54,333 bases of DNA from Deltaproteobacteria bacterium (lineage in GTDB: Bacteria > Desulfobacterota > Binatia > UBA9968): assembly GCA_009692615.1 (NCBI GenBank), contig SHYW01000021.1, positions 1 through 54,333 on the forward strand. Reading direction: 5' to 3'. Shown here one piece after another: positions 1-54,333 of the stretch (its first letter is position 1; the number at the start of each line of letters is the position of its first letter). Made by a program: the position numbers and the translations under genes. The notes beneath the pieces were generated by a model. It made no database searches. It had not been told where the DNA came from and saw only the letters and a list, made by a program, of their open reading frames with translations.

Positions 1-147
1 GACGCACACACTTGGCCTATATCGAACCAACTCCAACAAGGTGGGGTTCCGCTATGGCCAGGTTTCTAACTTACGACCTCAACCCAACGCACTACCCTGA
101 CATAATCGCGTTGCTGTTAACATGACATATTGACGTTGCCACGACAG
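1..147. repeat. Left copy of a perfect 147-bp terminal inverted repeat
   Basis: Bases 1-147 are the exact reverse complement of 54187-54333. Identity stops after base 147, where the next bases are gac on the left and, read inward, tct on the right. A perfect match of this length at both extreme ends indicates that the window is a contig ending in two inverted copies of one repeated sequence. The inner part carries TATGTCA twice in spaced positions, as IS ends often do. It could also be an assembly-graph overlap artefact. Confidence 0.93.
3..125 (+). pseudogene. Possible C-terminal end of a transposase reading out of the window
   Basis: The left terminal repeat holds a frame open from the window edge for 40 codons, ending at a TGA at 123-125. 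The frame starts RTHLAYIEPTPTRWG and ends DIIALLLT. The stop lies 22 bp before the inner boundary of the repeat, the usual distance between a transposase stop codon and an IS end. The same frame is present on the minus strand at the right end. I do not recognise the family, and the peptide is too short to assign. It is an inference that this is a transposase tail. Confidence 0.3.
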
Positions 148-182
148 GACTTCGACAACCTTTCCTGCCGGATCGCCTAGAT

Positions 183-740
183 CTAATCTTTGAAGCGGCC
201 GATCCATACCGCGAAGGCTTCGAGGAATTTCTTCACATGCTGGCGGGTATTCTCGTCCGTGAGTTTACAGTCGCCGTCAAACAGCGGCGCGGCCGAAGGA
301 ATCTTGATCTCCGGCTGCGACATGACATGGGTTTCGGTGAAAACGAACGTCTGACGCAACGCATGCTGACAACGAATCGTCCCTCCTAATCCGGGAGAAC
401 AACCCATCAGCGCCGCGGCTTTGCGGTTGAGCACGCACTTGCCGCTCGGCCGCGACGCCCAGTCGATGGCGTTTTTTAACACGCCGGGCACGCCGTAGTT
501 ATATTCCGGCGTGACGATCAACAGCGCGTCGGCGCCGCCGATAAATTTTTTCATATCCGCCACCGGCTCGGGATCGCCCTGGGCGAAGACATCGTCATTG
601 TACGGCGGAATATCGCCGAGCCGCGTGTAGATTTGAATTTCCATCCCCGCCGGCGCCAACTCCGCCGCCGCGCGCAACAATCCTTTGTTAATCGAAGCCC
701 CACGTAAACTGCCGCAAATCCCAGCCACTCGAATTGCCAT
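183..740 (-). CDS. NADPH-dependent FMN reductase (flavodoxin-fold quinone/azo/chromate reductase type)
   Basis: A predicted cytoplasmic flavoprotein of 185 residues. The start MAIRVAGICGSLR at 740 is chosen over the longer frame because GGAGG sits four bases upstream and the family begins here. The N-terminal GICGSLRGASINKGLL is the FMN-phosphate-binding loop, and LLIVTPEYNYGVPGVLKNAIDW is the central family signature (PEYN, LKNAIDW). Such enzymes reduce quinones, chromate or azo dyes with NAD(P)H, or supply reduced flavin. It is the last gene of a minus-strand run (YeeE, hydrolase, TPR, reductase), but the 255-bp gap full of palindromes upstream makes co-transcription uncertain. The substrate cannot be read from sequence. 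Family call is firm. Confidence 0.92.
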   Translation of the reverse strand: MAIRVAGICGSLRGASINKGLLRAAAELAPAGMEIQIYTRLGDIPPYNDDVFAQGDPEPVADMKKFIGGADALLIVTPEYNYGVPGVLKNAIDWASRPSGKCVLNRKAAALMGCSPGLGGTIRCQHALRQTFVFTETHVMSQPEIKIPSAAPLFDGDCKLTDENTRQHVKKFLEAFAVWIGRFKD

Positions 741-788
741 CGAACCTCCAAGAAATAATTTATTGAGAAATTCTGCCAATCGCAGCAC

Positions 789-812
789 GGGCCGGTCGCG
801 ACCGGCCCCTAC
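789..812. repeat. Palindrome with CCCCTAC end (GGCCGGTCG stem)
   Basis: Bases 789-808 form a perfect 20-bp palindrome (gggccggtcg plus its reverse complement), followed by ctac. It belongs to a set of intergenic palindromes with a constant GTAGGGG/CCCCTAC edge and variable stems (also near 903, 5602, 6936, 7079, 27324, 32808 and 39615). Confidence 0.7.
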
Positions 813-899
813 CCGATCTTTGTATTACTATCTATTAGCTATTGGAATTTGCTTCGCCTGAGCAAATTTTTTGCTCAGCGATCGCCACCCCACCACCCC

Positions 900-995
900 A
901 GGGCGTATGCCATACGCGCCTACATCCGGATTTCCTCTTGGATTTTATTTGGCGCCCTTTGCGTTCTTTGCGGATAATACTCCGAATCCGAATCT
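900..995. repeat. Palindrome (GCGTATG stem) and CTTTGCG-type repeat
   Basis: Bases 903-917 pair as gcgtatg / catacgc with a one-base loop, followed by a diverged gcgcctac edge. From about 957, ctttgcgttctttgcgg leads into ctccgaatccgaat. The same combination recurs at 9815-9860 and 39660-39705. No coding signal is seen between the flavin reductase and the TPR gene. Confidence 0.6.
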
Positions 996-1484
996 TCAAT
1001 GCAGATAGCCGCTGCCGCCGCCTTCCGCTTCGGCCATCGCCAAGTTGTAGCGCACGGCGTCGAGATGCGGGTGGATTTCCAAGGCGCGGCGAAAGTAGAT
1101 CGCCGCTTCGCGGAATTGGCTCGCCGCCATATGGCAAAGCCCTTGGCCCGAGGCGGCGCCGAAGTGATTGGGATTGCGCGCCAAAGCCTCCTGGCAATCG
1201 GTGATCGAACCTCTGAAGTTTTTTAGCATGAAGCGAACCGTGGCTCGCTTGTTCCAACCTTCGGCAAACGCCGGCAGCAGCTCGATCACCCGGCGAAAAT
1301 ATTCTTCCGCCTCTTCGAGCCGGCGACCCTGCATGGCATCGACGCCGGCGCGAAACAGCCGATCCGCTTCAGAGTCTCCCGACCGGCACCAAATACCCCA
1401 CAGCAGCGCCTCCGCCGTCGCGGCCAACTCCGGATCGTCGCCGCGCAAAGCCACGAGCGCCTCTTGTTCGTTGGTTGGGTACAT
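996..1484 (-). CDS. Tetratricopeptide-repeat (TPR) protein
   Basis: A 162-residue protein with about three TPR units between residues 40 and 145. Its alternating helix signatures include GRRLEEAEEYFRRVIELLP, NFRGSITDCQEALARNPNHF and QFREAAIYFRRALEIHPHLD. It has no signal peptide or membrane segment, so it is probably cytoplasmic and used for protein-protein contact. The N-terminal 40 residues (MYPTNEQEALVALRGDDPEL) form an extra helical region. No strong Shine-Dalgarno site precedes the ATG. It lies downstream of the hydrolase gene with a 77-bp gap containing a short AT-rich repeat. The partner is unknown. Confidence 0.85.
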   Translation of the reverse strand: MYPTNEQEALVALRGDDPELAATAEALLWGIWCRSGDSEADRLFRAGVDAMQGRRLEEAEEYFRRVIELLPAFAEGWNKRATVRFMLKNFRGSITDCQEALARNPNHFGAASGQGLCHMAASQFREAAIYFRRALEIHPHLDAVRYNLAMAEAEGGGSGYLH

Positions 1485-1540
1485 AAAATAAAGGTGCCAG
1501 TGGTCAGTTGTCAGTTCCCAAAAATATCCGGCGCCGAAAA

Positions 1541-1571
1541 CTAAACACTAAAAACTCAGCACTAAAAACTA
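1541..1571. repeat. AT-rich ACTAAAAACT repeat
   Basis: A run of aactaaacactaaaaactc units matches a near-identical run at 31580-31616. The repeat reaches into the end of the hydrolase gene and supplies its last two codons and stop (minus strand). Confidence 0.6.
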
Positions 1572-2248
1572 TTCAAACCCATCCACTCCGCCGCCTTCGC
1601 CGCCGCGGCGCTCAACACTTCATCGTCCGTCCGCTTGGCGCTCTTGAGCATGTGAAAGGAATGATCGCCGCCTTCGATGATGAACAGGTCGACCGCCTTG
1701 CCGAGTTTTTTTAACAGCGGCTTGAGCAATTTCAAATCCGCCAGCCCGTCACGCGAACCCTGCAAGAATAGCATCGGCAATTTAATCTCGGCGAGATGCG
1801 CGCCGCGCTCGGCGCCGGGCTTACCCATGGCATGAAGCGGAAAGCCGAAATAAATCAAACCGCGCACGCCGTCCAGCGGTTCCTTGGCCGCCGCCAAAGA
1901 TGTCATGCGTCCGCCCATGGATTTGCCGCCAGCGAATAGCGGCAAGTTACCGGCGAGTTTTTTCGCCGTCGTCACCGCCGCGCGCACGGTATCGGTCAAC
2001 ACCGACTCGGCATCGGGCCGCTTGATGCGCTTTTCCATATAGGGAAACTGATAGCGCAGCGTCGCGATCCCCAACTCGGCCAACTTGACGGCGCTTTCTT
2101 GCATGAACTTATGGCGCATGCCGGCGCCCGCGCCGTGGGCGAGCACGAGCAGCGCCTTGGCGCCCGCCGGCATCAACAACAATCCCGACACCATGCCCGA
2201 CGTAGCGTTGGGGATCAATTGAATGTCTCTCAATGTCGGAGAACTCAT
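1562..2248 (-). CDS. Alpha/beta hydrolase of the KANL3/Tex30-like type
   Basis: A 228-residue single-domain serine hydrolase. Residues VLAHGAGAGM give the oxyanion-loop region. GGKSMGGR is the nucleophile elbow (Ser in GKSMG). An Asp follows in QGSRDGLAD and the catalytic His is in EGGDHSFH. The natural substrate is unknown; relatives are carboxylesterase or dienelactone-hydrolase-like. The gene starts 18 bp after the stop of the YeeE-type transporter on the same strand, so the two are probably one operon. The last codons (NSF, stop) fall in an intergenic repeat, suggesting the natural C-terminus was slightly changed. Confidence 0.88.
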   Translation of the reverse strand: MSSPTLRDIQLIPNATSGMVSGLLLMPAGAKALLVLAHGAGAGMRHKFMQESAVKLAELGIATLRYQFPYMEKRIKRPDAESVLTDTVRAAVTTAKKLAGNLPLFAGGKSMGGRMTSLAAAKEPLDGVRGLIYFGFPLHAMGKPGAERGAHLAEIKLPMLFLQGSRDGLADLKLLKPLLKKLGKAVDLFIIEGGDHSFHMLKSAKRTDDEVLSAAAAKAAEWMGLNSF

Positions 2249-2266
2249 GACCTGTTCGTCTAGCAG

Positions 2267-3481
2267 TTAGAAGCGAAAAACGCCAACCTGTTTGCGTCGT
2301 TCGTTCCACGCCGAGAGTAAATACCAAACCGCCATCAAGCCCGCCACACCCCAAAGCGCCGCCGTCCAGCCAAGGACATTGGGCAAAAAGACGCCATCGC
2401 CCAACTGACGCAGCCAATCGGTACGCAGTAGAATCATCCGCGTCGTCGACGCGCCCAAAGCGAAAAAGGACAGCGCGATCCAGAGTTTCACATGGCCTTC
2501 GCCGCACCGCCAGATCGTCCCCGCGCCGCAGCCCTCGGCGAGCAGCATGCCGAAACCGAAAATCGTCCCGCCGAAAAAACTGCCGAGCCAAAACGACGGG
2601 AAAACCCATTCGCTGGCATCTTTCAAATCGCCGGCCTTGAGAATCGCGAAGCCAATCATGCTAAGTGTCAACGCCAACGCAGCCGCGCGCGTGTGTTCGC
2701 TCTGACCGCTCAAATACGGCTCGCGAAAAGCGTTGACCAGACAAAAACGCGAGCGCTGAAATACGATGCCGAAGGCCACACCGAAATATAAAAACAATGC
2801 CAACCGACCATGGCCCAAAAACTGATAGAAACTTCCGGCCACGATCACGCCCACGATCACGAACACGCCCAAGCGCGGCTGAAGTTTGAACGCCGAGGAA
2901 GCGGCCAGCGCCGGCGGCGGCGCTTCGCAGGGCGAGATAAAACTAACCTGGCCTTTTTCGATCTGCCGCACTCTTTGCCAGACGATCAATCGCGACGCGG
3001 CGAAACTGCCGATCACAAGACCAGCCATCATCGCCAAACCGCTGGCCGACAATGCCGACAGCGCGCTGAAAAATCCGCCGATGTTGCAGCCGAACGAAAG
3101 CATGGCGCCGATACCCATCAACAATCCACCGATGGCGCCTTTGGCGATCTCAACCGGCGGCGCACCGCGAATCGCGAACTCCCGGCTGAGCAGCGCGGCA
3201 GCGAAACCGCCGAGCAGCAAACCGATATTTAACACCGATCCTGAATACAGCAGCGGCGGCAACAATTCAGGCTGATCGATCGCACCGACAAACTTAAAAA
3301 GTGAATCGCCCCAGTTGCGCAGCCCATCCGAAGCCGTCCACGGCCGGTCGAAAGCGAAAAGAAAAACATTGAGCACGGCGATCACCAAAGCGGAAGGAAT
3401 CACCGGCCAGGGCCGCGAGAAAACTTGCGCGAACTGCCAGCGCAGGAATGGCGTGAAGGAAAGCGGCGGTTCAGATTTCAT
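2267..3481 (-). CDS. YeeE/YedE (TsuA-like) family transporter, probable thiosulfate/sulfur-compound uptake
   Basis: A 404-residue polytopic inner-membrane protein. It shows the duplicated family motif with conserved cysteines: Cys132 in SFGCNIGG, Cys247 in SRFCLVNAF, and Cys318 and Cys326 in AEGCGAGTIWRCGEGH. In TsuA, cysteines in this arrangement line a thiosulfate path through the membrane. The length is at the upper end of the family, and a loop of about 35 residues separates the two halves. The usual partner, a TusA-like sulfurtransferase gene, is not adjacent. It probably forms an operon with the downstream alpha/beta hydrolase. Substrate is inferred from family only. Confidence 0.88.
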   Translation of the reverse strand: MKSEPPLSFTPFLRWQFAQVFSRPWPVIPSALVIAVLNVFLFAFDRPWTASDGLRNWGDSLFKFVGAIDQPELLPPLLYSGSVLNIGLLLGGFAAALLSREFAIRGAPPVEIAKGAIGGLLMGIGAMLSFGCNIGGFFSALSALSASGLAMMAGLVIGSFAASRLIVWQRVRQIEKGQVSFISPCEAPPPALAASSAFKLQPRLGVFVIVGVIVAGSFYQFLGHGRLALFLYFGVAFGIVFQRSRFCLVNAFREPYLSGQSEHTRAAALALTLSMIGFAILKAGDLKDASEWVFPSFWLGSFFGGTIFGFGMLLAEGCGAGTIWRCGEGHVKLWIALSFFALGASTTRMILLRTDWLRQLGDGVFLPNVLGWTAALWGVAGLMAVWYLLSAWNERRKQVGVFRF

Positions 3482-4231
3482 GCGATGGCAACGTGTTTGA
3501 AAAGTATGCGTCCAGCAGTTTTAAGCACCCTCTCCCTCTGGGAGAGACTTCAAATTTGGCTGAGAGATCTTGTCGGGGCGACTCTGTCGCGCTACCATGC
3601 ATCGAAGGCTAGAAACGAACCACTTGAAACGTCCCGCAAACGTCGGACTTTCATCGGGACAATACGCGGCCATTACTCGTTGTCATTGAGCCGTGGGAAT
3701 CGTATCCGTGGGACATGTTCGTCGATACAACTTCCCACGAGGAATTCACGCCGGTTTCGCTCGTGTGCGCGGCCTTCAAACTCTTCTCCCTACAAATCGT
3801 GACCATAGCAATCCGTGCCAGGTTTGCGATTTCGCGCGGGCGCGGATCTTGTTGTACTCGACGTATTATGTTTCTCGTCGGCGAGCCGATGACGGATGAG
3901 AACAATCGTTGCGGGTATGATGCAACAACGACACGCGATATTTTTTTGCGCAGCGTTAACCTATTCGTTTTCACTGTCATCACCAGCGAACGAAGCTGGC
4001 ATAAAGGTAAAACTCTCACAGCTGTCATTCTGAGCGTCAGCGAAGAATCTCGACTTGTATGCCACTTACGAAAATGAAATCTCTCGCGATACTTGGGATG
4101 ACGGCTCGGCTGCATCAATACCGTATCACCCATTTGAATTGAGCCAACATACAAATTCCTCCCATTGTAGCGACTTCGCGGCGAAGCTTGTATAAGAAAG
4201 CTCGGAACTTTTCGTTAGCTTCACGATTTCA
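3482..4231. other. 750-bp region without a recognisable gene
   Basis: Open frames exist on both strands (for example 3651-4154 minus, 3715-4077 plus), but none has family features or a ribosome site, and they overlap each other. Bases 3529-3547 form a short palindrome (ctctccctctgggagag). Bases 4023-4052 carry gtcattctgagcgtcagcg, a repeat seen again in related form at 52232. The stretch may be a decayed gene, but I cannot identify it. Confidence 0.5.
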
Positions 4232-5413
4232 ATGTCGGCACCTCACACTGAACCTCTCTGGACCCGCGCCTTTGTCTTGCTCTGCGTCGTGCAGTTTCTC
4301 GGTTACGCGCAACATTTCGTTTTGCAGCCGACCATTCCGATTTACGTCACTCAACTCGGCGCTTCGCCCTTCGTTGTCGGCCTGGTGATGGCTTCCTTCG
4401 CCGCCACCAGCATGTTGCTGCGGCCTTTGGTCGGCTACTGGTCCGACCGCTGGAGCGAAGCGGGCGTGATGATCTCGGGACTGCTGATCCAAGGCGCCAG
4501 CGTGCTGCTCTGCTATCTGCCCTTTGTCGGCACGACCATGCTCGCCAATAGCTGCCGTGGCGTCGGTTGGGCGAGCGTCAACTCCGGCGGTTACGCGCTG
4601 CTCGCCCAACGGGCGCCGGCGGCGCGCCGTGGCGAAGCCTCGGGTTACTACAGCGGCGCGCAAGGCAGCGCGACAATTATTCTTCCGGCGCTGGCGCTGT
4701 GGTTGATCGACGCGCCCTTCGGCGGCTTTCGCGTCGTCTTCGCGGTTTCCATGACCATCGCCGTTTGCGGCGCCGCCCTCGGCCTCATGCTGCGCGAGGG
4801 AACGAGCAACGCCGCGCGCCAACAACGCAACCATCACGCCGGACCTTGGTGGCGCAAGATCGTCAGAATTCCCGAGAAAGACATTTTGCTCGCCTCCGGA
4901 TTACTGTTCGGTTTGCACGTGACATTGCCCGCCGTCGCCGGTTTTCTCGTTCTCTACGCGCGTCAGCTCGGTATCGAACATTTCGGCTGGTACTACGTCG
5001 TCAGCGGCGCCACCAGTTTGATCGCCCGTCCGCTACTCGGCTGGGCATCGGACAAGATCGGCCGCGGCGCCGCCATCGCCGTCGGCTTGGGCCTCGAAGC
5101 GCTGGCGCTTTGCGTCGTCGTCAACGCCACGACACTGAGCGGCATGCTCGTCTCCGGCGCGCTCTACATGACCGGTTCCGCCATCGGCACCGCCGCGACG
5201 TTGGCCCTAGCTCTCGAACACGCCAATCCCGAGCGGCGCGGCCAAGTGATCGCGACTTATTCGATGGCATACCCGCTCAGCGCCGGCGTCGGCTCGCTGC
5301 TCACCGGCGCGGCGATTCAGCTCGCCGGCTATTATTGGATGTTTCTCTTCGCCGCCGCGCTAAACATTCCCGGCCTGATCGTCGTCTACAAAAACCGCGC
5401 AAGCTTGAAATGA
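4232..5413 (+). CDS. MFS transporter, tandem paralogue 1
   Basis: A 393-residue major-facilitator protein with about 12 membrane segments. Motif-A copies lie at residues 64-79 (RPLVGYWSDRWSEAG) and 266-279 (RPLLGWASDKIGRG). A linker signature PWWRKI at 205-210 joins the two halves. It opens with LWTRAFVLLCVVQFLGYAQH, a pattern shared by the three following genes. Family members are usually proton-driven drug or metabolite exporters. No convincing Shine-Dalgarno site precedes the ATG, which is also true of its paralogues. The substrate is unknown. Confidence 0.9.
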   Translation: MSAPHTEPLWTRAFVLLCVVQFLGYAQHFVLQPTIPIYVTQLGASPFVVGLVMASFAATSMLLRPLVGYWSDRWSEAGVMISGLLIQGASVLLCYLPFVGTTMLANSCRGVGWASVNSGGYALLAQRAPAARRGEASGYYSGAQGSATIILPALALWLIDAPFGGFRVVFAVSMTIAVCGAALGLMLREGTSNAARQQRNHHAGPWWRKIVRIPEKDILLASGLLFGLHVTLPAVAGFLVLYARQLGIEHFGWYYVVSGATSLIARPLLGWASDKIGRGAAIAVGLGLEALALCVVVNATTLSGMLVSGALYMTGSAIGTAATLALALEHANPERRGQVIATYSMAYPLSAGVGSLLTGAAIQLAGYYWMFLFAAALNIPGLIVVYKNRASLK

Positions 5414-5465
5414 TCAAAACATTTATCTCACCACGAAGAGCACGAGAGGAAATCGCTCATAGATT

Positions 5466-5552
5466 GGTAGGATGCGGTGAATCCGCGAACCGCATCATCG
5501 AGCGACGGCAATTTGCCACCAATGATGCGGTTCCCTGCGGTCACCACATCCT
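5466..5552. repeat. TAGGATGCGGT hairpin repeat
   Basis: taggatgcggtgaatccgcg pairs with the inverted copy ending ggtcaccacatccta around a ~25-bp centre. A second copy of the same element is at 52346-52427. Confidence 0.75.
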
Positions 5553-5569
5553 AAGACTTCCGTACCTTG

Positions 5570-5627
5570 GCGTCTTTGCGAGATATATTCCGAGACCGAC
5601 CGGTGCGCGAAGCGCACCCTACGAAAC
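5570..5627. repeat. Inverted repeat partner of 6934-7000, flanking MFS gene 2
   Basis: The stretch gcgagatatattccgagacc plus gaccggtgcgcgaagcgcacc is present in reverse complement at about 6934-7000. The pair brackets the second MFS gene. Its core ggtgcgc-gaa-gcgcacc-ctacg is also a CCCCTACG-type palindrome. Confidence 0.75.
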
Positions 5628-5704
5628 CCTTCGCGTCCGGAGCCTGTGGTGAGCCCCGCCGAACCATGCCTTCGTGGTGAAAATTTAAATTGCATTTGCG
5701 CCCA

Positions 5705-6886
5705 ATGACCACACCTCAATCGCAATCACTCTGGACGCGCTCTTTTATCTTGCTTTGCTGCGCGCAATTTTTGGGCTCGTCGCAGCATGCCCTCTTGCAA
5801 CCGACTTTTCCGCTCTACATCACATCGTTGGGCGGCACGCCGTTTCAAGTCGGCCTGGTGCTCGCCTGCTTCGCCGTCACCAGCGTGGTGTTTCGTCCGC
5901 TGATTGGCGCCTGGGCCGACCGCTGGTCCGAACCGGGCGTGTCGATTTGCGGTTCGTCATTATTATCCGCCGCGGTGTTTTTTTGTTTCATCCCCTTCAT
6001 CTCGGCGCTGATGTTCGCCAGCGCGCTGCGCGGTCTCGGCTGGGCGGCGATGAGCGCGGCGGGTTATTCGATGTTGGCCTTGAGCGCGCCGCCGGCGCGC
6101 CGCGGCGAAGCGTCCGGTTATTACAGCGGCGTCCAGGCGAGCGGCACGATCTTATTGCCGGCGGTGGCGCTCTGGCTGATCGCCCAACCGTTCGGCGGAT
6201 TCAATGTTGTCTTCGCCGTCGCCATCGCGTTAGCGGCATTCGGCGCCGGCATAAGCACGATGCTGAAGCGCCACATGCCGAAAAAAATCCATCATGCCGA
6301 GCCCGCCGACGCGCCGCCCTGGTGGCGCGAGATTCTCAATGTCTTGGACCGCGATATTATCCTCGCCTCGGTGTTGTCATTTTTTTCCCACGTCACCTTT
6401 CCCGCGGTGGCGAGTTTTCTCGTGCTCTACGCCCGCGACATCGGCATCGACAACATCGGCTGGTTCTACGCCGCCAGCGGGACGACGAGTATTCTCGCCC
6501 GGCCGTTGCTCGGCAAAGTTTCCGATCGCATCGGCCGCGGCCGCGCCCTGCTCGCCTGCTTTATCCTGCAAGCGCTGGCGCTATTTACGCTCGGCTACGC
6601 GACGAATTTAATCGCGCTGATAATTTCTGGCATGCTCTACATGGTCGGCTTGGCGATGAGCAGCTCGACCACGCTGGCCATCGCCATGGAACTCGCCAAA
6701 CCCGAACGGCGCGGCCGCGCCATGGCAACTTTCTCCATTGCGTTACCGCTCAGCAACGGCGTCGGCGCGCTCGTCTGCGGCAGTTTGGTGCAATGGGGCG
6801 GTTATTTCGCGATGTACGCGGTTTGCGCCGCGATCGCCGCCGGCGGTTTGTTGATTACGATCGTCAATCGGGCGCGGCTGAAATGA
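5705..6886 (+). CDS. MFS transporter, tandem paralogue 2
   Basis: A 393-residue polytopic membrane transporter, parallel to the preceding gene. It opens LWTRSFILLCCAQFLGSSQH, has motif A RPLIGAWADRWSEPG, linker PPWWREI, and a second motif A RPLLGKVSDRIGRGR. The ATG at 5705 (MTTPQSQS) is preferred to an upstream TTG at 5690 because it aligns with the starts of the paralogues. The gene is enclosed by an inverted repeat (5570-5627 and 6934-7000), so it could invert by recombination. Export function is inferred from the family; the substrate is unknown. Confidence 0.9.
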   Translation: MTTPQSQSLWTRSFILLCCAQFLGSSQHALLQPTFPLYITSLGGTPFQVGLVLACFAVTSVVFRPLIGAWADRWSEPGVSICGSSLLSAAVFFCFIPFISALMFASALRGLGWAAMSAAGYSMLALSAPPARRGEASGYYSGVQASGTILLPAVALWLIAQPFGGFNVVFAVAIALAAFGAGISTMLKRHMPKKIHHAEPADAPPWWREILNVLDRDIILASVLSFFSHVTFPAVASFLVLYARDIGIDNIGWFYAASGTTSILARPLLGKVSDRIGRGRALLACFILQALALFTLGYATNLIALIISGMLYMVGLAMSSSTTLAIAMELAKPERRGRAMATFSIALPLSNGVGALVCGSLVQWGGYFAMYAVCAAIAAGGLLITIVNRARLK

Positions 6887-6903
6887 TACGAACGGTAAGG
6901 ACA

Positions 6904-7000
6904 TTTTCACCACGAAGGGCGCGAAGGTTTTCGTAGGGTGCGCTTCGCGCACCGGTCGGTCTCGGAATATCTCTCGCAAAGGCGCAAAGACGCAAAGTTC
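6904..7000. repeat. CACGAAG repeat and inverted partner of 5570-5627
   Basis: tcaccacgaagggcgcgaagg (6905-6925) belongs to the CACGAAG repeat family. It is followed by gtagggtgcgcttcgcgcacc and gcaaaggcgcaaagacgcaaag, the reverse complement of the repeat before MFS gene 2. Confidence 0.75.
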
Positions 7001-7077
7001 GGAAATGAAGAAATGAGTTCGTTTGAGGCTTTTTTTCTTTACACGAAACAAACGAAGGGATCGGCGATCATCGTAAG

Positions 7078-7135
7078 AGCGAAAACTTTTTCGCCCCTAC
7101 AAACAACCTTCGTGCTCTTCGTGTCCTTGGTGGTA
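7078..7135. repeat. CCCCTAC palindrome (GCGAAAA stem) and CACGAAG repeat
   Basis: gagcgaaaactttttcgcccctac is an imperfect member of the constant-edge palindrome family. cttcgtgctcttcgtgtcctt (7110-7130) is the inverted orientation of the CACGAAG family found at 30346-30425. Confidence 0.6.
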
Positions 7136-7179
7136 AATAAGCCGATCTGAACGAGCACGAGTCACGAACACGAACAACG

Positions 7180-8352
7180 ATGACCGATTCCGACACGATC
7201 TGGACAAAAACATTCCTGTTACTGTGCGCCGCGCAGTTGCTCGGCTATGCGCAGCATTTCATGCTCGCGCCGGTGCTGCCGCTTTACGTCACGCAACTGG
7301 GCGGCTCGCCGTTCGTCGTCGGCATCGTGTTGTCATGTTTCGCTATTACAAGCGTGCTCGTTCGGCCGCTGGCCGGCGGTTGGGCCGACCGGCGCAGCGA
7401 ATCGCTGGTCATGATCGCCGGTTTGCTGTTTCAAGCCGTGAGCGTGTTTCCCTGTTTCATCCCATTGATCCCGGCCGCTGCGCTGGCCAACGGCGCCCGC
7501 GGCGTCGGCTGGGCGGGTTTGAATACCGGCGGTTACTCGCTGTTGGCGCGCATCGCTCCTGCGGCCCGGCGCGGCGCGGCGTCGGGGCTTTACAGCGGCG
7601 TGCAAAGTTCGGCGCAGATTCTTTTTCCGCCGCTGGCGCTCTGGCTGCTCCACGCTTCCTTCGGCGGTTACGGCGCGGTCTTCATCGTCACAGCGCTGTT
7701 CTCCGTCGCCGGCGCGCTCATGGGCTTGCTCTTGGCGCCGGCGGTGGCGCGGCCAATTTCAACGCAAATTGCTGAAGCGGAGATGCCATGGTGGCGAGAA
7801 ATTTTTCACTTCATCGAGCCGGAAATATTACTGCCGTCGATCTTATTACTCTCGCTCAACATCTCGCTGCCGGCGCTCACCAACTTCATCATTCTTTATG
7901 CCAAGGAGTTGGGCATCGCCAATTTCGCGCCCTACTTCGTCTGCATCGGCGCCATCAGCATGTTCGCCCGGCCGCTGCTCGGTCGCTTGTCCGATAAAAT
8001 CGGCCGCGCCCGCTCGGTTGCCGCCGGTTTCGCTTGCCAAACAATCGCCTTGTTGCTGATCGCCATGATGACGAATTTGATCGGCGTGATTTTCTGCGGC
8101 GCGATTTATATGCTCGGCAACGCCATCGGCAGTTCGACGACCTTGGCGTTGGCGGTCGAGCGCGCCGATCCCAAACGGCGCGGCAAACAAATGGCGACCT
8201 TCTCCATCGCCTATCCGCTTAGCTACGGCGTCGGCTCGCTGATCACCGGCGGCGCCATCGACATCGCCGGCTACGTCGGCATGTTTCTCCTGCTCGCCGC
8301 ACTGCAGGGAGCAGGATTGTTTTTTGCCCTTGGACAACGCGCCAAACTGTAA
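7180..8352 (+). CDS. MFS transporter, tandem paralogue 3
   Basis: A 390-residue transporter of the same subfamily. It begins IWTKTFLLLCAAQLLGYAQH, has motif A RPLAGGWADRRSES, central MPWWREI and second motif A RPLLGRLSDKIGRAR. Like its neighbours it has about 12 hydrophobic segments and no obvious ribosome-binding site. The linker between halves is short. Its divergence from the other copies is well beyond recent duplication, so the array is old and has been kept. Substrate unknown. Confidence 0.9.
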   Translation: MTDSDTIWTKTFLLLCAAQLLGYAQHFMLAPVLPLYVTQLGGSPFVVGIVLSCFAITSVLVRPLAGGWADRRSESLVMIAGLLFQAVSVFPCFIPLIPAAALANGARGVGWAGLNTGGYSLLARIAPAARRGAASGLYSGVQSSAQILFPPLALWLLHASFGGYGAVFIVTALFSVAGALMGLLLAPAVARPISTQIAEAEMPWWREIFHFIEPEILLPSILLLSLNISLPALTNFIILYAKELGIANFAPYFVCIGAISMFARPLLGRLSDKIGRARSVAAGFACQTIALLLIAMMTNLIGVIFCGAIYMLGNAIGSSTTLALAVERADPKRRGKQMATFSIAYPLSYGVGSLITGGAIDIAGYVGMFLLLAALQGAGLFFALGQRAKL

Positions 8353-8356
8353 AGAA

Positions 8357-8434
8357 TTGGAGTGATGGAGTACTGGAGTGGTGGAGTGATGGGCGCTCTG
8401 AAAACCCAATACTCCATTACTCCAGTACTCCAAT
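8357..8434. repeat. ACTCCAGTACTCC hairpin repeat
   Basis: attggagtgatggagtactgg pairs with the inverted ccagtactccaat about 40 bp later. The same element occurs at 25697-25800. It sits just after the third MFS gene and could act as a transcription stop, though there is no T-run. Confidence 0.75.
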
Positions 8435-8482
8435 TGTTCCCCAGCCCATGAGTTTTTCTCTCCGGCGTGTTACCAATCGGCA

Positions 8483-9667
8483 ATGCGCACGGCACCGCCA
8501 TCCGATTCCATCTGGACCCGCCCCTTCGCGCTGCTCTGCTTAGCGGAGTTTCTCGGTTACGCCCAGCACTTTGCTTTGCTACCGACACTGCCGCTTTACA
8601 TCACCCAGCTCGGCGGCTCGCCGTTCATCGTCGGTCTGGTGATCGCCGCCTTCGGCGTCACCAGCGTGATTTCCCGGCCGATCATCGGCTACTGGGTCGA
8701 CCGCTGGAGCGAAACCGGCGTGATGGTGCTCGGCATGGTCGGCCAAGCGCTGAGCGTGCTGTTTTGCTTCGTGCCGTTTAACGCGGCAATTTTATTTTCC
8801 AACGCCCTGCGCGGCATCGCCTGGTCGGGCATGACCGCCGCCGGCTACACGCTCTTGGCCACCGCGGCGCCGCCGGCCAGGCGCGGCGAAGCCAACGGCT
8901 ATTTCGGCGGCGTGCAATCGAGCGCGACGATTATTTTTCCCGCCATCGCCCTGGCGATCATCGACGCGCCCCTGGGCGGTTATCACGCGGTGTTTTTCTT
9001 CGCCATGACGTTAGTGTTGAGCGGCGCCGCGGCGGCTTGGGCGCTGTCCCGTGCCACGCCAGCCCGCCCTCTCAAAGCGCGACTAGACGTGTCGGAACCT
9101 TGGTGGCGCGAAATTTTGACCGTCGTCGATCGCCACATTCTCACCGCGGCGTTGCTGATCTTTACGTTGAACTTGTCCCTGCCCTGTTTTTTCAGCTTCG
9201 TGGTGCTCTACGCCCGCGAACTCGGCGTCAGCCATTTCGCCTGGTACTACGTCGCCGTCGGTATCACCAGCGCCTTGAGCCGGCCGCTCTTGGGACGCTT
9301 CTCGGACAGACTCGGCGCCGGCCGCTCGTTGATCATCGCCTTCGGCCTGGAAACCGCCGGGTTACTGACCATGACGTTCGCCAACAATCTTGTCGGGCTC
9401 ATAGTGAGCGGCGCGCTTTGGCACATGGGCGCCGCCATCGGCAGCGCCTGCATTGTTGGATTGGCGATGGAGTCCGCGCCAGCCGAACGGCGCGGCCGCG
9501 CCATGGCGAGTTTCTCCACCGCCTTCCCGCTCAGCAACGGCACCGGCGCGTTAATCAACGGCATCGTCGTCGAACTCGCCGGCTACCGCTGGATGTTCAC
9601 CATCGCCGGCATCATCTGCGCCAGCGGCTTTTTGCTAATCTGGAAACATTGGGCGAAGTTGAAGTGA
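8483..9667 (+). CDS. MFS transporter, tandem paralogue 4
   Basis: A 394-residue transporter completing the array. Signatures match the other three: SIWTRPFALLCLAEFLGYAQH, motif A RPIIGYWVDRWSETG, EPWWREI, and RPLLGRFSDRLGAGR. The conserved APPARRGEANGYFGGVQSSA loop corresponds to A(P/A)ARRGEASGYYSG in the other copies. Four related but separate transporters in a row, each with its own intergenic repeats, suggest different substrates or different expression conditions rather than one complex. Confidence 0.9.
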   Translation: MRTAPPSDSIWTRPFALLCLAEFLGYAQHFALLPTLPLYITQLGGSPFIVGLVIAAFGVTSVISRPIIGYWVDRWSETGVMVLGMVGQALSVLFCFVPFNAAILFSNALRGIAWSGMTAAGYTLLATAAPPARRGEANGYFGGVQSSATIIFPAIALAIIDAPLGGYHAVFFFAMTLVLSGAAAAWALSRATPARPLKARLDVSEPWWREILTVVDRHILTAALLIFTLNLSLPCFFSFVVLYARELGVSHFAWYYVAVGITSALSRPLLGRFSDRLGAGRSLIIAFGLETAGLLTMTFANNLVGLIVSGALWHMGAAIGSACIVGLAMESAPAERRGRAMASFSTAFPLSNGTGALINGIVVELAGYRWMFTIAGIICASGFLLIWKHWAKLK

Positions 9668-9715
9668 GGAAACCGAGTGACAGTTTTCGGGAATCAAATT
9701 TGGGATTCGGATTTT

Positions 9716-9861
9716 TCTCGCGCCAAGCACGCAAAGGGCGCAAAGGAAGAAAAAAATGAAATTCCGACTTGGCGATCTTGGCGTGCTTGGCGCGAAATCT
9801 TCCGATATCCTTTTTTGCGCTCTTTGCGTTCTTTGCGGTTAAATCTCCGAATCCGAATTTT
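9716..9861. repeat. CTTTGCG / CGCAAAG inverted repeats
   Basis: cgccaagcacgcaaagggcg (9721 on) is followed about 90 bp later by the inverted gcgctctttgcgttctttgcgg and ctccgaatccgaattttct. The second half matches 957-995 and 39660-39710. It lies between convergent genes (MFS 4 and the binding protein). Confidence 0.7.
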
Positions 9862-10857
9862 CTACTGCAGCCGCGCGAAGAAACCGCTATCGTCAAATTT
9901 TTTGCACAGACTCATATCGGCGATGTCCTCCGGCTTGAGCTCGGCGGCTTTGGGATTGATGCCATGTTGGGCCATCAATTTTAATACCGAAGCGATGCCC
10001 GCCAGACTCGGGCAAGGTTTGCGTGGAATTGTCTCGGCGATGGTGCGATAGGCGATCTCCACGCGATCGGGCCGGTCGAGCCGCAGATTGCGCGCGATGC
10101 TGTCGACGACGGTTTTTTTGTTCGCCGGATTCTGCACGAACGCCGCGCCCTCGACTACCACCTTGGCGAGATTTTCCACGATCAGCGGATTGGCGCGCAT
10201 ATATTTGCGCGAGGTCACCAAACCCGATGCCTGGTACGGCACGTTCGCTTTACCGAGATCGAACAGCATCGGGAAGCCCTGATCGAGCACCATCTTCTCG
10301 ACCTCGGGATTGAAAAACGCCGCGTCGATAGCGCCGGCAAACAGCGAGCTCATGCGCTCCGGCGTGCTGCCGGTATTTAACAGCGTGATGCGGTCGCGCC
10401 GCGGCACCAAGCCGATTTGATCGAGGCCCACGTAAGTAGCCATCGCCAACGAGCCGGACGGCGTGCCGATGCCGACTTTCTTACCCTTTAAATCCTCCGC
10501 GCTCTTGATGCCCGGACGGACGTTCAGAAAATAATTTAATTTGTCTTCCATGCCGAGCAGCATGGTCATATCGCCGCCGGCGGTCACGGCGTTGGTCACG
10601 TGGGAAGCACCGAGCAAGCCGAACTGAATATCGCCGGCGAGCATCGACTGCATCGCCCGCCCAGCGATGATGTAAATCAACTGCGGCTCAAGATTGTACT
10701 TGCGAAAGATCCCTTGCTCCTTGGCGATCCACAACGGCATGGCGTTGCCACCGATGGCGCCGTAAGCGAAGAGAAACTTGGCCGGCGGTTCCGCGGCGCG
10801 GGCAAGCGCGGAAATCATGCAGCAAACATACACCAACGTGAGCCACCGTAGCTTCAT
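9862..10857 (-). CDS. ABC transporter substrate-binding protein, NMT1/SsuA-like (orphan)
   Basis: A 331-residue exported binding protein. The signal peptide MKLRWLTLVYVCCMISALARA ends in an ARA-AE cleavage site. The mature part has the NMT1 pattern: PLWIAKEQGIFRKYNLEP, QSMLAGDIQFGLLGASHV, DLKGKKVGIGTPSG and LFAGAIDAAF. A GAGGG ribosome site precedes the ATG. Such proteins bind small organic anions or heterocycles (sulfonates, pyrimidines, taurine) in the periplasm. No permease or ATPase gene is nearby, so it either uses distant components or acts as a sensor. Ligand unknown. Confidence 0.9.
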   Translation of the reverse strand: MKLRWLTLVYVCCMISALARAAEPPAKFLFAYGAIGGNAMPLWIAKEQGIFRKYNLEPQLIYIIAGRAMQSMLAGDIQFGLLGASHVTNAVTAGGDMTMLLGMEDKLNYFLNVRPGIKSAEDLKGKKVGIGTPSGSLAMATYVGLDQIGLVPRRDRITLLNTGSTPERMSSLFAGAIDAAFFNPEVEKMVLDQGFPMLFDLGKANVPYQASGLVTSRKYMRANPLIVENLAKVVVEGAAFVQNPANKKTVVDSIARNLRLDRPDRVEIAYRTIAETIPRKPCPSLAGIASVLKLMAQHGINPKAAELKPEDIADMSLCKKFDDSGFFARLQ

Positions 10858-10959
10858 ACGGATTCCCTCTGAATCCTAAACGGCTTGAACTAAGTTAGAT
10901 AACCCGTCCGTCCTGAGTAGGCCCAATGGGCCGTACCAAAGGGCTTGAACGAGTTCAGC

Positions 10960-11658
10960 CTAAGCCTTCTGCCGCCGCCCCTGGCCAAACAAAATCTTCT
11001 TGCCTTCTTCAGTCATCCCCGCCGAACCGACATTGATCGTCTTGGCGAGCGCGTAAGCGCGCACCACCGCAGGGCGCTTCTGAATCGTTTCGAACCAGCG
11101 CTGCAAATTTGGAAAGTCCTTCAAGTCCTGCCCCTGCCGTTCGTGCAAAACAATCCACGGATAGCAGGCCATGTCGGCGATGGAATAATCTCTGGCGACG
11201 AACTCGCGATCTTCCAAGCGCTCGTCGAGCACGCCGTAAAGCCGTTCGGTTTCTTTCGTGTAGCGCTCGATGGCGTAAGTAATTTTCTCAGCCGCGTAAC
11301 CGCGAAAATGATGATTCTGCCCGAGCATCGGCCCGAGCCCGCCCATTTGCCAGAACAGCCACTGCATCACGTCCGCGCGCCGGCGCACGTCGCTCGGCAA
11401 ATAGGCGCTTGCTTTCGTCGCGAGATATTCGAGGATCGCGCCGGATTCAAAAATGCTCAGCGGCTCGCCTTCGTCCGCCGGCGCATGATCGACAATCGCC
11501 GGAATCCGGTTGTTCGGCGAGATTTTCAAAAACTCCGGCGCGAACTGCTCGCCTTTACCGATGTTGATCGGCTTGATGTTGTAAGGCAGGCCAGTCTCTT
11601 CGAGAAAGATCGTCAGCTTGTGACCATTCGGCGTGGTCCAATAATACAAATCGATCAT
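10960..11658 (-). CDS. yfcG: Glutathione S-transferase of the YfcG / nu class (disulfide-bond oxidoreductase)
   Basis: The start MIDLYYWTTPNG at 11658 is chosen over the longer frame because GGGAG lies five bases upstream and YfcG proteins begin there. Residues 1-80 form the thioredoxin-like GST domain with the nu-class Thr-Pro-Asn active-site region (TTPNGHKLTIFLEE) and cis-Pro segment NNRIPAIVDH. ESGAILEYLA binds glutathione. The rest is the helical C-terminal domain with ARDYSIADMACYPW. Nu-class enzymes bind glutathione disulfide and reduce small disulfides. It stands between a binding-protein gene and a molybdenum hydroxylase gene on the same strand. Confidence 0.88.
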   Translation of the reverse strand: MIDLYYWTTPNGHKLTIFLEETGLPYNIKPINIGKGEQFAPEFLKISPNNRIPAIVDHAPADEGEPLSIFESGAILEYLATKASAYLPSDVRRRADVMQWLFWQMGGLGPMLGQNHHFRGYAAEKITYAIERYTKETERLYGVLDERLEDREFVARDYSIADMACYPWIVLHERQGQDLKDFPNLQRWFETIQKRPAVVRAYALAKTINVGSAGMTEEGKKILFGQGRRQKA

Positions 11659-11743
11659 GATGGCTCCCGTGTAACACCGCACCCCCACCTCTTTCCTCCC
11701 CCGCTTGCGGGGGAGGATGAAGGAGGGGGTTTCGCCTCAAGCC

Positions 11744-13984
11744 TCACGCCTTCTTCCGCAGCGCCCCATACACCTTCTCCGCCGACACCGGCGTGTCGAA
11801 TATCCGCACACCGCAAGCGTCCTGCACGGCGTTGGCGATCGCCGCCGGCGGTGTCACGTTGGCGTGTTCGCCGATGCCTTTGGCTTCGTAGGGGCCGGGG
11901 CCGTTTTTGCCTTTGACCAGCACGGTGGTGAATTTGGGAATGTCGAAGATGTTGGGAATTTTGTACTCGCCGAGATTGGTCGTCGTCACCTTACCTTGGT
12001 CGTCGAGAAGTTCCTCCATCAAACCCGAACCGATCGCCATGATCGCTTCGCCGTCGATCTGTCCCTGATGGCCGAGCGGATTGATGATCGTGCCGACGTC
12101 GTGCGCGCTGACGAATTTCGTCAACTTCACTCGGCCGGTTTCTGGATCGACTTCTACCTCCGCCACCTGCGCGATGAATGAGGTCGACGAACCTTTGCGC
12201 GGCACTTCGGTTTCCACGCTGACGGCAATCGGCGCGTTGGTCGAATTGACCACCTCGCTCAAGGTCAACGCCTTGCGCTTGCTGCCCTTGCCGGAAAACT
12301 GCCCCGACTTGTAGGCCACTTGATCTTCTGTGCAACCGAGCAAGATCGCCGCCTGGGCGTTGAGTTTTTTGCGCAGCTCAGCCGACGCTTGAAACGCCGC
12401 GGCGCTATTGATGTTGGTCGAGCGGCTGCCGCCAAAGCCAACATCGACGCTGTAAGAAACATCCGCGGTATTGCCGATGCGGCAACGGACATTTTCGTAG
12501 GGCACCTGCATTTCCGCCGCGACGGTTTGACAGAGGATGGTTTGCAATCCCGTGCCCTGATCGCCGGCGACGGTAAAGACTGTCAAGCTGCCATCGAGTT
12601 CCGCTGTTAAGTTAACCCACACTTTACCGGCGCCGGTGCCGCGCTCGTACATCGCCACGCCGCGGCCGACGTTGGGCCGCTTGGGCGATTTCCACGACGC
12701 CGCGTCGAGTGCCGCTTTCAAAGTTTCCTTCGCCTTGACGCCGGACCATGATTTGCCCAAACCGTTTTCTTCGCCTTCGCCGACCAGATTGATCATGCGA
12801 AATTTCGCCGGGTCCATTTTTAATTCCTTGGCGAGCAAATCCATGTGCGACTCGGAGGCGAACACCGCTTGGATCGCGCCCGGCGCGCGCCAAAAACCGC
12901 AAGGCACGGTGTTGGTGTAAACTTGCAGCGCTTCCATGTAAGTGTTGTCGATTTTATACGGCGTCGCGCCGCCGGCGCCGCCAATGCTGGCGCGCCCCGG
13001 CTTCATGCCGGCGTAAGCGCCGGTGCCGTGAATCGCTTGCAAGTAGCGCGCGGTCATCCGCCCGGCGCGAGTCACGCCGGTCTTCACTTTGATCACCGTG
13101 TAATGATCGGGATTCATCGCCGTCAATTCTTCGCTGTGGGTCAAAACGATTTTCACCGGCCGCTTGGCCCGCTTGGCGAGAAAGTAACAAATCGGCAACT
13201 CACCGGCGCCGCTCTTGCCGCCAAAGTCGGCGCCCACATGCACAGCCTGAATGCGAATCTGTTTGGGCGGAATGCCGACCGCTTTGGCGAATTGCCCGCG
13301 CGTGCCAAACGGTCCCTTGGTCGAAGCCCAGGCGTTCACCGTGCCGTCGTCGTCGATCTTAACTAAAAACGATTGCGGCTCGAGATAGCCTTGATGATGG
13401 ATCGGCATGCGAAAAGTATGTTCGAGCACGATGTCCGCGGCGGCGAAGCCTTTCTCGATATCGCCCTTGCCCCAAGTTAATTTATTGACGATATTGCCGC
13501 CGGCCGGCGCCATGATATCCGCCGGCGCGCCATCGTAGGCCGGCGCGTTGTCATGAATGACCGGCGCGCCAGGCTGGATCGCTTCGAGAACATCGAATAC
13601 GCCCGGTAGCTGTTCGTACTCGACATCGATCAAACTCACCGCCTCTTCGGCCGCGTCCTTGTCTTCCGCCGCCACCGCCGCGACCCGATCGCCGACGAAA
13701 CGAACTTTATCCCAACAAAGAACTGGAATATCCCGAATGCTTTTCCCCTGATAATGATCCGGCTCGTCTTTACCGGTAACGATCGCTTTCACGCCCGGAA
13801 CTTTCCACGCCTTCGAAACATCGATGCTCTTGATGCGCGCGTGGGGATATGGACTGCGCAAAATTTTCCCCCACAAGGTGGCGGGCAAATGGACATCCGC
13901 GCCGTAGATAGCCGAGCCGTTAACTTTCTCCACGCCTTCGACGCGCCCGACGCCGGCGCCGATGATTGAAGTTGATTTTGCCAT
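11744..13984 (-). CDS. Xanthine-dehydrogenase/CoxL-family molybdopterin-binding large subunit (orphan)
   Basis: A 746-residue molybdenum hydroxylase large subunit. It starts with the family N-terminus (VEKVNGSAIYGADVHLP) and an aldehyde oxidase a/b-hammerhead domain (residues ~20-130). The molybdopterin-binding region contains VGADFGGKSGAGE, GFWRAPGA and DQGTGLQT, and the catalytic glutamate is in EAKGIGE near residue 706. There is no N-terminal export signal. AGGAG precedes the ATG. The FAD and 2Fe-2S subunits that normally supply electrons are not adjacent, so partners must lie elsewhere. Relatives hydroxylate N-heterocycles, aldehydes or CO; the substrate cannot be assigned here. Confidence 0.92.
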   Translation of the reverse strand: MAKSTSIIGAGVGRVEGVEKVNGSAIYGADVHLPATLWGKILRSPYPHARIKSIDVSKAWKVPGVKAIVTGKDEPDHYQGKSIRDIPVLCWDKVRFVGDRVAAVAAEDKDAAEEAVSLIDVEYEQLPGVFDVLEAIQPGAPVIHDNAPAYDGAPADIMAPAGGNIVNKLTWGKGDIEKGFAAADIVLEHTFRMPIHHQGYLEPQSFLVKIDDDGTVNAWASTKGPFGTRGQFAKAVGIPPKQIRIQAVHVGADFGGKSGAGELPICYFLAKRAKRPVKIVLTHSEELTAMNPDHYTVIKVKTGVTRAGRMTARYLQAIHGTGAYAGMKPGRASIGGAGGATPYKIDNTYMEALQVYTNTVPCGFWRAPGAIQAVFASESHMDLLAKELKMDPAKFRMINLVGEGEENGLGKSWSGVKAKETLKAALDAASWKSPKRPNVGRGVAMYERGTGAGKVWVNLTAELDGSLTVFTVAGDQGTGLQTILCQTVAAEMQVPYENVRCRIGNTADVSYSVDVGFGGSRSTNINSAAAFQASAELRKKLNAQAAILLGCTEDQVAYKSGQFSGKGSKRKALTLSEVVNSTNAPIAVSVETEVPRKGSSTSFIAQVAEVEVDPETGRVKLTKFVSAHDVGTIINPLGHQGQIDGEAIMAIGSGLMEELLDDQGKVTTTNLGEYKIPNIFDIPKFTTVLVKGKNGPGPYEAKGIGEHANVTPPAAIANAVQDACGVRIFDTPVSAEKVYGALRKKA

Positions 13985-14140
13985 GTTGAATTCTCCTAAA
14001 ATGATTTCGAATTTTTGCGGATTATAGCTCTAATGATTCTCGCCAAGCAACCGAGGGGCGTCGAATCGATTGCATATGCCGATACAACCGGCGTGGACAT
14101 TTCGATTGCTCGATTGGAACAACTTGGCCGCAGGCGGCGA

Positions 14141-16810
14141 TTATTCAAGTTCCTGAGCGAGACGAAAGCCGATGTTACGAAACCTGAAGCCGGCATTGTC
14201 GCCGAAGCGGAACGACGTGCGCAAGCTTCCCGGATCGTTGACCCAGGAACCGCCGTGGATCACCCGCCGGGCATCCGTATCGTCGATGTAAACGGCATTC
14301 GGGAATCCCGGTTGTTCAAGCTTATTGAGGCACCACTCCCAGACGTTGCCGGCCATATCGAGCACGCCCTGTGCCGTTGCCCCATGCGGGTAGACACCCA
14401 CCGCGGTGGTGCGATTCAGACCGCTTTCAAAACTGTTACATCGCCGCGAGTCAAAACCGCCCGGCCAAGGATAGACAAGTTTAGCATCGCCGCTGGTCGC
14501 CGCTTGCTGCCACTCCCACTCGGTCGGCAAACGAATTTTCAATTCGAGCCGAGCGCTCAACCAACGACAAAACGCTACGGCCTCGTACCACGAGACGGTC
14601 TCTCGTGGGCCGTTATTCTCCGTCCATCTCGGCGGTACCGGGGTCTCGGATTGCTTAATGCCTTTCCACCACAGCTTATTTTTATATCCGTCTGCGGCGT
14701 CTACGAAGGTTTCGAACTGTTTGTTGGTAACGATGAATTTTGAAATTCGGAAAGGCTTCACTTCAAACGCGCGCCTGACATCCCCGATCTGGAGTTTACC
14801 CGGCGGAATATCGATCCACTCGATGTTCGGTAGCCCATCGGCACGAAGTCCGACGCCGGGGCGCGGATCGCCGAACTCAGCGAGATAAGTTCCGACACTC
14901 AAGCGCTCCTGATGGGAAAGCGAATTGTCGTCCAACCGTTGCAGCAACTTTTGTTGCGGCGCGGCGAAAGTCTTAACCGAATTTTTTATCTGCTCGGCGC
15001 CGAAACGATCGGCTTTTTGGCGCAGCCGCTTGAGCCGGTCGCCATGCCATAGATACTTGAGCGCGTAGCCATGTTTCTCCCACTCACGGGCGGCGATTTC
15101 CGCCTGGCGCAAAATCGCCAAATCGTCGCGGTTCTCGGCGATCCAACGAGCCAGGGAAGGCCAAGCGTCGAACAGCTTTTCATGGGCGACAAAAACCATG
15201 CGGCTCGGTCCTTCGCCCTCGGCATGGAGCAACATGCGATCGATCAGGGTATCGACGATGGTTCCGAGAGCGCCGGCAAAGCTCGTCTTAAGTGCGCGGC
15301 GGCGGGTCGGCTGTCCATCGACGTTCACCGCAACCAGAGAAAGAAAAATTTTGCCCAGCAGCGCCGGCAAACCATCGGCGAAATTGTCAGCCAACTTTTT
15401 TTCGACCTCGTCTATGTGATCCCAGATGGCGCCGGTCAATCCGCCCAATTCCCGATAAACCGACTCGCTCAGCTCGCCCCCCTGGCGGCGCTCGAATAGG
15501 CGCTGCAGTGCGAATGCGAGCAACGGCAGACTCCCTGGGTTGCTCTCCGCCTCGCGCGCCAAACGATTCGCCAGTCCCGGCGTAAAGGTGAGCCCGGCGC
15601 GTTCGGCAGGCTTGACGATCATATCGCGAATCATGAACTCCTCAGGCTGACCGAGGGCGACACGGCCGCGGCCGTTGAGGACTTTCAACATTTCGCCGTG
15701 GCCGTGCAGATAGTGGAGAAAATCGCTGCGGATCGTCGCCACCACCCAAAGCCCGTTATCTTCCAACGCGGCATTGTAAAGGGCCGTCAAGAATCGCTTC
15801 GATAGCTGCGCATCATGAGCCGTAAACAACTCTTCCATCTGGTCCAAGAACAGCACCAGCGTGTCACGGCCCGTGCCTTGGGAAATGATCTTGCGGAGCT
15901 GGGGCAGGAGCGAGTCCGGCGAGTTCTTCCACTCCATCAATAGGTCCTTCGGTGTCAAACCGGCGCGGGTGGCATAGGGATGCAACAGGTTGATCAACGC
16001 CGCGAAGGGATCGTCGCCCTGGCTCGGCAAGATGCGTTCGCACAGGCAAGTCTTGCCGTCGCTAAGACCGAACTGTTCCAAGCGCGGCAGAATGCCGGCG
16101 TCGACGAGGGAAGACTTGCCCACGCCCAAGTCGCCGCTGATGACGATGAATCGGCCTTCGGACGAGCGCATGCGATCGAGTATGTCGGTTACTTCCGGTT
16201 CCCGCCCGAAGAACACCGGCGCGTAATTGCGCGTGAAGTGCATCAGACCGGGATAGGGAGAACCATTTTTCTCAACGTCCCAAGTCGGCGGCGCGGATAG
16301 CGCCGGTTCGTTGCCATTGTCGCGGTCGCGGAGATGGGCAGCCAGCGCCGCCTGGACTAAGCTCGCCAATCGGTACGGCGACGAAAAAAGACGGCTGCTC
16401 TTCGCCGTCAGCGCATGGCGGCGGAATTTGCCGATCAGCTCGCCTTTATCGCCCTCGCCGGTGTAGCTGTCGACCAAGGTCAGCGCTATGCCGGCATCTT
16501 CTTTAGCGATAAATAACAGGCAGGGCTTGGTTGACGCTTGGGCGTGGCGAAACTCAAGCTCGGTGATCGACAGCCCGTCTGGATTATTGTGACCCGCCGG
16601 CGGGATGTAACCGTAACGAAATGCCAGCAGCCCAACATAAATATCCGCCTTCTCGACGTCCTTGAGACACTTTTCCACGGGGCGCTGGTCGGTGGCGACG
16701 TAGTCTTCCATCGCGATCACGTCGTAGCCGCTCTGCCGCAGCGCCTGATAAACGACCTCACGATATTCCTTGAGGTCTGAGTAGGTGGAGGAAAGATAGA
16801 TAGTGGTCAT
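14141..16810 (-). CDS. DUF4062 - STAND NTPase - FGE-sulfatase-domain protein
   Basis: An 889-residue multidomain protein with no signal peptide. Residues 1-90 are DUF4062 (IYLSSTYSDLKEYREVV, GLLAFRYGYIPP). Residues 186-560 are a novel STAND-type NTPase: PYPGLMHF and FFGREPEV lead-in, Walker A GDLGVGKSSL (226-235), Walker B LVLFLDQMEELF (318-329). Residues 660-889 form an FGE-sulfatase (SUMF1-like) domain with RLPTEWEWQQA, DMAGNVWEW, HGGSW and NIGFRLA. The paired catalytic cysteines of true formylglycine-generating enzymes, expected after GGSW, are missing (GGSWVNDPGSL). DUF4062-STAND proteins are predicted conflict or signalling switches. Its start codon overlaps that of a divergent nuclease-like gene. 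Domain calls are firm; a defence role is inference. Confidence 0.92.
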   Translation of the reverse strand: MTTIYLSSTYSDLKEYREVVYQALRQSGYDVIAMEDYVATDQRPVEKCLKDVEKADIYVGLLAFRYGYIPPAGHNNPDGLSITELEFRHAQASTKPCLLFIAKEDAGIALTLVDSYTGEGDKGELIGKFRRHALTAKSSRLFSSPYRLASLVQAALAAHLRDRDNGNEPALSAPPTWDVEKNGSPYPGLMHFTRNYAPVFFGREPEVTDILDRMRSSEGRFIVISGDLGVGKSSLVDAGILPRLEQFGLSDGKTCLCERILPSQGDDPFAALINLLHPYATRAGLTPKDLLMEWKNSPDSLLPQLRKIISQGTGRDTLVLFLDQMEELFTAHDAQLSKRFLTALYNAALEDNGLWVVATIRSDFLHYLHGHGEMLKVLNGRGRVALGQPEEFMIRDMIVKPAERAGLTFTPGLANRLAREAESNPGSLPLLAFALQRLFERRQGGELSESVYRELGGLTGAIWDHIDEVEKKLADNFADGLPALLGKIFLSLVAVNVDGQPTRRRALKTSFAGALGTIVDTLIDRMLLHAEGEGPSRMVFVAHEKLFDAWPSLARWIAENRDDLAILRQAEIAAREWEKHGYALKYLWHGDRLKRLRQKADRFGAEQIKNSVKTFAAPQQKLLQRLDDNSLSHQERLSVGTYLAEFGDPRPGVGLRADGLPNIEWIDIPPGKLQIGDVRRAFEVKPFRISKFIVTNKQFETFVDAADGYKNKLWWKGIKQSETPVPPRWTENNGPRETVSWYEAVAFCRWLSARLELKIRLPTEWEWQQAATSGDAKLVYPWPGGFDSRRCNSFESGLNRTTAVGVYPHGATAQGVLDMAGNVWEWCLNKLEQPGFPNAVYIDDTDARRVIHGGSWVNDPGSLRTSFRFGDNAGFRFRNIGFRLAQELE

Positions 16811-17507
16811 GGATGAGAGTTTGATTCGTTCTATGTTAGAAGTGATTCAATCTAAATCCCTGACTGAGTATCGTCGAGCCGTGAACATCGATCACTCCGC
16901 CCACTGCCGCGCCTGCAAAGAGCGCGTGCGCGAACTGTTAAGCGCCGTTTACGGCAGCTGCCACGCCAATGTTCAATTTCCCTGGTCGGCCCACCCGCAG
17001 GACTACGCGAACACAGCCATCGGCAATCCGTTGGAACGAATTCGCGCCGCCCTCGGTAATCTGCGCGGTCACCGCGACTTCATCAAGAGCGCGCAGATGC
17101 CGTCCTGCGACTACTTTCTTTCTGATCCGCCTTTTATCGTAGAATTCGACGAGAGCCAACACTTTTCGCGCCCACGGCTAGTGACCCTCGACAATTATCC
17201 CAAGGGCATCGAAGTCGGCTTTCCAATCACGCAGTGGCAAGAACTCTGCCGCAACATTGACGCCAAAGACGACACGCCCTTCGACCGCGACGAACGGCGC
17301 GCCTGGTACGACACGCTGCGCGATTTAGTTCCGAAAGTTCACGGTTTCAAGCCAACTGTTCGGCTCTACGCCGAAGAGTTTGAATGGTGTTCTTTGAACA
17401 GCGCGTCGGCGCGGGATCGAGAAATTTTCCGGGAAATTCTCCAAGCGCACCGGACCGCGAATCGGCGCGGCTCGATAAAATCGCCTAAGCGACCGGCGTC
17501 ATGCTAG
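16803..17507 (+). CDS. Unknown protein with a possible PD-(D/E)xK/Vsr-like nuclease core
   Basis: A 234-residue cytoplasmic protein I do not recognise. The segment CDYFLSDPPFIVEFDESQHF (residues 102-121) resembles the metal-binding core of DUF559/Vsr-type nucleases, with an acidic residue, a hydrophobic strand, and ExDxxQHF. HCRACKERV (34-42) gives a CxxC pair. DRDERRAWYDTLRDLVP is a second conserved block, because it also survives in the decayed copy at 18741-19231. GGAGG lies 11 bases before GTG 16803; ATG 16809 and ATG 16833 are alternatives. The ATG at 16809 overlaps the minus-strand ATG of the STAND gene in one CATG. Nuclease activity is a hypothesis. Confidence 0.6.
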   Translation: MVMDESLIRSMLEVIQSKSLTEYRRAVNIDHSAHCRACKERVRELLSAVYGSCHANVQFPWSAHPQDYANTAIGNPLERIRAALGNLRGHRDFIKSAQMPSCDYFLSDPPFIVEFDESQHFSRPRLVTLDNYPKGIEVGFPITQWQELCRNIDAKDDTPFDRDERRAWYDTLRDLVPKVHGFKPTVRLYAEEFEWCSLNSASARDREIFREILQAHRTANRRGSIKSPKRPASC

Positions 17508-17533
17508 CGAAATATTGATGGCGTCCGAGGCAA

Positions 17534-18682
17534 TCATCCGGGTCGTTCTTTTAGAATCAACGGCGCGCGCGGCTCTTGCTGGAAGTCGAAGCAGTCGAGC
17601 AGATCGTTGGCCTTGGCATCAAGATCGTTAAGCGGCGCCACGTTGAAAAGCCGTTCGATCGTGCGCAGCACGCTCATGTGCGAATACAACGTATGGGAAA
17701 CATAGCCGCGCTTGGCGTAGGGGCTAAGTATCAAGCAGGGAATCCGATAGCCGTATCTTACGTTTCCTTCCACGGCGGGCGGCGTGACGTGATCCCAGAA
17801 GCCGCCCCACTCGTCGTAGACGATAAAGATCGCGCATTTTGGCCATAATGGCCCTTGCATCACCGCGTTGACCTTCGCCACGGTCCAGTTTTCGCCGCGC
17901 TTTACGCTGTACGGCGGATGCTCGCTATCGCGCAGGCTCGGCGTTACCCATGACATGGCGGGAAGCTTGCCGCCCAAAGCATCCGCAGTGAAACCGGAAA
18001 GCGGCACGATATTGCCGCTCGCCTCGGCATTTTTAAACAGCGCCACCAAAGGTATGCCGCCGTTGTAGTTCTTCCAGGACACGCCTTTGTCGCTCAGCCG
18101 ATCGGCGATGGTCGTCATTTCATATTTGCCTTTGAGCTCGCCCAAGATATTGTCGAGGCTCGGAGTCTGCGCCGCCATCAGCATGAAATAGTTCGGATGC
18201 GATGGACCGCGAATGTCGGCGAAATAATTGTCGCACAAAACAAACTCGCGAGCGTAGGCAAAGTAATTGGGAATGTCCTGCTCTACATAATGACAGTTAC
18301 CGCGCGGGCCGCGGATCACTCCGTACAATGCATCGCGGCGTCCATGCGGAGGATCCAGCGTTTCGTCATCGCAGCGCGAGCTGGTGGTTTTGCCATTGCC
18401 GCCGGGAAAGGTGCCAAAATAATTATCGTAACTGTGATTCTCGCGAAAGATCAGGATCACATGCTCAATGGGCAGTCGAGATCTTTCAGCTTGACCGAAG
18501 ACCTGACGCAGGGGCGATGAGGCAAAACCTCCCAGCAGTCCAGCCGATGCAACGGCGCTAATTCTGAGAAACCGGCGCCGGGTTAAATGAACGTCCGCGC
18601 CATAGACTGCTTGACCACTAACTTTTTCGGCTCCCTGCGCTTGATCTAAACCCTTACCGATGATTGAAGTTGGATTTGCCAT
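17534..18682 (-). CDS. Tat-type phosphoesterase (phospholipase C / acid phosphatase family) with a CoxL-derived N-terminus
   Basis: A 382-residue protein. From residue 33 it has a twin-arginine signal (TRRRFLRISAVASAGLLGG) and a phosphoesterase domain: HVILIFRENHSYDNYFGTF, RGPSHPNYFML, IVYDEWGGFWDHV, and PCLILSPYAKRGYVSH followed by YSHMSVLRTIERL. Such enzymes hydrolyse phosphate mono- or diesters outside the cytoplasm. The first 32 residues (MANPTSIIGKGL to AVYGADVHL) are not phosphoesterase sequence but match the N-terminus of the CoxL-like protein at 13984. The gene therefore appears to be an in-frame fusion to the 5' end of another molybdenum-hydroxylase gene. AGGA precedes the ATG, and no start codon is seen between the fusion point and the Tat motif. 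Export with such an extension is doubtful. Confidence 0.85.
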   Translation of the reverse strand: MANPTSIIGKGLDQAQGAEKVSGQAVYGADVHLTRRRFLRISAVASAGLLGGFASSPLRQVFGQAERSRLPIEHVILIFRENHSYDNYFGTFPGGNGKTTSSRCDDETLDPPHGRRDALYGVIRGPRGNCHYVEQDIPNYFAYAREFVLCDNYFADIRGPSHPNYFMLMAAQTPSLDNILGELKGKYEMTTIADRLSDKGVSWKNYNGGIPLVALFKNAEASGNIVPLSGFTADALGGKLPAMSWVTPSLRDSEHPPYSVKRGENWTVAKVNAVMQGPLWPKCAIFIVYDEWGGFWDHVTPPAVEGNVRYGYRIPCLILSPYAKRGYVSHTLYSHMSVLRTIERLFNVAPLNDLDAKANDLLDCFDFQQEPRAPLILKERPG

Positions 18683-18740
18683 GCGTGATCCTACTTTCGT
18701 TTTGTTATGTTAGGTTAGCTGAAAGTTGCGATTCATGACT

Positions 18741-19231
18741 CGATGATGACTGAACACTCCGGCCACTGCATTTCAGACCCGCCTTTTATCGTAGAATTTG
18801 ATGAGAGCAAACACTTTTCGCGGGCGTGATTTTTGACACTGGCAACCTATCCGGAATACTTTCCGCTCGGCTTCTCTCGGTCACGCTGGCAAGAACTTCG
18901 ACGCGATATTGACGCCAAAGACGATCAACCCTTCGACCGCGACGAACGGCGCGCCTGGTACGACACGCTGAGAGATTTGGTGCCGCTAATCCACGGCAAT
19001 CAACTCGGCATTTCGCGATCGGGGTATGAACCCCGCTCGCGACCAAAGGGGATGCTCGCCCCCTTTGAAAACCCCATTTAGTTGTGCCCGCCGCAAGCAG
19101 CGGGGAATATTAGATTATACCAACCGTGCGCCTGTTCGCCGAAGAGTACGAGTGGTGCAGCCTCGACACGAGCTCGGCCGCTGCCGTGTCAGTCTTCAGA
19201 GCGCTGCTCCAAGCTCGTCGACAATACCCGC
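18741..19231 (+). pseudogene. Decayed second copy of the nuclease-like gene at 16803
   Basis: The blocks FIVEFDES, then WQELRRDIDAKDDQPFDRDE, RRAWYDTLRDLVP and VRLFAEEYEWCSL match the gene at 16803-17507 closely. About 200 bp between the first CACTGC and the GACCCGCCTTTTATCG block is deleted. A TGA follows the SRA residues at about 18828, the frame then shifts, and about 110 bp with hairpin-forming sequence is inserted at about 19012-19122. It cannot make the full protein. It marks an older duplication of this neighbourhood. Confidence 0.8.
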
Positions 19232-19307
19232 GATCCGAATCTTAACGAGCACGAACACGATTACGCCCATTGCAAGTTGTCGCTTTGTGGTTAAGTTGTA
19301 GTCGACC

Positions 19308-20420
19308 ATGGCGGATCAAGATTATTACAAAACACTCGGCGTGCCGCGCGGCGCATCGAAAGACGATGTGCGCAAGGCGTACCGCAAACTCGCGCGCAAG
19401 TATCATCCCGATATCAACCCCGGCAACAAAGAGGCGGAAAACAAGTTTAAAGAGTTATCGGTTGCCTACGACGTCCTGAGCGACGAAAAAAAGCGCAAGC
19501 TTTATGACGAATTCGGCGAAGCCGGATTGGCCGCTGGATTCGACGCCGAGAAGGCGCGCAGCTACGACCAATGGCGCCAGCAGTCGGAGCGTGCCGGTGG
19601 TGTCCATGAATTCAACGTCGACGATCTCGGCGATATTTTCGGTGGTATGTTCCGGCAGGGCGCCCGCGCGCAAACCGGACCGCAGCGCGGCGCCGACATC
19701 GAATCGCGCATGGAGATCGACTTCCTCGATGCCGTGCGCGGCTTTCAAACCGCGATCACGCTCGAACGGCCGGTCGCCTGCGATACCTGCCTCGGCTCTG
19801 GAACTAAAGCTGGAACAGCACCCACCGCTTGTCCGCAATGCGGCGGCAGCGGCAGCGTCGCCGTCGGCCACGGGCCGTTACAGTTTCGCCAACCTTGTCC
19901 GCGCTGCTCGGGAAGCGGCAAACTCCCTGGCGACCCGTGCGCCGTTTGCCGCGGCAGCGGCCGCGTCACCCGTTCCGAAACGATTCGCGTCAATATTCCG
20001 CCCGGCGCCGATCCCGGCAAGCGCATTCGCTTGCGCGGCAAAGGCGAAGCGGGAATTCGCGGCGGGCCGGCGGGCGATCTCTATATCACTCCGCGCATTC
20101 GGCCCCATCCGATCCTGACGCGCGCCGGTCGAGATTTATCCATGGACTTGCCGATCACGGTCGGCGAAGCCGTGCGCGGCGCCGGCGTCGAGGTGCCTAC
20201 CGCCATTGGAGCGATCAACGTGAAAATTCCCGCCGGCGCACAGAGCGGCCAACAACTGCGCATCAAAGGTAAAGGAGTCGCCGCCCACGGCCAAACTCCC
20301 GCCGGCGATTTATATCTGCGGCTGATGGTGCGTGTGCCGAAGGACGAACTTGCCCAAGAAGTAATCGACCGGATCGACCAAGCCTACGGCGAGGACGTGC
20401 GCAAAGATCTGCGACTTTAG
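19308..20420 (+). CDS. dnaJ: Co-chaperone DnaJ (class I J-protein)
   Basis: A 370-residue cytoplasmic Hsp70 partner. The J domain is residues 1-70 with the HPD motif in [10 protein letters not shown] short linker with GDIFGGMF replaces a long Gly/Phe region. Four CxxCxGxG zinc-binding repeats ([32 protein letters not shown]) are complete, and the C-terminal beta-sandwich contains [13 protein letters not shown] and [10 protein letters not shown]. It activates DnaK ATPase and delivers unfolded substrates. A MerR-type gene follows 14 bp downstream, as in dnaJ/hspR and cbpA/cbpM pairs. No dnaK or grpE is present here. Confidence 0.95.
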
Positions 20421-20434
20421 CGGAGGAAGCCAAG

Positions 20435-20728
20435 ATGCCGCGAAAATATCTGCGCATTACCGAAGTGACAAAAATCTGCGGCGTTGACGTCAAGTTCGTC
20501 AAGCGCCTGGAGCAGGAAAAAGTCATCTACCCAATCATCCGCCACAGCGAAAAGTTTTATCCGCTCAACCAGGTCGACCGCGTTCGTATCGCCCGCCTAC
20601 TCATCGAAGAAATGGGCGTCAATCTCGAAGGCGCCGAAGTCGCGCTCAACATGCGCGAGCAAATGATCGCCATGCAGCGCCAATTCAGTGAAATACTCCG
20701 TCTGCTCGGCCGCGAGCTCAACAAGTAA
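20435..20728 (+). CDS. MerR-like regulator / chaperone modulator (CbpM/HspR type)
   Basis: A 97-residue protein with an N-terminal MerR-type helix-turn-helix (LRITEVTKICGVDVKFVKRLE), an atypical wing, and a C-terminal helix (VALNMREQMIAMQRQFSEIL). GGAGGAAG precedes the ATG, 14 bp after dnaJ. Relatives either repress the chaperone operon (HspR) or bind the J domain directly and inhibit it (CbpM). The pairing with dnaJ supports either role; sequence alone does not decide. Confidence 0.85.
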   Translation: MPRKYLRITEVTKICGVDVKFVKRLEQEKVIYPIIRHSEKFYPLNQVDRVRIARLLIEEMGVNLEGAEVALNMREQMIAMQRQFSEILRLLGRELNK

Positions 20729-21047
20729 AGTGGGCTAGATGATTCAATGGGCCGGCTTATTATGCCCTTCATATTGTGTTCGAGTCCGGGTCTGGTTAGA
20801 GCAGCAAAGACCACTCGCATCGTATCTGCGCAGAATTCGTTTTTGATTTCCAACCATTGCTAGTTCGACTCGGGCTACGGCTTCCGGACCATCGGCAGCT
20901 TTTTCTAATCGGGTCCAGGAAACGGCCGCTTGCCAAGCGCGGATCGCCGCCTGATTTTGACGACGTGGCGCAAGGGTGACGCAGAAAAGCCAGCGAGAAC
21001 CATTTGGCAGCACAGGGCGAATATCGGAAAGATCGAAAGTAGGTCAC
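20729..21047. other. Region with no recognisable gene
   Basis: Two overlapping minus-strand frames (20744-21013 and 20796-21047) are open but have no family features or ribosome site. It may be remnant sequence next to the MFS pseudogene. Confidence 0.4.
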
Positions 21048-21380
21048 TTGGCGTCTAAAAAGACCGGTGTCAATTTACTCCTGCGTTCGTTAGCTTCAAG
21101 AAACTATCGCATCTATTTTTTCGGCCAAGCGCGGCCGCGTGATCAGTCTATTTGTCATGGCGCGCCGCGGCGTCGAAGCCTTTGGCAGTTTGTTGGCCGG
21201 CGTGCTGGCGGACAATTTCGGCACGCCGGACACCTTGCTGATCGGCGGCATCGTTTGCCTGCTCGCTTCCCTCGCCTTCGCCACCAAAGTATCGTTGCTA
21301 AAGAGTGCGAGCATTTCCTTCTACAACAATCGACGGGCGGTAAAATCAGCGGCTCTGGTTGACAGCGGCGCGCCCGGTTG
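21048..21380 (+). pseudogene. MFS transporter remnant with large internal deletion
   Basis: Bases 21048-21130 encode an exporter-type N-terminus (LLLRSLASRNYRIYFFGQ). After a frameshift, 21139-21365 encode the C-terminal part (ISLFVMARRGVEAFGSLLAG, LADNFGTPDTLLIGG). About 300 codons between these parts, covering most membrane segments, are gone. The style resembles the EntS/DUF894-type exporter at 48353, but it is a different sequence. Confidence 0.7.
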
Positions 21381-21453
21381 ATTACTCTCGTCGCCAAGCG
21401 AACCGTGGCGGAGAAAAAATCCAGCGCAGCACTGAATTAGAAATAGATTCAAC

Positions 21454-22749
21454 GTGAAAAGAGTTTTAGCGATTATTTTGGGCGGCGGCGCGGGAACCCG
21501 GCTTTATCCGCTGACCAAACTGCGCGCCAAACCGGCGGTGCCGTTGGGCGCCAAGTATCGCTTGATCGATATTCCGATCAGCAACTGCATCAACTCGGAG
21601 ATCCAGCGCATCTATGTTTTGACCCAGTTCAACTCCGCTTCGCTCAACCGCCATATCGCGCGCACCTACGCCGGCGCCAGCGCCGGATTCTCGCCAGGGT
21701 TTGTCGAAGTCCTGGCCGCCCAGCAAACTCCGGAGAGCCCCAATTGGTTCGAAGGCACCGCCGACGCCGTGCGCAAATACCGCTGGCTATTCGCCGAGTG
21801 GGATGTCGATCAATATTTGATTCTGTCCGGCGATCACCTGTACCGCATGAACTACGCCGAGTTCATCCAGCGCCATCGCGACACCAAGGCCGACATCACG
21901 CTCTCGGTGGTGCCGGTGGAAGAGAACCGTGCGTCCGAGTTCGGCTTGATGAACGTGGCCCAAGACGGCCGAGTGCTGTCGTTTAGCGAGAAGCCCCTTG
22001 GCGCGGCGCTCAAGGCGATGGCGGTCGACACCACGGTGCTCGGCCTGTCACCCGCGGAAGCGCAGTAATCGCCGTACATCGCCTCCATGGGTATTTATGT
22101 TTTCGACAAACAAGTGATGCTCGATCTGCTCCACGACGCGCCCAACCGCACCGACTTCGGCAGAGAAATTATTCCCGCGGCGGCGAAGGATCGCAACGTC
22201 CAGGCCTATCTCTTCAAAGATTACTGGGAAGACATCGGCACCATCGAAGGATTTTACAATGCCAACCTAGCGCTCACCTACCAGCCCGATCCGCCGTTCA
22301 GCTTTTACGACGAGAAGGCGCCGATCTATACTCGCTCGCGTCATCTGCCGCCGACCAAATTGCTCGACAGCCACGTCATCGAATCGATGATCGGCGAGGG
22401 CAGCATTATCAAAGAATGCACGGTGAAACGCTCAGTGATCGGCATCCGCTCGCGCATCGAAACCGGCTGCGTCATCGACAACGCGTTGTTAATGGGCGCG
22501 GACTACTATGAATCGCCGCTCGAACGGGCGAAAGCTTTGGAGAGCGGCAAAGTACCGCTGGGCGTCGGCGCCAACAGCACCATACAAAAAGCGATCGTCG
22601 ACAAAAACGCCCGCATCGGCCGCAACGTGCGAATCGTCAACCAAGACCACGTCCAAGAAGCCACCCGCGAAGAACTAGGCTTCGTTATCCGTAGCGGCAT
22701 CGTCGTGGTGATCAAGAACGCGACCATTCCAGATGGCATGGTGATTTAG
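21454..22749 (+). pseudogene. glgC: Glucose-1-phosphate adenylyltransferase interrupted by one in-frame TAA
   Basis: The reading frame is full length (about 431 codons) except for a TAA at 22066-22068, between AEAQ and [12 protein letters not shown]. GlgC makes ADP-glucose for glycogen. Visible features are the nucleotide loop [43 protein letters not shown] and the C-terminal left-handed beta-helix ([14 protein letters not shown]). Plant/cyanobacterial-type enzymes have the same length. No frameshift or other lesion is seen, so the event is recent, a sequencing error, or read-through. ATG 22087 could restart the C-terminal half, which lacks the catalytic N-terminal portion. GTG start. No other glycogen gene is nearby. 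Confidence 0.85.
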
Positions 22750-22765
22750 CGCGAAAGACTCGGCA

Positions 22766-23935
22766 TCAAGTCGGGTCCGACGATTCCTCAGATTTTTTCT
22801 TCCGCATCCCGCCAGCCACCATCTTGTACTCGAACAAACGGCAATCGAGCGCGCCGTTGAACAGCGGTATACGTTTGGAGACCGCCAGACGGATGAGCTT
22901 GGGCAACATCATATCGGCGCTGAGCAGATAAGCGCGCCAGCCGGTGAACTGTTTTTTAAAAACGTCGCCGATCTTGGGATAGAGCTCGGCTAACCCTTGC
23001 TGCTCGCCGAGCCGCACGCCGTAGGGCGGGTTGGTGACGATGACGCCTTCGGCGGCCGGCGCCGTGATGTCAAGGATATTGGCGCATTTCAAACTGACGA
23101 CTTGCTCCAAACCCGCGCCAGCGAGGTTAGCACCGGCGGCGCGTAGCACGTCGGCGGAAAGATCGCTGCCATAAATCGGCTGGGCAGTACGCGGCTTGCG
23201 GCGCGCGCCGCGCTTGTGAGTCAACTCGCGCCAGTGCGGCGCATCGAAGTTCTTGAATTTTTCAAACGCGAAATGGCGGCCCAATCCCGGCGCGATGTCG
23301 AGCGCCATGGACGCCGCTTCCATCAAAATGGTTGCGCTGCCGCACATCGGGTCGAGCAGCGGCACACCGGGAGTCCAACCCGCTAGGCGAAGAATTCCCG
23401 CGGCGAGATTTTCTCTGAGCGGCGCTTCGCCGGTGGCGATCCGTTGACCGCGTTTGAACAACGGCTCGCCCGTGGTGTCGAGATAGAGCGTAAACTCGCG
23501 ATCGCTCAGATGACCTTGCAGCGACACATCCGGCGCCCGGGTGTCGACACTCGGGCGGCGATTCGAAAGAGCGCGAATTTTATCGCACACCGCGTCTTTG
23601 ATTTTAAGCGTAATGAAGTTGAGACTGGTAAGCGGGCTTTTGGTCGCCGAGACATCGACGCGAATCGTCAGCGCCGGATCCAACCAATCGGTCCACGCCG
23701 GCGCGTAAGCAGTGCGATAAACATCCTCTTCGCCGCGATAAGCGCCGCTGGCGACCTGCCAGAGCACCCGGCTGGCGATGCGGCTTTCGAGATTGACGCG
23801 ATAGCACAGGACGAACTCGCCGGCGAACTGCACGCCGCCGCCGACGGCGTGAACTTTATCGGCGCCCAATTGGCGCAGCTCGTCGACGAGCAGCAATTCC
23901 AAACCGCGCGGGCAGGTAGCGAAGAATTTTTCCAT
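22766..23935 (-). CDS. THUMP-domain class I RNA N2-guanine methyltransferase (RlmL N-half-like)
   Basis: A 389-residue protein. Residues 1-160 hold a ferredoxin-like/THUMP RNA-binding region (MEKFFATCPRGLELLLVDEL, DRE-FTLYLDTTGEPLFKRG). The rest is a Rossmann methyltransferase with DPMCGSATILMEAA (SAM motif I region) and catalytic TNPPYGVRLG (NPPY). This matches the first half of RlmL, which methylates G2445 of 23S rRNA; single-domain homologues without the RlmK half are common. The C-terminus is a Lys/Ser-rich tail. It is convergent with glgC (16-bp gap). Ribosomal target is inferred. Confidence 0.9.
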   Translation of the reverse strand: MEKFFATCPRGLELLLVDELRQLGADKVHAVGGGVQFAGEFVLCYRVNLESRIASRVLWQVASGAYRGEEDVYRTAYAPAWTDWLDPALTIRVDVSATKSPLTSLNFITLKIKDAVCDKIRALSNRRPSVDTRAPDVSLQGHLSDREFTLYLDTTGEPLFKRGQRIATGEAPLRENLAAGILRLAGWTPGVPLLDPMCGSATILMEAASMALDIAPGLGRHFAFEKFKNFDAPHWRELTHKRGARRKPRTAQPIYGSDLSADVLRAAGANLAGAGLEQVVSLKCANILDITAPAAEGVIVTNPPYGVRLGEQQGLAELYPKIGDVFKKQFTGWRAYLLSADMMLPKLIRLAVSKRIPLFNGALDCRLFEYKMVAGGMRKKKSEESSDPT

Positions 23936-23971
23936 GAGAATAATTTAATAATGGCATTTAGCCAGCAATAA

Positions 23972-24003
23972 AAAAGGGCAACCCTACTGGTTGCCCTTTT
24001 TTT
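23972..24003. terminator. Rho-independent terminator, usable from both sides
   Basis: aagggcaacc and ggttgccctt form a 10-bp stem with loop ctact, an A-run before and a T-run after. It lies between the RRM protein gene and the methyltransferase gene, both on the minus strand. Read on that strand it terminates the RRM transcript. Confidence 0.9.
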
Positions 24004-24025
24004 AGTTCGTTCGATTAAGAAAAAA

Positions 24026-24373
24026 CTACCAGCGGTTGCGTCCGCCGCCGCCACCCTCGCGGCCGCCGCGTCCACCGCCGCCGCCGCCACGATTGCCGCC
24101 GCCGGCGCCGAAGCCTTCACGCTTCGCCATCGGTTTGGCTTCGTTGACCGTCAAGGTGCGGCCGTCGAGCTGGGTGCCGTTGAGGCTTTCGATCGCCTTC
24201 TGCGCTTCGCCGCTGGAGCTCATCTCGACGAAGCCGAAGCCGCGCGATTGGCCAGTGAACTTATCGGACACCACGCTGGCGGATTCCACCGTGCCATGTT
24301 CCGCGAAGATTTCTTGCAGCCGGTCGCCGGTTACCGAATACGGTAAGCCGCCGACATATAATTTGTTACCCAT
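24026..24373 (-). CDS. Glycine-rich RNA-binding protein with one RRM
   Basis: A 115-residue protein. The RRM spans residues 3-80 with RNP2 (KLYVGGL) and RNP1 (SRGFGFVEM). It ends in a Gly/Arg-rich tail of about 28 residues finishing RNRW. Bacterial proteins of this type (Rbp family) bind RNA and are often cold-induced. A strong TAGGAGG site lies just upstream of the ATG, and a clear terminator follows, so it is probably a well-expressed single-gene unit. The tail is low-complexity and resembles plant and cyanobacterial GRPs. Confidence 0.93.
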   Translation of the reverse strand: MGNKLYVGGLPYSVTGDRLQEIFAEHGTVESASVVSDKFTGQSRGFGFVEMSSSGEAQKAIESLNGTQLDGRTLTVNEAKPMAKREGFGAGGGNRGGGGGGRGGREGGGGGRNRW

Positions 24374-24726
24374 GTTCTCCTCCTAAGAGAATGTTATTGG
24401 TCTTTGACCCTGAGAATTGAACCGCTAAATGGCTACCGAACATGGGCTAACTGCTAAACTGCTCGCTGATCGGATTTTCCTTTAGATATTGTTCGCAAGG
24501 AGAGACTGACAGGGGCCTTCATGCTTCAATGTCCTCTATCAGAAGGCCGTATACTGATGAAGATGTTTCACCCTAGAGCTTAAGGGTCGTAATGTCAATG
24601 GCACTCGCCGCAGCGCAACTTCGCGTTACGCCGACGTTGCCGCCGCACTGCGATAATAATAGGCTGGCAACCGTTGCTCATGCTACAAGAGACAGGTTGG
24701 AAGTGTCAGGGAATGTTAGGAGCGCC
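24374..24726. other. Divergent promoter region between RRM gene and binding protein
   Basis: This 353-bp gap must hold promoters for the RRM gene (leftward) and the binding-protein operon (rightward). I can point to the two ribosome sites (around 24378 and 24717) but not to a convincing -10/-35 pair or a structured leader. The longer frame starting at 24592 is rejected as a start for the binding protein. Confidence 0.5.
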
Positions 24727-25692
24727 ATGAAGAAATATTTTGCTCTCACCGGTTTATTCGTCTTGCTCATCGGCACCGCCGCCTTCGCCCAGGATCGCAT
24801 ACGTATCGGCGTGCCGCTCTTGCCGACGGTCTCCTATCCGGTGTTCATCGCCCATGAACGAGGCTTCTTCGAAAAAAATGGCCTCAAAGCCGAGATCATC
24901 CGCATCAACAGCGAGCCAACAACTTATCAAGCCTTGATCTCCGGCGACATCGACGCCACGTCCGGCGCCCCCACCGGTTTGGTGCAAGCCAATTTACAGG
25001 GCGTGCCGGTGGTTTCTCTCGGCAGTTGGGATAATTTGGTGTCGTATACGATCATGACCAAAGAGCGCATCGACGATTTGTCGCAGCTACGCGGCAAAAA
25101 AGTCGGCATCAACCGGATCGGCGGCAAGTCTTCGCTCATACTCCGCGTCATGCTCGAAGATGCCGGCTTGAACACTTCGAAGGATGTCACCTTGCTGCAA
25201 CTGGGCGGCTCGCAAGAAAGATTGTCGGCGCTGGTGCGCGGCGGCATCGACGCCGCGCCGGTGGACTTCGCCTTCGAACCGAAAATGAAGCAGCTAGGTT
25301 TTCATCTAGTCACCGGTAAAAAAACTCCCTTCATGAACGGACCGATCACGGTCACCGCGGCGTCATTGAAGGCTAACCGCGGTAAATGGGTGCGATTTGT
25401 CAAAGCCTACTTGGAAGCGACTCAGTACATGGTCACAGTCAAAGACGGTTCCGTGGATGTCCTCAAGCGAATTCTTGGCACCGACGAGCGCGAAACTTTG
25501 GACTATGCCTACGAGCAGATGCGCCAGCGCGCCACCGTCGATCTGGTCGCGCCCGAGGCGGCGCTGGAAAATCTCATCAAAATGGTCGCCTACGTCGACA
25601 AACGCGCGCCGTCGGTCGATCGCAGCAAGCTGGTCGACTATTCGATCCTCAAAGAACTAGCGGCGACCAGACAACTGCCGGAGAAAAAGTGA
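24727..25692 (+). CDS. ABC transporter substrate-binding protein, NMT1-like (orphan)
   Basis: A 321-residue exported protein. The start at 24727 (MKKYFALTG) is set by TAGGAG four bases upstream and a perfect signal peptide ending GTAAFA-QD. Mature features are YPVFIAHERGFFEKNGLK, ALISGDIDATSGAP, DLSQLRGKKVGIN and LGGSQERLSALVRGGIDAAP. It is the first of four plus-strand genes (binding protein, carboxyltransferase, UbiD, gamma carbonic anhydrase), which suggests uptake or sensing of a carboxylated substrate. No membrane permease is nearby. Ligand unknown. Confidence 0.9.
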   Translation: MKKYFALTGLFVLLIGTAAFAQDRIRIGVPLLPTVSYPVFIAHERGFFEKNGLKAEIIRINSEPTTYQALISGDIDATSGAPTGLVQANLQGVPVVSLGSWDNLVSYTIMTKERIDDLSQLRGKKVGINRIGGKSSLILRVMLEDAGLNTSKDVTLLQLGGSQERLSALVRGGIDAAPVDFAFEPKMKQLGFHLVTGKKTPFMNGPITVTAASLKANRGKWVRFVKAYLEATQYMVTVKDGSVDVLKRILGTDERETLDYAYEQMRQRATVDLVAPEAALENLIKMVAYVDKRAPSVDRSKLVDYSILKELAATRQLPEKK

Positions 25693-25696
25693 AAGA

Positions 25697-25800
25697 ATGG
25701 AGTGATGGAGCGTGGAAGAATGGAGTGTTGGAATGATGGAGTACTGGAGTGTTGGGATCGGAAACCCATCACTCCACCACTCCAGTACTCCAACACTCCA
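25697..25800. repeat. ACTCCAGTACTCC hairpin repeat, second copy
   Basis: Repeated ggagtgatgg and ggagtgttgg units lead to ggagtactggagtgttggg, whose inverted copy cactccagtactccaacac follows after a 30-bp centre. It is the same family as 8357-8434. Confidence 0.75.
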
Positions 25801-25812
25801 ACTTTGTCCCCT

Positions 25813-27252
25813 ATGAGCGAGATATCCTTCATCGACACCACTCTGCGCGACGGCCAGCAAAGCCTGTGGGCCCTCAACATGAAAACCGACGCCATGCTCG
25901 GCGCGGCGGCGGACATGGACCGCATCGGTTTCGAATCGATCGAATTCTTCGTTTCGATCTTCCTGAAAAAATACGTCCGCGAGCACAAGGAAAATCCCTG
26001 GACCTGGCTGCGCGAGGGCGCCAAACTATTTCGCAATACCCGGCTGCGCAACCACGGCGGCCTGCACGGCTCCGGCGCCATGGAAAAGCTGCCGCAGTCG
26101 GCGATGAAATTATTCGCCGAGCGCGTCGTCGCGTATGGCGTCACGCTGACGCGCACGTCTAACTGCTGGAACGACTTCGAAGAGCTGCGCGGCGAAGTCA
26201 TCGATCTGCGCCAGATCGGCATGGACACGGCGGTTAATTTAATTTACTCGGTCTCGCCGCGCCACACCGACGACTACTACGCGCAGAAAACTCGCGACGC
26301 CGTGGCGATCGATCCTTATCGCATCTGTTTCAAAGACGTCGGCGGATTACTCACGCCGGAACGGGCGCGAACGCTGATTCCGGCGATCATGCAAAACGCC
26401 GGCAAAGTTCCGGTGGAATACCACGCCCACTGCAACAACGGCCTAGCGCCGCTGTGTTATCTCGAAGCGATCAAACATGGCATCACTTCTTTGCACACCG
26501 CGATCCCGCCGCTGGCCAACGGCTCGTCGCAGCCGTCGATCTTGAACATGGCGAAGAATTTGCGCGCCTTGGGCTACACGCCGATGGTTGACGAAGACGC
26601 CGTCAAGCCGGTGGAAAAACATTTCACCGCGGTGGCCGAGCGCGAAGGTTTGGCGATCGGCAAACCCTTCGCCTACGACGAGTCGCAGTATCGCCACCAA
26701 GTTCCCGGCGGCGTGATTTCCAATCTGCGCCACCAACTCAAACTGGTCGGTAAAGAAAACCAGCTGGCGGAAACCCTCGAAGAAGCCGCCCGGGTGCGCG
26801 CCGACTTCGGCTATCCGATCATGGTCACGCCGCTGTCGCAATTCGTCGTCAGCCAGGCGGCGATCAATGTGATTGTCGGCGAGCTCTATAAAGAAGTCAC
26901 CGATCAAGTGATTCAATACGCGCTCGGTATCTGGGGTAAAGAAGCGCCGGCGCTGCTCGAAGCCAACGCCAAGGATAAAATTTTGAAGCGCCGGCGCGCC
27001 AAGGACTGGGAAAACTGGACGCCGCCCGATCTGAGCTTGCATCAGGTCCGGCAAAAACTCGGCGCGACCATTTCAGACGAAGAACTCTTGCTGCGCGTCT
27101 ACGCCGGCCCCGACGCCGTCGACGCGCTGATGCAAAATGGCGCGCCGAAACCGCAGCTCGATGCCAAACAGCCGCTGTTAAACTTGCTCGCAGAGTTGAC
27201 CAAAAAAAAGACTGTTATCACATCTACATCCGCCGAGACGGCGTGGCGCTGA
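25813..27252 (+). CDS. Biotin-dependent carboxyltransferase-domain protein (OadA / pyruvate carboxylase subunit B-like)
   Basis: A 479-residue TIM-barrel enzyme of the DRE/HMGL superfamily. The start at 25813 (MSEISFIDTTLRDGQQ) is preferred because it is the family N-terminus. Key parts are TTLRDGQQSLWA, the lysine that becomes carboxylated in ICFKDVGGLL, metal-binding histidines in EYHAHCNNGL, and HQVPGGVISNL. It ends without a biotinyl domain (no MKM), so it would need a separate biotin carrier. It transfers CO2 between carboxybiotin and an oxo-acid-type substrate. Together with the next gene (UbiD), it suggests a carboxylation/decarboxylation theme. Confidence 0.88.
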   Translation: MSEISFIDTTLRDGQQSLWALNMKTDAMLGAAADMDRIGFESIEFFVSIFLKKYVREHKENPWTWLREGAKLFRNTRLRNHGGLHGSGAMEKLPQSAMKLFAERVVAYGVTLTRTSNCWNDFEELRGEVIDLRQIGMDTAVNLIYSVSPRHTDDYYAQKTRDAVAIDPYRICFKDVGGLLTPERARTLIPAIMQNAGKVPVEYHAHCNNGLAPLCYLEAIKHGITSLHTAIPPLANGSSQPSILNMAKNLRALGYTPMVDEDAVKPVEKHFTAVAEREGLAIGKPFAYDESQYRHQVPGGVISNLRHQLKLVGKENQLAETLEEAARVRADFGYPIMVTPLSQFVVSQAAINVIVGELYKEVTDQVIQYALGIWGKEAPALLEANAKDKILKRRRAKDWENWTPPDLSLHQVRQKLGATISDEELLLRVYAGPDAVDALMQNGAPKPQLDAKQPLLNLLAELTKKKTVITSTSAETAWR

Positions 27253-27317
27253 CGTTGGCAAGATCAACCGAATCGGCGCGGCACGGTTAAACCGATTTGA
27301 TGCAATGAACACGGAAC

Positions 27318-27385
27318 TCGTAGGGGCGTATTGCATACGCCCTCTTTCTTTGCGCCCTTTGCGCTCTTTGCGGCTAATTTTCCTC
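27318..27385. repeat. GTAGGGGC palindrome (GGCGTAT stem) and CTTTGCG repeat
   Basis: gggcgtat-tgc-atacgccc at 27324-27342 is preceded by gta. It is followed by tgcgccctttgcgctctttgcgg, the CTTTGCG family. Both lie in the gap before the UbiD gene. Confidence 0.7.
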
Positions 27386-27400
27386 TCTTGAGGAGCTTGA

Positions 27401-28840
27401 ATGAACTACGACGGCCTGCGCGATTGGCTCGACAAAGTCGACGCCATGGGCGAACTCACCACACTGGACAACATCGATTGGAATTTGGAAATGGGCGCCA
27501 TCGTCGACGTGCTCTACCGCGAGCATCCGCCCTATGCGCCGGCGCTGGTATTCGACAAGATCAAAGATCACCCGCCCGGCTATCGCGCGCTGTTCGGCCA
27601 CTTCGCGTCGCCCAAACGGATCGCGCTCACCCTCGGCGTGACTGAAGAATTCGACCATGTCTTGCAGTTCACGCGCATCTATCACGAGCGCATGAAACAC
27701 TCCAAGCCTCTGGCGATGGAGGAAGTGAAGACGGGTACGGTGCATGAAAATGTTCAGAGCGGCGATCAAGTCAATCTACGGCAATTTCCCGCGCCGTTGA
27801 TCCACGAAAAAGATGGCGGCCGCTACATCGGCACCGGCCATCTGGTCATCACTAAGGATCCCGATTCCGATTGGATCAACGTCGGCACTTATCGCATCAT
27901 GTCCCAAGATGAGAACACGCTGAGCATTTATATCGGCCCCGGCAAGCATGCATTCATCCACAAGCAGAAATATTTCGAGAAGAACCAAGCGATGCCGGTG
28001 AATGTTGTGCTCGGCGGCGATCCCCTCGATTGGTTCGCCGCCGCCTGCCCCGTGCCGGCGGGCATCTGTGAATTCGATTACGCCGGCGGATTAAGAGGAA
28101 CGCCGACCAAAGTCATCCGCAGCGACATCACTGGCTTGCCGTATCCAGCCGATGCGGAAATCGTTTTGGAAGGCGAGATACGACCGGGCGAGTTGAAGGA
28201 AGAAGGACCTTTCGGCGAATGGCCCGGCTACTACGCCAGTCCGAGAAGCATGGAACCGTTCATCCGGGTCAAACACATCCTGCACCGAAATAATCCGATC
28301 CTCTCCTGCGCCAACCCGGCGCGCCCGCCGCACACGTTGACGCTACTGCGCGCGATCACGCGCTCGGCCCATGTCTGGGAAGAGTTGGAGAAAGCCGGCG
28401 TGCCGGAAATCCGCGGCGTCTGGTCCCACGAGCCGGGACCGAGACAATTCACCGTGGTGGCGATCAAGCAGCGCTATCCCGGTCATGTCAAACAAGCCGG
28501 CATGATCGCATCGCAATGTTTTTCCGGCGGCTATCAAAACCGCTTCACGATCGTCGTCGACGACGACATCGACCCGACGAGAATAGACGATGTCGTATGG
28601 GCGCTTTCAACCCGCTGCGATCCCGGCGAAGACATCGACATCCAACAGCGCAGTTGGTCGAGCGCACTGGACCCGATGATTCACCCCGACTCGAAAGTGT
28701 TTTTAAATTCCCGCGCCGTCATCGACGCCTGCCGTCCTTACGAATGGATGAATAAATTTCCCGAAGTGGCGGAGACCAGCCCAGAATTGAGAAAGCAAGT
28801 CTTAGCGAAGTTGGGGCGAAAATTTTTTGGTTTGACATGA
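27401..28840 (+). CDS. UbiD-family prenylated-FMN (de)carboxylase
   Basis: A 479-residue cytoplasmic enzyme that decarboxylates, or carboxylates, aromatic or unsaturated acids with prFMN. It carries the UbiD hallmarks EGPFGEWPGYY (catalytic Glu region), RIMSQDENTLSIYI, and the C-terminal DPMIHPDSKVFLNSRAVIDA. The start is fixed by TTGAGGAGC upstream. No UbiX prenyltransferase gene is in the window, so the cofactor must be supplied elsewhere. It lies third in the run binding protein / carboxyltransferase / UbiD / gamma carbonic anhydrase. The true substrate is unknown; UbiQ precursor, phenylphosphate and heteroaromatic acids are all handled by relatives. Confidence 0.93.
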   Translation: MNYDGLRDWLDKVDAMGELTTLDNIDWNLEMGAIVDVLYREHPPYAPALVFDKIKDHPPGYRALFGHFASPKRIALTLGVTEEFDHVLQFTRIYHERMKHSKPLAMEEVKTGTVHENVQSGDQVNLRQFPAPLIHEKDGGRYIGTGHLVITKDPDSDWINVGTYRIMSQDENTLSIYIGPGKHAFIHKQKYFEKNQAMPVNVVLGGDPLDWFAAACPVPAGICEFDYAGGLRGTPTKVIRSDITGLPYPADAEIVLEGEIRPGELKEEGPFGEWPGYYASPRSMEPFIRVKHILHRNNPILSCANPARPPHTLTLLRAITRSAHVWEELEKAGVPEIRGVWSHEPGPRQFTVVAIKQRYPGHVKQAGMIASQCFSGGYQNRFTIVVDDDIDPTRIDDVVWALSTRCDPGEDIDIQQRSWSSALDPMIHPDSKVFLNSRAVIDACRPYEWMNKFPEVAETSPELRKQVLAKLGRKFFGLT

Positions 28841-28854
28841 GTGTAACAGGATTC

Positions 28855-28947
28855 CCGCGATACAGCCCTTCGGGCTACTCGGGAAATCGGCAAAGAAGAG
28901 TCCCGTTTCCCCGAGTAGCGACCTATGGTCGCGCATCGCGGGGTTCT
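28855..28947. repeat. Cloverleaf-like compound palindrome
   Basis: The outer arms cccgcgat and atcgcggg pair. The middle arms ctactcgggaaa and tttccccgagtag pair with one bulge. Each side also holds its own small hairpin (agcccttcgggct and gcgacctatggtcgc). The whole could fold as three stem-loops on one stalk. It separates UbiD from the gamma carbonic anhydrase gene. There is no T-run. Confidence 0.75.
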
Positions 28948-28990
28948 TCAACGCTTTGAACTCCTGAGTCAACTTTTATAAGAAGAACCA

Positions 28991-29515
28991 ATGGCCATTT
29001 ACCAACTGGGCGACGACATCCCGCAAATTCCCGCATCGGCCTACGTCGCTGCGGAAGCCACCATCATTGGCAAAGTGATTTTAGGCGAGCACGCCAGCGT
29101 CTGGCCCGGCGTCGTCATTCGCGGCGACAACGATTCGATTACCATCGGCAACGGCAGCAACGTCCAAGACGGCGCGGTCATGCACACCGACCGCGGCTTT
29201 CCTCTGACGGTCGGCGACAACGTCGCCATCGGCCACCAGGTCATGCTGCACGGTTGCACTATCGGCGACGGCGCGCTGATCGGCATTCAAGCTGTGGTAA
29301 TGAACGGCGCCGTCATCGGCAAAGACTGCCTAGTCGGCGCCGGCGCGTTAGTTCCCGAAGGAAAAATCTTTGGCGAGCGCAAACTCATCGTCGGCGCCCC
29401 GGCAAGAGTCGTCCGCGAACTCAGCGACGAAGACATCGCCAAAATGCACCGCGCCGCTCCGGGCTATGTCAGAAGGCAGGAAATGTACAAGGCGACGCTG
29501 AAAAGAATCGGCTAA
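28991..29515 (+). CDS. Gamma-class carbonic anhydrase-like hexapeptide-repeat protein (YrdA/PaaY type)
   Basis: A 174-residue left-handed beta-helix protein that forms trimers. Hexapeptide turns run from about residue 15 to 135. Zinc ligands are in place: His65 (VMHTD), His82 (IGHQ) and His87 (MLHG). Arg44 and Asp46 in IRGDND and Gln59-Asp60 match the Cam/CamH active-site set. Such proteins hydrate CO2 or act as thioesterases in phenylacetate pathways. Placement after a carboxyltransferase and UbiD fits CO2/bicarbonate supply or removal. Activity is not certain, as many YrdA-like members show none. Confidence 0.9.
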   Translation: MAIYQLGDDIPQIPASAYVAAEATIIGKVILGEHASVWPGVVIRGDNDSITIGNGSNVQDGAVMHTDRGFPLTVGDNVAIGHQVMLHGCTIGDGALIGIQAVVMNGAVIGKDCLVGAGALVPEGKIFGERKLIVGAPARVVRELSDEDIAKMHRAAPGYVRRQEMYKATLKRIG

Positions 29516-29567
29516 CTAAAATTCTCCGAACACGCCTCACCCCTTACTGTTCACCCCTAACCGTCCC

Positions 29568-30293
29568 TCATTCTTTCATCTTCGAATAACTATTCACCGT
29601 CGCATGCAAGTTGCGCGCGAAGTCGGTGGCCGCTTGCGGGCTCATCTCGAAGGCGGTCTTGGCGTATTCTTTGGCCGCGAGCATCGCCGGCAGCGGCGTC
29701 TTCTTAAACTGGCCGATCAGTTTGGCGACGCTGGCATTTAATTCGCTCGCCGGTGCGATGCTGCTGACTAAACCGTAGGCCAACGCAGTTTGCGCGTCGA
29801 CCTCCTCGGTCGAGTAAATCATGTAGGTCGCAGCCTTGCGTGAGAGCCGATCGACCAACGCGGAGAAAGCAATGGTCGGCATGATCCGGTGCGCCATCTC
29901 AGGAAAGGAAAACTTCGCCTTGTCGCTGGCGATGGTGATGTCGCACAGCGCCGCCAGCGCGCAACCGAGACCGGCGGCGCGGCCTTGCACCACGCCGACG
30001 ATCGGCGCTTTGCAGTTACGAAACGCGCCGTAGAGATTAAATATCGTGTCGGCACGCTCGCGCACGGCGTAAGCTTCGAGCACCGGCGTCGGCGCCCCCA
30101 TCGACGCGCGGCCGAGGCAGAAGTCATCGCCGGCGCCTTTGAAAACCACCGCGCGCGAGTCCTTCGACGCGGCGTTGAACATCTCGGTCACCTGCGCCCA
30201 AACTTCGTCGGTCTGGCGATTGCCGTCTTCCGGCCGGTTGAGTGTGATTGTGGTTACGTCGCCGTCTTTTTCCTTGAGTACTGCGTCTGCCAT
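29568..30293 (-). CDS. Enoyl-CoA hydratase/isomerase family protein with one catalytic Glu replaced
   Basis: A 241-residue crotonase-fold protein. The oxyanion segment GRAAGLGCALAALCDITIA is present. The residue matching Glu144 of rat hydratase is Ala112 (GLGCALA instead of GGGCELA), while the second Glu survives as Glu132 in SFPEM. That pattern suggests isomerase-like or other crotonase chemistry rather than classical hydration. A GGAGG site precedes the ATG. A binding-protein gene lies upstream on the same strand, across a long hairpin. Substrate unknown. Confidence 0.9.
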   Translation of the reverse strand: MADAVLKEKDGDVTTITLNRPEDGNRQTDEVWAQVTEMFNAASKDSRAVVFKGAGDDFCLGRASMGAPTPVLEAYAVRERADTIFNLYGAFRNCKAPIVGVVQGRAAGLGCALAALCDITIASDKAKFSFPEMAHRIMPTIAFSALVDRLSRKAATYMIYSTEEVDAQTALAYGLVSSIAPASELNASVAKLIGQFKKTPLPAMLAAKEYAKTAFEMSPQAATDFARNLHATVNSYSKMKE

Positions 30294-30344
30294 AAATGCC
30301 TCCGTAAATTATTTAGCCCTTCTGGGAATACCGTAAAGCTATTA

Positions 30345-30426
30345 TCACCACGAAGAGCACGAAGGACACGAAGGTTTCGGATAAATAATATTCCGACCTT
30401 CGTGCTCTTCGTGTCCTTCGTGGTGA
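30345..30426. repeat. Long CACGAAG inverted repeat
   Basis: tcaccacgaagagcacgaag and the following gacacgaagg pair almost perfectly with the inverted ccttcgtgctcttcgtgtcc and ttcgtggtga about 25 bp later. It is the clearest member of the CACGAAG family (others near 5430, 6905, 7110, 32850). Confidence 0.85.
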
Positions 30427-30476
30427 AAAAGACAGATTGAACATGGCACATTATTCACACAAAAGCGTGAAGCAAC

Positions 30477-31478
30477 CTATTTCAGAAAGATCTTGCCGAA
30501 CTCTTTTTTCTTTTCTTCGAACGCCTTGGACTCCAACACTTCCATTTGCACGTATTGAATCTTGTCCGCGCCGGGCAGCGGCGGATAGATACCCTTGCGG
30601 TTCACGAACTCGCCGCTCTGGGCGAGAATCTTCATGGTCTCGTCGTCCAAATAAAAATCGACGAATGCTTTGCCGGCATTTGAATGGGGCGCCTTGTTGC
30701 TCAACACGACGAAATGCGAATCGCCGAGCATTTTGTCGACCCGCACGTAATCCAGCGGCGCGCCGCTTTGCGCGGCGCTGTAGGCAAACTTGACGAAGGT
30801 CAGGCCGATGGGGATTTCGCCGGTGGCGACCCGCTCGGACGCCGGCAACATAGACTCCACGAGAACCGGCTTCATAGCGGCCAAGTCGCGGATGAATTTT
30901 TCCGTCTTCTCCTTGGCCATGATCTTGTGCAAACTACTGAGCCATTGAATCGTCGTCACATGCAGTGTCGGATCGGCCATCACCAGCTTACCCTTGTATT
31001 TCGGGTTGACCAGATCCTCAATTGATTTCGGCGCATCTTCCGGTTTAACTAAACTCTTGTTGTAAACCACGCCGACGATGCCGTAGCGCGTGACCGGACC
31101 GAAGCGTGGATCGATTTGGTCGGCGGAATATTTTTTCGCCGTCGGCGAATCGTATTTCGCCAACATGCCGTCCTGAGCCATAATCACCAGCGGATCGGAA
31201 TTGTTGAGCACGACATCGAAGAGCGGATTGCCGGCGCGGTACTCGGTCATCGCCCGGTTCATCACGCTCATCGCCGAGGCGCGCCAATACTCGGCCTGGA
31301 GCCCGGTCTTCTTGCGGAACGCTTGCATCACGCCTTCCAGCACCGGCGTTTCCAGCGAACCGTAGATGACGACTTTGCCGCCCTCTTTTTTCGCCGCGTC
31401 GATGAGCTTGGCATCTTGGCAGAATGACTGCGTAGCATTGAAAACAACGGCAATAATCAACAATCGACGCAAAAACAT
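30477..31478 (-). CDS. ABC transporter substrate-binding protein, iron/thiamine-type (orphan)
   Basis: A 333-residue exported binding protein from the start MFLRRLLIIAVV at 31478, preceded by GGAGGAG. The signal peptide ends near SFCQDAK. The opening LIDAAKKEGGKVVIYGSLE is typical of the AfuA/FbpA and ThiB-like extracellular solute-binding family. Later motifs are FDVVLNNSDPL, YGIVGVVYNKSLV and GEFVNRKGIYPPLPG. It probably binds a metal or small anion in the periplasm. No transporter partner genes are present. A related but distinct protein is at 49983. Confidence 0.9.
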   Translation of the reverse strand: MFLRRLLIIAVVFNATQSFCQDAKLIDAAKKEGGKVVIYGSLETPVLEGVMQAFRKKTGLQAEYWRASAMSVMNRAMTEYRAGNPLFDVVLNNSDPLVIMAQDGMLAKYDSPTAKKYSADQIDPRFGPVTRYGIVGVVYNKSLVKPEDAPKSIEDLVNPKYKGKLVMADPTLHVTTIQWLSSLHKIMAKEKTEKFIRDLAAMKPVLVESMLPASERVATGEIPIGLTFVKFAYSAAQSGAPLDYVRVDKMLGDSHFVVLSNKAPHSNAGKAFVDFYLDDETMKILAQSGEFVNRKGIYPPLPGADKIQYVQMEVLESKAFEEKKKEFGKIFLK

Positions 31479-31579
31479 CGGTATCTCCTCCGCATCACTC
31501 CGTTTCAACTATCACGGGAACAATTTTCCGGTCAACGCCATTCACAGTTGTTAGTTATCATTGTTTAGTTTCGAGTCGA

Positions 31580-31616
31580 GGAACTAAAAACTAAACACTA
31601 AAAACTCAAAACTATT
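31580..31616. repeat. AT-rich ACTAAAAACT repeat, second copy
   Basis: aactaaaaactaaacactaa and following aaaactcaaaactatt match the run at 1541-1571. It is in the divergent gap between the binding protein and the amidohydrolase. Confidence 0.6.
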
Positions 31617-31688
31617 AGGCGCTCTCGTTGACACCGCCAAAGCCAACTTGTTATAGCCTGTGTCAGCGCGCGAAAGGAAATTATTTTA

Positions 31689-32753
31689 ATGCAAATCATC
31701 GACGCCGACGGCCATGTCAATGACCGCCCCTGTATGGATGAGATTTCCAAATTCATGCCGGCGGGCAATCGCACCCAAGTCTTTCCCGCCTTCGATCACA
31801 TTCACTTTCACTATTTGGAAGGCGGCGAGAAACGCTCGCGCACCGGCGACGTCGGTCCCAAAGAATGGCTCGACTTTCTCGACGAAACCGAAATCGATTG
31901 GACCGTCGTCTATCCCACCGCCGGTTTAGCCGTCGGCCGGATAATCGCCGAAGACTGGGCCATCGCCGCCTGCCGCGCTTACAACAACTGGCTCTATGAA
32001 AAATTCACCAAGGTGACGCCGCGCATCAAAGGCATGGCGCTGATCCCGATCCAAGACAGCCAAGCCGCCTGCGAAGAACTGCGCCGCGCGGTCAAAGAGC
32101 TGGGCATGGCCGGCGCCATGCTGCCGTCCAATGGCGAAGGCATCAAAGGCCACTTCGGCTCGAAAATTTACTGGCCGATTTACGAGGAAGCGGAAAAGCT
32201 CAACGTACCGTTGGCCGTCCACGTCGGCGCGCTACATCATTTGGGAATGGATAGCATCGGCGTTTACTATCCGGTGCATGCCCTCGGCCATCCGTTCGGC
32301 ATCATGGCCCAAGCAGCCGCGATGTTGTCCTATGGTATATTCGATCGCTTTCCCAAGCTGCGCGTCGGCTTTCTCGAAGGCGGCGCCACTTGGGTGCCGT
32401 TCTTCATGGACCGCCTCGACCGCTCCTATCCGCACCATCTGCAAGTCGACATCAACGGCGAATTCTTGGCCAGCTCGCAACCCGACGTGATGGCCAGCGA
32501 ATATTTCCGCCGCCAAGCCAAAGCCGGCAAGATATTCGTCGGCTTCGACGGCGACGATCACGGCCTTGGTTACGCGGTCAAGGAAGCGGGCAATGAATCT
32601 TTCGTCTTCGCCACCGATTTCCCGCACGAGAGTTTCGACGCCAAATCCTGCCGCGTCGAACTACAACATATAATGAGCCGTGAAGATCTGACGCTGGCCG
32701 ACAAAGAAGCAATCCTCGGAAAGAATGCCAAAACATTTTACGGCGTGAATTAG
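31689..32753 (+). CDS. Amidohydrolase_2 (ACMSD-like) metal-dependent hydrolase/decarboxylase
   Basis: A 354-residue TIM-barrel enzyme. The N-terminal metal motif appears as DADGHVND. Later ligands are likely in LAVHVGALHH and ALGHPF, and the C-terminal Asp in VFATDFPHESFD. Family members hydrolyse or decarboxylate aromatic ring-cleavage products such as aminocarboxymuconate semialdehyde. AAAGGAAA precedes the ATG. It starts a plus-strand group with a formamidase-like hydrolase, a CMD protein and an isochorismatase, consistent with catabolism of aromatic or tryptophan-derived compounds. Exact substrate unknown. Confidence 0.9.
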   Translation: MQIIDADGHVNDRPCMDEISKFMPAGNRTQVFPAFDHIHFHYLEGGEKRSRTGDVGPKEWLDFLDETEIDWTVVYPTAGLAVGRIIAEDWAIAACRAYNNWLYEKFTKVTPRIKGMALIPIQDSQAACEELRRAVKELGMAGAMLPSNGEGIKGHFGSKIYWPIYEEAEKLNVPLAVHVGALHHLGMDSIGVYYPVHALGHPFGIMAQAAAMLSYGIFDRFPKLRVGFLEGGATWVPFFMDRLDRSYPHHLQVDINGEFLASSQPDVMASEYFRRQAKAGKIFVGFDGDDHGLGYAVKEAGNESFVFATDFPHESFDAKSCRVELQHIMSREDLTLADKEAILGKNAKTFYGVN

Positions 32754-32803
32754 TAGGCAACAGGCACAAGGCAATAGGCAACAGTAGAGAAATCCACGTC
32801 GGC

Positions 32804-32872
32804 GTAGGGGCAAGGCGTGCCTTGCCCTTCTTCCGATTCTTTCGCGTCCTTCGCGCCTTCGTGGTGAATGCA
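32804..32872. repeat. GTAGGGGC palindrome (GCAAGGC stem) and CACGAAG repeat
   Basis: gggcaaggc-gt-gccttgccc at 32808-32827 is preceded by gta. It is followed by ctttcgcgtccttcgcgccttcgtggtga of the CACGAAG family. Confidence 0.7.
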
Positions 32873-32899
32873 TCCGACCGCAAACCGGGAGATTGAAAA

Positions 32900-33811
32900 A
32901 TGGCTACAAATACCGTGACAGCTGAAACTCAACGCACCAAAGGCCCCATCGTCTGGCTCGACCTGGATCAGAAAGAACTCGATGACGCCTACGATCAAAC
33001 CGTTTACGCGCCCAACCAACCGCTACTCGCCAAACGGCGCGCCACCGCCGCGGCTTCGGTAGTGCAGCGCTTTCCATCCGAGCGCTTCGCCTACGGTCCG
33101 AGCGAACATGAAAAACTCGACGTCTACCGAACCAAGAAGCCCAACGCGCCGGTGACGGTCTACGTCCACGGCGGCGCCTGGCGCAACGGCACGGCCAAAG
33201 ACTTCGCCGCTCCCGCCGAGATGTTCGTCAACGCCGGCAGCAACTATGTCGTGCTCGATTTCATCCAGATCGCCGAGGCCGGCGGCGATTTGCTGCCGAT
33301 GGCGCAACAAGTGCGCAACGCCATCGCCTGGGTTTATAAAAATGCTCCGAGCTTCGGCGCCGATCCCAATCGCCTTTACCTCACCAGCCATTCCTCCGGC
33401 TCGCACTTGAGCGGCTGCGCTTTGGTCACCGATTGGGAAAAAGATTTCGGCCTGCCGCCCGATATCATCAAAGGCGCCGTGCTGCTCTGCGGCATGTACG
33501 ATTTGAAACCGGTGCGGTTATCCAAACGCAGCGATTATGTGAAATTCACCGACGAGGTGGAAGAAAAGTTGAGCTCCATTCGCCACCTCGACAAGCTGCA
33601 CGCGCCCATCACCGTCTGCTACGGCACCTGCGAGACCCCCGAGTTCCAGCGCCAGAGCCGCGACTTCGCCGCCGCGGTGAAAGCGGCGGGCAAACCGGTG
33701 GAGATCTTGGTCGGCGAAAGCTTGAACCACTTCGAGATGCAAGAAACCCTCGGTAACCCTTACGGCATCGGCGGCCGGGCGGCGTTGAAGATGTTGGGAT
33801 TGTCAGTTTAG
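32900..33811 (+). CDS. Alpha/beta hydrolase, kynurenine-formamidase-like
   Basis: A 303-residue hydrolase. The HGGAW oxyanion motif is at residues 90-94 (YVHGGAWRNG). The nucleophile is Ser165 in SHSSGSHL, and the C-terminal His is in SLNHFEM. An N-terminal cap begins LDQKELDDAYDQTVYAPN, as in eukaryotic-type N-formylkynurenine formamidases and related carboxylesterases. It could open formamide or ester bonds of aromatic compounds. A GGGAG site precedes the ATG. The neighbouring ACMSD-like amidohydrolase supports a kynurenine-type or similar aromatic pathway, but no other pathway gene is visible. Confidence 0.87.
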   Translation: MATNTVTAETQRTKGPIVWLDLDQKELDDAYDQTVYAPNQPLLAKRRATAAASVVQRFPSERFAYGPSEHEKLDVYRTKKPNAPVTVYVHGGAWRNGTAKDFAAPAEMFVNAGSNYVVLDFIQIAEAGGDLLPMAQQVRNAIAWVYKNAPSFGADPNRLYLTSHSSGSHLSGCALVTDWEKDFGLPPDIIKGAVLLCGMYDLKPVRLSKRSDYVKFTDEVEEKLSSIRHLDKLHAPITVCYGTCETPEFQRQSRDFAAAVKAAGKPVEILVGESLNHFEMQETLGNPYGIGGRAALKMLGLSV

Positions 33812-33827
33812 CGCCAAATGACAAAAT

Positions 33828-33920
33828 AATTTCACCACAGAGGCTCTAGCGCAGCGTCGCCGCAACCAAGATTCGAAATATCTCTCGCAAAGGCGCCAAG
33901 ATCGCAAAGGTCGGAGAATC
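33828..33920. repeat. Remnants of CACGAAG / CGCAAAGG repeats
   Basis: ttcaccacagaggc resembles the start of the CACGAAG family. atatctctcgcaaaggcgcc matches 6970-6990. No coding sequence is evident before the CMD gene. Confidence 0.55.
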
Positions 33921-34103
33921 GGAATTGCAATCACGGTTTATGATATTATCTTTTGCCTTCCGAACTTGGCATCTCTACGCCTTGGCGAGAGGAATATCCG
34001 ATTCCGAGTTGGTTCGCGTGTTCTAACAGCAGCGCGAGCCGCGCAAACTGTCGGCTATAGTAGTACAGAAACCACAGAGTCTGGATTCCGAAAGGTTAAA
34101 ACA

Positions 34104-34640
34104 ATGAGCAAACTACCCAACGCCACGCGCGAAGCCATGACCGCCGATCAACAGAAAATCTGGGACAAAGTTCACGAAGGCAAAACCGGTGGCGGCGGTC
34201 CCTACTCGATGTTGTTGCACGCGCCGGAGATGGCGCAGCACTTCGCTGCCACCGAGGACTACTTCCGTTTTAATTCTCGTTTGCCCGACGCCGACCGCGA
34301 GACCATCATCCTCACCGCCGCCAGAGAAGTCGAAGCCCACTACGCCTGGAGCCGCCACGAGATCCGCGCCAAGCAGTGCTTGCCCGGCGAAGTCATCGAA
34401 GCCATCCGTGCCCATGCGCCCATCGACAAATTCACCGGCCACACCGCGCTCTTGGTCGAATTCACCCGCACGCTGATGACCGATCACTTCCTGTCGGATT
34501 CGCTACTCAACAGGATGGAAAAAGAACTCGGCCACCCCAAGTTCATCGAGTGCGTCGGCCTGCTCGGCCACTACATCACCATCGGCACGGTGATAAGAAT
34601 GTTCGACGTGCGCCCAGCGGCGGGAACCAAGACGTTCTGA
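34104..34640 (+). CDS. Carboxymuconolactone decarboxylase (CMD/AhpD-fold) family protein without the CxxC
   Basis: A 178-residue all-helical protein from the start MSKLPNATREAM at 34104, with AAAGG upstream; the longer frame is rejected. The core helix reads RETIILTAAREVEAHYAWSRHE. The position of the redox CxxC in AhpD proteins is occupied by non-cysteine residues, so it is not a peroxidase-type member. This subtype is common in aromatic-degradation clusters. The reaction cannot be assigned. It lies between the formamidase-like gene and the isochorismatase on the same strand. Confidence 0.88.
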   Translation: MSKLPNATREAMTADQQKIWDKVHEGKTGGGGPYSMLLHAPEMAQHFAATEDYFRFNSRLPDADRETIILTAAREVEAHYAWSRHEIRAKQCLPGEVIEAIRAHAPIDKFTGHTALLVEFTRTLMTDHFLSDSLLNRMEKELGHPKFIECVGLLGHYITIGTVIRMFDVRPAAGTKTF

Positions 34641-34649
34641 ATTTAATTA

Positions 34650-34756
34650 CCCCCCTTTGAAAAAGGGGGGATGGGGGGATTTGCTTCTTATCGCCCGACA
34701 ACCCGTGATTCAAAGTCAGCCAGTAGGATGGGTTGAGCGTCCGCGAAACCCATCAT
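34650..34756. repeat. CCCCCTTTGAAAAAGGGGG repeat and GGATGGGTT palindrome
   Basis: The hairpin ccccctttgaaaaagggggg is followed by atggggggattt (34652-34683), the same family as at 38455, 49735 and 49838. Then taggatgggttgagcgtccg pairs with aacccatcat (34724-34755), a TAGGATG-type palindrome. Confidence 0.7.
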
Positions 34757-34784
34757 CTGAAACTACGCGCAATGGAGGAACGAT

Positions 34785-35357
34785 ATGGCAACGATAACAT
34801 TACAGATGCCCGCACTACCCGAGCCGGTCCGAGTTGTTCTCAAACCCGCGACCACCGCGTTGTTGATTTTCGATGTCGTCGATCCGATTTGCGCAAAACA
34901 ACCGATTTGCACCGAAGTAATGGTTCCGGCGATTGTCTCGCTGCTGAAGCGGGCGAGAAATGCCGGCGTGCTCGTCTTGTACTCGACTCGCGCTCCCAAC
35001 GTTTCCAAATGGCTGCCTGAGGTTGCTCCCGCTCCGGGCGAACCGATCGTTGAGTCCATTGGACAGGACAGATTCTACAACACAGACCTAGACAAGATGT
35101 TGAAGGCCAAGGGGATTGCGACCGTGATCCTTACCGGCTGGAAGGTCAGCGGCTCGGTGGTCTATACGTCGGTCGGAGCGACGCTGCGAGGTTACACCGT
35201 CGTGGTGCCCACGGATGCCAGCTTAGCCGCAACCGACTACGAGGTGGCAATCGGCCAATTCCAAATACTGAATCAAAATAGCGCCAACGCCGACAACCAG
35301 CCGTTGAAGCCGAACGCCTCGACCTTGAGCCGTACGGATATGATCACGTTTCAGTAA
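34785..35357 (+). CDS. Isochorismatase-like hydrolase with Ser in place of the catalytic Cys
   Basis: A 190-residue protein of the isochorismatase/cysteine-hydrolase fold. Asp30 (LLIFDVVD) is the conserved acidic residue. The block LTGWKVSGSVVYTSVGA is the active-site loop, but position 124, normally Cys in TGxxTxxCV, is Ser. Amidase-type activity is therefore unlikely, while isochorismatase- or binding-type function remains possible. The ATG follows atggaggaacgat. The last 165 bp of the conserved part are repeated downstream (36215-36379) around an inserted two-gene module. The C-terminal DMITFQ after the repeat end differs from the copy, suggesting this gene's tail was altered by the insertion. 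Confidence 0.88.
   Translation: MATITLQMPALPEPVRVVLKPATTALLIFDVVDPICAKQPICTEVMVPAIVSLLKRARNAGVLVLYSTRAPNVSKWLPEVAPAPGEPIVESIGQDRFYNTDLDKMLKAKGIATVILTGWKVSGSVVYTSVGATLRGYTVVVPTDASLAATDYEVAIGQFQILNQNSANADNQPLKPNASTLSRTDMITFQ
35173..35337 (+). repeat. Direct repeat, copy 1 (isochorismatase 3' end)
   Basis: This stretch of 165 bp matches 36215-36379 at a constant offset of 1042 bp without gaps. By my reading 12 bases differ: nine are silent third-position or Leu changes, and two codons change the residue (Arg to His, Gln to Glu). It flanks the small-gene module on its left. Confidence 0.9.
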
Positions 35358-35509
35358 ACCGGCTAGTGCGATGAGAGTTCGTACTTTGGTTAACTCGCTT
35401 AGAGACCCTCGCATTCATAAATACTTCACTGATCTTAGCCATAACGTTTTGGGTGAGAGACCCGGTCCGCCGCGTCCTTTCAACCCGAAGGTTAGCCGTT
35501 CTCTCGGCT

Positions 35510-35737
35510 TTAACGTGTAGGAGCTGAAAGGGCACGCTCCACCTCACGTGGAAGCGTCAGCGGGACGAAACAATCTGCGGGATAGAGGTAGTCCTCGCCG
35601 GACTCGTCAATAACCCTGATGTGCTTATCCTTGGCAGCGCGCGCATCGGGAAGAATTTGGTAAATCTTCCTGATCTCTAGATCTTCAGCCCCTTCGTTCC
35701 GAACGCAGATCGCAAACTGTTTTTTCTGGTGCTTCAT
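35510..35737 (-). CDS. Small conserved protein of unknown function, second gene of a two-gene module
   Basis: A 75-residue hydrophilic protein. Its sequence style (KQFAICVRNEGAEDLEIRK, HIRVIDESGEDYLYPADCF, REVERAL) looks like a genuine compact beta-rich domain, and I have the impression that similar small proteins recur beside the next gene in other genomes; this cannot be checked here. The start is at 35737, five bases after the stop of the upstream gene at 35743. No toxin or antitoxin family is recognised. It lies inside the insertion flanked by isochorismatase repeats. Confidence 0.7.
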   Translation of the reverse strand: MKHQKKQFAICVRNEGAEDLEIRKIYQILPDARAAKDKHIRVIDESGEDYLYPADCFVPLTLPREVERALSAPTR

Positions 35738-35742
35738 ATGTC

Positions 35743-35976
35743 CTAATCCAAGAATTGCTTAATCTTAAATTTCACTTTCCCGATCCCGTGGGCTTCGTAC
35801 CAGTGTATCTCAGCTCGATGCACGGCGCCACTTCTCAGGCGAACAGTGGCTGATCCCTTCAGTTTTCGCCAACGACCAGTGCCGTAGCGTTTACGAAGTC
35901 GCGCAATATCGCGAATCGATGTTCCAATGGCGATGGGCTCGATACTCTCGATCTCTCCGATGATCTCGAAGTACAT
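35743..35976 (-). CDS. Small conserved protein of unknown function, first gene of a two-gene module
   Basis: A 77-residue basic protein starting MYFEIIGEIESIEPIAIG, with RKRYGTGRWRKLKGSATVRL and ending RAEIHWYEAHGIGKVKFKIK. The positive patch suggests nucleic-acid or ribosome contact, but no domain is recognised. It is followed after five bases by the second small gene, so the two are surely co-transcribed. The arrangement, small size and placement in a mobile-looking insertion resemble toxin-antitoxin or accessory modules, without direct evidence. Base composition is more AT-rich than the neighbours. Confidence 0.7.
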   Translation of the reverse strand: MYFEIIGEIESIEPIAIGTSIRDIARLRKRYGTGRWRKLKGSATVRLRSGAVHRAEIHWYEAHGIGKVKFKIKQFLD

Positions 35977-36206
35977 GCGTTTTCATATGCCACAAAACCG
36001 GGCAAACGGCGAACCGGGCAGCAGAGTAACCGGACGGAGCGCCGTCGAGCCCGGCGCATAGTTAACGATGCAACCGGCGGTGGACGGCGGTTGCGGACTG
36101 CGGCGATAGTTTGCCTACGATTGGCACATCAGCATGCGGCTTCAGAGTAACTTTTGGCTGGCGCCAGGCACGCACGCGTCAAGAAAAAACTCAGAACCCC
36201 CTTTCC
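35977..36206. other. Promoter-side region of the small-gene module
   Basis: It holds aaccgggca repeats (about 35996-36022) and a hairpin gcaaccg / cggttgc at 36070-36094. No coding sequence is supported. I see no attC-like core site. Confidence 0.45.
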
Positions 36207-36384
36207 CCGACCGCTCGGAGCGACGCTGCACGGTTACACCGTCGTGGTGCCCACGGATGCCAGCTTAGCCGCAACCGACTACGAAGTGGCCATCGGCCAA
36301 TTCCAAATATTGAATCAGAACAGCGCGAATGCAGATAACGAGCCGTTGAAGCCGAACGCCTCGACCTTGAGCCGTACGGTATAA
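36207..36384 (+). pseudogene. Isolated 3' fragment of an isochorismatase gene
   Basis: Bases 36215-36379 repeat the 3' part of the gene at 34785, from GATLxGYTVVVPTDAS to NASTLSRT, then end with Val and TAA. Only about 55 codons are present, so it is not functional as an enzyme. Because most differences are synonymous, this fragment comes from a copy that evolved as a working gene, not from a pseudogene drifting for long. Confidence 0.9.
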
Positions 36385-36521
36385 ATCGCGCGCTACGGCA
36401 TAACTACTACGCGACAATGACTTGTTCCACCGTCGCAACAAACTTTGACTTAGCCAATGCCAAATGTCATCGTGAACCAAGCCGCTAAGACGCCTACACT
36501 CAAGTAGAGAAGCACAGAATC

Positions 36522-38399
36522 GTGATCGCCGCTAAACTCAAACAATTATCGCTACGACTCGGCCTGGTGTTCGGACTCTACACGGTGTCCCGATTACTCT
36601 TTCTCCTTTTCAACTATACTTTGTTTCACCAGTCGGACATCAACCACGTAGTCACCGCGTTCCTCATCGGCGCGCGCTACGACATCGCGGCGATCTGCCG
36701 CACCAACGCGATTTTTATCGTGTTGTCGATGCTGCCGTTCCTCTGGGTTGAAAAGCGCGGCTACCAAACGTTTCTCAAGTGGCTGTTGGTGATTTCCAAC
36801 TTGCCGTTTCTGATTCTCAACGTCGTCGACTACGAATACCATAAGTTCACCGGCCAACGCGCGTCGTTAAGTCTGCTCGACATGGGCAACGACATCTCTA
36901 ATCAAATCGGCCAGCTGTCGTTTCACTATTGGTATCTCACCGCGATCAGCATCTTGGTCGGCCTCGCGCTTTGGTATTTGCAACCGGCGCGGCCCATCGT
37001 CACGAATTCGTCGGACGCTTTTTCGCGAGCTAAAAGTTGGCTGATCTTAGTGCTCGTGCTTACGGTCGCCGTCATCGGCGGGCGTGGCGGCTGGCAGCGA
37101 CGCCGGCTCACCACGGCGCTGGCCCAGGTCGGCGACAAAGACAACTTGTCGCAACTGGCGCTCAACTCCACCTACACGTTCATCAACAGCCAGCGCAAAT
37201 GCGACACCGGCAGTTCGACCAAGGTTCACTACTTCGCCAACGATGAAGAACTTAGAAAACAATTTCCTAAAGCAAATTTTCTACCGCGCCGATCGGAGCG
37301 AGCGGCGCAAGTCTATGACAATGTCGTGATCATTATCGTCGAAAGTTTATCCGCTGAATTCACCGGCACCGGCATCTCCGGTCGAAGCTTTACACCATTT
37401 TTAGATTCCCTAGCGCAGCGCGGTGTGTACTTTCGCAACGGCTTCGCCGACGGCCGACGCTCCATCGACGCGCCGCCGTCGATCCTCGCCGGCTTGCCCC
37501 ATCTCAAGGACGAAACTTTTTTCTGCACCCAGTCCAAGCGGCTGCACGGCCTCGGTTCGATATTAAAGGAGCAAGGCTACAACACCAGTTTTTTTCACGG
37601 CGGCAAGAACGGCACCATGTCCTTCGATACCTTCTCGCTGCGCATGGGCTTCGATACTTACTACGGCCTCAACGAGTATCCCAAACCGCAAGACTCGGAC
37701 GGCATCTGGGGCATCTATGACGAACCCTTCATGCAGCACTTCGCCCAGCAATTGGCGCAGCGCCGCCAGCCGTTCGCTAGCGCGCTGTTCACGCTGAGCA
37801 CCCACAACCCGTACAAAGTGCCGGATAAATACGCCGACGTTCTGCCCACCGGCGATCAGCCGATTCTGCAAACCGTCGCCTACTTCGATCTGGCGCTAAA
37901 AAACTTTTTTGCCACCGCCGAAAAAATGGACTGGTACAAAAATACGCTCTTCATTGTCACCGGCGATCACATCGGCCCGCCGAAATCCATCATGCCGCGC
38001 ATGATCGATAGCTACCGCGTGCCCATTGTGTTTTTTCATCCGAGCCGACAGCTGCCGCCGGTGCGCCGCGACCGCATCGTTCAACACGTCGATATCGCGC
38101 CGAGCATTTTAGATTACCTAGGGATCGTGACCAGCAAGCAGCTGCCCTTCGGCCACACGATTTTCGACACCGCCTACGAAGGATTGGCGCTGGGCCAGAA
38201 GGGCGGTAATTATTGGATCGCCGACAAAAATTATTATTTAGAATTTCGCCTCGGCGCGCCGAGCCAACTCTTCGCCCAAGCGCAACTCGACACACCGGTC
38301 AGCGACAAACCGGAGATCCAAGCCCAGCTCGAAAACAAACTCAAAGCCTACATTCAGTGGTTCAACAACGGCTTGGCGGAAGACAAGTTGTATCGCTGA
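36522..38399 (+). CDS. LtaS-like membrane sulfatase (phosphoglycerol/phosphoethanolamine transferase family)
   Basis: A 625-residue inner-membrane protein with a GTG start. About five membrane segments lie in residues 10-200, followed by an extracytoplasmic sulfatase-fold domain (~240-610). The domain shows VIIIVESLSAEF (metal Glu), the nucleophile region GRRSIDAPPSILAGLP with Ser where LtaS has Thr, SFFHGGKNGTMSFD, FTLSTHNPY, and FIVTGDHIGPP (metal Asp-His). Such proteins transfer glycerol-phosphate or similar groups to glycans (LtaS, MdoB/OpgB). In a Gram-negative cell, modification of periplasmic glucans or envelope glycans is the likely role. No partner genes are adjacent. Confidence 0.9.
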   Translation: MIAAKLKQLSLRLGLVFGLYTVSRLLFLLFNYTLFHQSDINHVVTAFLIGARYDIAAICRTNAIFIVLSMLPFLWVEKRGYQTFLKWLLVISNLPFLILNVVDYEYHKFTGQRASLSLLDMGNDISNQIGQLSFHYWYLTAISILVGLALWYLQPARPIVTNSSDAFSRAKSWLILVLVLTVAVIGGRGGWQRRRLTTALAQVGDKDNLSQLALNSTYTFINSQRKCDTGSSTKVHYFANDEELRKQFPKANFLPRRSERAAQVYDNVVIIIVESLSAEFTGTGISGRSFTPFLDSLAQRGVYFRNGFADGRRSIDAPPSILAGLPHLKDETFFCTQSKRLHGLGSILKEQGYNTSFFHGGKNGTMSFDTFSLRMGFDTYYGLNEYPKPQDSDGIWGIYDEPFMQHFAQQLAQRRQPFASALFTLSTHNPYKVPDKYADVLPTGDQPILQTVAYFDLALKNFFATAEKMDWYKNTLFIVTGDHIGPPKSIMPRMIDSYRVPIVFFHPSRQLPPVRRDRIVQHVDIAPSILDYLGIVTSKQLPFGHTIFDTAYEGLALGQKGGNYWIADKNYYLEFRLGAPSQLFAQAQLDTPVSDKPEIQAQLENKLKAYIQWFNNGLAEDKLYR

Positions 38400-38454
38400 T
38401 GGCTAGTGTCATGGCGCCGCAGTAAACTGATCCAATCCAAGCATCGGTTCCGGT

Positions 38455-38550
38455 GATCCCCCCTTTAAAAAAGGAGGGACGAGGGGGGATTTTCTTATGC
38501 GCGCGGAACATAAATCCCCCTCAGTCCCCCTTTTCCAAAGGGGGAAGTTC
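38455..38550. repeat. CCCCCTTT...AAAGGGGG repeat pair
   Basis: gatccccccctttaaaaaag and gagggacgaggggggatttt are followed about 25 bp later by the inverted aaatccccctcagtccccct and tttccaaagggggaa. It lies between convergent genes and may end transcription from both. Confidence 0.75.
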
Positions 38551-38624
38551 GAAGCCCATTCGAAAATGTGATGGTGAAACAGGGCGGTAATTGGGTGCCA
38601 TGTGGACGAAATGAACGCGACAGT

Positions 38625-39599
38625 TCAACCCCGCACAAGCACATCAGGATTGGCAACATGAATCGGCTTGCCGGCGGCATACGCCAAGATTTGCTCGACC
38701 GCCAAACCGTAGTGAATCTCGTAGGTCTCGGCGGTGACGAAGCCGAGATGCGGCGTGCAAATCGCATTGTCTAGTTTGAGCAGCGGATGATTGCCGTCGA
38801 AGATCGGCTCGTCTTCGTAGACATCGACGGCGGCAAATCCCGGCCGGCCCGCTTTCAGAGCTTGAACCAATGCGCCGTCTTCAATCAGTTTGGCGCGGCT
38901 GGTGTTAACCAACAACGCGCTCGGTTTCATGCGCGCCAAATCCGCCCGCGTGATGATGCCGCGGGTCTCGCGCACCATCGGCAAGTGTAAACTTAAAATA
39001 TCCGACTCAGCAAAAAATTCTTCCCGGCCGATAGCAACGTCGTAGCCGGCAAGCCGTGCCCGCTCTAACGACGCGCCGCGGCCGAAGCAGAGAATCCGCG
39101 CGCCGAAAGCTTTACCGATATTGGCGACGATGGAACCGATACCGCCCAGCGCGTAAACCCCCAAGGTCTTGCCAAAAATGTCGACTCCCAACGTCGTCTG
39201 CCAGCGTCCGGCGCGCAGCTCGTGCACTTCCTGCGGCACATGACGCAGCGCCGCGAGAATCAACGCCCAAGTTAGTTCAGCGGTCGAGTGCGGCCGCCCC
39301 TTGCCGCCGGCGCAAACCATCACGCCGCGTTCGCTGCAAGCTTTGAGATCGATATGCGCGGTCACTCTTCCCGTCTGGCTGATCAAGCGCAAATTCGGCA
39401 GCGCCTCAAGCAACGGCCGGCGCAGCCACGAACGCTGCTGCGTCAACACGACACATTCGGCGTCGTAGAGCCGCTCGGCGAGCTTAGCCGGATCTTTCAC
39501 CGTGTCGGTGAAAATTTTTATCTCATGACCCGCGAGCTGGGCGAAACATGACATGCGCCGGAAGGCGTCCTGATAGTCGTCGATTACGGTGATTTTCAT
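38625..39599 (-). CDS. D-isomer-specific 2-hydroxyacid dehydrogenase family protein
   Basis: A 324-residue NAD-dependent dehydrogenase. The nucleotide-binding fold shows GVYALGGIGSIVANIGKAFGA. Catalytic residues fit the family: Arg in VNTSRAKLIEDGAL, Glu in VDVYEDEP and His in CTPHLGF. It begins MKITVIDDYQDAFRRM, typical of a subgroup widespread in soil proteobacteria. The substrate (hydroxypyruvate, phosphonate or other 2-oxoacid) cannot be determined. The gene stands alone, with CCCCTAC and CTTTGCG repeats upstream. Confidence 0.92.
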   Translation of the reverse strand: MKITVIDDYQDAFRRMSCFAQLAGHEIKIFTDTVKDPAKLAERLYDAECVVLTQQRSWLRRPLLEALPNLRLISQTGRVTAHIDLKACSERGVMVCAGGKGRPHSTAELTWALILAALRHVPQEVHELRAGRWQTTLGVDIFGKTLGVYALGGIGSIVANIGKAFGARILCFGRGASLERARLAGYDVAIGREEFFAESDILSLHLPMVRETRGIITRADLARMKPSALLVNTSRAKLIEDGALVQALKAGRPGFAAVDVYEDEPIFDGNHPLLKLDNAICTPHLGFVTAETYEIHYGLAVEQILAYAAGKPIHVANPDVLVRG

Positions 39600-39610
39600 T
39601 GCTGCGAGGC

Positions 39611-39745
39611 GGGCGGGCGCGATGAATCGCGCCCCTACGGTTGGACTTCTTCTTGGTTTTTTTTGCGTCTTTTACGCTTTTGCGGTTAATGCTCCGAATC
39701 CGAATTTCTTCTAATTTTGTGAACTTTGTGCTCTTTGTGGTTAAC
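39611..39745. repeat. CCCCTAC palindrome (GCGCGAT stem) and CTTTGTG-type repeat
   Basis: gggcgcgat-ga-atcgcgccc at 39615-39634 is followed by ctacgg. Then come gcgtcttttacgcttttgcgg, ctccgaatccgaat and ctttgtgctctttgtgg, members of the CTTTGCG family. Confidence 0.7.
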
Positions 39746-40216
39746 TCATTCTTCTTCGCCGAGCATGGTGCCTCGGCAGCGCTTGGCGCCACACAAACAA
39801 GCATGCTCGCGCTTGGCTTTCTTGGTGTGCTTCTCGCCGATTTGTAGATTGTAATCGTAAGCAAGCTCTTCGCCGGGACGGATATCGCGCCGCGCTTCGA
39901 TAAACACCCGATGATTTTTTTCCTCGATCTCGCAGTTGGGCGCGCAGCAGTGGTTGATCCAGCGCGCCGAATTACCGCCGCGGGTCGCATCGATCACCAA
40001 CTCATCGTCCACCGAAAACAGCATGGTGTGCGACGAGTTCTCGTGCAGCCGGCCGAAACGCCGGTCCGCCTCTTTGTCGGTGATCAGCTTGCCCTTATAC
40101 TCGAGAATCCGCGTGCCCTTCGTGATCGGCCGCAAGGCGAATACGCCCCGGCCATGGATCGGCGAGTTGCGCACGACGATTCGCCGTCGAACTTTTTTGC
40201 TATTGGCTTTTTTCAT
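39746..40216 (-). CDS. SET-domain protein (probable protein-lysine methyltransferase)
   Basis: A 156-residue protein that is almost entirely a SET domain. SAM and substrate motifs are present: GRGVFALRPITKGTRILEY (15-40 region), SARWINHCCAPNCE (about 83-96, the NHS/C pseudoknot motif) and GEELAYDYNL (115-124). A post-SET-like cysteine cluster follows (Cys140, Cys142, Cys147 with CLCGAKRCRG). The N-terminus is lysine-rich. SET proteins in bacteria methylate ribosomal or DNA-binding proteins or, in pathogens, host proteins. The target here is unknown. It lies 28 bp after the HpaB-like gene on the same strand. Confidence 0.92.
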   Translation of the reverse strand: MKKANSKKVRRRIVVRNSPIHGRGVFALRPITKGTRILEYKGKLITDKEADRRFGRLHENSSHTMLFSVDDELVIDATRGGNSARWINHCCAPNCEIEEKNHRVFIEARRDIRPGEELAYDYNLQIGEKHTKKAKREHACLCGAKRCRGTMLGEEE

Positions 40217-40244
40217 AATCCTAATTTTTGACTCGAATCCCCGG

Positions 40245-41675
40245 TTAATCCTTGTCCATCGCTTTGACGAATTGCATCATGCGCTCGGCCGGCGCTTTGT
40301 CTTGATATTGGCCGTAGAGCCGTTGGCGCATGCGGTCGACTTCGCCGCTTTGCAATCTCTCATAGAGTTGGCTGCGCTTGCCGAAGGGTGTCATCACCAT
40401 GTCCGCCGCCACCGCCATCAAGCGCAGATGCTCTTTGGTATCCGGCGCGCCACCGCGAAAGTAGCGTTCGACGAAGGGGCCGAGATCGGCGTTTTTCAAA
40501 TCCGACGCGCCGCCGCTGAGCATCAGCGTGCTGGTCAAAAGATTTTCCATGGTGCGCTCGGCGCGGTCCGAGGCTTCGATGCTGTGCACCCGATAGGCCG
40601 GACTCAACTGCGGCGCCCAGGTACCGCCGCCGGCGCGATAACCGCGCGACTCGCCGACTTGAATGCACGAGCGCAGAATCTCGATGTCTTGAATCAGGCT
40701 TGCCAGAAGAATTTGCGATGGCGCGCTGGTATTGCGCTTGGCGTATTGGGTGAGAATTTGCGCCACGCCGAGAAACGCTTCGAGCTTGGTGACCAGGCGC
40801 AGCATCGTCGAATACTGTCCCCAAGTGTGAATGTAGTTGATGCCGGCGAGCAGCTTAGGATCTTTGTAAACGAACACGTGATCCCACGGCACAACCACGT
40901 CGTCGAAAATCAACGCCGCGTCGACTTCGTCGAAGCGCGTGGTCAGCGGCTGGCGCTCGGGATCGGCATGTTCCGCGTAAAGATCGCGGCAGAGAATTTT
41001 TAAACCCTTGGTGTTCATCGGGATCGCGAAGGCGATGGCGTAATCCTGCTCGTCCGGCTCCCGCGGCCGGTTCGGATAGACGATCACCTCATCGGCGATC
41101 GGCGCCAACGTCGCCAGCGTGCGCAAGCCGCGCACCACCGGACCTTCTTTAGTCTCGCCGACGATGTGCAGAATCAGATCGGGATCTTCCTGCTTGCCCA
41201 CCGGCTTGGTGCGGTCGTAGTATTGATCGGTGAGCGCGTGGGTCAAACAAAGATCGTTGCGGCTGACATAGCGATGATAAGCGCGCGCGTTGTCGGCCCA
41301 CTGTTTGCTGCTCTTCTCGATCAGATGCGTCCAATCTAAAAGACCGACGATCAGTTCGGCGACGAACTCAGGATAGCGTCCCATCTGGCCGAAGGTCTGT
41401 TGCGCCCAGAACTCGATATTGCGCCGCTTGCGCAGCAGTTCGTCATGATTTTTCGGCGGCAGGTAGCTATAGGAAATCCGCTCACCTTCGTACTCACAAG
41501 TCATGACATCGCGATACTCAGCCGTGTGCTGCTTGTCGTACATATCGGCGAGCGTCTTGATCGTGCCGGTGAATCCCGAATGCACGGTAACATCGTCGAT
41601 GCGCTTGCCGCCATGCCAAACTTCCCGGCCGTCGCGCAGCGCCTTGATATAATCCGCCCCTCTTCTAATGGGCAT
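40245..41675 (-). CDS. 4-hydroxyphenylacetate 3-monooxygenase family oxygenase (HpaB-like)
   Basis: A 476-residue FADH2-dependent monooxygenase of the acyl-CoA-dehydrogenase fold. Family sections include RRGADYIKALRDGREVW at the N-terminus, the loop FDEVDAALIFDDVVVPWDHVFVY, and the C-terminal helical domain with AVAADMVMTPFGKRSQLYERL. GGAGG precedes the ATG. HpaB enzymes hydroxylate phenols next to an existing hydroxyl; others act on chlorophenols or as 4-hydroxybutyryl-CoA dehydratase relatives. The [4Fe-4S] cysteines of the dehydratase are not evident. No HpaC flavin reductase lies next to it. It fits the aromatic-catabolism theme. Confidence 0.9.
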   Translation of the reverse strand: MPIRRGADYIKALRDGREVWHGGKRIDDVTVHSGFTGTIKTLADMYDKQHTAEYRDVMTCEYEGERISYSYLPPKNHDELLRKRRNIEFWAQQTFGQMGRYPEFVAELIVGLLDWTHLIEKSSKQWADNARAYHRYVSRNDLCLTHALTDQYYDRTKPVGKQEDPDLILHIVGETKEGPVVRGLRTLATLAPIADEVIVYPNRPREPDEQDYAIAFAIPMNTKGLKILCRDLYAEHADPERQPLTTRFDEVDAALIFDDVVVPWDHVFVYKDPKLLAGINYIHTWGQYSTMLRLVTKLEAFLGVAQILTQYAKRNTSAPSQILLASLIQDIEILRSCIQVGESRGYRAGGGTWAPQLSPAYRVHSIEASDRAERTMENLLTSTLMLSGGASDLKNADLGPFVERYFRGGAPDTKEHLRLMAVAADMVMTPFGKRSQLYERLQSGEVDRMRQRLYGQYQDKAPAERMMQFVKAMDKD

Positions 41676-41853
41676 GAGAACTAACCTCCAATTCCATTCC
41701 GCGGTTTTTGCCGAACGCCAAACCGCTCACTATTCATATCAAATGCGCGCCAATTATCCACGCTTATGTCGCCGCGCAAACAACATTCGAAACTGCCAAC
41801 CCAAGCTTGACAGCCAATGACCTCAGTGACAGTTTCCAAAGCTGGAGGCGCCC

Positions 41854-43044
41854 ATGTTTTTTAAACAATTGTTCGACCCGACCTCATCAACATATACTTA
41901 TCTCATCGCCGACGACGAGACCCACGAGGCGGTGGTCATCGATCCGGTCATCGAGCAGCTCGAACGCGATCTGAAACTGATCCGCGAGCACGACCTCGCC
42001 TTGAAATATGTTTTGGAAACCCACGTCCACGCCGATCACATCACCGCGTCGCGGGCGCTCAAAGAGGCCACGGGCGCGCAAACCGCGGTGTCCCAAGATT
42101 GTCACGCCCAAGGCTACGACCGCATGCTCGAAGACGGCAACGTCATTCTCTTCGGCCGCGAAGAGATTCTCGTCATCGCCACGCCCGGCCACACCTCCGG
42201 CAGCGTTTCTTATCTGTGGCGCGATCGCGTGTTGACTGGCGACACGCTGCTAATCGGTGGCTGCGGCCGGACCGATTTTCAGATGGGCAGCGCCGAGGAT
42301 CTCTGGCAGAGCATCGGCGAAAAATTATTTCGTCTCGACGATCAAGTGTTGGTGTATCCCGGCCACGATTACAAAGGCCGCAGGATCAGCAGCATCGGCG
42401 AGGAAAAACAGTTCAACGCGCGCATCCAAGAAGCGGTGCCGGCCAATCTCGCCGGCGGCGCACCGCTGCCGCGGTCGGACGGCGCCCGCAAGCAAGTTGC
42501 CAGCGATGGCGCGGCGCATTTGCGCAGTGTGTCGGCGCAGCAACTGGCCGTGCTCGCCGCCTCGGAAAAATTATCTCTCCTCGACGTGCGCACGCCCGGC
42601 GAGTTCGCCAGTCTGCGCATCGCCGGATCGATCAACGTTCCATTCGAACGGCTCGATCCGGTAGCGCTGCTGACACGATTTGGCGTCGACGCGCCGCTCT
42701 ATTGCATTTGCCAGACCGGCACACGCAGCCAGTTAGCCGCCGATCGGCTGCGCGCCGCCGGCTTCACCTACGTCGTCCATGTCGATGGCGGCACCAACGC
42801 CTGGACATCGGCGAAGCTTCCCCTCGTGCGCGGCGAGCGCAGCGTGATTTCGCTCGAGCGCCAAGTGCGCATTGCCGCGGGGCTGCTCGTCGCGCTCGGC
42901 GTCATCGTCGGTGCGTCAATCCATCCAGCTGGTTACGTATTGTCGGCGCTGATCGGCGCCGGCCTGGTCTTCGCGGGAATAACCAACAGCTGCGGCATGT
43001 CGATGATTCTTGCCAGACTGCCCTGGAATCAGGCGAGCGCTTAG
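41854..43044 (+). CDS. Persulfide dioxygenase (ETHE1-like) - rhodanese - DUF2892 membrane fusion
   Basis: A 396-residue three-part protein. Residues 1-200 are a metallo-beta-lactamase-fold domain of the ETHE1/BLH type with HVHADH at 57-62 and GHTSGS at 112-117. Residues 228-325 are a rhodanese domain (LLDVRTPGEFASLRIAGSINVPF) with active-site Cys286 in CQTGTRS. Residues 335-390 are two hydrophobic segments matching DUF2892 (as in YgaP), ending NSCGMSMILARLPWN. Together they would oxidise glutathione persulfide to sulfite and exchange sulfane sulfur at the membrane face. GGAGG precedes the ATG. It may connect functionally with the YeeE-like transporter at 2267. Confidence 0.92.
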   Translation: MFFKQLFDPTSSTYTYLIADDETHEAVVIDPVIEQLERDLKLIREHDLALKYVLETHVHADHITASRALKEATGAQTAVSQDCHAQGYDRMLEDGNVILFGREEILVIATPGHTSGSVSYLWRDRVLTGDTLLIGGCGRTDFQMGSAEDLWQSIGEKLFRLDDQVLVYPGHDYKGRRISSIGEEKQFNARIQEAVPANLAGGAPLPRSDGARKQVASDGAAHLRSVSAQQLAVLAASEKLSLLDVRTPGEFASLRIAGSINVPFERLDPVALLTRFGVDAPLYCICQTGTRSQLAADRLRAAGFTYVVHVDGGTNAWTSAKLPLVRGERSVISLERQVRIAAGLLVALGVIVGASIHPAGYVLSALIGAGLVFAGITNSCGMSMILARLPWNQASA

Positions 43045-43062
43045 TTGCAACGAAGGTAACCG

Positions 43063-44046
43063 ATGATGATGAGAAAAATATTTCCGGCGCTGTTAATCGG
43101 GTTGTTGGCGAACACAGTCAACGCCGGGCAAGCACCCAGCGCGCCGCAGTCCATGCGCTTTCTCTATCCGAGTTTGAGCGGCACCTTCGCGGCGAGCTGG
43201 ATCGCCAAGGAGGCGGGCTACTTCGCCGCGGAGAATCTCGATGTTGAACTGATTCGCGTCGGCGGCAGCACGCGCATCGTCGCCTCCATGCTCGGCGGCA
43301 GCGCGCCGATCATCCACGCCGGCGCATCGGCAAGCATGGCCGCAACCGTCGCCGGTAGCGATTCGGTGATCATCGGTTGCATGAGCACCAAGTCGCCGTT
43401 TCATCTGATCGCTCGGCCGGAGATCAAGCAGCCGAGCGATCTCAAAGGCAAGCGCGCCGCCATCAGCGCCTTCGGCGCGACTTCCGATTTTCTCGTGCGG
43501 CTGGGCTTGCGCAGATTTGGTTTGGAGCCAGGCAAGGACGTAGCGCTCTTGCCCGCCGGCGGCGACTCGGAAGTCTTCGCCGCCTTGCAGGCCGGCAGCG
43601 TCCAGGTCGCCGCCTTGGCCTATCCCGCCTACCTCCACGCCTTGAAAATGGACATGAAGGAATTGATAAATTTTTCCGAGATCGGTTTCGAAGCAGTGAA
43701 TGCCGCATTGGTCAGCACGCGGTCGTATCTCGCGCAGAACCGCGATCAAGCCACCCGCTTCGTCCGCGCCCTGATCCGCGGCATGCAGCGCTACGGCAGC
43801 GACAAAGAGTACAGCAAAAAGGTTTTGGCGAAATACTTTCGCAGCAGCGACAACGAAGTTCTCGAAGCGAGCTGGAAAGATGTCGCGCCCAATCTCCTGC
43901 GCGTGCCGCGACCGTCGAGCAAAGCGATTCAGTTCATCATCGACGGCCAGTTCAAAGAAAAACCGTTCAAGCCGGAAATGTTCGTCGACACCTCGATCCT
44001 CGACCAGCTGGAACGGAGCGGGTATATCGACACGGTCTATCGGTAG
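43063..44046 (+). CDS. ABC transporter substrate-binding protein, NMT1-like (orphan)
   Basis: A 327-residue exported protein, 18 bp after the sulfur-oxidation fusion gene and so possibly co-transcribed. The signal peptide runs MRKIFPALLIGLLANTVNAG; three adjacent ATG codons leave the exact start open by two residues. Family features are FAASWIAKEAGYFAAENLDVE, ASMLGGSAPIIHAGASASM, DLKGKRAAISAFG and LQAGSVQVAALAYP. The ligand is unknown; the neighbour hints at a sulfur-containing compound, which is inference only. Confidence 0.9.
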   Translation: MMMRKIFPALLIGLLANTVNAGQAPSAPQSMRFLYPSLSGTFAASWIAKEAGYFAAENLDVELIRVGGSTRIVASMLGGSAPIIHAGASASMAATVAGSDSVIIGCMSTKSPFHLIARPEIKQPSDLKGKRAAISAFGATSDFLVRLGLRRFGLEPGKDVALLPAGGDSEVFAALQAGSVQVAALAYPAYLHALKMDMKELINFSEIGFEAVNAALVSTRSYLAQNRDQATRFVRALIRGMQRYGSDKEYSKKVLAKYFRSSDNEVLEASWKDVAPNLLRVPRPSSKAIQFIIDGQFKEKPFKPEMFVDTSILDQLERSGYIDTVYR

Positions 44047-44360
44047 TTAAATTTTTGAGTACTTTGCGGCCCGATCGCCCTGAGCACTATCGAAGGGTGC
44101 GGCCAACATTCCGTATCTGACAATTGGAATCCCGACCAAGCTCGTTCAACCTCGAGCCGACAATTCGAACGCGAGCGTCGCGTAGCGCATGAAGATGCCG
44201 CCACACGGTTCGGCGAGCGGACCGTTGAACACCAGGCAGGCGTTCACAGGAGGAAACGGCGGGGTCTTGAGTATTGAGTTATTGCACCGATAACCGAATG
44301 CACTATCAGGGTCAGGTCTTTGTTTTTGACTTTTTCTTAAATCTATACTAACTTCGCTTC
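44047..44360. other. Region before the RAYT gene with gene debris and a GTCAGGT site
   Basis: tcgccctgagcactatcgaa (44080 on) is a CCTTCGACA...CTCAGGGCGA-type repeat. A minus-strand stretch at about 44145-44250 reads like a coding tail (ACLVFNGPLAEPCGGIF), but no gene is intact. gggtcaggtc at 44309-44318 lies in inverted orientation to acctgac after the transposase gene. Confidence 0.5.
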
Positions 44361-45221
44361 ATGGCGCGACCCTTACGCATCGAATTCGACGGCGCGCTTT
44401 ATCATGTCACTTCCCGCGGCAACGACCGTAAAGCGATTTATAAAGACGACGCTGACCGAGAACTGTTTCTCAACACGCTCGCACAAGTGAACGAACGCTT
44501 TCACTGGATTTGCCATGCCTATTGCTTGATGAATAATCACTACCATCTGGTCATCGAAACACCGGACGGCAACTTATCCAAGGGCATGAGACAGTTGAAC
44601 GGCGTTTATACCCAGGCATTCAACAAGCGGCATCGACGCGCCGGCCATATCTTTCAAGGACGGTTCAAAGGCATCCTCGTCCAAAAAGACAGCCACTTTC
44701 TCGAAGTGTGCCGCTACGTCGTGCTCAACCCGGTGCGAGCGAAGATGGTCGGCCAGCCGCGCCAGTGGAAATGGACCAGCTACCGCGCGACGGCGGGCAA
44801 CAGCCAGCCGGACGGTTGTCTCACCATCGATGAGATTCTCAGCCATTTCGGTCAGAGAAAAGCCGCCGCGCAAAATAAATTTGGCGAATTCGTACAAGCG
44901 GGCATCGGCAGTCCATCGATCTGGGACGATCTCGAAGCGCAGAGCCTGCTCGGCGTCGAAGGCTTCGCCGAGGGGCTGCGTCATCACGTCACCGGAAAGC
45001 GCAAGATCCGCGAGATTCCCAAGGGGCAAAGATTCGCCGGACGGCCGGCTTTGGCGAAGATTTTCTCGCAGAGCGCTCGCCAGAAAAAATCCAGGAATCA
45101 ATTGATCGCGAAAGCCGTCACTGAGCACGGCTACAGTCAAGCCGAGCTGGCGAGCCACTTGGACCTGCACTACTCGACGATCAGCCGGATCGTTGCAACA
45201 TCCGCGAAACCAAGCCGATAG
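44361..45221 (+). mobile_element. REP-associated tyrosine transposase (RAYT, Y1_Tnp/IS200-like)
   Basis: A 286-residue single-strand DNA transposase homologue. The N-terminal block RPLRIEFDGALYHVTSRGND is diagnostic. The HUH metal motif is His60-Tyr61-His62 in MNNHYHLV, and the nucleophile is Tyr119 in CRYVVLNPVRA. The C-terminal region carries a helix-turn-helix (GYSQAELASHLDLHYSTISRI), common in the longer RAYTs. These proteins cut and join DNA at palindromic REP sequences; they are usually single-copy domesticated genes, not selfish IS. The window is rich in intergenic palindromes that may be its substrates. GTCAGGT lies at 44311-44317, with the inverse at 45295-45301. Confidence 0.93.
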
Positions 45222-45346
45222 CTTATTCTCTTCCCTGTGCCGCGAGAGTTCTATTTCTTCCCAGACCGCTGCCAATCTTGCAGTACCTGATCGAACCTGA
45301 CAAGTTAGCAGGATGGAAATCTATTTCGAGGTAAACGTTTCAATCC

Positions 45347-47032
<1,686 letters not shown>

Positions 47033-47155
47033 GATGGATTACCTAACTTTCACTGGGCCAACGGCTCGTCGTGTTTGATCGCGATGACGGCGTGATTGTT
47101 GCTCGGGATTTACAGAAAAGATTGTTGCGACATGTACTAAGATCTGAATCGGACA

Positions 47156-48118
47156 ATGATTGATCGAGGACATATTTCAGGTCGAGAGATGATCCCTATC
47201 CGGCGCCTTTTAATCATAAGCTATTCTGCACTATTGATTGCCACAACCAGCGCAACGGCCATCATGTTTCCCTGGAGTGTCGACCCGCAGGGCGACGAAT
47301 CATTTCATCCGGCAGCACGAAGTTTCTACGACAGGGCTTACATAAACGACCCCAAAAGCGCTAAAGACGCGGTGTACAACGAGTCGGCGGAACGCGCGAC
47401 GCTGATTTCGGAGACTCCTAAGCTAGTACGACATTTTGTTGCGAAGTATGGACTGGCGAATAAGAAGGTCTTAGAAGTCGGCGCCGGCAGTGGACTGCTC
47501 CAGGATATCGTCGAGGATTACACGGCACTCGAGATTGCGGGGGCGGCACGTCGATTTTTTCACAAGCCGTTTGTCGAAGCCTCCGCAACCAACATGCCGT
47601 TTGCCGATAATACCTTCGACGCGCTTTGGTCATTCCGCGTGCTCGAACATATCCCCAATCCCGAACGAGCGTTGTTGGAAATGCGCCGGGTGGTCAAACC
47701 TGGCGGTTATATTTTGCTCCATGTTGCCTACGACGTCGATCAATACGCCGCCCAAGGACATCGAGTGCGGCCGTTCAGGGACTTCGGTATTTGGGGCAAG
47801 ATCAAGAAAACAATGATTCCCATTACCGATTCGAACGCTTTTATCAACTTGTATTCGCACCAGGTCCGCTTGCTGCGATCCGTAGGTTCTCGACTCGGCG
47901 GCGGCCCGTCACGGCTTCACTTCATCAAGCTCGCTGCGAACTACGATCAGTATTGGGTCGGCGATAGCGACGCATGTATATCGGTTTCGTACCATGAAGC
48001 GCTCCGCTGGTTCACATCTAGGGGCGATCGTTGTGATAATAACTGCCCCAGTGAATGGAGTCTGATTCTCGATTCAGCTCCCTCCTGGCCTGAAATGTTC
48101 ATCCAGGTCCGTAAGTAA
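47156..48118 (+). CDS. SAM-dependent methyltransferase with N-terminal hydrophobic segment (inserted gene)
   Basis: A 320-residue class I methyltransferase. Residues 13-38 (MIPIRRLLIISYSALLI then ATTSATAIMF) are a membrane anchor or signal-like segment; ATG 47189 (residue 12) is an alternative start. The methyltransferase core shows motif I VLEVGAGSGLL, FDALWSFRVLEHI and the post-motif MRRVVKPGGYILLH (Methyltransf_11 type). The substrate is unknown; a lipid, quinone or glycan target near the membrane is possible. The gene is visibly poorer in GC than its neighbours and lies exactly between two copies of the ettA 3' end, marking it as an insertion. Confidence 0.85.
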   Translation: MIDRGHISGREMIPIRRLLIISYSALLIATTSATAIMFPWSVDPQGDESFHPAARSFYDRAYINDPKSAKDAVYNESAERATLISETPKLVRHFVAKYGLANKKVLEVGAGSGLLQDIVEDYTALEIAGAARRFFHKPFVEASATNMPFADNTFDALWSFRVLEHIPNPERALLEMRRVVKPGGYILLHVAYDVDQYAAQGHRVRPFRDFGIWGKIKKTMIPITDSNAFINLYSHQVRLLRSVGSRLGGGPSRLHFIKLAANYDQYWVGDSDACISVSYHEALRWFTSRGDRCDNNCPSEWSLILDSAPSWPEMFIQVRK

Positions 48119-48124
48119 CCTCTG

Positions 48125-48281
<157 letters not shown>

Positions 48282-48352
48282 AGAAAAAACCTTCGCCGGC
48301 ATCGTTGGACGGCTTCTTTTTCGGCGTGCTATAGCTGGGGCGGTACTCCAGC

Positions 48353-49684
48353 ATGAGCGACGAATCAACTTCTCCGCCCGCGATCGAACCGACACTCGAC
48401 GAATCGGCGCCAACCGCGGTCCAAGCCGAACAGCCAAAGAGCGCTTTTCAATTGTTAGGCGCGCTGCGCATCTTCGACGCGCTGCATTACCGCGAGTATC
48501 GTTTGATCTGGTTCGGCCAGATCTTCGCTTCGATGGCGACTTGGATGGACCAAGTCGCGCGCGGCTGGTTGCTTTACGAGCTGACCAATTCGAGTTTGCA
48601 GCTGGGTCTGGTGCGCGGCGTCCAGGCGATTCCCATCCTGTTACTCTCGCCGCTGGCGGGCAGCGCCGCCGATCGTTACTCGCGCAAAAATCAAATACTG
48701 GTCGCGCAAATCGTCGACGGCCTGCTCTACGTCATCATCGCGATTTTAATTTTCACCGAGCGCATCGAACCCTGGCATGTTTTTGTCACGGCCTTCGGCA
48801 TGTCGATCGTCCAATCGTTTCAGCAGCCGGCGCGCGCCGCTATGGTCGGCGACGCCGTGCCCAACGAGCATTTGACCAACGCGATCGGTCTCAACTCGAT
48901 AATATTTAACGTCGCGCGCAGCGCCGGCCCGGCGGTGGCCGGCTTTCTGATCGCGCTGGTCGGCACCGGCGGCGCCTACACCGCCCAAGCGCTTTGCTAC
49001 TTCCTCGCCACCATCTGGACCTGGCAATTGCGCGGCCAGCAGCACTCGCCGCAGCAAGCCCGCGGCAAAGATGGCCATGAGGAGTCCTTCGGCCGTAGCA
49101 TCATCGAGGGCTGGAAATTCAGCTGGCACAACGAAGCGGTGCGCGCCAGTTTGTTGATCGTCATCTGCGCGTCGATCTTTATCATTCCGTTCATGACGCT
49201 GTTGCCGGTCTTCGCCCGCGACGTGCTCCACGTCGGCGCCACCGGCCAAGGACTGCTGCTGAGCGCCATGGGCCTCGGCGCGCTGTTTAGTTCCGTCTTG
49301 ATCGCCTCCTTCGGCGACCGCGTGCCGCGGGTCAACATCATGTTGGTGGGCGTGACGATCTACGGCTTTATCATCGTCGCCTTCGCGCTCTCGCCTTGGT
49401 TCAAACTCTCGGTGGTGTTGATGGGACTGGTCGGCGTCGTCCACGTCACCTCCCACGCTCTGGCGCAAACTGTCATCCAAACCTACTCGCCCAAAGAATT
49501 TCGCGGCCGCACCATGGCGCTCTATCACATGACTCATGTGATCCTGCTCCTCGGCGGTATCTTCATCGGCGCCCTGGCCTCGTGGATCGGCGCTCAGTGG
49601 GCCACCGCTTCGCTAAGTCTTGCCGGCGCACTCAGCATGGTAGGAATTTATTTCGCCCTGCCGCGCGCGCGCTTGATTCGCTAA
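48353..49684 (+). CDS. MFS transporter, EntS/DUF894-type exporter
   Basis: A 443-residue inner-membrane transporter with about 12 segments after a 35-residue hydrophilic N-terminus. The family start is ALHYREYRLIWFGQIFASMATWMDQVARGWL. Motif A is SAADRYSRKN, and the second half has SFGDRVPRVN and TYSPKEFRGRTMALYHM. This group includes enterobactin-type exporters and multidrug efflux. It is unrelated in detail to the four-gene MFS array at 4-10 kb. It follows the ettA 3' fragment after 70 bp. Substrate unknown. Confidence 0.9.
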   Translation: MSDESTSPPAIEPTLDESAPTAVQAEQPKSAFQLLGALRIFDALHYREYRLIWFGQIFASMATWMDQVARGWLLYELTNSSLQLGLVRGVQAIPILLLSPLAGSAADRYSRKNQILVAQIVDGLLYVIIAILIFTERIEPWHVFVTAFGMSIVQSFQQPARAAMVGDAVPNEHLTNAIGLNSIIFNVARSAGPAVAGFLIALVGTGGAYTAQALCYFLATIWTWQLRGQQHSPQQARGKDGHEESFGRSIIEGWKFSWHNEAVRASLLIVICASIFIIPFMTLLPVFARDVLHVGATGQGLLLSAMGLGALFSSVLIASFGDRVPRVNIMLVGVTIYGFIIVAFALSPWFKLSVVLMGLVGVVHVTSHALAQTVIQTYSPKEFRGRTMALYHMTHVILLLGGIFIGALASWIGAQWATASLSLAGALSMVGIYFALPRARLIR

Positions 49685-49734
49685 CGTTCGGACTCGCGGG
49701 ACTGTGGATCGATTCAGAGCGTCGATTCGGACCA

Positions 49735-49881
49735 TTCCCCCTTTGGAAAAGGGGGATCAAGGGGGATTTGGTTGCGGTGCGGTGCGGGCGTTTCGCGGCC
49801 GATCGCGCAGACTCTGCAATTTTGGCGTTTCACCCCAAAAAGAAAATCTCCCCTAACCCCTCTTTTCCAAAGAGGGGGACA
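49735..49881. repeat. CCCCCTTTGG / CCAAAGGGGG repeat pair
   Basis: ttccccctttggaaaagggg and gatcaagggggatt (49736-49770) are mirrored by aaatctcccctaacccctct and tttccaaagaggggg (49845-49879). It is the same family as 34652 and 38455. It lies between two plus-strand genes. Confidence 0.75.
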
Positions 49882-49982
49882 TGAGAAATTGCCGTTTCAT
49901 GAGCAGTTGAGCATAATTCAAAAATCGCCTTGACAGTTCCGCGCCATCGGCTAAACAATCAGCCGATAAAAGAGGATCGCCC

Positions 49983-51008
49983 ATGAAATCATGGCAACGC
50001 CAATTATTTTTTCTAGCTTTCATAGCAATCCCACTGCTGAGCACACGCACGGCCGCGGCTGCCGACGCGAAAATCATCGACGCCGCGCGCAAAGAAGGCA
50101 AACTGGTCGCCTATGTCAGCATGCTGACGGAGAATGCCACGGCGTTGCTTGCCGAGTTCAGGAAAAAATATCCCTTCATCGAAACCTCGCTGTACCGCGC
50201 CAACACCCAGCGACTCTTGCCGAAAATTCAGCTCGAAGCGCGCACCCAACAGCATGAAGCCGACGTCATCAGCGCGACCTTCACGATTTGGAATGAGTTG
50301 ACCCGCGCCAAGTTGATCATGAAATACGATTCGCCGGAGCGCGCCAAATATCCCGAAGCGCTCAAGGACTCAGACGGCTACTGGAATATTTTGCACTTGG
50401 GCGTCCAGGGCATGGCTTACAATACTAAATTAGTCTCTCCGGATGCGGCGCCGAAAAAATATGAAGACCTGCTACACCCGCGCTGGCGGCCCAAACAGAT
50501 CGCCATGGACTACCGCGACAGTTCTTGGATGGCGGTGATGTTGGAGATCATGGGCGAAGCCGAAGGACTCGCCTTCATGAAAAAGCTCGCAGCCAAAGAT
50601 CTCTACATGCGCGAGAATAAAAACTTGCTCACCCAACTGCTCGCCGCCGGCGAATTCCCGGTGCTGGCCAATACTTATTTGGAAACCTTCGCGAAGATCC
50701 AGAAAGCCGGCGCGCCCATCGAATGGGTGCCGGGCAGAAATCCGATCCCGGCGTCAACCCATTTGCTTGGCATCTACGCCCAGGCGCGTCATCCCAACGC
50801 GGCCAAGCTGTTCGTGGATTTTTTGCTTTCTCGCGAAGGCCAGAGCTTGACGGCAAACGTCATTGGCACTTACCCGGCCAATCCCGAGGTCGATTCCGAG
50901 CTGCGCAAAAAGACCGCTGGCTACCGCCTCCATCCGGTGAATCCCAGAATGATGGCGCGCTTCGACGAGATCAACAAACAGTACATGGAAATCTTTTGGA
51001 AAAATTGA
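49983..51008 (+). CDS. ABC transporter substrate-binding protein, iron/thiamine-type (orphan)
   Basis: A 341-residue exported binding protein. The signal peptide MKSWQRQLFFLAFIAIPLLS ends near TRTAAAADA. The mature start KIIDAARKEGKLVAYVSML is the family pattern. Later motifs are YNTKLVSPDAAPKKYEDLL, FVDFLLSREGQSL and NVIGTYPANPEV. It has a GAGG site upstream. Like the protein at 30477, it has no permease or ATPase neighbour. The ligand may be a metal complex or an organic anion; unknown. Confidence 0.9.
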   Translation: MKSWQRQLFFLAFIAIPLLSTRTAAAADAKIIDAARKEGKLVAYVSMLTENATALLAEFRKKYPFIETSLYRANTQRLLPKIQLEARTQQHEADVISATFTIWNELTRAKLIMKYDSPERAKYPEALKDSDGYWNILHLGVQGMAYNTKLVSPDAAPKKYEDLLHPRWRPKQIAMDYRDSSWMAVMLEIMGEAEGLAFMKKLAAKDLYMRENKNLLTQLLAAGEFPVLANTYLETFAKIQKAGAPIEWVPGRNPIPASTHLLGIYAQARHPNAAKLFVDFLLSREGQSLTANVIGTYPANPEVDSELRKKTAGYRLHPVNPRMMARFDEINKQYMEIFWKN

Positions 51009-51210
51009 CAACGTTGCGCCTGATCGTCGACCGCAGTTCCGACAACACGCCGCATAGAAACATCGGCGATGCGGTGAATTCCGGCGACCCGGTCAAATGC
51101 TGCGCCTCCGTAGCCACGTGCGCGATCGCCAATTGTTGACAGAGCATTCAGCCCCATGATGTAGTTCGCCGGTCAGTAATGATTTTCCAAAGCAAGAAAG
51201 CGAGAAACCC
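51009..51210. other. Gap with no recognisable gene
   Basis: Open frames on both strands lack family features. No repeat of the window's families is evident. It may contain debris related to the following pseudogene. Confidence 0.4.
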
Positions 51211-52221
51211 ATAAGCGCCAACGCCACCACCCTAGCCCGCTTCGTGAAATCCTATGAGATCCGCCGCGCCTATCAAGGCGGCGTGTAATATCCGCCGGCG
51301 GTCGGCGGCGTCGCCGGCGCCATCGATATCCATTGCCACGCCGATGCGGCGCATCAAGATGCGTTGTCGGTGGCCAAACTGGCTTCGAAAAACGGCATGC
51401 GCGGCATATTGTTCAAATCCATCGCCGGGAAGCAGCGCGCCGAGTCGGTGCGCAAAGTGCGCTAAGAACTACAACGCTGGTGCGACGAAGAAAAGATTCA
51501 ACCGATTAAGTGCTGGTCCGGCTGCAACGTCGCCAACCGCTCGGCGCCGGCGACGGTGGCAAAAATCCGCGAGCAGTTGGACAACGGCATCGACGCCGTG
51601 TGGATGCCGGTGGCGATGCACGCCAACACGCTGAGTAAAATCGGCGGGCGCAAATCCTGGTGGGACGCCAGCGCCGGCCGCGGTGAGCTGACGCCGGCAA
51701 TGAGCTGGGAAGATGCGCTCAAGGTCGGCCACTACGCCCTCGATGCACACGGCAAATTGAAGCAAGAAATCAAAGACATCATCAAATTACTTGTCGAGCG
51801 CGGCAAGCCGCTGTTCTTCGGCCACGCCACCCATCCAGAAATTTACGCTCTCGCCGAAGAGTGCCGGAATGCCGGCCAGACCCGCGCCGTCATCGATCAT
51901 CCCTTCAGTCCCTTCGTCAACTTGAGCATCGAGCAAATGACCGAGCTCGGCAAAAGCGGTGTTTATTTGAATTTCACCTACGGCGAAATCTCGCCGCTCC
52001 TCGGCGTCGATCCCTTCGACATGTACAAAGCGATCCGCAGCATCGGCGTCGAACATGTGACATTGTCGAGCGACTGCGGCGAGCCGCTCTTCCCCAACTC
52101 GGTGGAAGGCATCCGCCAAATGCGCGCCTACATGGAAGCCTTCGGACTCAGCACGGAAGAAATCAAAACCGTCAGCTGCGACAACCCGGCGAAAATCGTC
52201 GGCTTGCCTTTGGCGGCGTAA
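51211..52221 (+). pseudogene. DUF6282-like amidohydrolase-fold protein gene with two in-frame TAA codons
   Basis: The frame from about 51211 to 52221 reads as one protein except for TAA at 51286-51288 and 51463-51465. The pieces are ARFVKSYEIRRAYQGGV, then AIDIHCHADAAHQDALSVAKL (metal-type HxH), then CWSGCNVANRS and the 222-residue remainder with FFGHATHPEIYAL, VIDHPFSPFVNLS and VTLSSDCGEPLFPN. The likely original start codon now reads ATA (51211, before SANATTLARF). There are no frameshifts. A shortened product from GTG 51556 would lack the first metal site, so it is probably inactive. Family name by memory of domain style. Confidence 0.7.
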
Positions 52222-52484
52222 GCCGGCGTTGACTGTCGTCCTGAGCGCCAGCGAAGGATCTCGCCTTCGTCGGCGACAATCAAGACGAGATGCTTCGCGT
52301 TGCTCAGCATGACATCCGTGCGCGAGCCGACGACTTCTCAGTTTGTAGGATGTGGTGACCGGAGGGAACCGCATCTTTGGTAATTCGAAGTCCCTGATGC
52401 GGTTCGCGGACTCACCACATCCTACGGGTTACCGTGTCGCAATTCGCTCGGAGCCCTTCGACACGCTCAGGGCGAACGGATAAG
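52222..52484. repeat. Cluster of three intergenic repeat families
   Basis: tgtcgtcctgagcgccagcg (52232) is related to 4023. gtaggatgtggtgaccggag pairs with the inverted ggactcaccacatcctac (52346-52427), the same hairpin as 5466-5552. agcccttcgacacgctcagg (52452 on) is the CTTCGACA-type repeat. No gene is seen up to 52612. Confidence 0.75.
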
Positions 52485-52612
52485 TAATTCAATTCGCGAT
52501 CAAGCAATACCGTTCGTGGTGAGGCTCTCGAACCATGAACGGTATTGCGACACTGTCTCGCGGCGGGAGCGACAGAGGTGAAGGCGCCCATCGCTGACTT
52601 ACTCTTTGTTGC

Positions 52613-52897
52613 CTACCGCTTCGCTTTTTCCGCGAACGACCAATCGCGCACCGTCTGCAAATTGATTGCCGTATTTCCCTTGGAGCGAAACGTACCAACG
52701 GCGAGCAGATCGCTGGTCACCGCGTCGGACAGCGTCAGCTCCGGGTTATACTGATCGCGCACGAGATTGTATAACCGCTCCGCCCCCGGCCTGTCCAAGC
52801 GCATCGCTTTTTCGAATAAGCCCAAGCTGTAGATCTGCTGTTCTTGCAGCTCCCGTGAAGCGAGAGCATCGAAAGCGCAACAACTTGTAGTTTATGC
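52613..52897 (-). pseudogene. C-terminal fragment, probably of a substrate-binding protein
   Basis: A minus-strand frame of about 94 codons begins after a stop, without a proper start. It reads ELQEQQIYSLGLFEKAMRLD, then RLYNLVRDQYNPELTLSDAV, and ends VRDWSFAEKAKR. The ending resembles the C-terminus of NMT1-type binding proteins (a conserved DW near the end). The N-terminal two thirds are missing. A shorter product from TTG 52825 is possible but unlikely to function. Assignment is tentative. Confidence 0.45.
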
Positions 52898-52921
52898 GAA
52901 CTTCCGAAGTGTGTTCCTGCG

Positions 52922-54097
52922 TTAGAACTTACTCAGCCGCGACAATCGTTCCGCCGCCGCCGCCAGCGTCTCGTCCTTCTTGCAGACCGCGAAGCGGGCG
53001 AAGTGTTTGCCCAAATGCTTGTCGCTTTCCTGGTAGAACGGGCTGGCGGGAATACAGGCGACACCGACGTCGCGAATCAGCCACTGGGCGAACTGCATGT
53101 CGTCTTGCACATGCTTTGGCGCAACACCGCGCCAATCGATCATGACGAAGTAGCTTCCACTCGGTTTGAAAACTTTGAAACCGACTGTCTTGAGTACATC
53201 GACCATGCGGTCGCGTCTCGATTGATAGCTCACCTGAAGATTCTCGAAAAACGAGAACGGCAAATTCAGCGCGGTCGCCGCGGCAGCTTGTAACGGTGAA
53301 GCGACGGCGTAAGTGATGAACTGGTGCGCTTGGTTAACTGCGTTGACGAGCGCCGCGGGACCGATCGCCCAGCCAATCTTCCAACCGGTAACGCTAAAAG
53401 TCTTGCCCAAGCTACTGATCGTCAGCGTGCGCTCGGCCATCCCCGGCAGCGTCGCCAGCCGCGTGTGTACCGCGTCATCGTAGAGAATATGCTCATAAAC
53501 CTCGTCGGTGATGGCGACGACGTCATGCTTCTGACACAGCGCGGCGATCGCGCGCAGCTCGGCGCGGGAAAAAACTTTGCCGGTGGGATTGTGCGGCGTG
53601 TTGACGATAATCGCCCGGGTGCGCGAGTTGAAAGCTTTGGCCAATTCATCCGGATCGAATTCCCAACCATCGCCGCGCAGCGCCACGTAGCGCGGCGTCA
53701 CGCCGGCCATGATCATGTTCGGCACGTAAGTATCGTAGACCGGTTCGAAGACGATCGCTTCATCGCCCGGATCGGTCAGCCCAAGAATCGCCGCGAACAC
53801 GCCTTCGGTGGCGCCGGTGGTGACCAGCACTTCCGTGTCTGGATTCAATTTCTGGTCGTAGAAACACGCCGCATGCTGGGCGATAGCGTGACGCACGTTC
53901 GCCATACCGATGCCCGGCGCGTATTGATTGAGCGCGCTGTTTACCGCCTCGACGGCGGCAGCCAAAACTTCTGGCGGCCCGTCAAAATCCGGCGCGCCCT
54001 GACCCAAGTTCACGGCATTATACTGCCGCGCGAGATTATTTATCTCGACAAACACCGTCGTGCCGAACCCCGCAACCCGCTGTGACATCGCTGACAT
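52922..54097 (-). CDS. Class I/II PLP-dependent aminotransferase (kynurenine/methionine aminotransferase-like)
   Basis: A 391-residue fold-type I enzyme. Key parts are VNLGQGAPDFDGP at the N-terminus, NQYAPGIGMANVRHAIA, Asn in NTPHNPTGKVF, Asp and Tyr in ITDEVYEHILYD, and the PLP lysine in SSLGKTFSVTGWKIGW. The Arg that holds the substrate carboxylate is in KHFARFAVCKKDE near the end. GGAGG lies ten bases before ATG 54097; a second ATG is four codons later. Members transaminate aromatic amino acids, methionine or kynurenine. This would fit the kynurenine-formamidase-like gene at 32900, but distance makes that speculative. Confidence 0.92.
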   Translation of the reverse strand: MSAMSQRVAGFGTTVFVEINNLARQYNAVNLGQGAPDFDGPPEVLAAAVEAVNSALNQYAPGIGMANVRHAIAQHAACFYDQKLNPDTEVLVTTGATEGVFAAILGLTDPGDEAIVFEPVYDTYVPNMIMAGVTPRYVALRGDGWEFDPDELAKAFNSRTRAIIVNTPHNPTGKVFSRAELRAIAALCQKHDVVAITDEVYEHILYDDAVHTRLATLPGMAERTLTISSLGKTFSVTGWKIGWAIGPAALVNAVNQAHQFITYAVASPLQAAAATALNLPFSFFENLQVSYQSRRDRMVDVLKTVGFKVFKPSGSYFVMIDWRGVAPKHVQDDMQFAQWLIRDVGVACIPASPFYQESDKHLGKHFARFAVCKKDETLAAAAERLSRLSKF

Positions 54098-54186
54098 CGT
54101 CGATTCACCTCCGATCTAAACCTACCGCAATTGCGTCCGCGATTCACGCCTTACCCCTTACCCTTCACCCCTTACCGAATTCGAGA

Positions 54187-54333
54187 CTGTCGTGGCAACG
54201 TCAATATGTCATGTTAACAGCAACGCGATTATGTCAGGGTAGTGCGTTGGGTTGAGGTCGTAAGTTAGAAACCTGGCCATAGCGGAACCCCACCTTGTTG
54301 GAGTTGGTTCGATATAGGCCAAGTGTGTGCGTC
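54187..54333. repeat. Right copy of the perfect 147-bp terminal inverted repeat
   Basis: It is the exact reverse complement of 1-147. The probable element edge reads ctgtcgtggcaacgtcaata, followed by two spaced TATGTCA motifs. A frame ending 22 bp inside the edge runs off the window, as on the left. The ~90 bp between this repeat and the aminotransferase start contains only a ccttaccccttacccttcac low-complexity run. Confidence 0.93.

Follow-up and report, generated by a model that had tools for sequence, protein, structure and literature searches.

How did two small genes come to lie between two diverged copies of the same piece of an isochorismatase gene, and where did the second copy come from? 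The question is raised by a locus in the 54,333-nucleotide stretch of DNA analyzed here (contig SHYW01000021.1 of a Deltaproteobacteria bacterium), which we call the window. L-numbers, like the terms 'fragment', 'intact' and 'dioxygenase locus', are labels of this analysis.

Two copies of an isochorismatase gene segment in the window

The intact gene encodes an isochorismatase-family hydrolase of 190 aa (positions 34,785 to 35,357, plus strand; PF00857, E-value 1.5e-22), and its orthologs in the related genomes G001 and G005 are 79% and 81% identical to it, respectively, across all 190 aa. Copy A (35,170 to 35,337, plus strand) lies in frame within this gene and ends 20 nt short of its last base, and copy B (36,212 to 36,379, plus strand) is a piece from within an isochorismatase gene that lacks both gene ends and is 92% identical to copy A. 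The original prediction, that an ungapped direct repeat of 165 bp is present at a spacing of 1042, is borne out, the repeat in fact extending over 168 nt with 155 identical positions, and such a length at 92% identity rules out a chance repeat. Realigning the 165 bp also reproduced the earlier count of 11 differing codons, nine of them silent; over the 168 nt, 12 codons differ in the isochorismatase frame, nine silently and three with a replacement (V/L, R/H and Q/E). Both copies had been taken for the 3' end of the gene, but copy B stops before that end: the final six codons of the gene are missing from it, as is the stop codon, and it runs into ...RTV-stop. Copy A continues as ...RTDMITFQ-stop, and the orthologs in G001 and G005 end alike (...RTDMIAFQ and ...RADMIVFQ).

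The frame of copy B contains neither a stop codon nor a frameshift. Relative to the orthologs in G001 and G005, copy A differs at 24 and 23 of the 168 sites and copy B at 25 and 25, so that A and B are nearest to each other among the four sequences compared (155 of 168 identical positions versus 143 to 145). When the two orthologs are used as outgroups, changes are found in both copies. The predominance of silent changes and the presence of changes in both copies support the view that the second copy would not be a duplicate decayed in situ. The earlier suggestion that both copies have a history as working genes thus agrees with the silent bias and with the changes relative to G001 and G005, and the circular origin that was proposed along with it is retained only among the rival readings below.

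Downstream of the intact gene, the interval consists of a stretch leading from the gene end to an attC-like site (35,358 to 35,435), the site itself, the two genes on the minus strand, and the leader of gene 1 followed by about 200 nt of further sequence (35,977 to 36,211). The two ORFs, of 75 and 77 aa, are separated by 5 nt and are as tightly linked as described before. The interval is AT-richer overall, as had been noted (GC content 0.531 versus 0.573 in the whole window; 0.512 in the gene pair and 0.488 at 35,338 to 35,509), but its part at 35,977 to 36,211 is not (0.600). It was also rightly said to hold no integrase gene, but the integron-type attC-like site in it had been overlooked. 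In a DNA search of 35,338 to 36,211 in 29 genomes, the listed matches fall on the attC-like and module parts, and in the gene-1 leader the alignments with the modules of G011, G007 and G009 reach to about 36,010 to 36,015. Rfam returned two matches on 34,000 to 37,500, both far under the gathering scores.

Other repeats and genes of the window include short pieces, at 9,716 to 9,746 and 33,881 to 33,911, of an interspersed repeat of about 200 nt (about 5,420 to 5,635 of L114), which has dozens of matches across related genomes. A C-rich/G-rich intergenic repeat of the CCCCCCTTTGAAAAAGGGGGG type occurs in direct and inverted copies at 34,645 to 34,682, 38,456 to 38,492 and 38,512 to 38,549, and a gene for a small SET-domain protein lies at 39,746 to 40,216 (PF00856, E-value 9e-26).

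A conserved pair of small genes found in many phyla

Gene 1 (35,743 to 35,976, minus strand) encodes 77 aa with a predicted strand-helix-three-strand fold, and gene 2 (35,510 to 35,737, minus strand) encodes 75 aa with a predicted SH3-like barrel. Searches of the module genes against Pfam, NCBIfam, PADLOC and PHROG gave no significant match (best PHROG E-value 0.025); neither gene reached a known toxin or antitoxin family at the curated cutoffs of Pfam and NCBIfam, or any PADLOC family. In a sequence search of solved structures, gene 1 (A1) had three matches with E-values of 0.27 or worse and gene 2 (A2) had none. The AlphaFold model of gene 1 (pLDDT 96.2) has a strand, a helix and three strands, and the fold searches with it gave no clear match (Foldseek best E-value 0.29; VIA best Z 5.0 over 50 residues at 2.6 A, 7jta). 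The model of gene 2 (pLDDT 88.6) is SH3-like, with a best Foldseek E-value of 4.7e-3 at probability 1.00 and a VIA Z of 7.9 (rmsd 2.7, 68 aligned); this shared fold is itself predicted and shows no function.

We found gene 1 in 20 of the 58 genomes searched, the window's genome included, with up to six matches per genome; the window's genome has three, one of them partial. A second intact copy of the module lies on contig 6 of the same genome (L188, 3,440 to 3,918) and is not listed with a straddling repeat. Among genome contigs, at least 576 stretches encode a relative of gene 1, and according to their record titles the best 80 of these span many phyla, including Chloroflexi, Planctomycetota, Cyanobacteria, Acidobacteria and Proteobacteria. 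Gene 2 adjoins gene 1 in 79 of these best 80 loci, and the distance from the gene-1 stop to the gene-2 start is -13 to +11 nt in all 75 loci that pass the ORF filters. Matches were also found in one plasmid record and at 19 loci on viral contigs with 33-59% identity; phages gave 0.

The module is a conserved gene pair with close spacing that occurs in many phyla and has no name in the libraries searched. As in type II toxin-antitoxin (TA) systems, its two small genes are adjacent and closely spaced (75 of 75 filtered loci), and its distribution is patchy, multi-copy and of a mobile type (20 of 58 genomes, at least 576 stretches, and the empty dioxygenase sites described below). From the spacing, the distribution, the company of attC-like sites and the insertion behavior, we infer that the gene pair may be a TA-like system.

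An attC-like site downstream of gene 2

A putative integron recombination site lies at 35,436 to 35,499 (minus strand, in the orientation of a gene cassette) and starts 10 nt past the gene-2 stop, that is, directly downstream as in a gene cassette. It aligns with sites scattered in related genomes that have the form GGCTAACC...GGGTTGAGAAGG...CCTCTCACCCAAAACGTTAGGC. A covariance model built from 11 sites and used to score 150 candidates per genome matches it with 68 bits (E-value 5.7e-15), a match given by construction because its own sequence is among the 11, and finds two sites in the window's genome, one of which is the window's. The canonical core sites of integrons are RYYYAAC and GTTRRRY. 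The window reads GGCTAAC and GTTATGG, and several sites of its family read GTTAGGC; since the core boxes of the window are thus degenerate, we call the site attC-like and do not file the module as a cassette.

Integron integrases above the cutoff were found in nine of the 29 genomes searched; we counted only such matches because the family gives sub-cutoff signals in all 14 control genomes. In the window's genome, we found an integrase fragment below the cutoff and no complete integrase. Small arrays with sites in the same orientation, about 650-750 nt apart, occur on contig 16 of G009 (L179, 1 to 1,960; the third site is weak, 28 bits) and on contig 121 of G012 (L174, 3,540 to 4,770), and they enclose TA-like genes: a PIN protein with a small partner, Gp49 with HTH_37, and DUF433 with a sub-cutoff DUF5615. 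Other sites of the family follow other kinds of genes, for example those of 286-aa and 448-aa proteins. Scanning for an attC motif after gene 2 gave hits in 8 of 147 stretches versus 7 of 636 control stretches, with the reverse reading also at 8 of 147, so carriage beside attC is seen for few module copies. On contigs of Chloroflexota, Thiocystis, Halochromatium and Dadabacteria (L125, L124, L110 and L074), the gene pair is followed by an attC-like motif, and this neighborhood is therefore wider than the window's family. At a HicA locus flanked by copies of an acyl-CoA dehydrogenase gene end (L308, 1,264 to 1,328 and 1,369 to 1,459 on contig 78 of G004), an attC-like site of the same kind lies just outside the fragment.

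Straddling repeats recur around the module and around known toxins

For each module copy, we aligned the left flank with the right flank, each of up to 1500 nt, and counted scores of at least 60. Among the 80 contig loci, 16 of the 76 scorable ones reached this score versus 4 of 126 shifted sites of the same loci (p 1e-4). In the merged set of 154 distinct copies, of which 142 are scorable and to which the 19 viral loci were offered too, 27 of the 142 have a direct repeat versus one with an inverted repeat (Fisher p 6e-8). Flanking direct repeats of the order of 100 bp are therefore a property of the window (168 nt) and of 27 of the 142 copies, and not the one-off that the original prediction had assumed. 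The gene ends concerned are unrelated to each other, and include those of trypsin-like, zinc dehydrogenase, LigB dioxygenase and MreB genes. Three loci counted here are not the pattern, namely L095, where the repeat is a piece of gene 2, and L246 and L035, where it is an interspersed repeat; they were kept in the counts.

Known toxins of related genomes gave a similar rate. With the toxin gene alone as the center and among the best-scoring loci, which were the ones fetched (full flanks in 21 of 30 and 23 of 30), ParE had 4 of 21 and HicA 6 of 23 loci with a repeat, together 10 of 44, versus 22 of 108 full-flank loci of the module (Fisher p 0.83). Thus, the arrangement is shared with TA modules and not peculiar to this pair, and we dropped the idea of a new kind of element specific to it. 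Four ParE/HicA loci look alike in that, beyond the toxin gene, they repeat the end of a neighboring gene, which codes for an acyl-CoA dehydrogenase (88%), a radical SAM protein (93%), an FHA protein (99%) or a LuxE-like protein (100%). Two of the ten control loci, L327 and L292, are tandem paralogs and ankyrin-like repeats and not the pattern, and they too were kept in the counts; some of the ten have no assigned gene. Copy identities range from 71% to 99% at the module loci and from 78% to 100% at the ParE/HicA loci.

Relatives and empty sites

The isochorismatase orthologs of G001 and G005 have no module and no second copy nearby, but they lie in other neighborhoods, and each of these genomes has a single match to the copy-B stretch, namely its own ortholog. 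No relative with the same neighborhood as the window (esterase, CMD-like gene, isochorismatase, sulfatase) was found, and hence no syntenic empty site; the nearest relatives of the sulfatase, in G003 and G004, lie near contig ends.

Empty sites do occur at the dioxygenase locus, where the comparison covers loci of 19 out of the 25 family genomes that we searched. In eight of the 19 the dioxygenase gene is followed directly by GDT1 with no module, and in eight others GDT1 is not inside the fetched flank. The order in G017 is dioxygenase, module, fragment, ORF170 and GDT1, and that in G010 is dioxygenase, GDT1, module and fragment; contig 54 of the window's genome (L337, 2,623 to 2,928) has GDT1 and then a gene-2 homolog (67.5%), with gene 1 mostly missing. 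Between G010 and G017, the intact genes are 90.2% identical, the modules share 380 of 487 positions, and the fragments are 77% identical. The G010 fragment is closer to the intact gene of G017 (81.3%) than to its own (77.3%), over 132 nt and with low tree support; support values of the dioxygenase tree are low in general, and its G002 sequence is short (91 nt, contig end). This comparison fits a fragment that would have traveled with the module, within the limits of 132 nt and low support.

Coding history of the fragments

Silent and replacing codon differences between intact gene and fragment number 9:3 in the window, 4:1 in L135, 2:1 in L090, 9:5 in L114, 12:12 in L122, 0:3 in L097, 6:1 in L088, 5:4 in L081 and 5:4 in L078. 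These nine of the twelve counted loci were chosen for a combined test as 3'-side copies beside an intact ORF, with L097 kept. Those left out are L127 (0:4, with two stop codons) and L107 (9:18), which are 5'-end or internal copies, and L221 (2:3), a mid-gene copy. We ran 1000 simulations in which a duplication left the fragment to drift neutrally and kept the intact gene under selection (omega 0.1). The nine chosen loci have 34 replacing codons versus 57.8 expected, and 0 of the 1000 simulations were as low (lowest 44); the window alone gave P 0.007, and none of the nine fragments contains a stop codon. Over all twelve loci the bias is weaker, with 59 replacing among 122 changed codons. Among the TA controls, L308 (8:2) and L280 (4:1) lean silent, L313 has one replacing difference in 59 codons, and L300 has none in 22.

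Since there are fewer replacing codons than neutral drift would leave, the fragments, taken together, appear to have been coding for much of the time since they split from the resident genes. They would therefore be alleles from elsewhere, or else the resident genes were later overwritten by imports. This indicates that the second copy has a coding history of its own. On whether the repeat derives from the resident target, the silent bias points toward a foreign allele and the identical copies of L300 toward duplication.

Possible origins of the arrangement

We hold with moderate confidence that a mobile TA-like two-gene module, accompanied here by an attC-like site, entered on foreign DNA together with part of a related isochorismatase gene. 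One junction of the donor DNA would have formed by homologous recombination with the resident gene end and the other without homology, and the module would thereby have come to lie between the intact gene and a diverged fragment of that gene. Such one-sided homologous joining is the mechanism that seems most likely to us, and any role of the attC-like site in mobilization, like the TA-like function, is likewise put forward as conjecture. A Helicobacter locus described in PMC4615327 offers a parallel, in which incoming DNA homologous at one junction and non-homologous at the other produced a duplication that encloses the insertion. Several observations weigh against entry on foreign DNA. The ParE/HicA cases L300 and L313 look as expected from simple duplication of the target; the loci of the combined test were chosen, all twelve give 59 of 122, and the fragment of the left-out L127 has two stops; a silent bias could likewise arise if a simple duplication was followed by imports into the intact gene; the G010 signal consists of 132 nt with low tree support; and no empty site was found for the window, nor does any library model match the pair at its cutoff.

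The same L300 and L313 copies, being identical or nearly so, are in keeping with an insertion in which about 170 bp of the resident gene were duplicated as a long target duplication and the copies then drifted, a reading that we regard as unlikely though deserving attention. The wide range of copy identities suits it as well, and its architecture and repeat length are those of restriction-modification insertions, whose repeats are 'in the order of 100 bp' according to PMC3874152. What speaks against it is the silent bias in the module and TA cases (the combined test, L308, L280 and the window itself), unless later imports into the intact gene mimicked that bias. A circle bearing the module together with a foreign part of the gene, integrated by a Campbell-type crossover as first proposed, would account for an intact gene, a module and a foreign-looking fragment in direct orientation, and such a circle could be set free again if the copies recombined. 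However, the native gene end would then be expected in copy B, which lacks it, so that a later deletion has to be added, and in G010 GDT1 stands between the dioxygenase gene and the module-fragment unit; we judge the circle improbable. The data would be explained just as well by a linear piece of donor DNA, attached through homology at one of its sides.

It seems very unlikely that a full second isochorismatase gene once stood at 36 kb in tandem, that the module landed between the two copies and that the second gene then decayed. The mutual nearness of A and B among the four sequences would follow from such a history, but G001 and G005 show only their own orthologs, copy B has neither frameshift nor stop, and the pattern recurs with MreB, trypsin-like, LigB dioxygenase and zinc dehydrogenase genes, whose aligned copies span 98-138 columns. 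Equally remote is an arrival purely by an integron integrase at a secondary site, with a repeat of unrelated cause. The attC-like site stands in cassette position and integrases were found in nine of 29 genomes, but the window's genome shows an integrase fragment only, we know of no cassette insertion that duplicates a neighboring gene, and in L114, L122, L088 and L138 the right-hand copy starts -3 to +13 nt from the gene-2 stop, which leaves no room for an attC site.

That known TA genes of related bacteria show the arrangement too suggests that gene pairs like this may spread with a piece of a neighboring gene. A bolder reading, which we offer tentatively and think rather doubtful, is that the pair is an undescribed TA (or defense) family and that a 'homology arm', a piece of the neighboring gene end that travels along, serves the spread of TA-type modules in general: it would let them enter the same gene end of a new host through ordinary recombination, with no need of an integrase and no broken gene.

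Comparison with known systems

To our knowledge, there is no settled account of how small TA-type modules move in the absence of a transposase. The silent-change test points to repeats with a coding history of their own around several modules, which plain target duplication does not predict. If general, this would provide a simple and testable route of spread, in which the homology is carried along from the previous neighbor; it would also serve as a marker in searches for new modules and explain their position at gene ends. In a literature search of limited extent, we came across no description of foreign gene ends flanking TA modules.

The closest resemblance is to restriction-modification units that insert with a long target duplication (Nobusato et al. 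2000, as cited in PMC3874152 and PMC1643837; see also PMC3031569), since in both cases a small gene unit lies between direct target repeats of about 100 bp, the targets vary, and no known mobile element is linked. However, the unit here is a pair of proteins of about 75 aa, most differences between the copies are silent, which gives one of them the look of a foreign allele, and the arrangement is also found around some ParE and HicA modules. Like type II TA systems (ParE/RelE, HicAB, VapBC, HigBA), the module consists of two small genes with close spacing, is present more than once in some genomes and scattered over phyla, is found beside attC-like sites and has a similar rate of straddling repeats. 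It differs from them in having no significant match to a TA or defense family and a gene-1 fold with no clear match.

Clusters of attC sites that lack an integrase are known as CALIN. The module resembles integron cassettes and CALIN in that its attC-like site directly follows the gene-2 stop and belongs to the site family of the TA-like cassettes in relatives, but it has a single site with degenerate core boxes, gene-end repeats lie beside it, and no complete integrase was found in the window's genome. In Escherichia coli, the element e14 replaces the end of icd on integration; the gene stays intact, and the displaced end, with silent differences, comes to lie on the far side of the element. 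The locus described here likewise combines an intact gene with a displaced and silently differing gene end on the far side, but it does so with no integrase within the unit and at many unrelated target genes.
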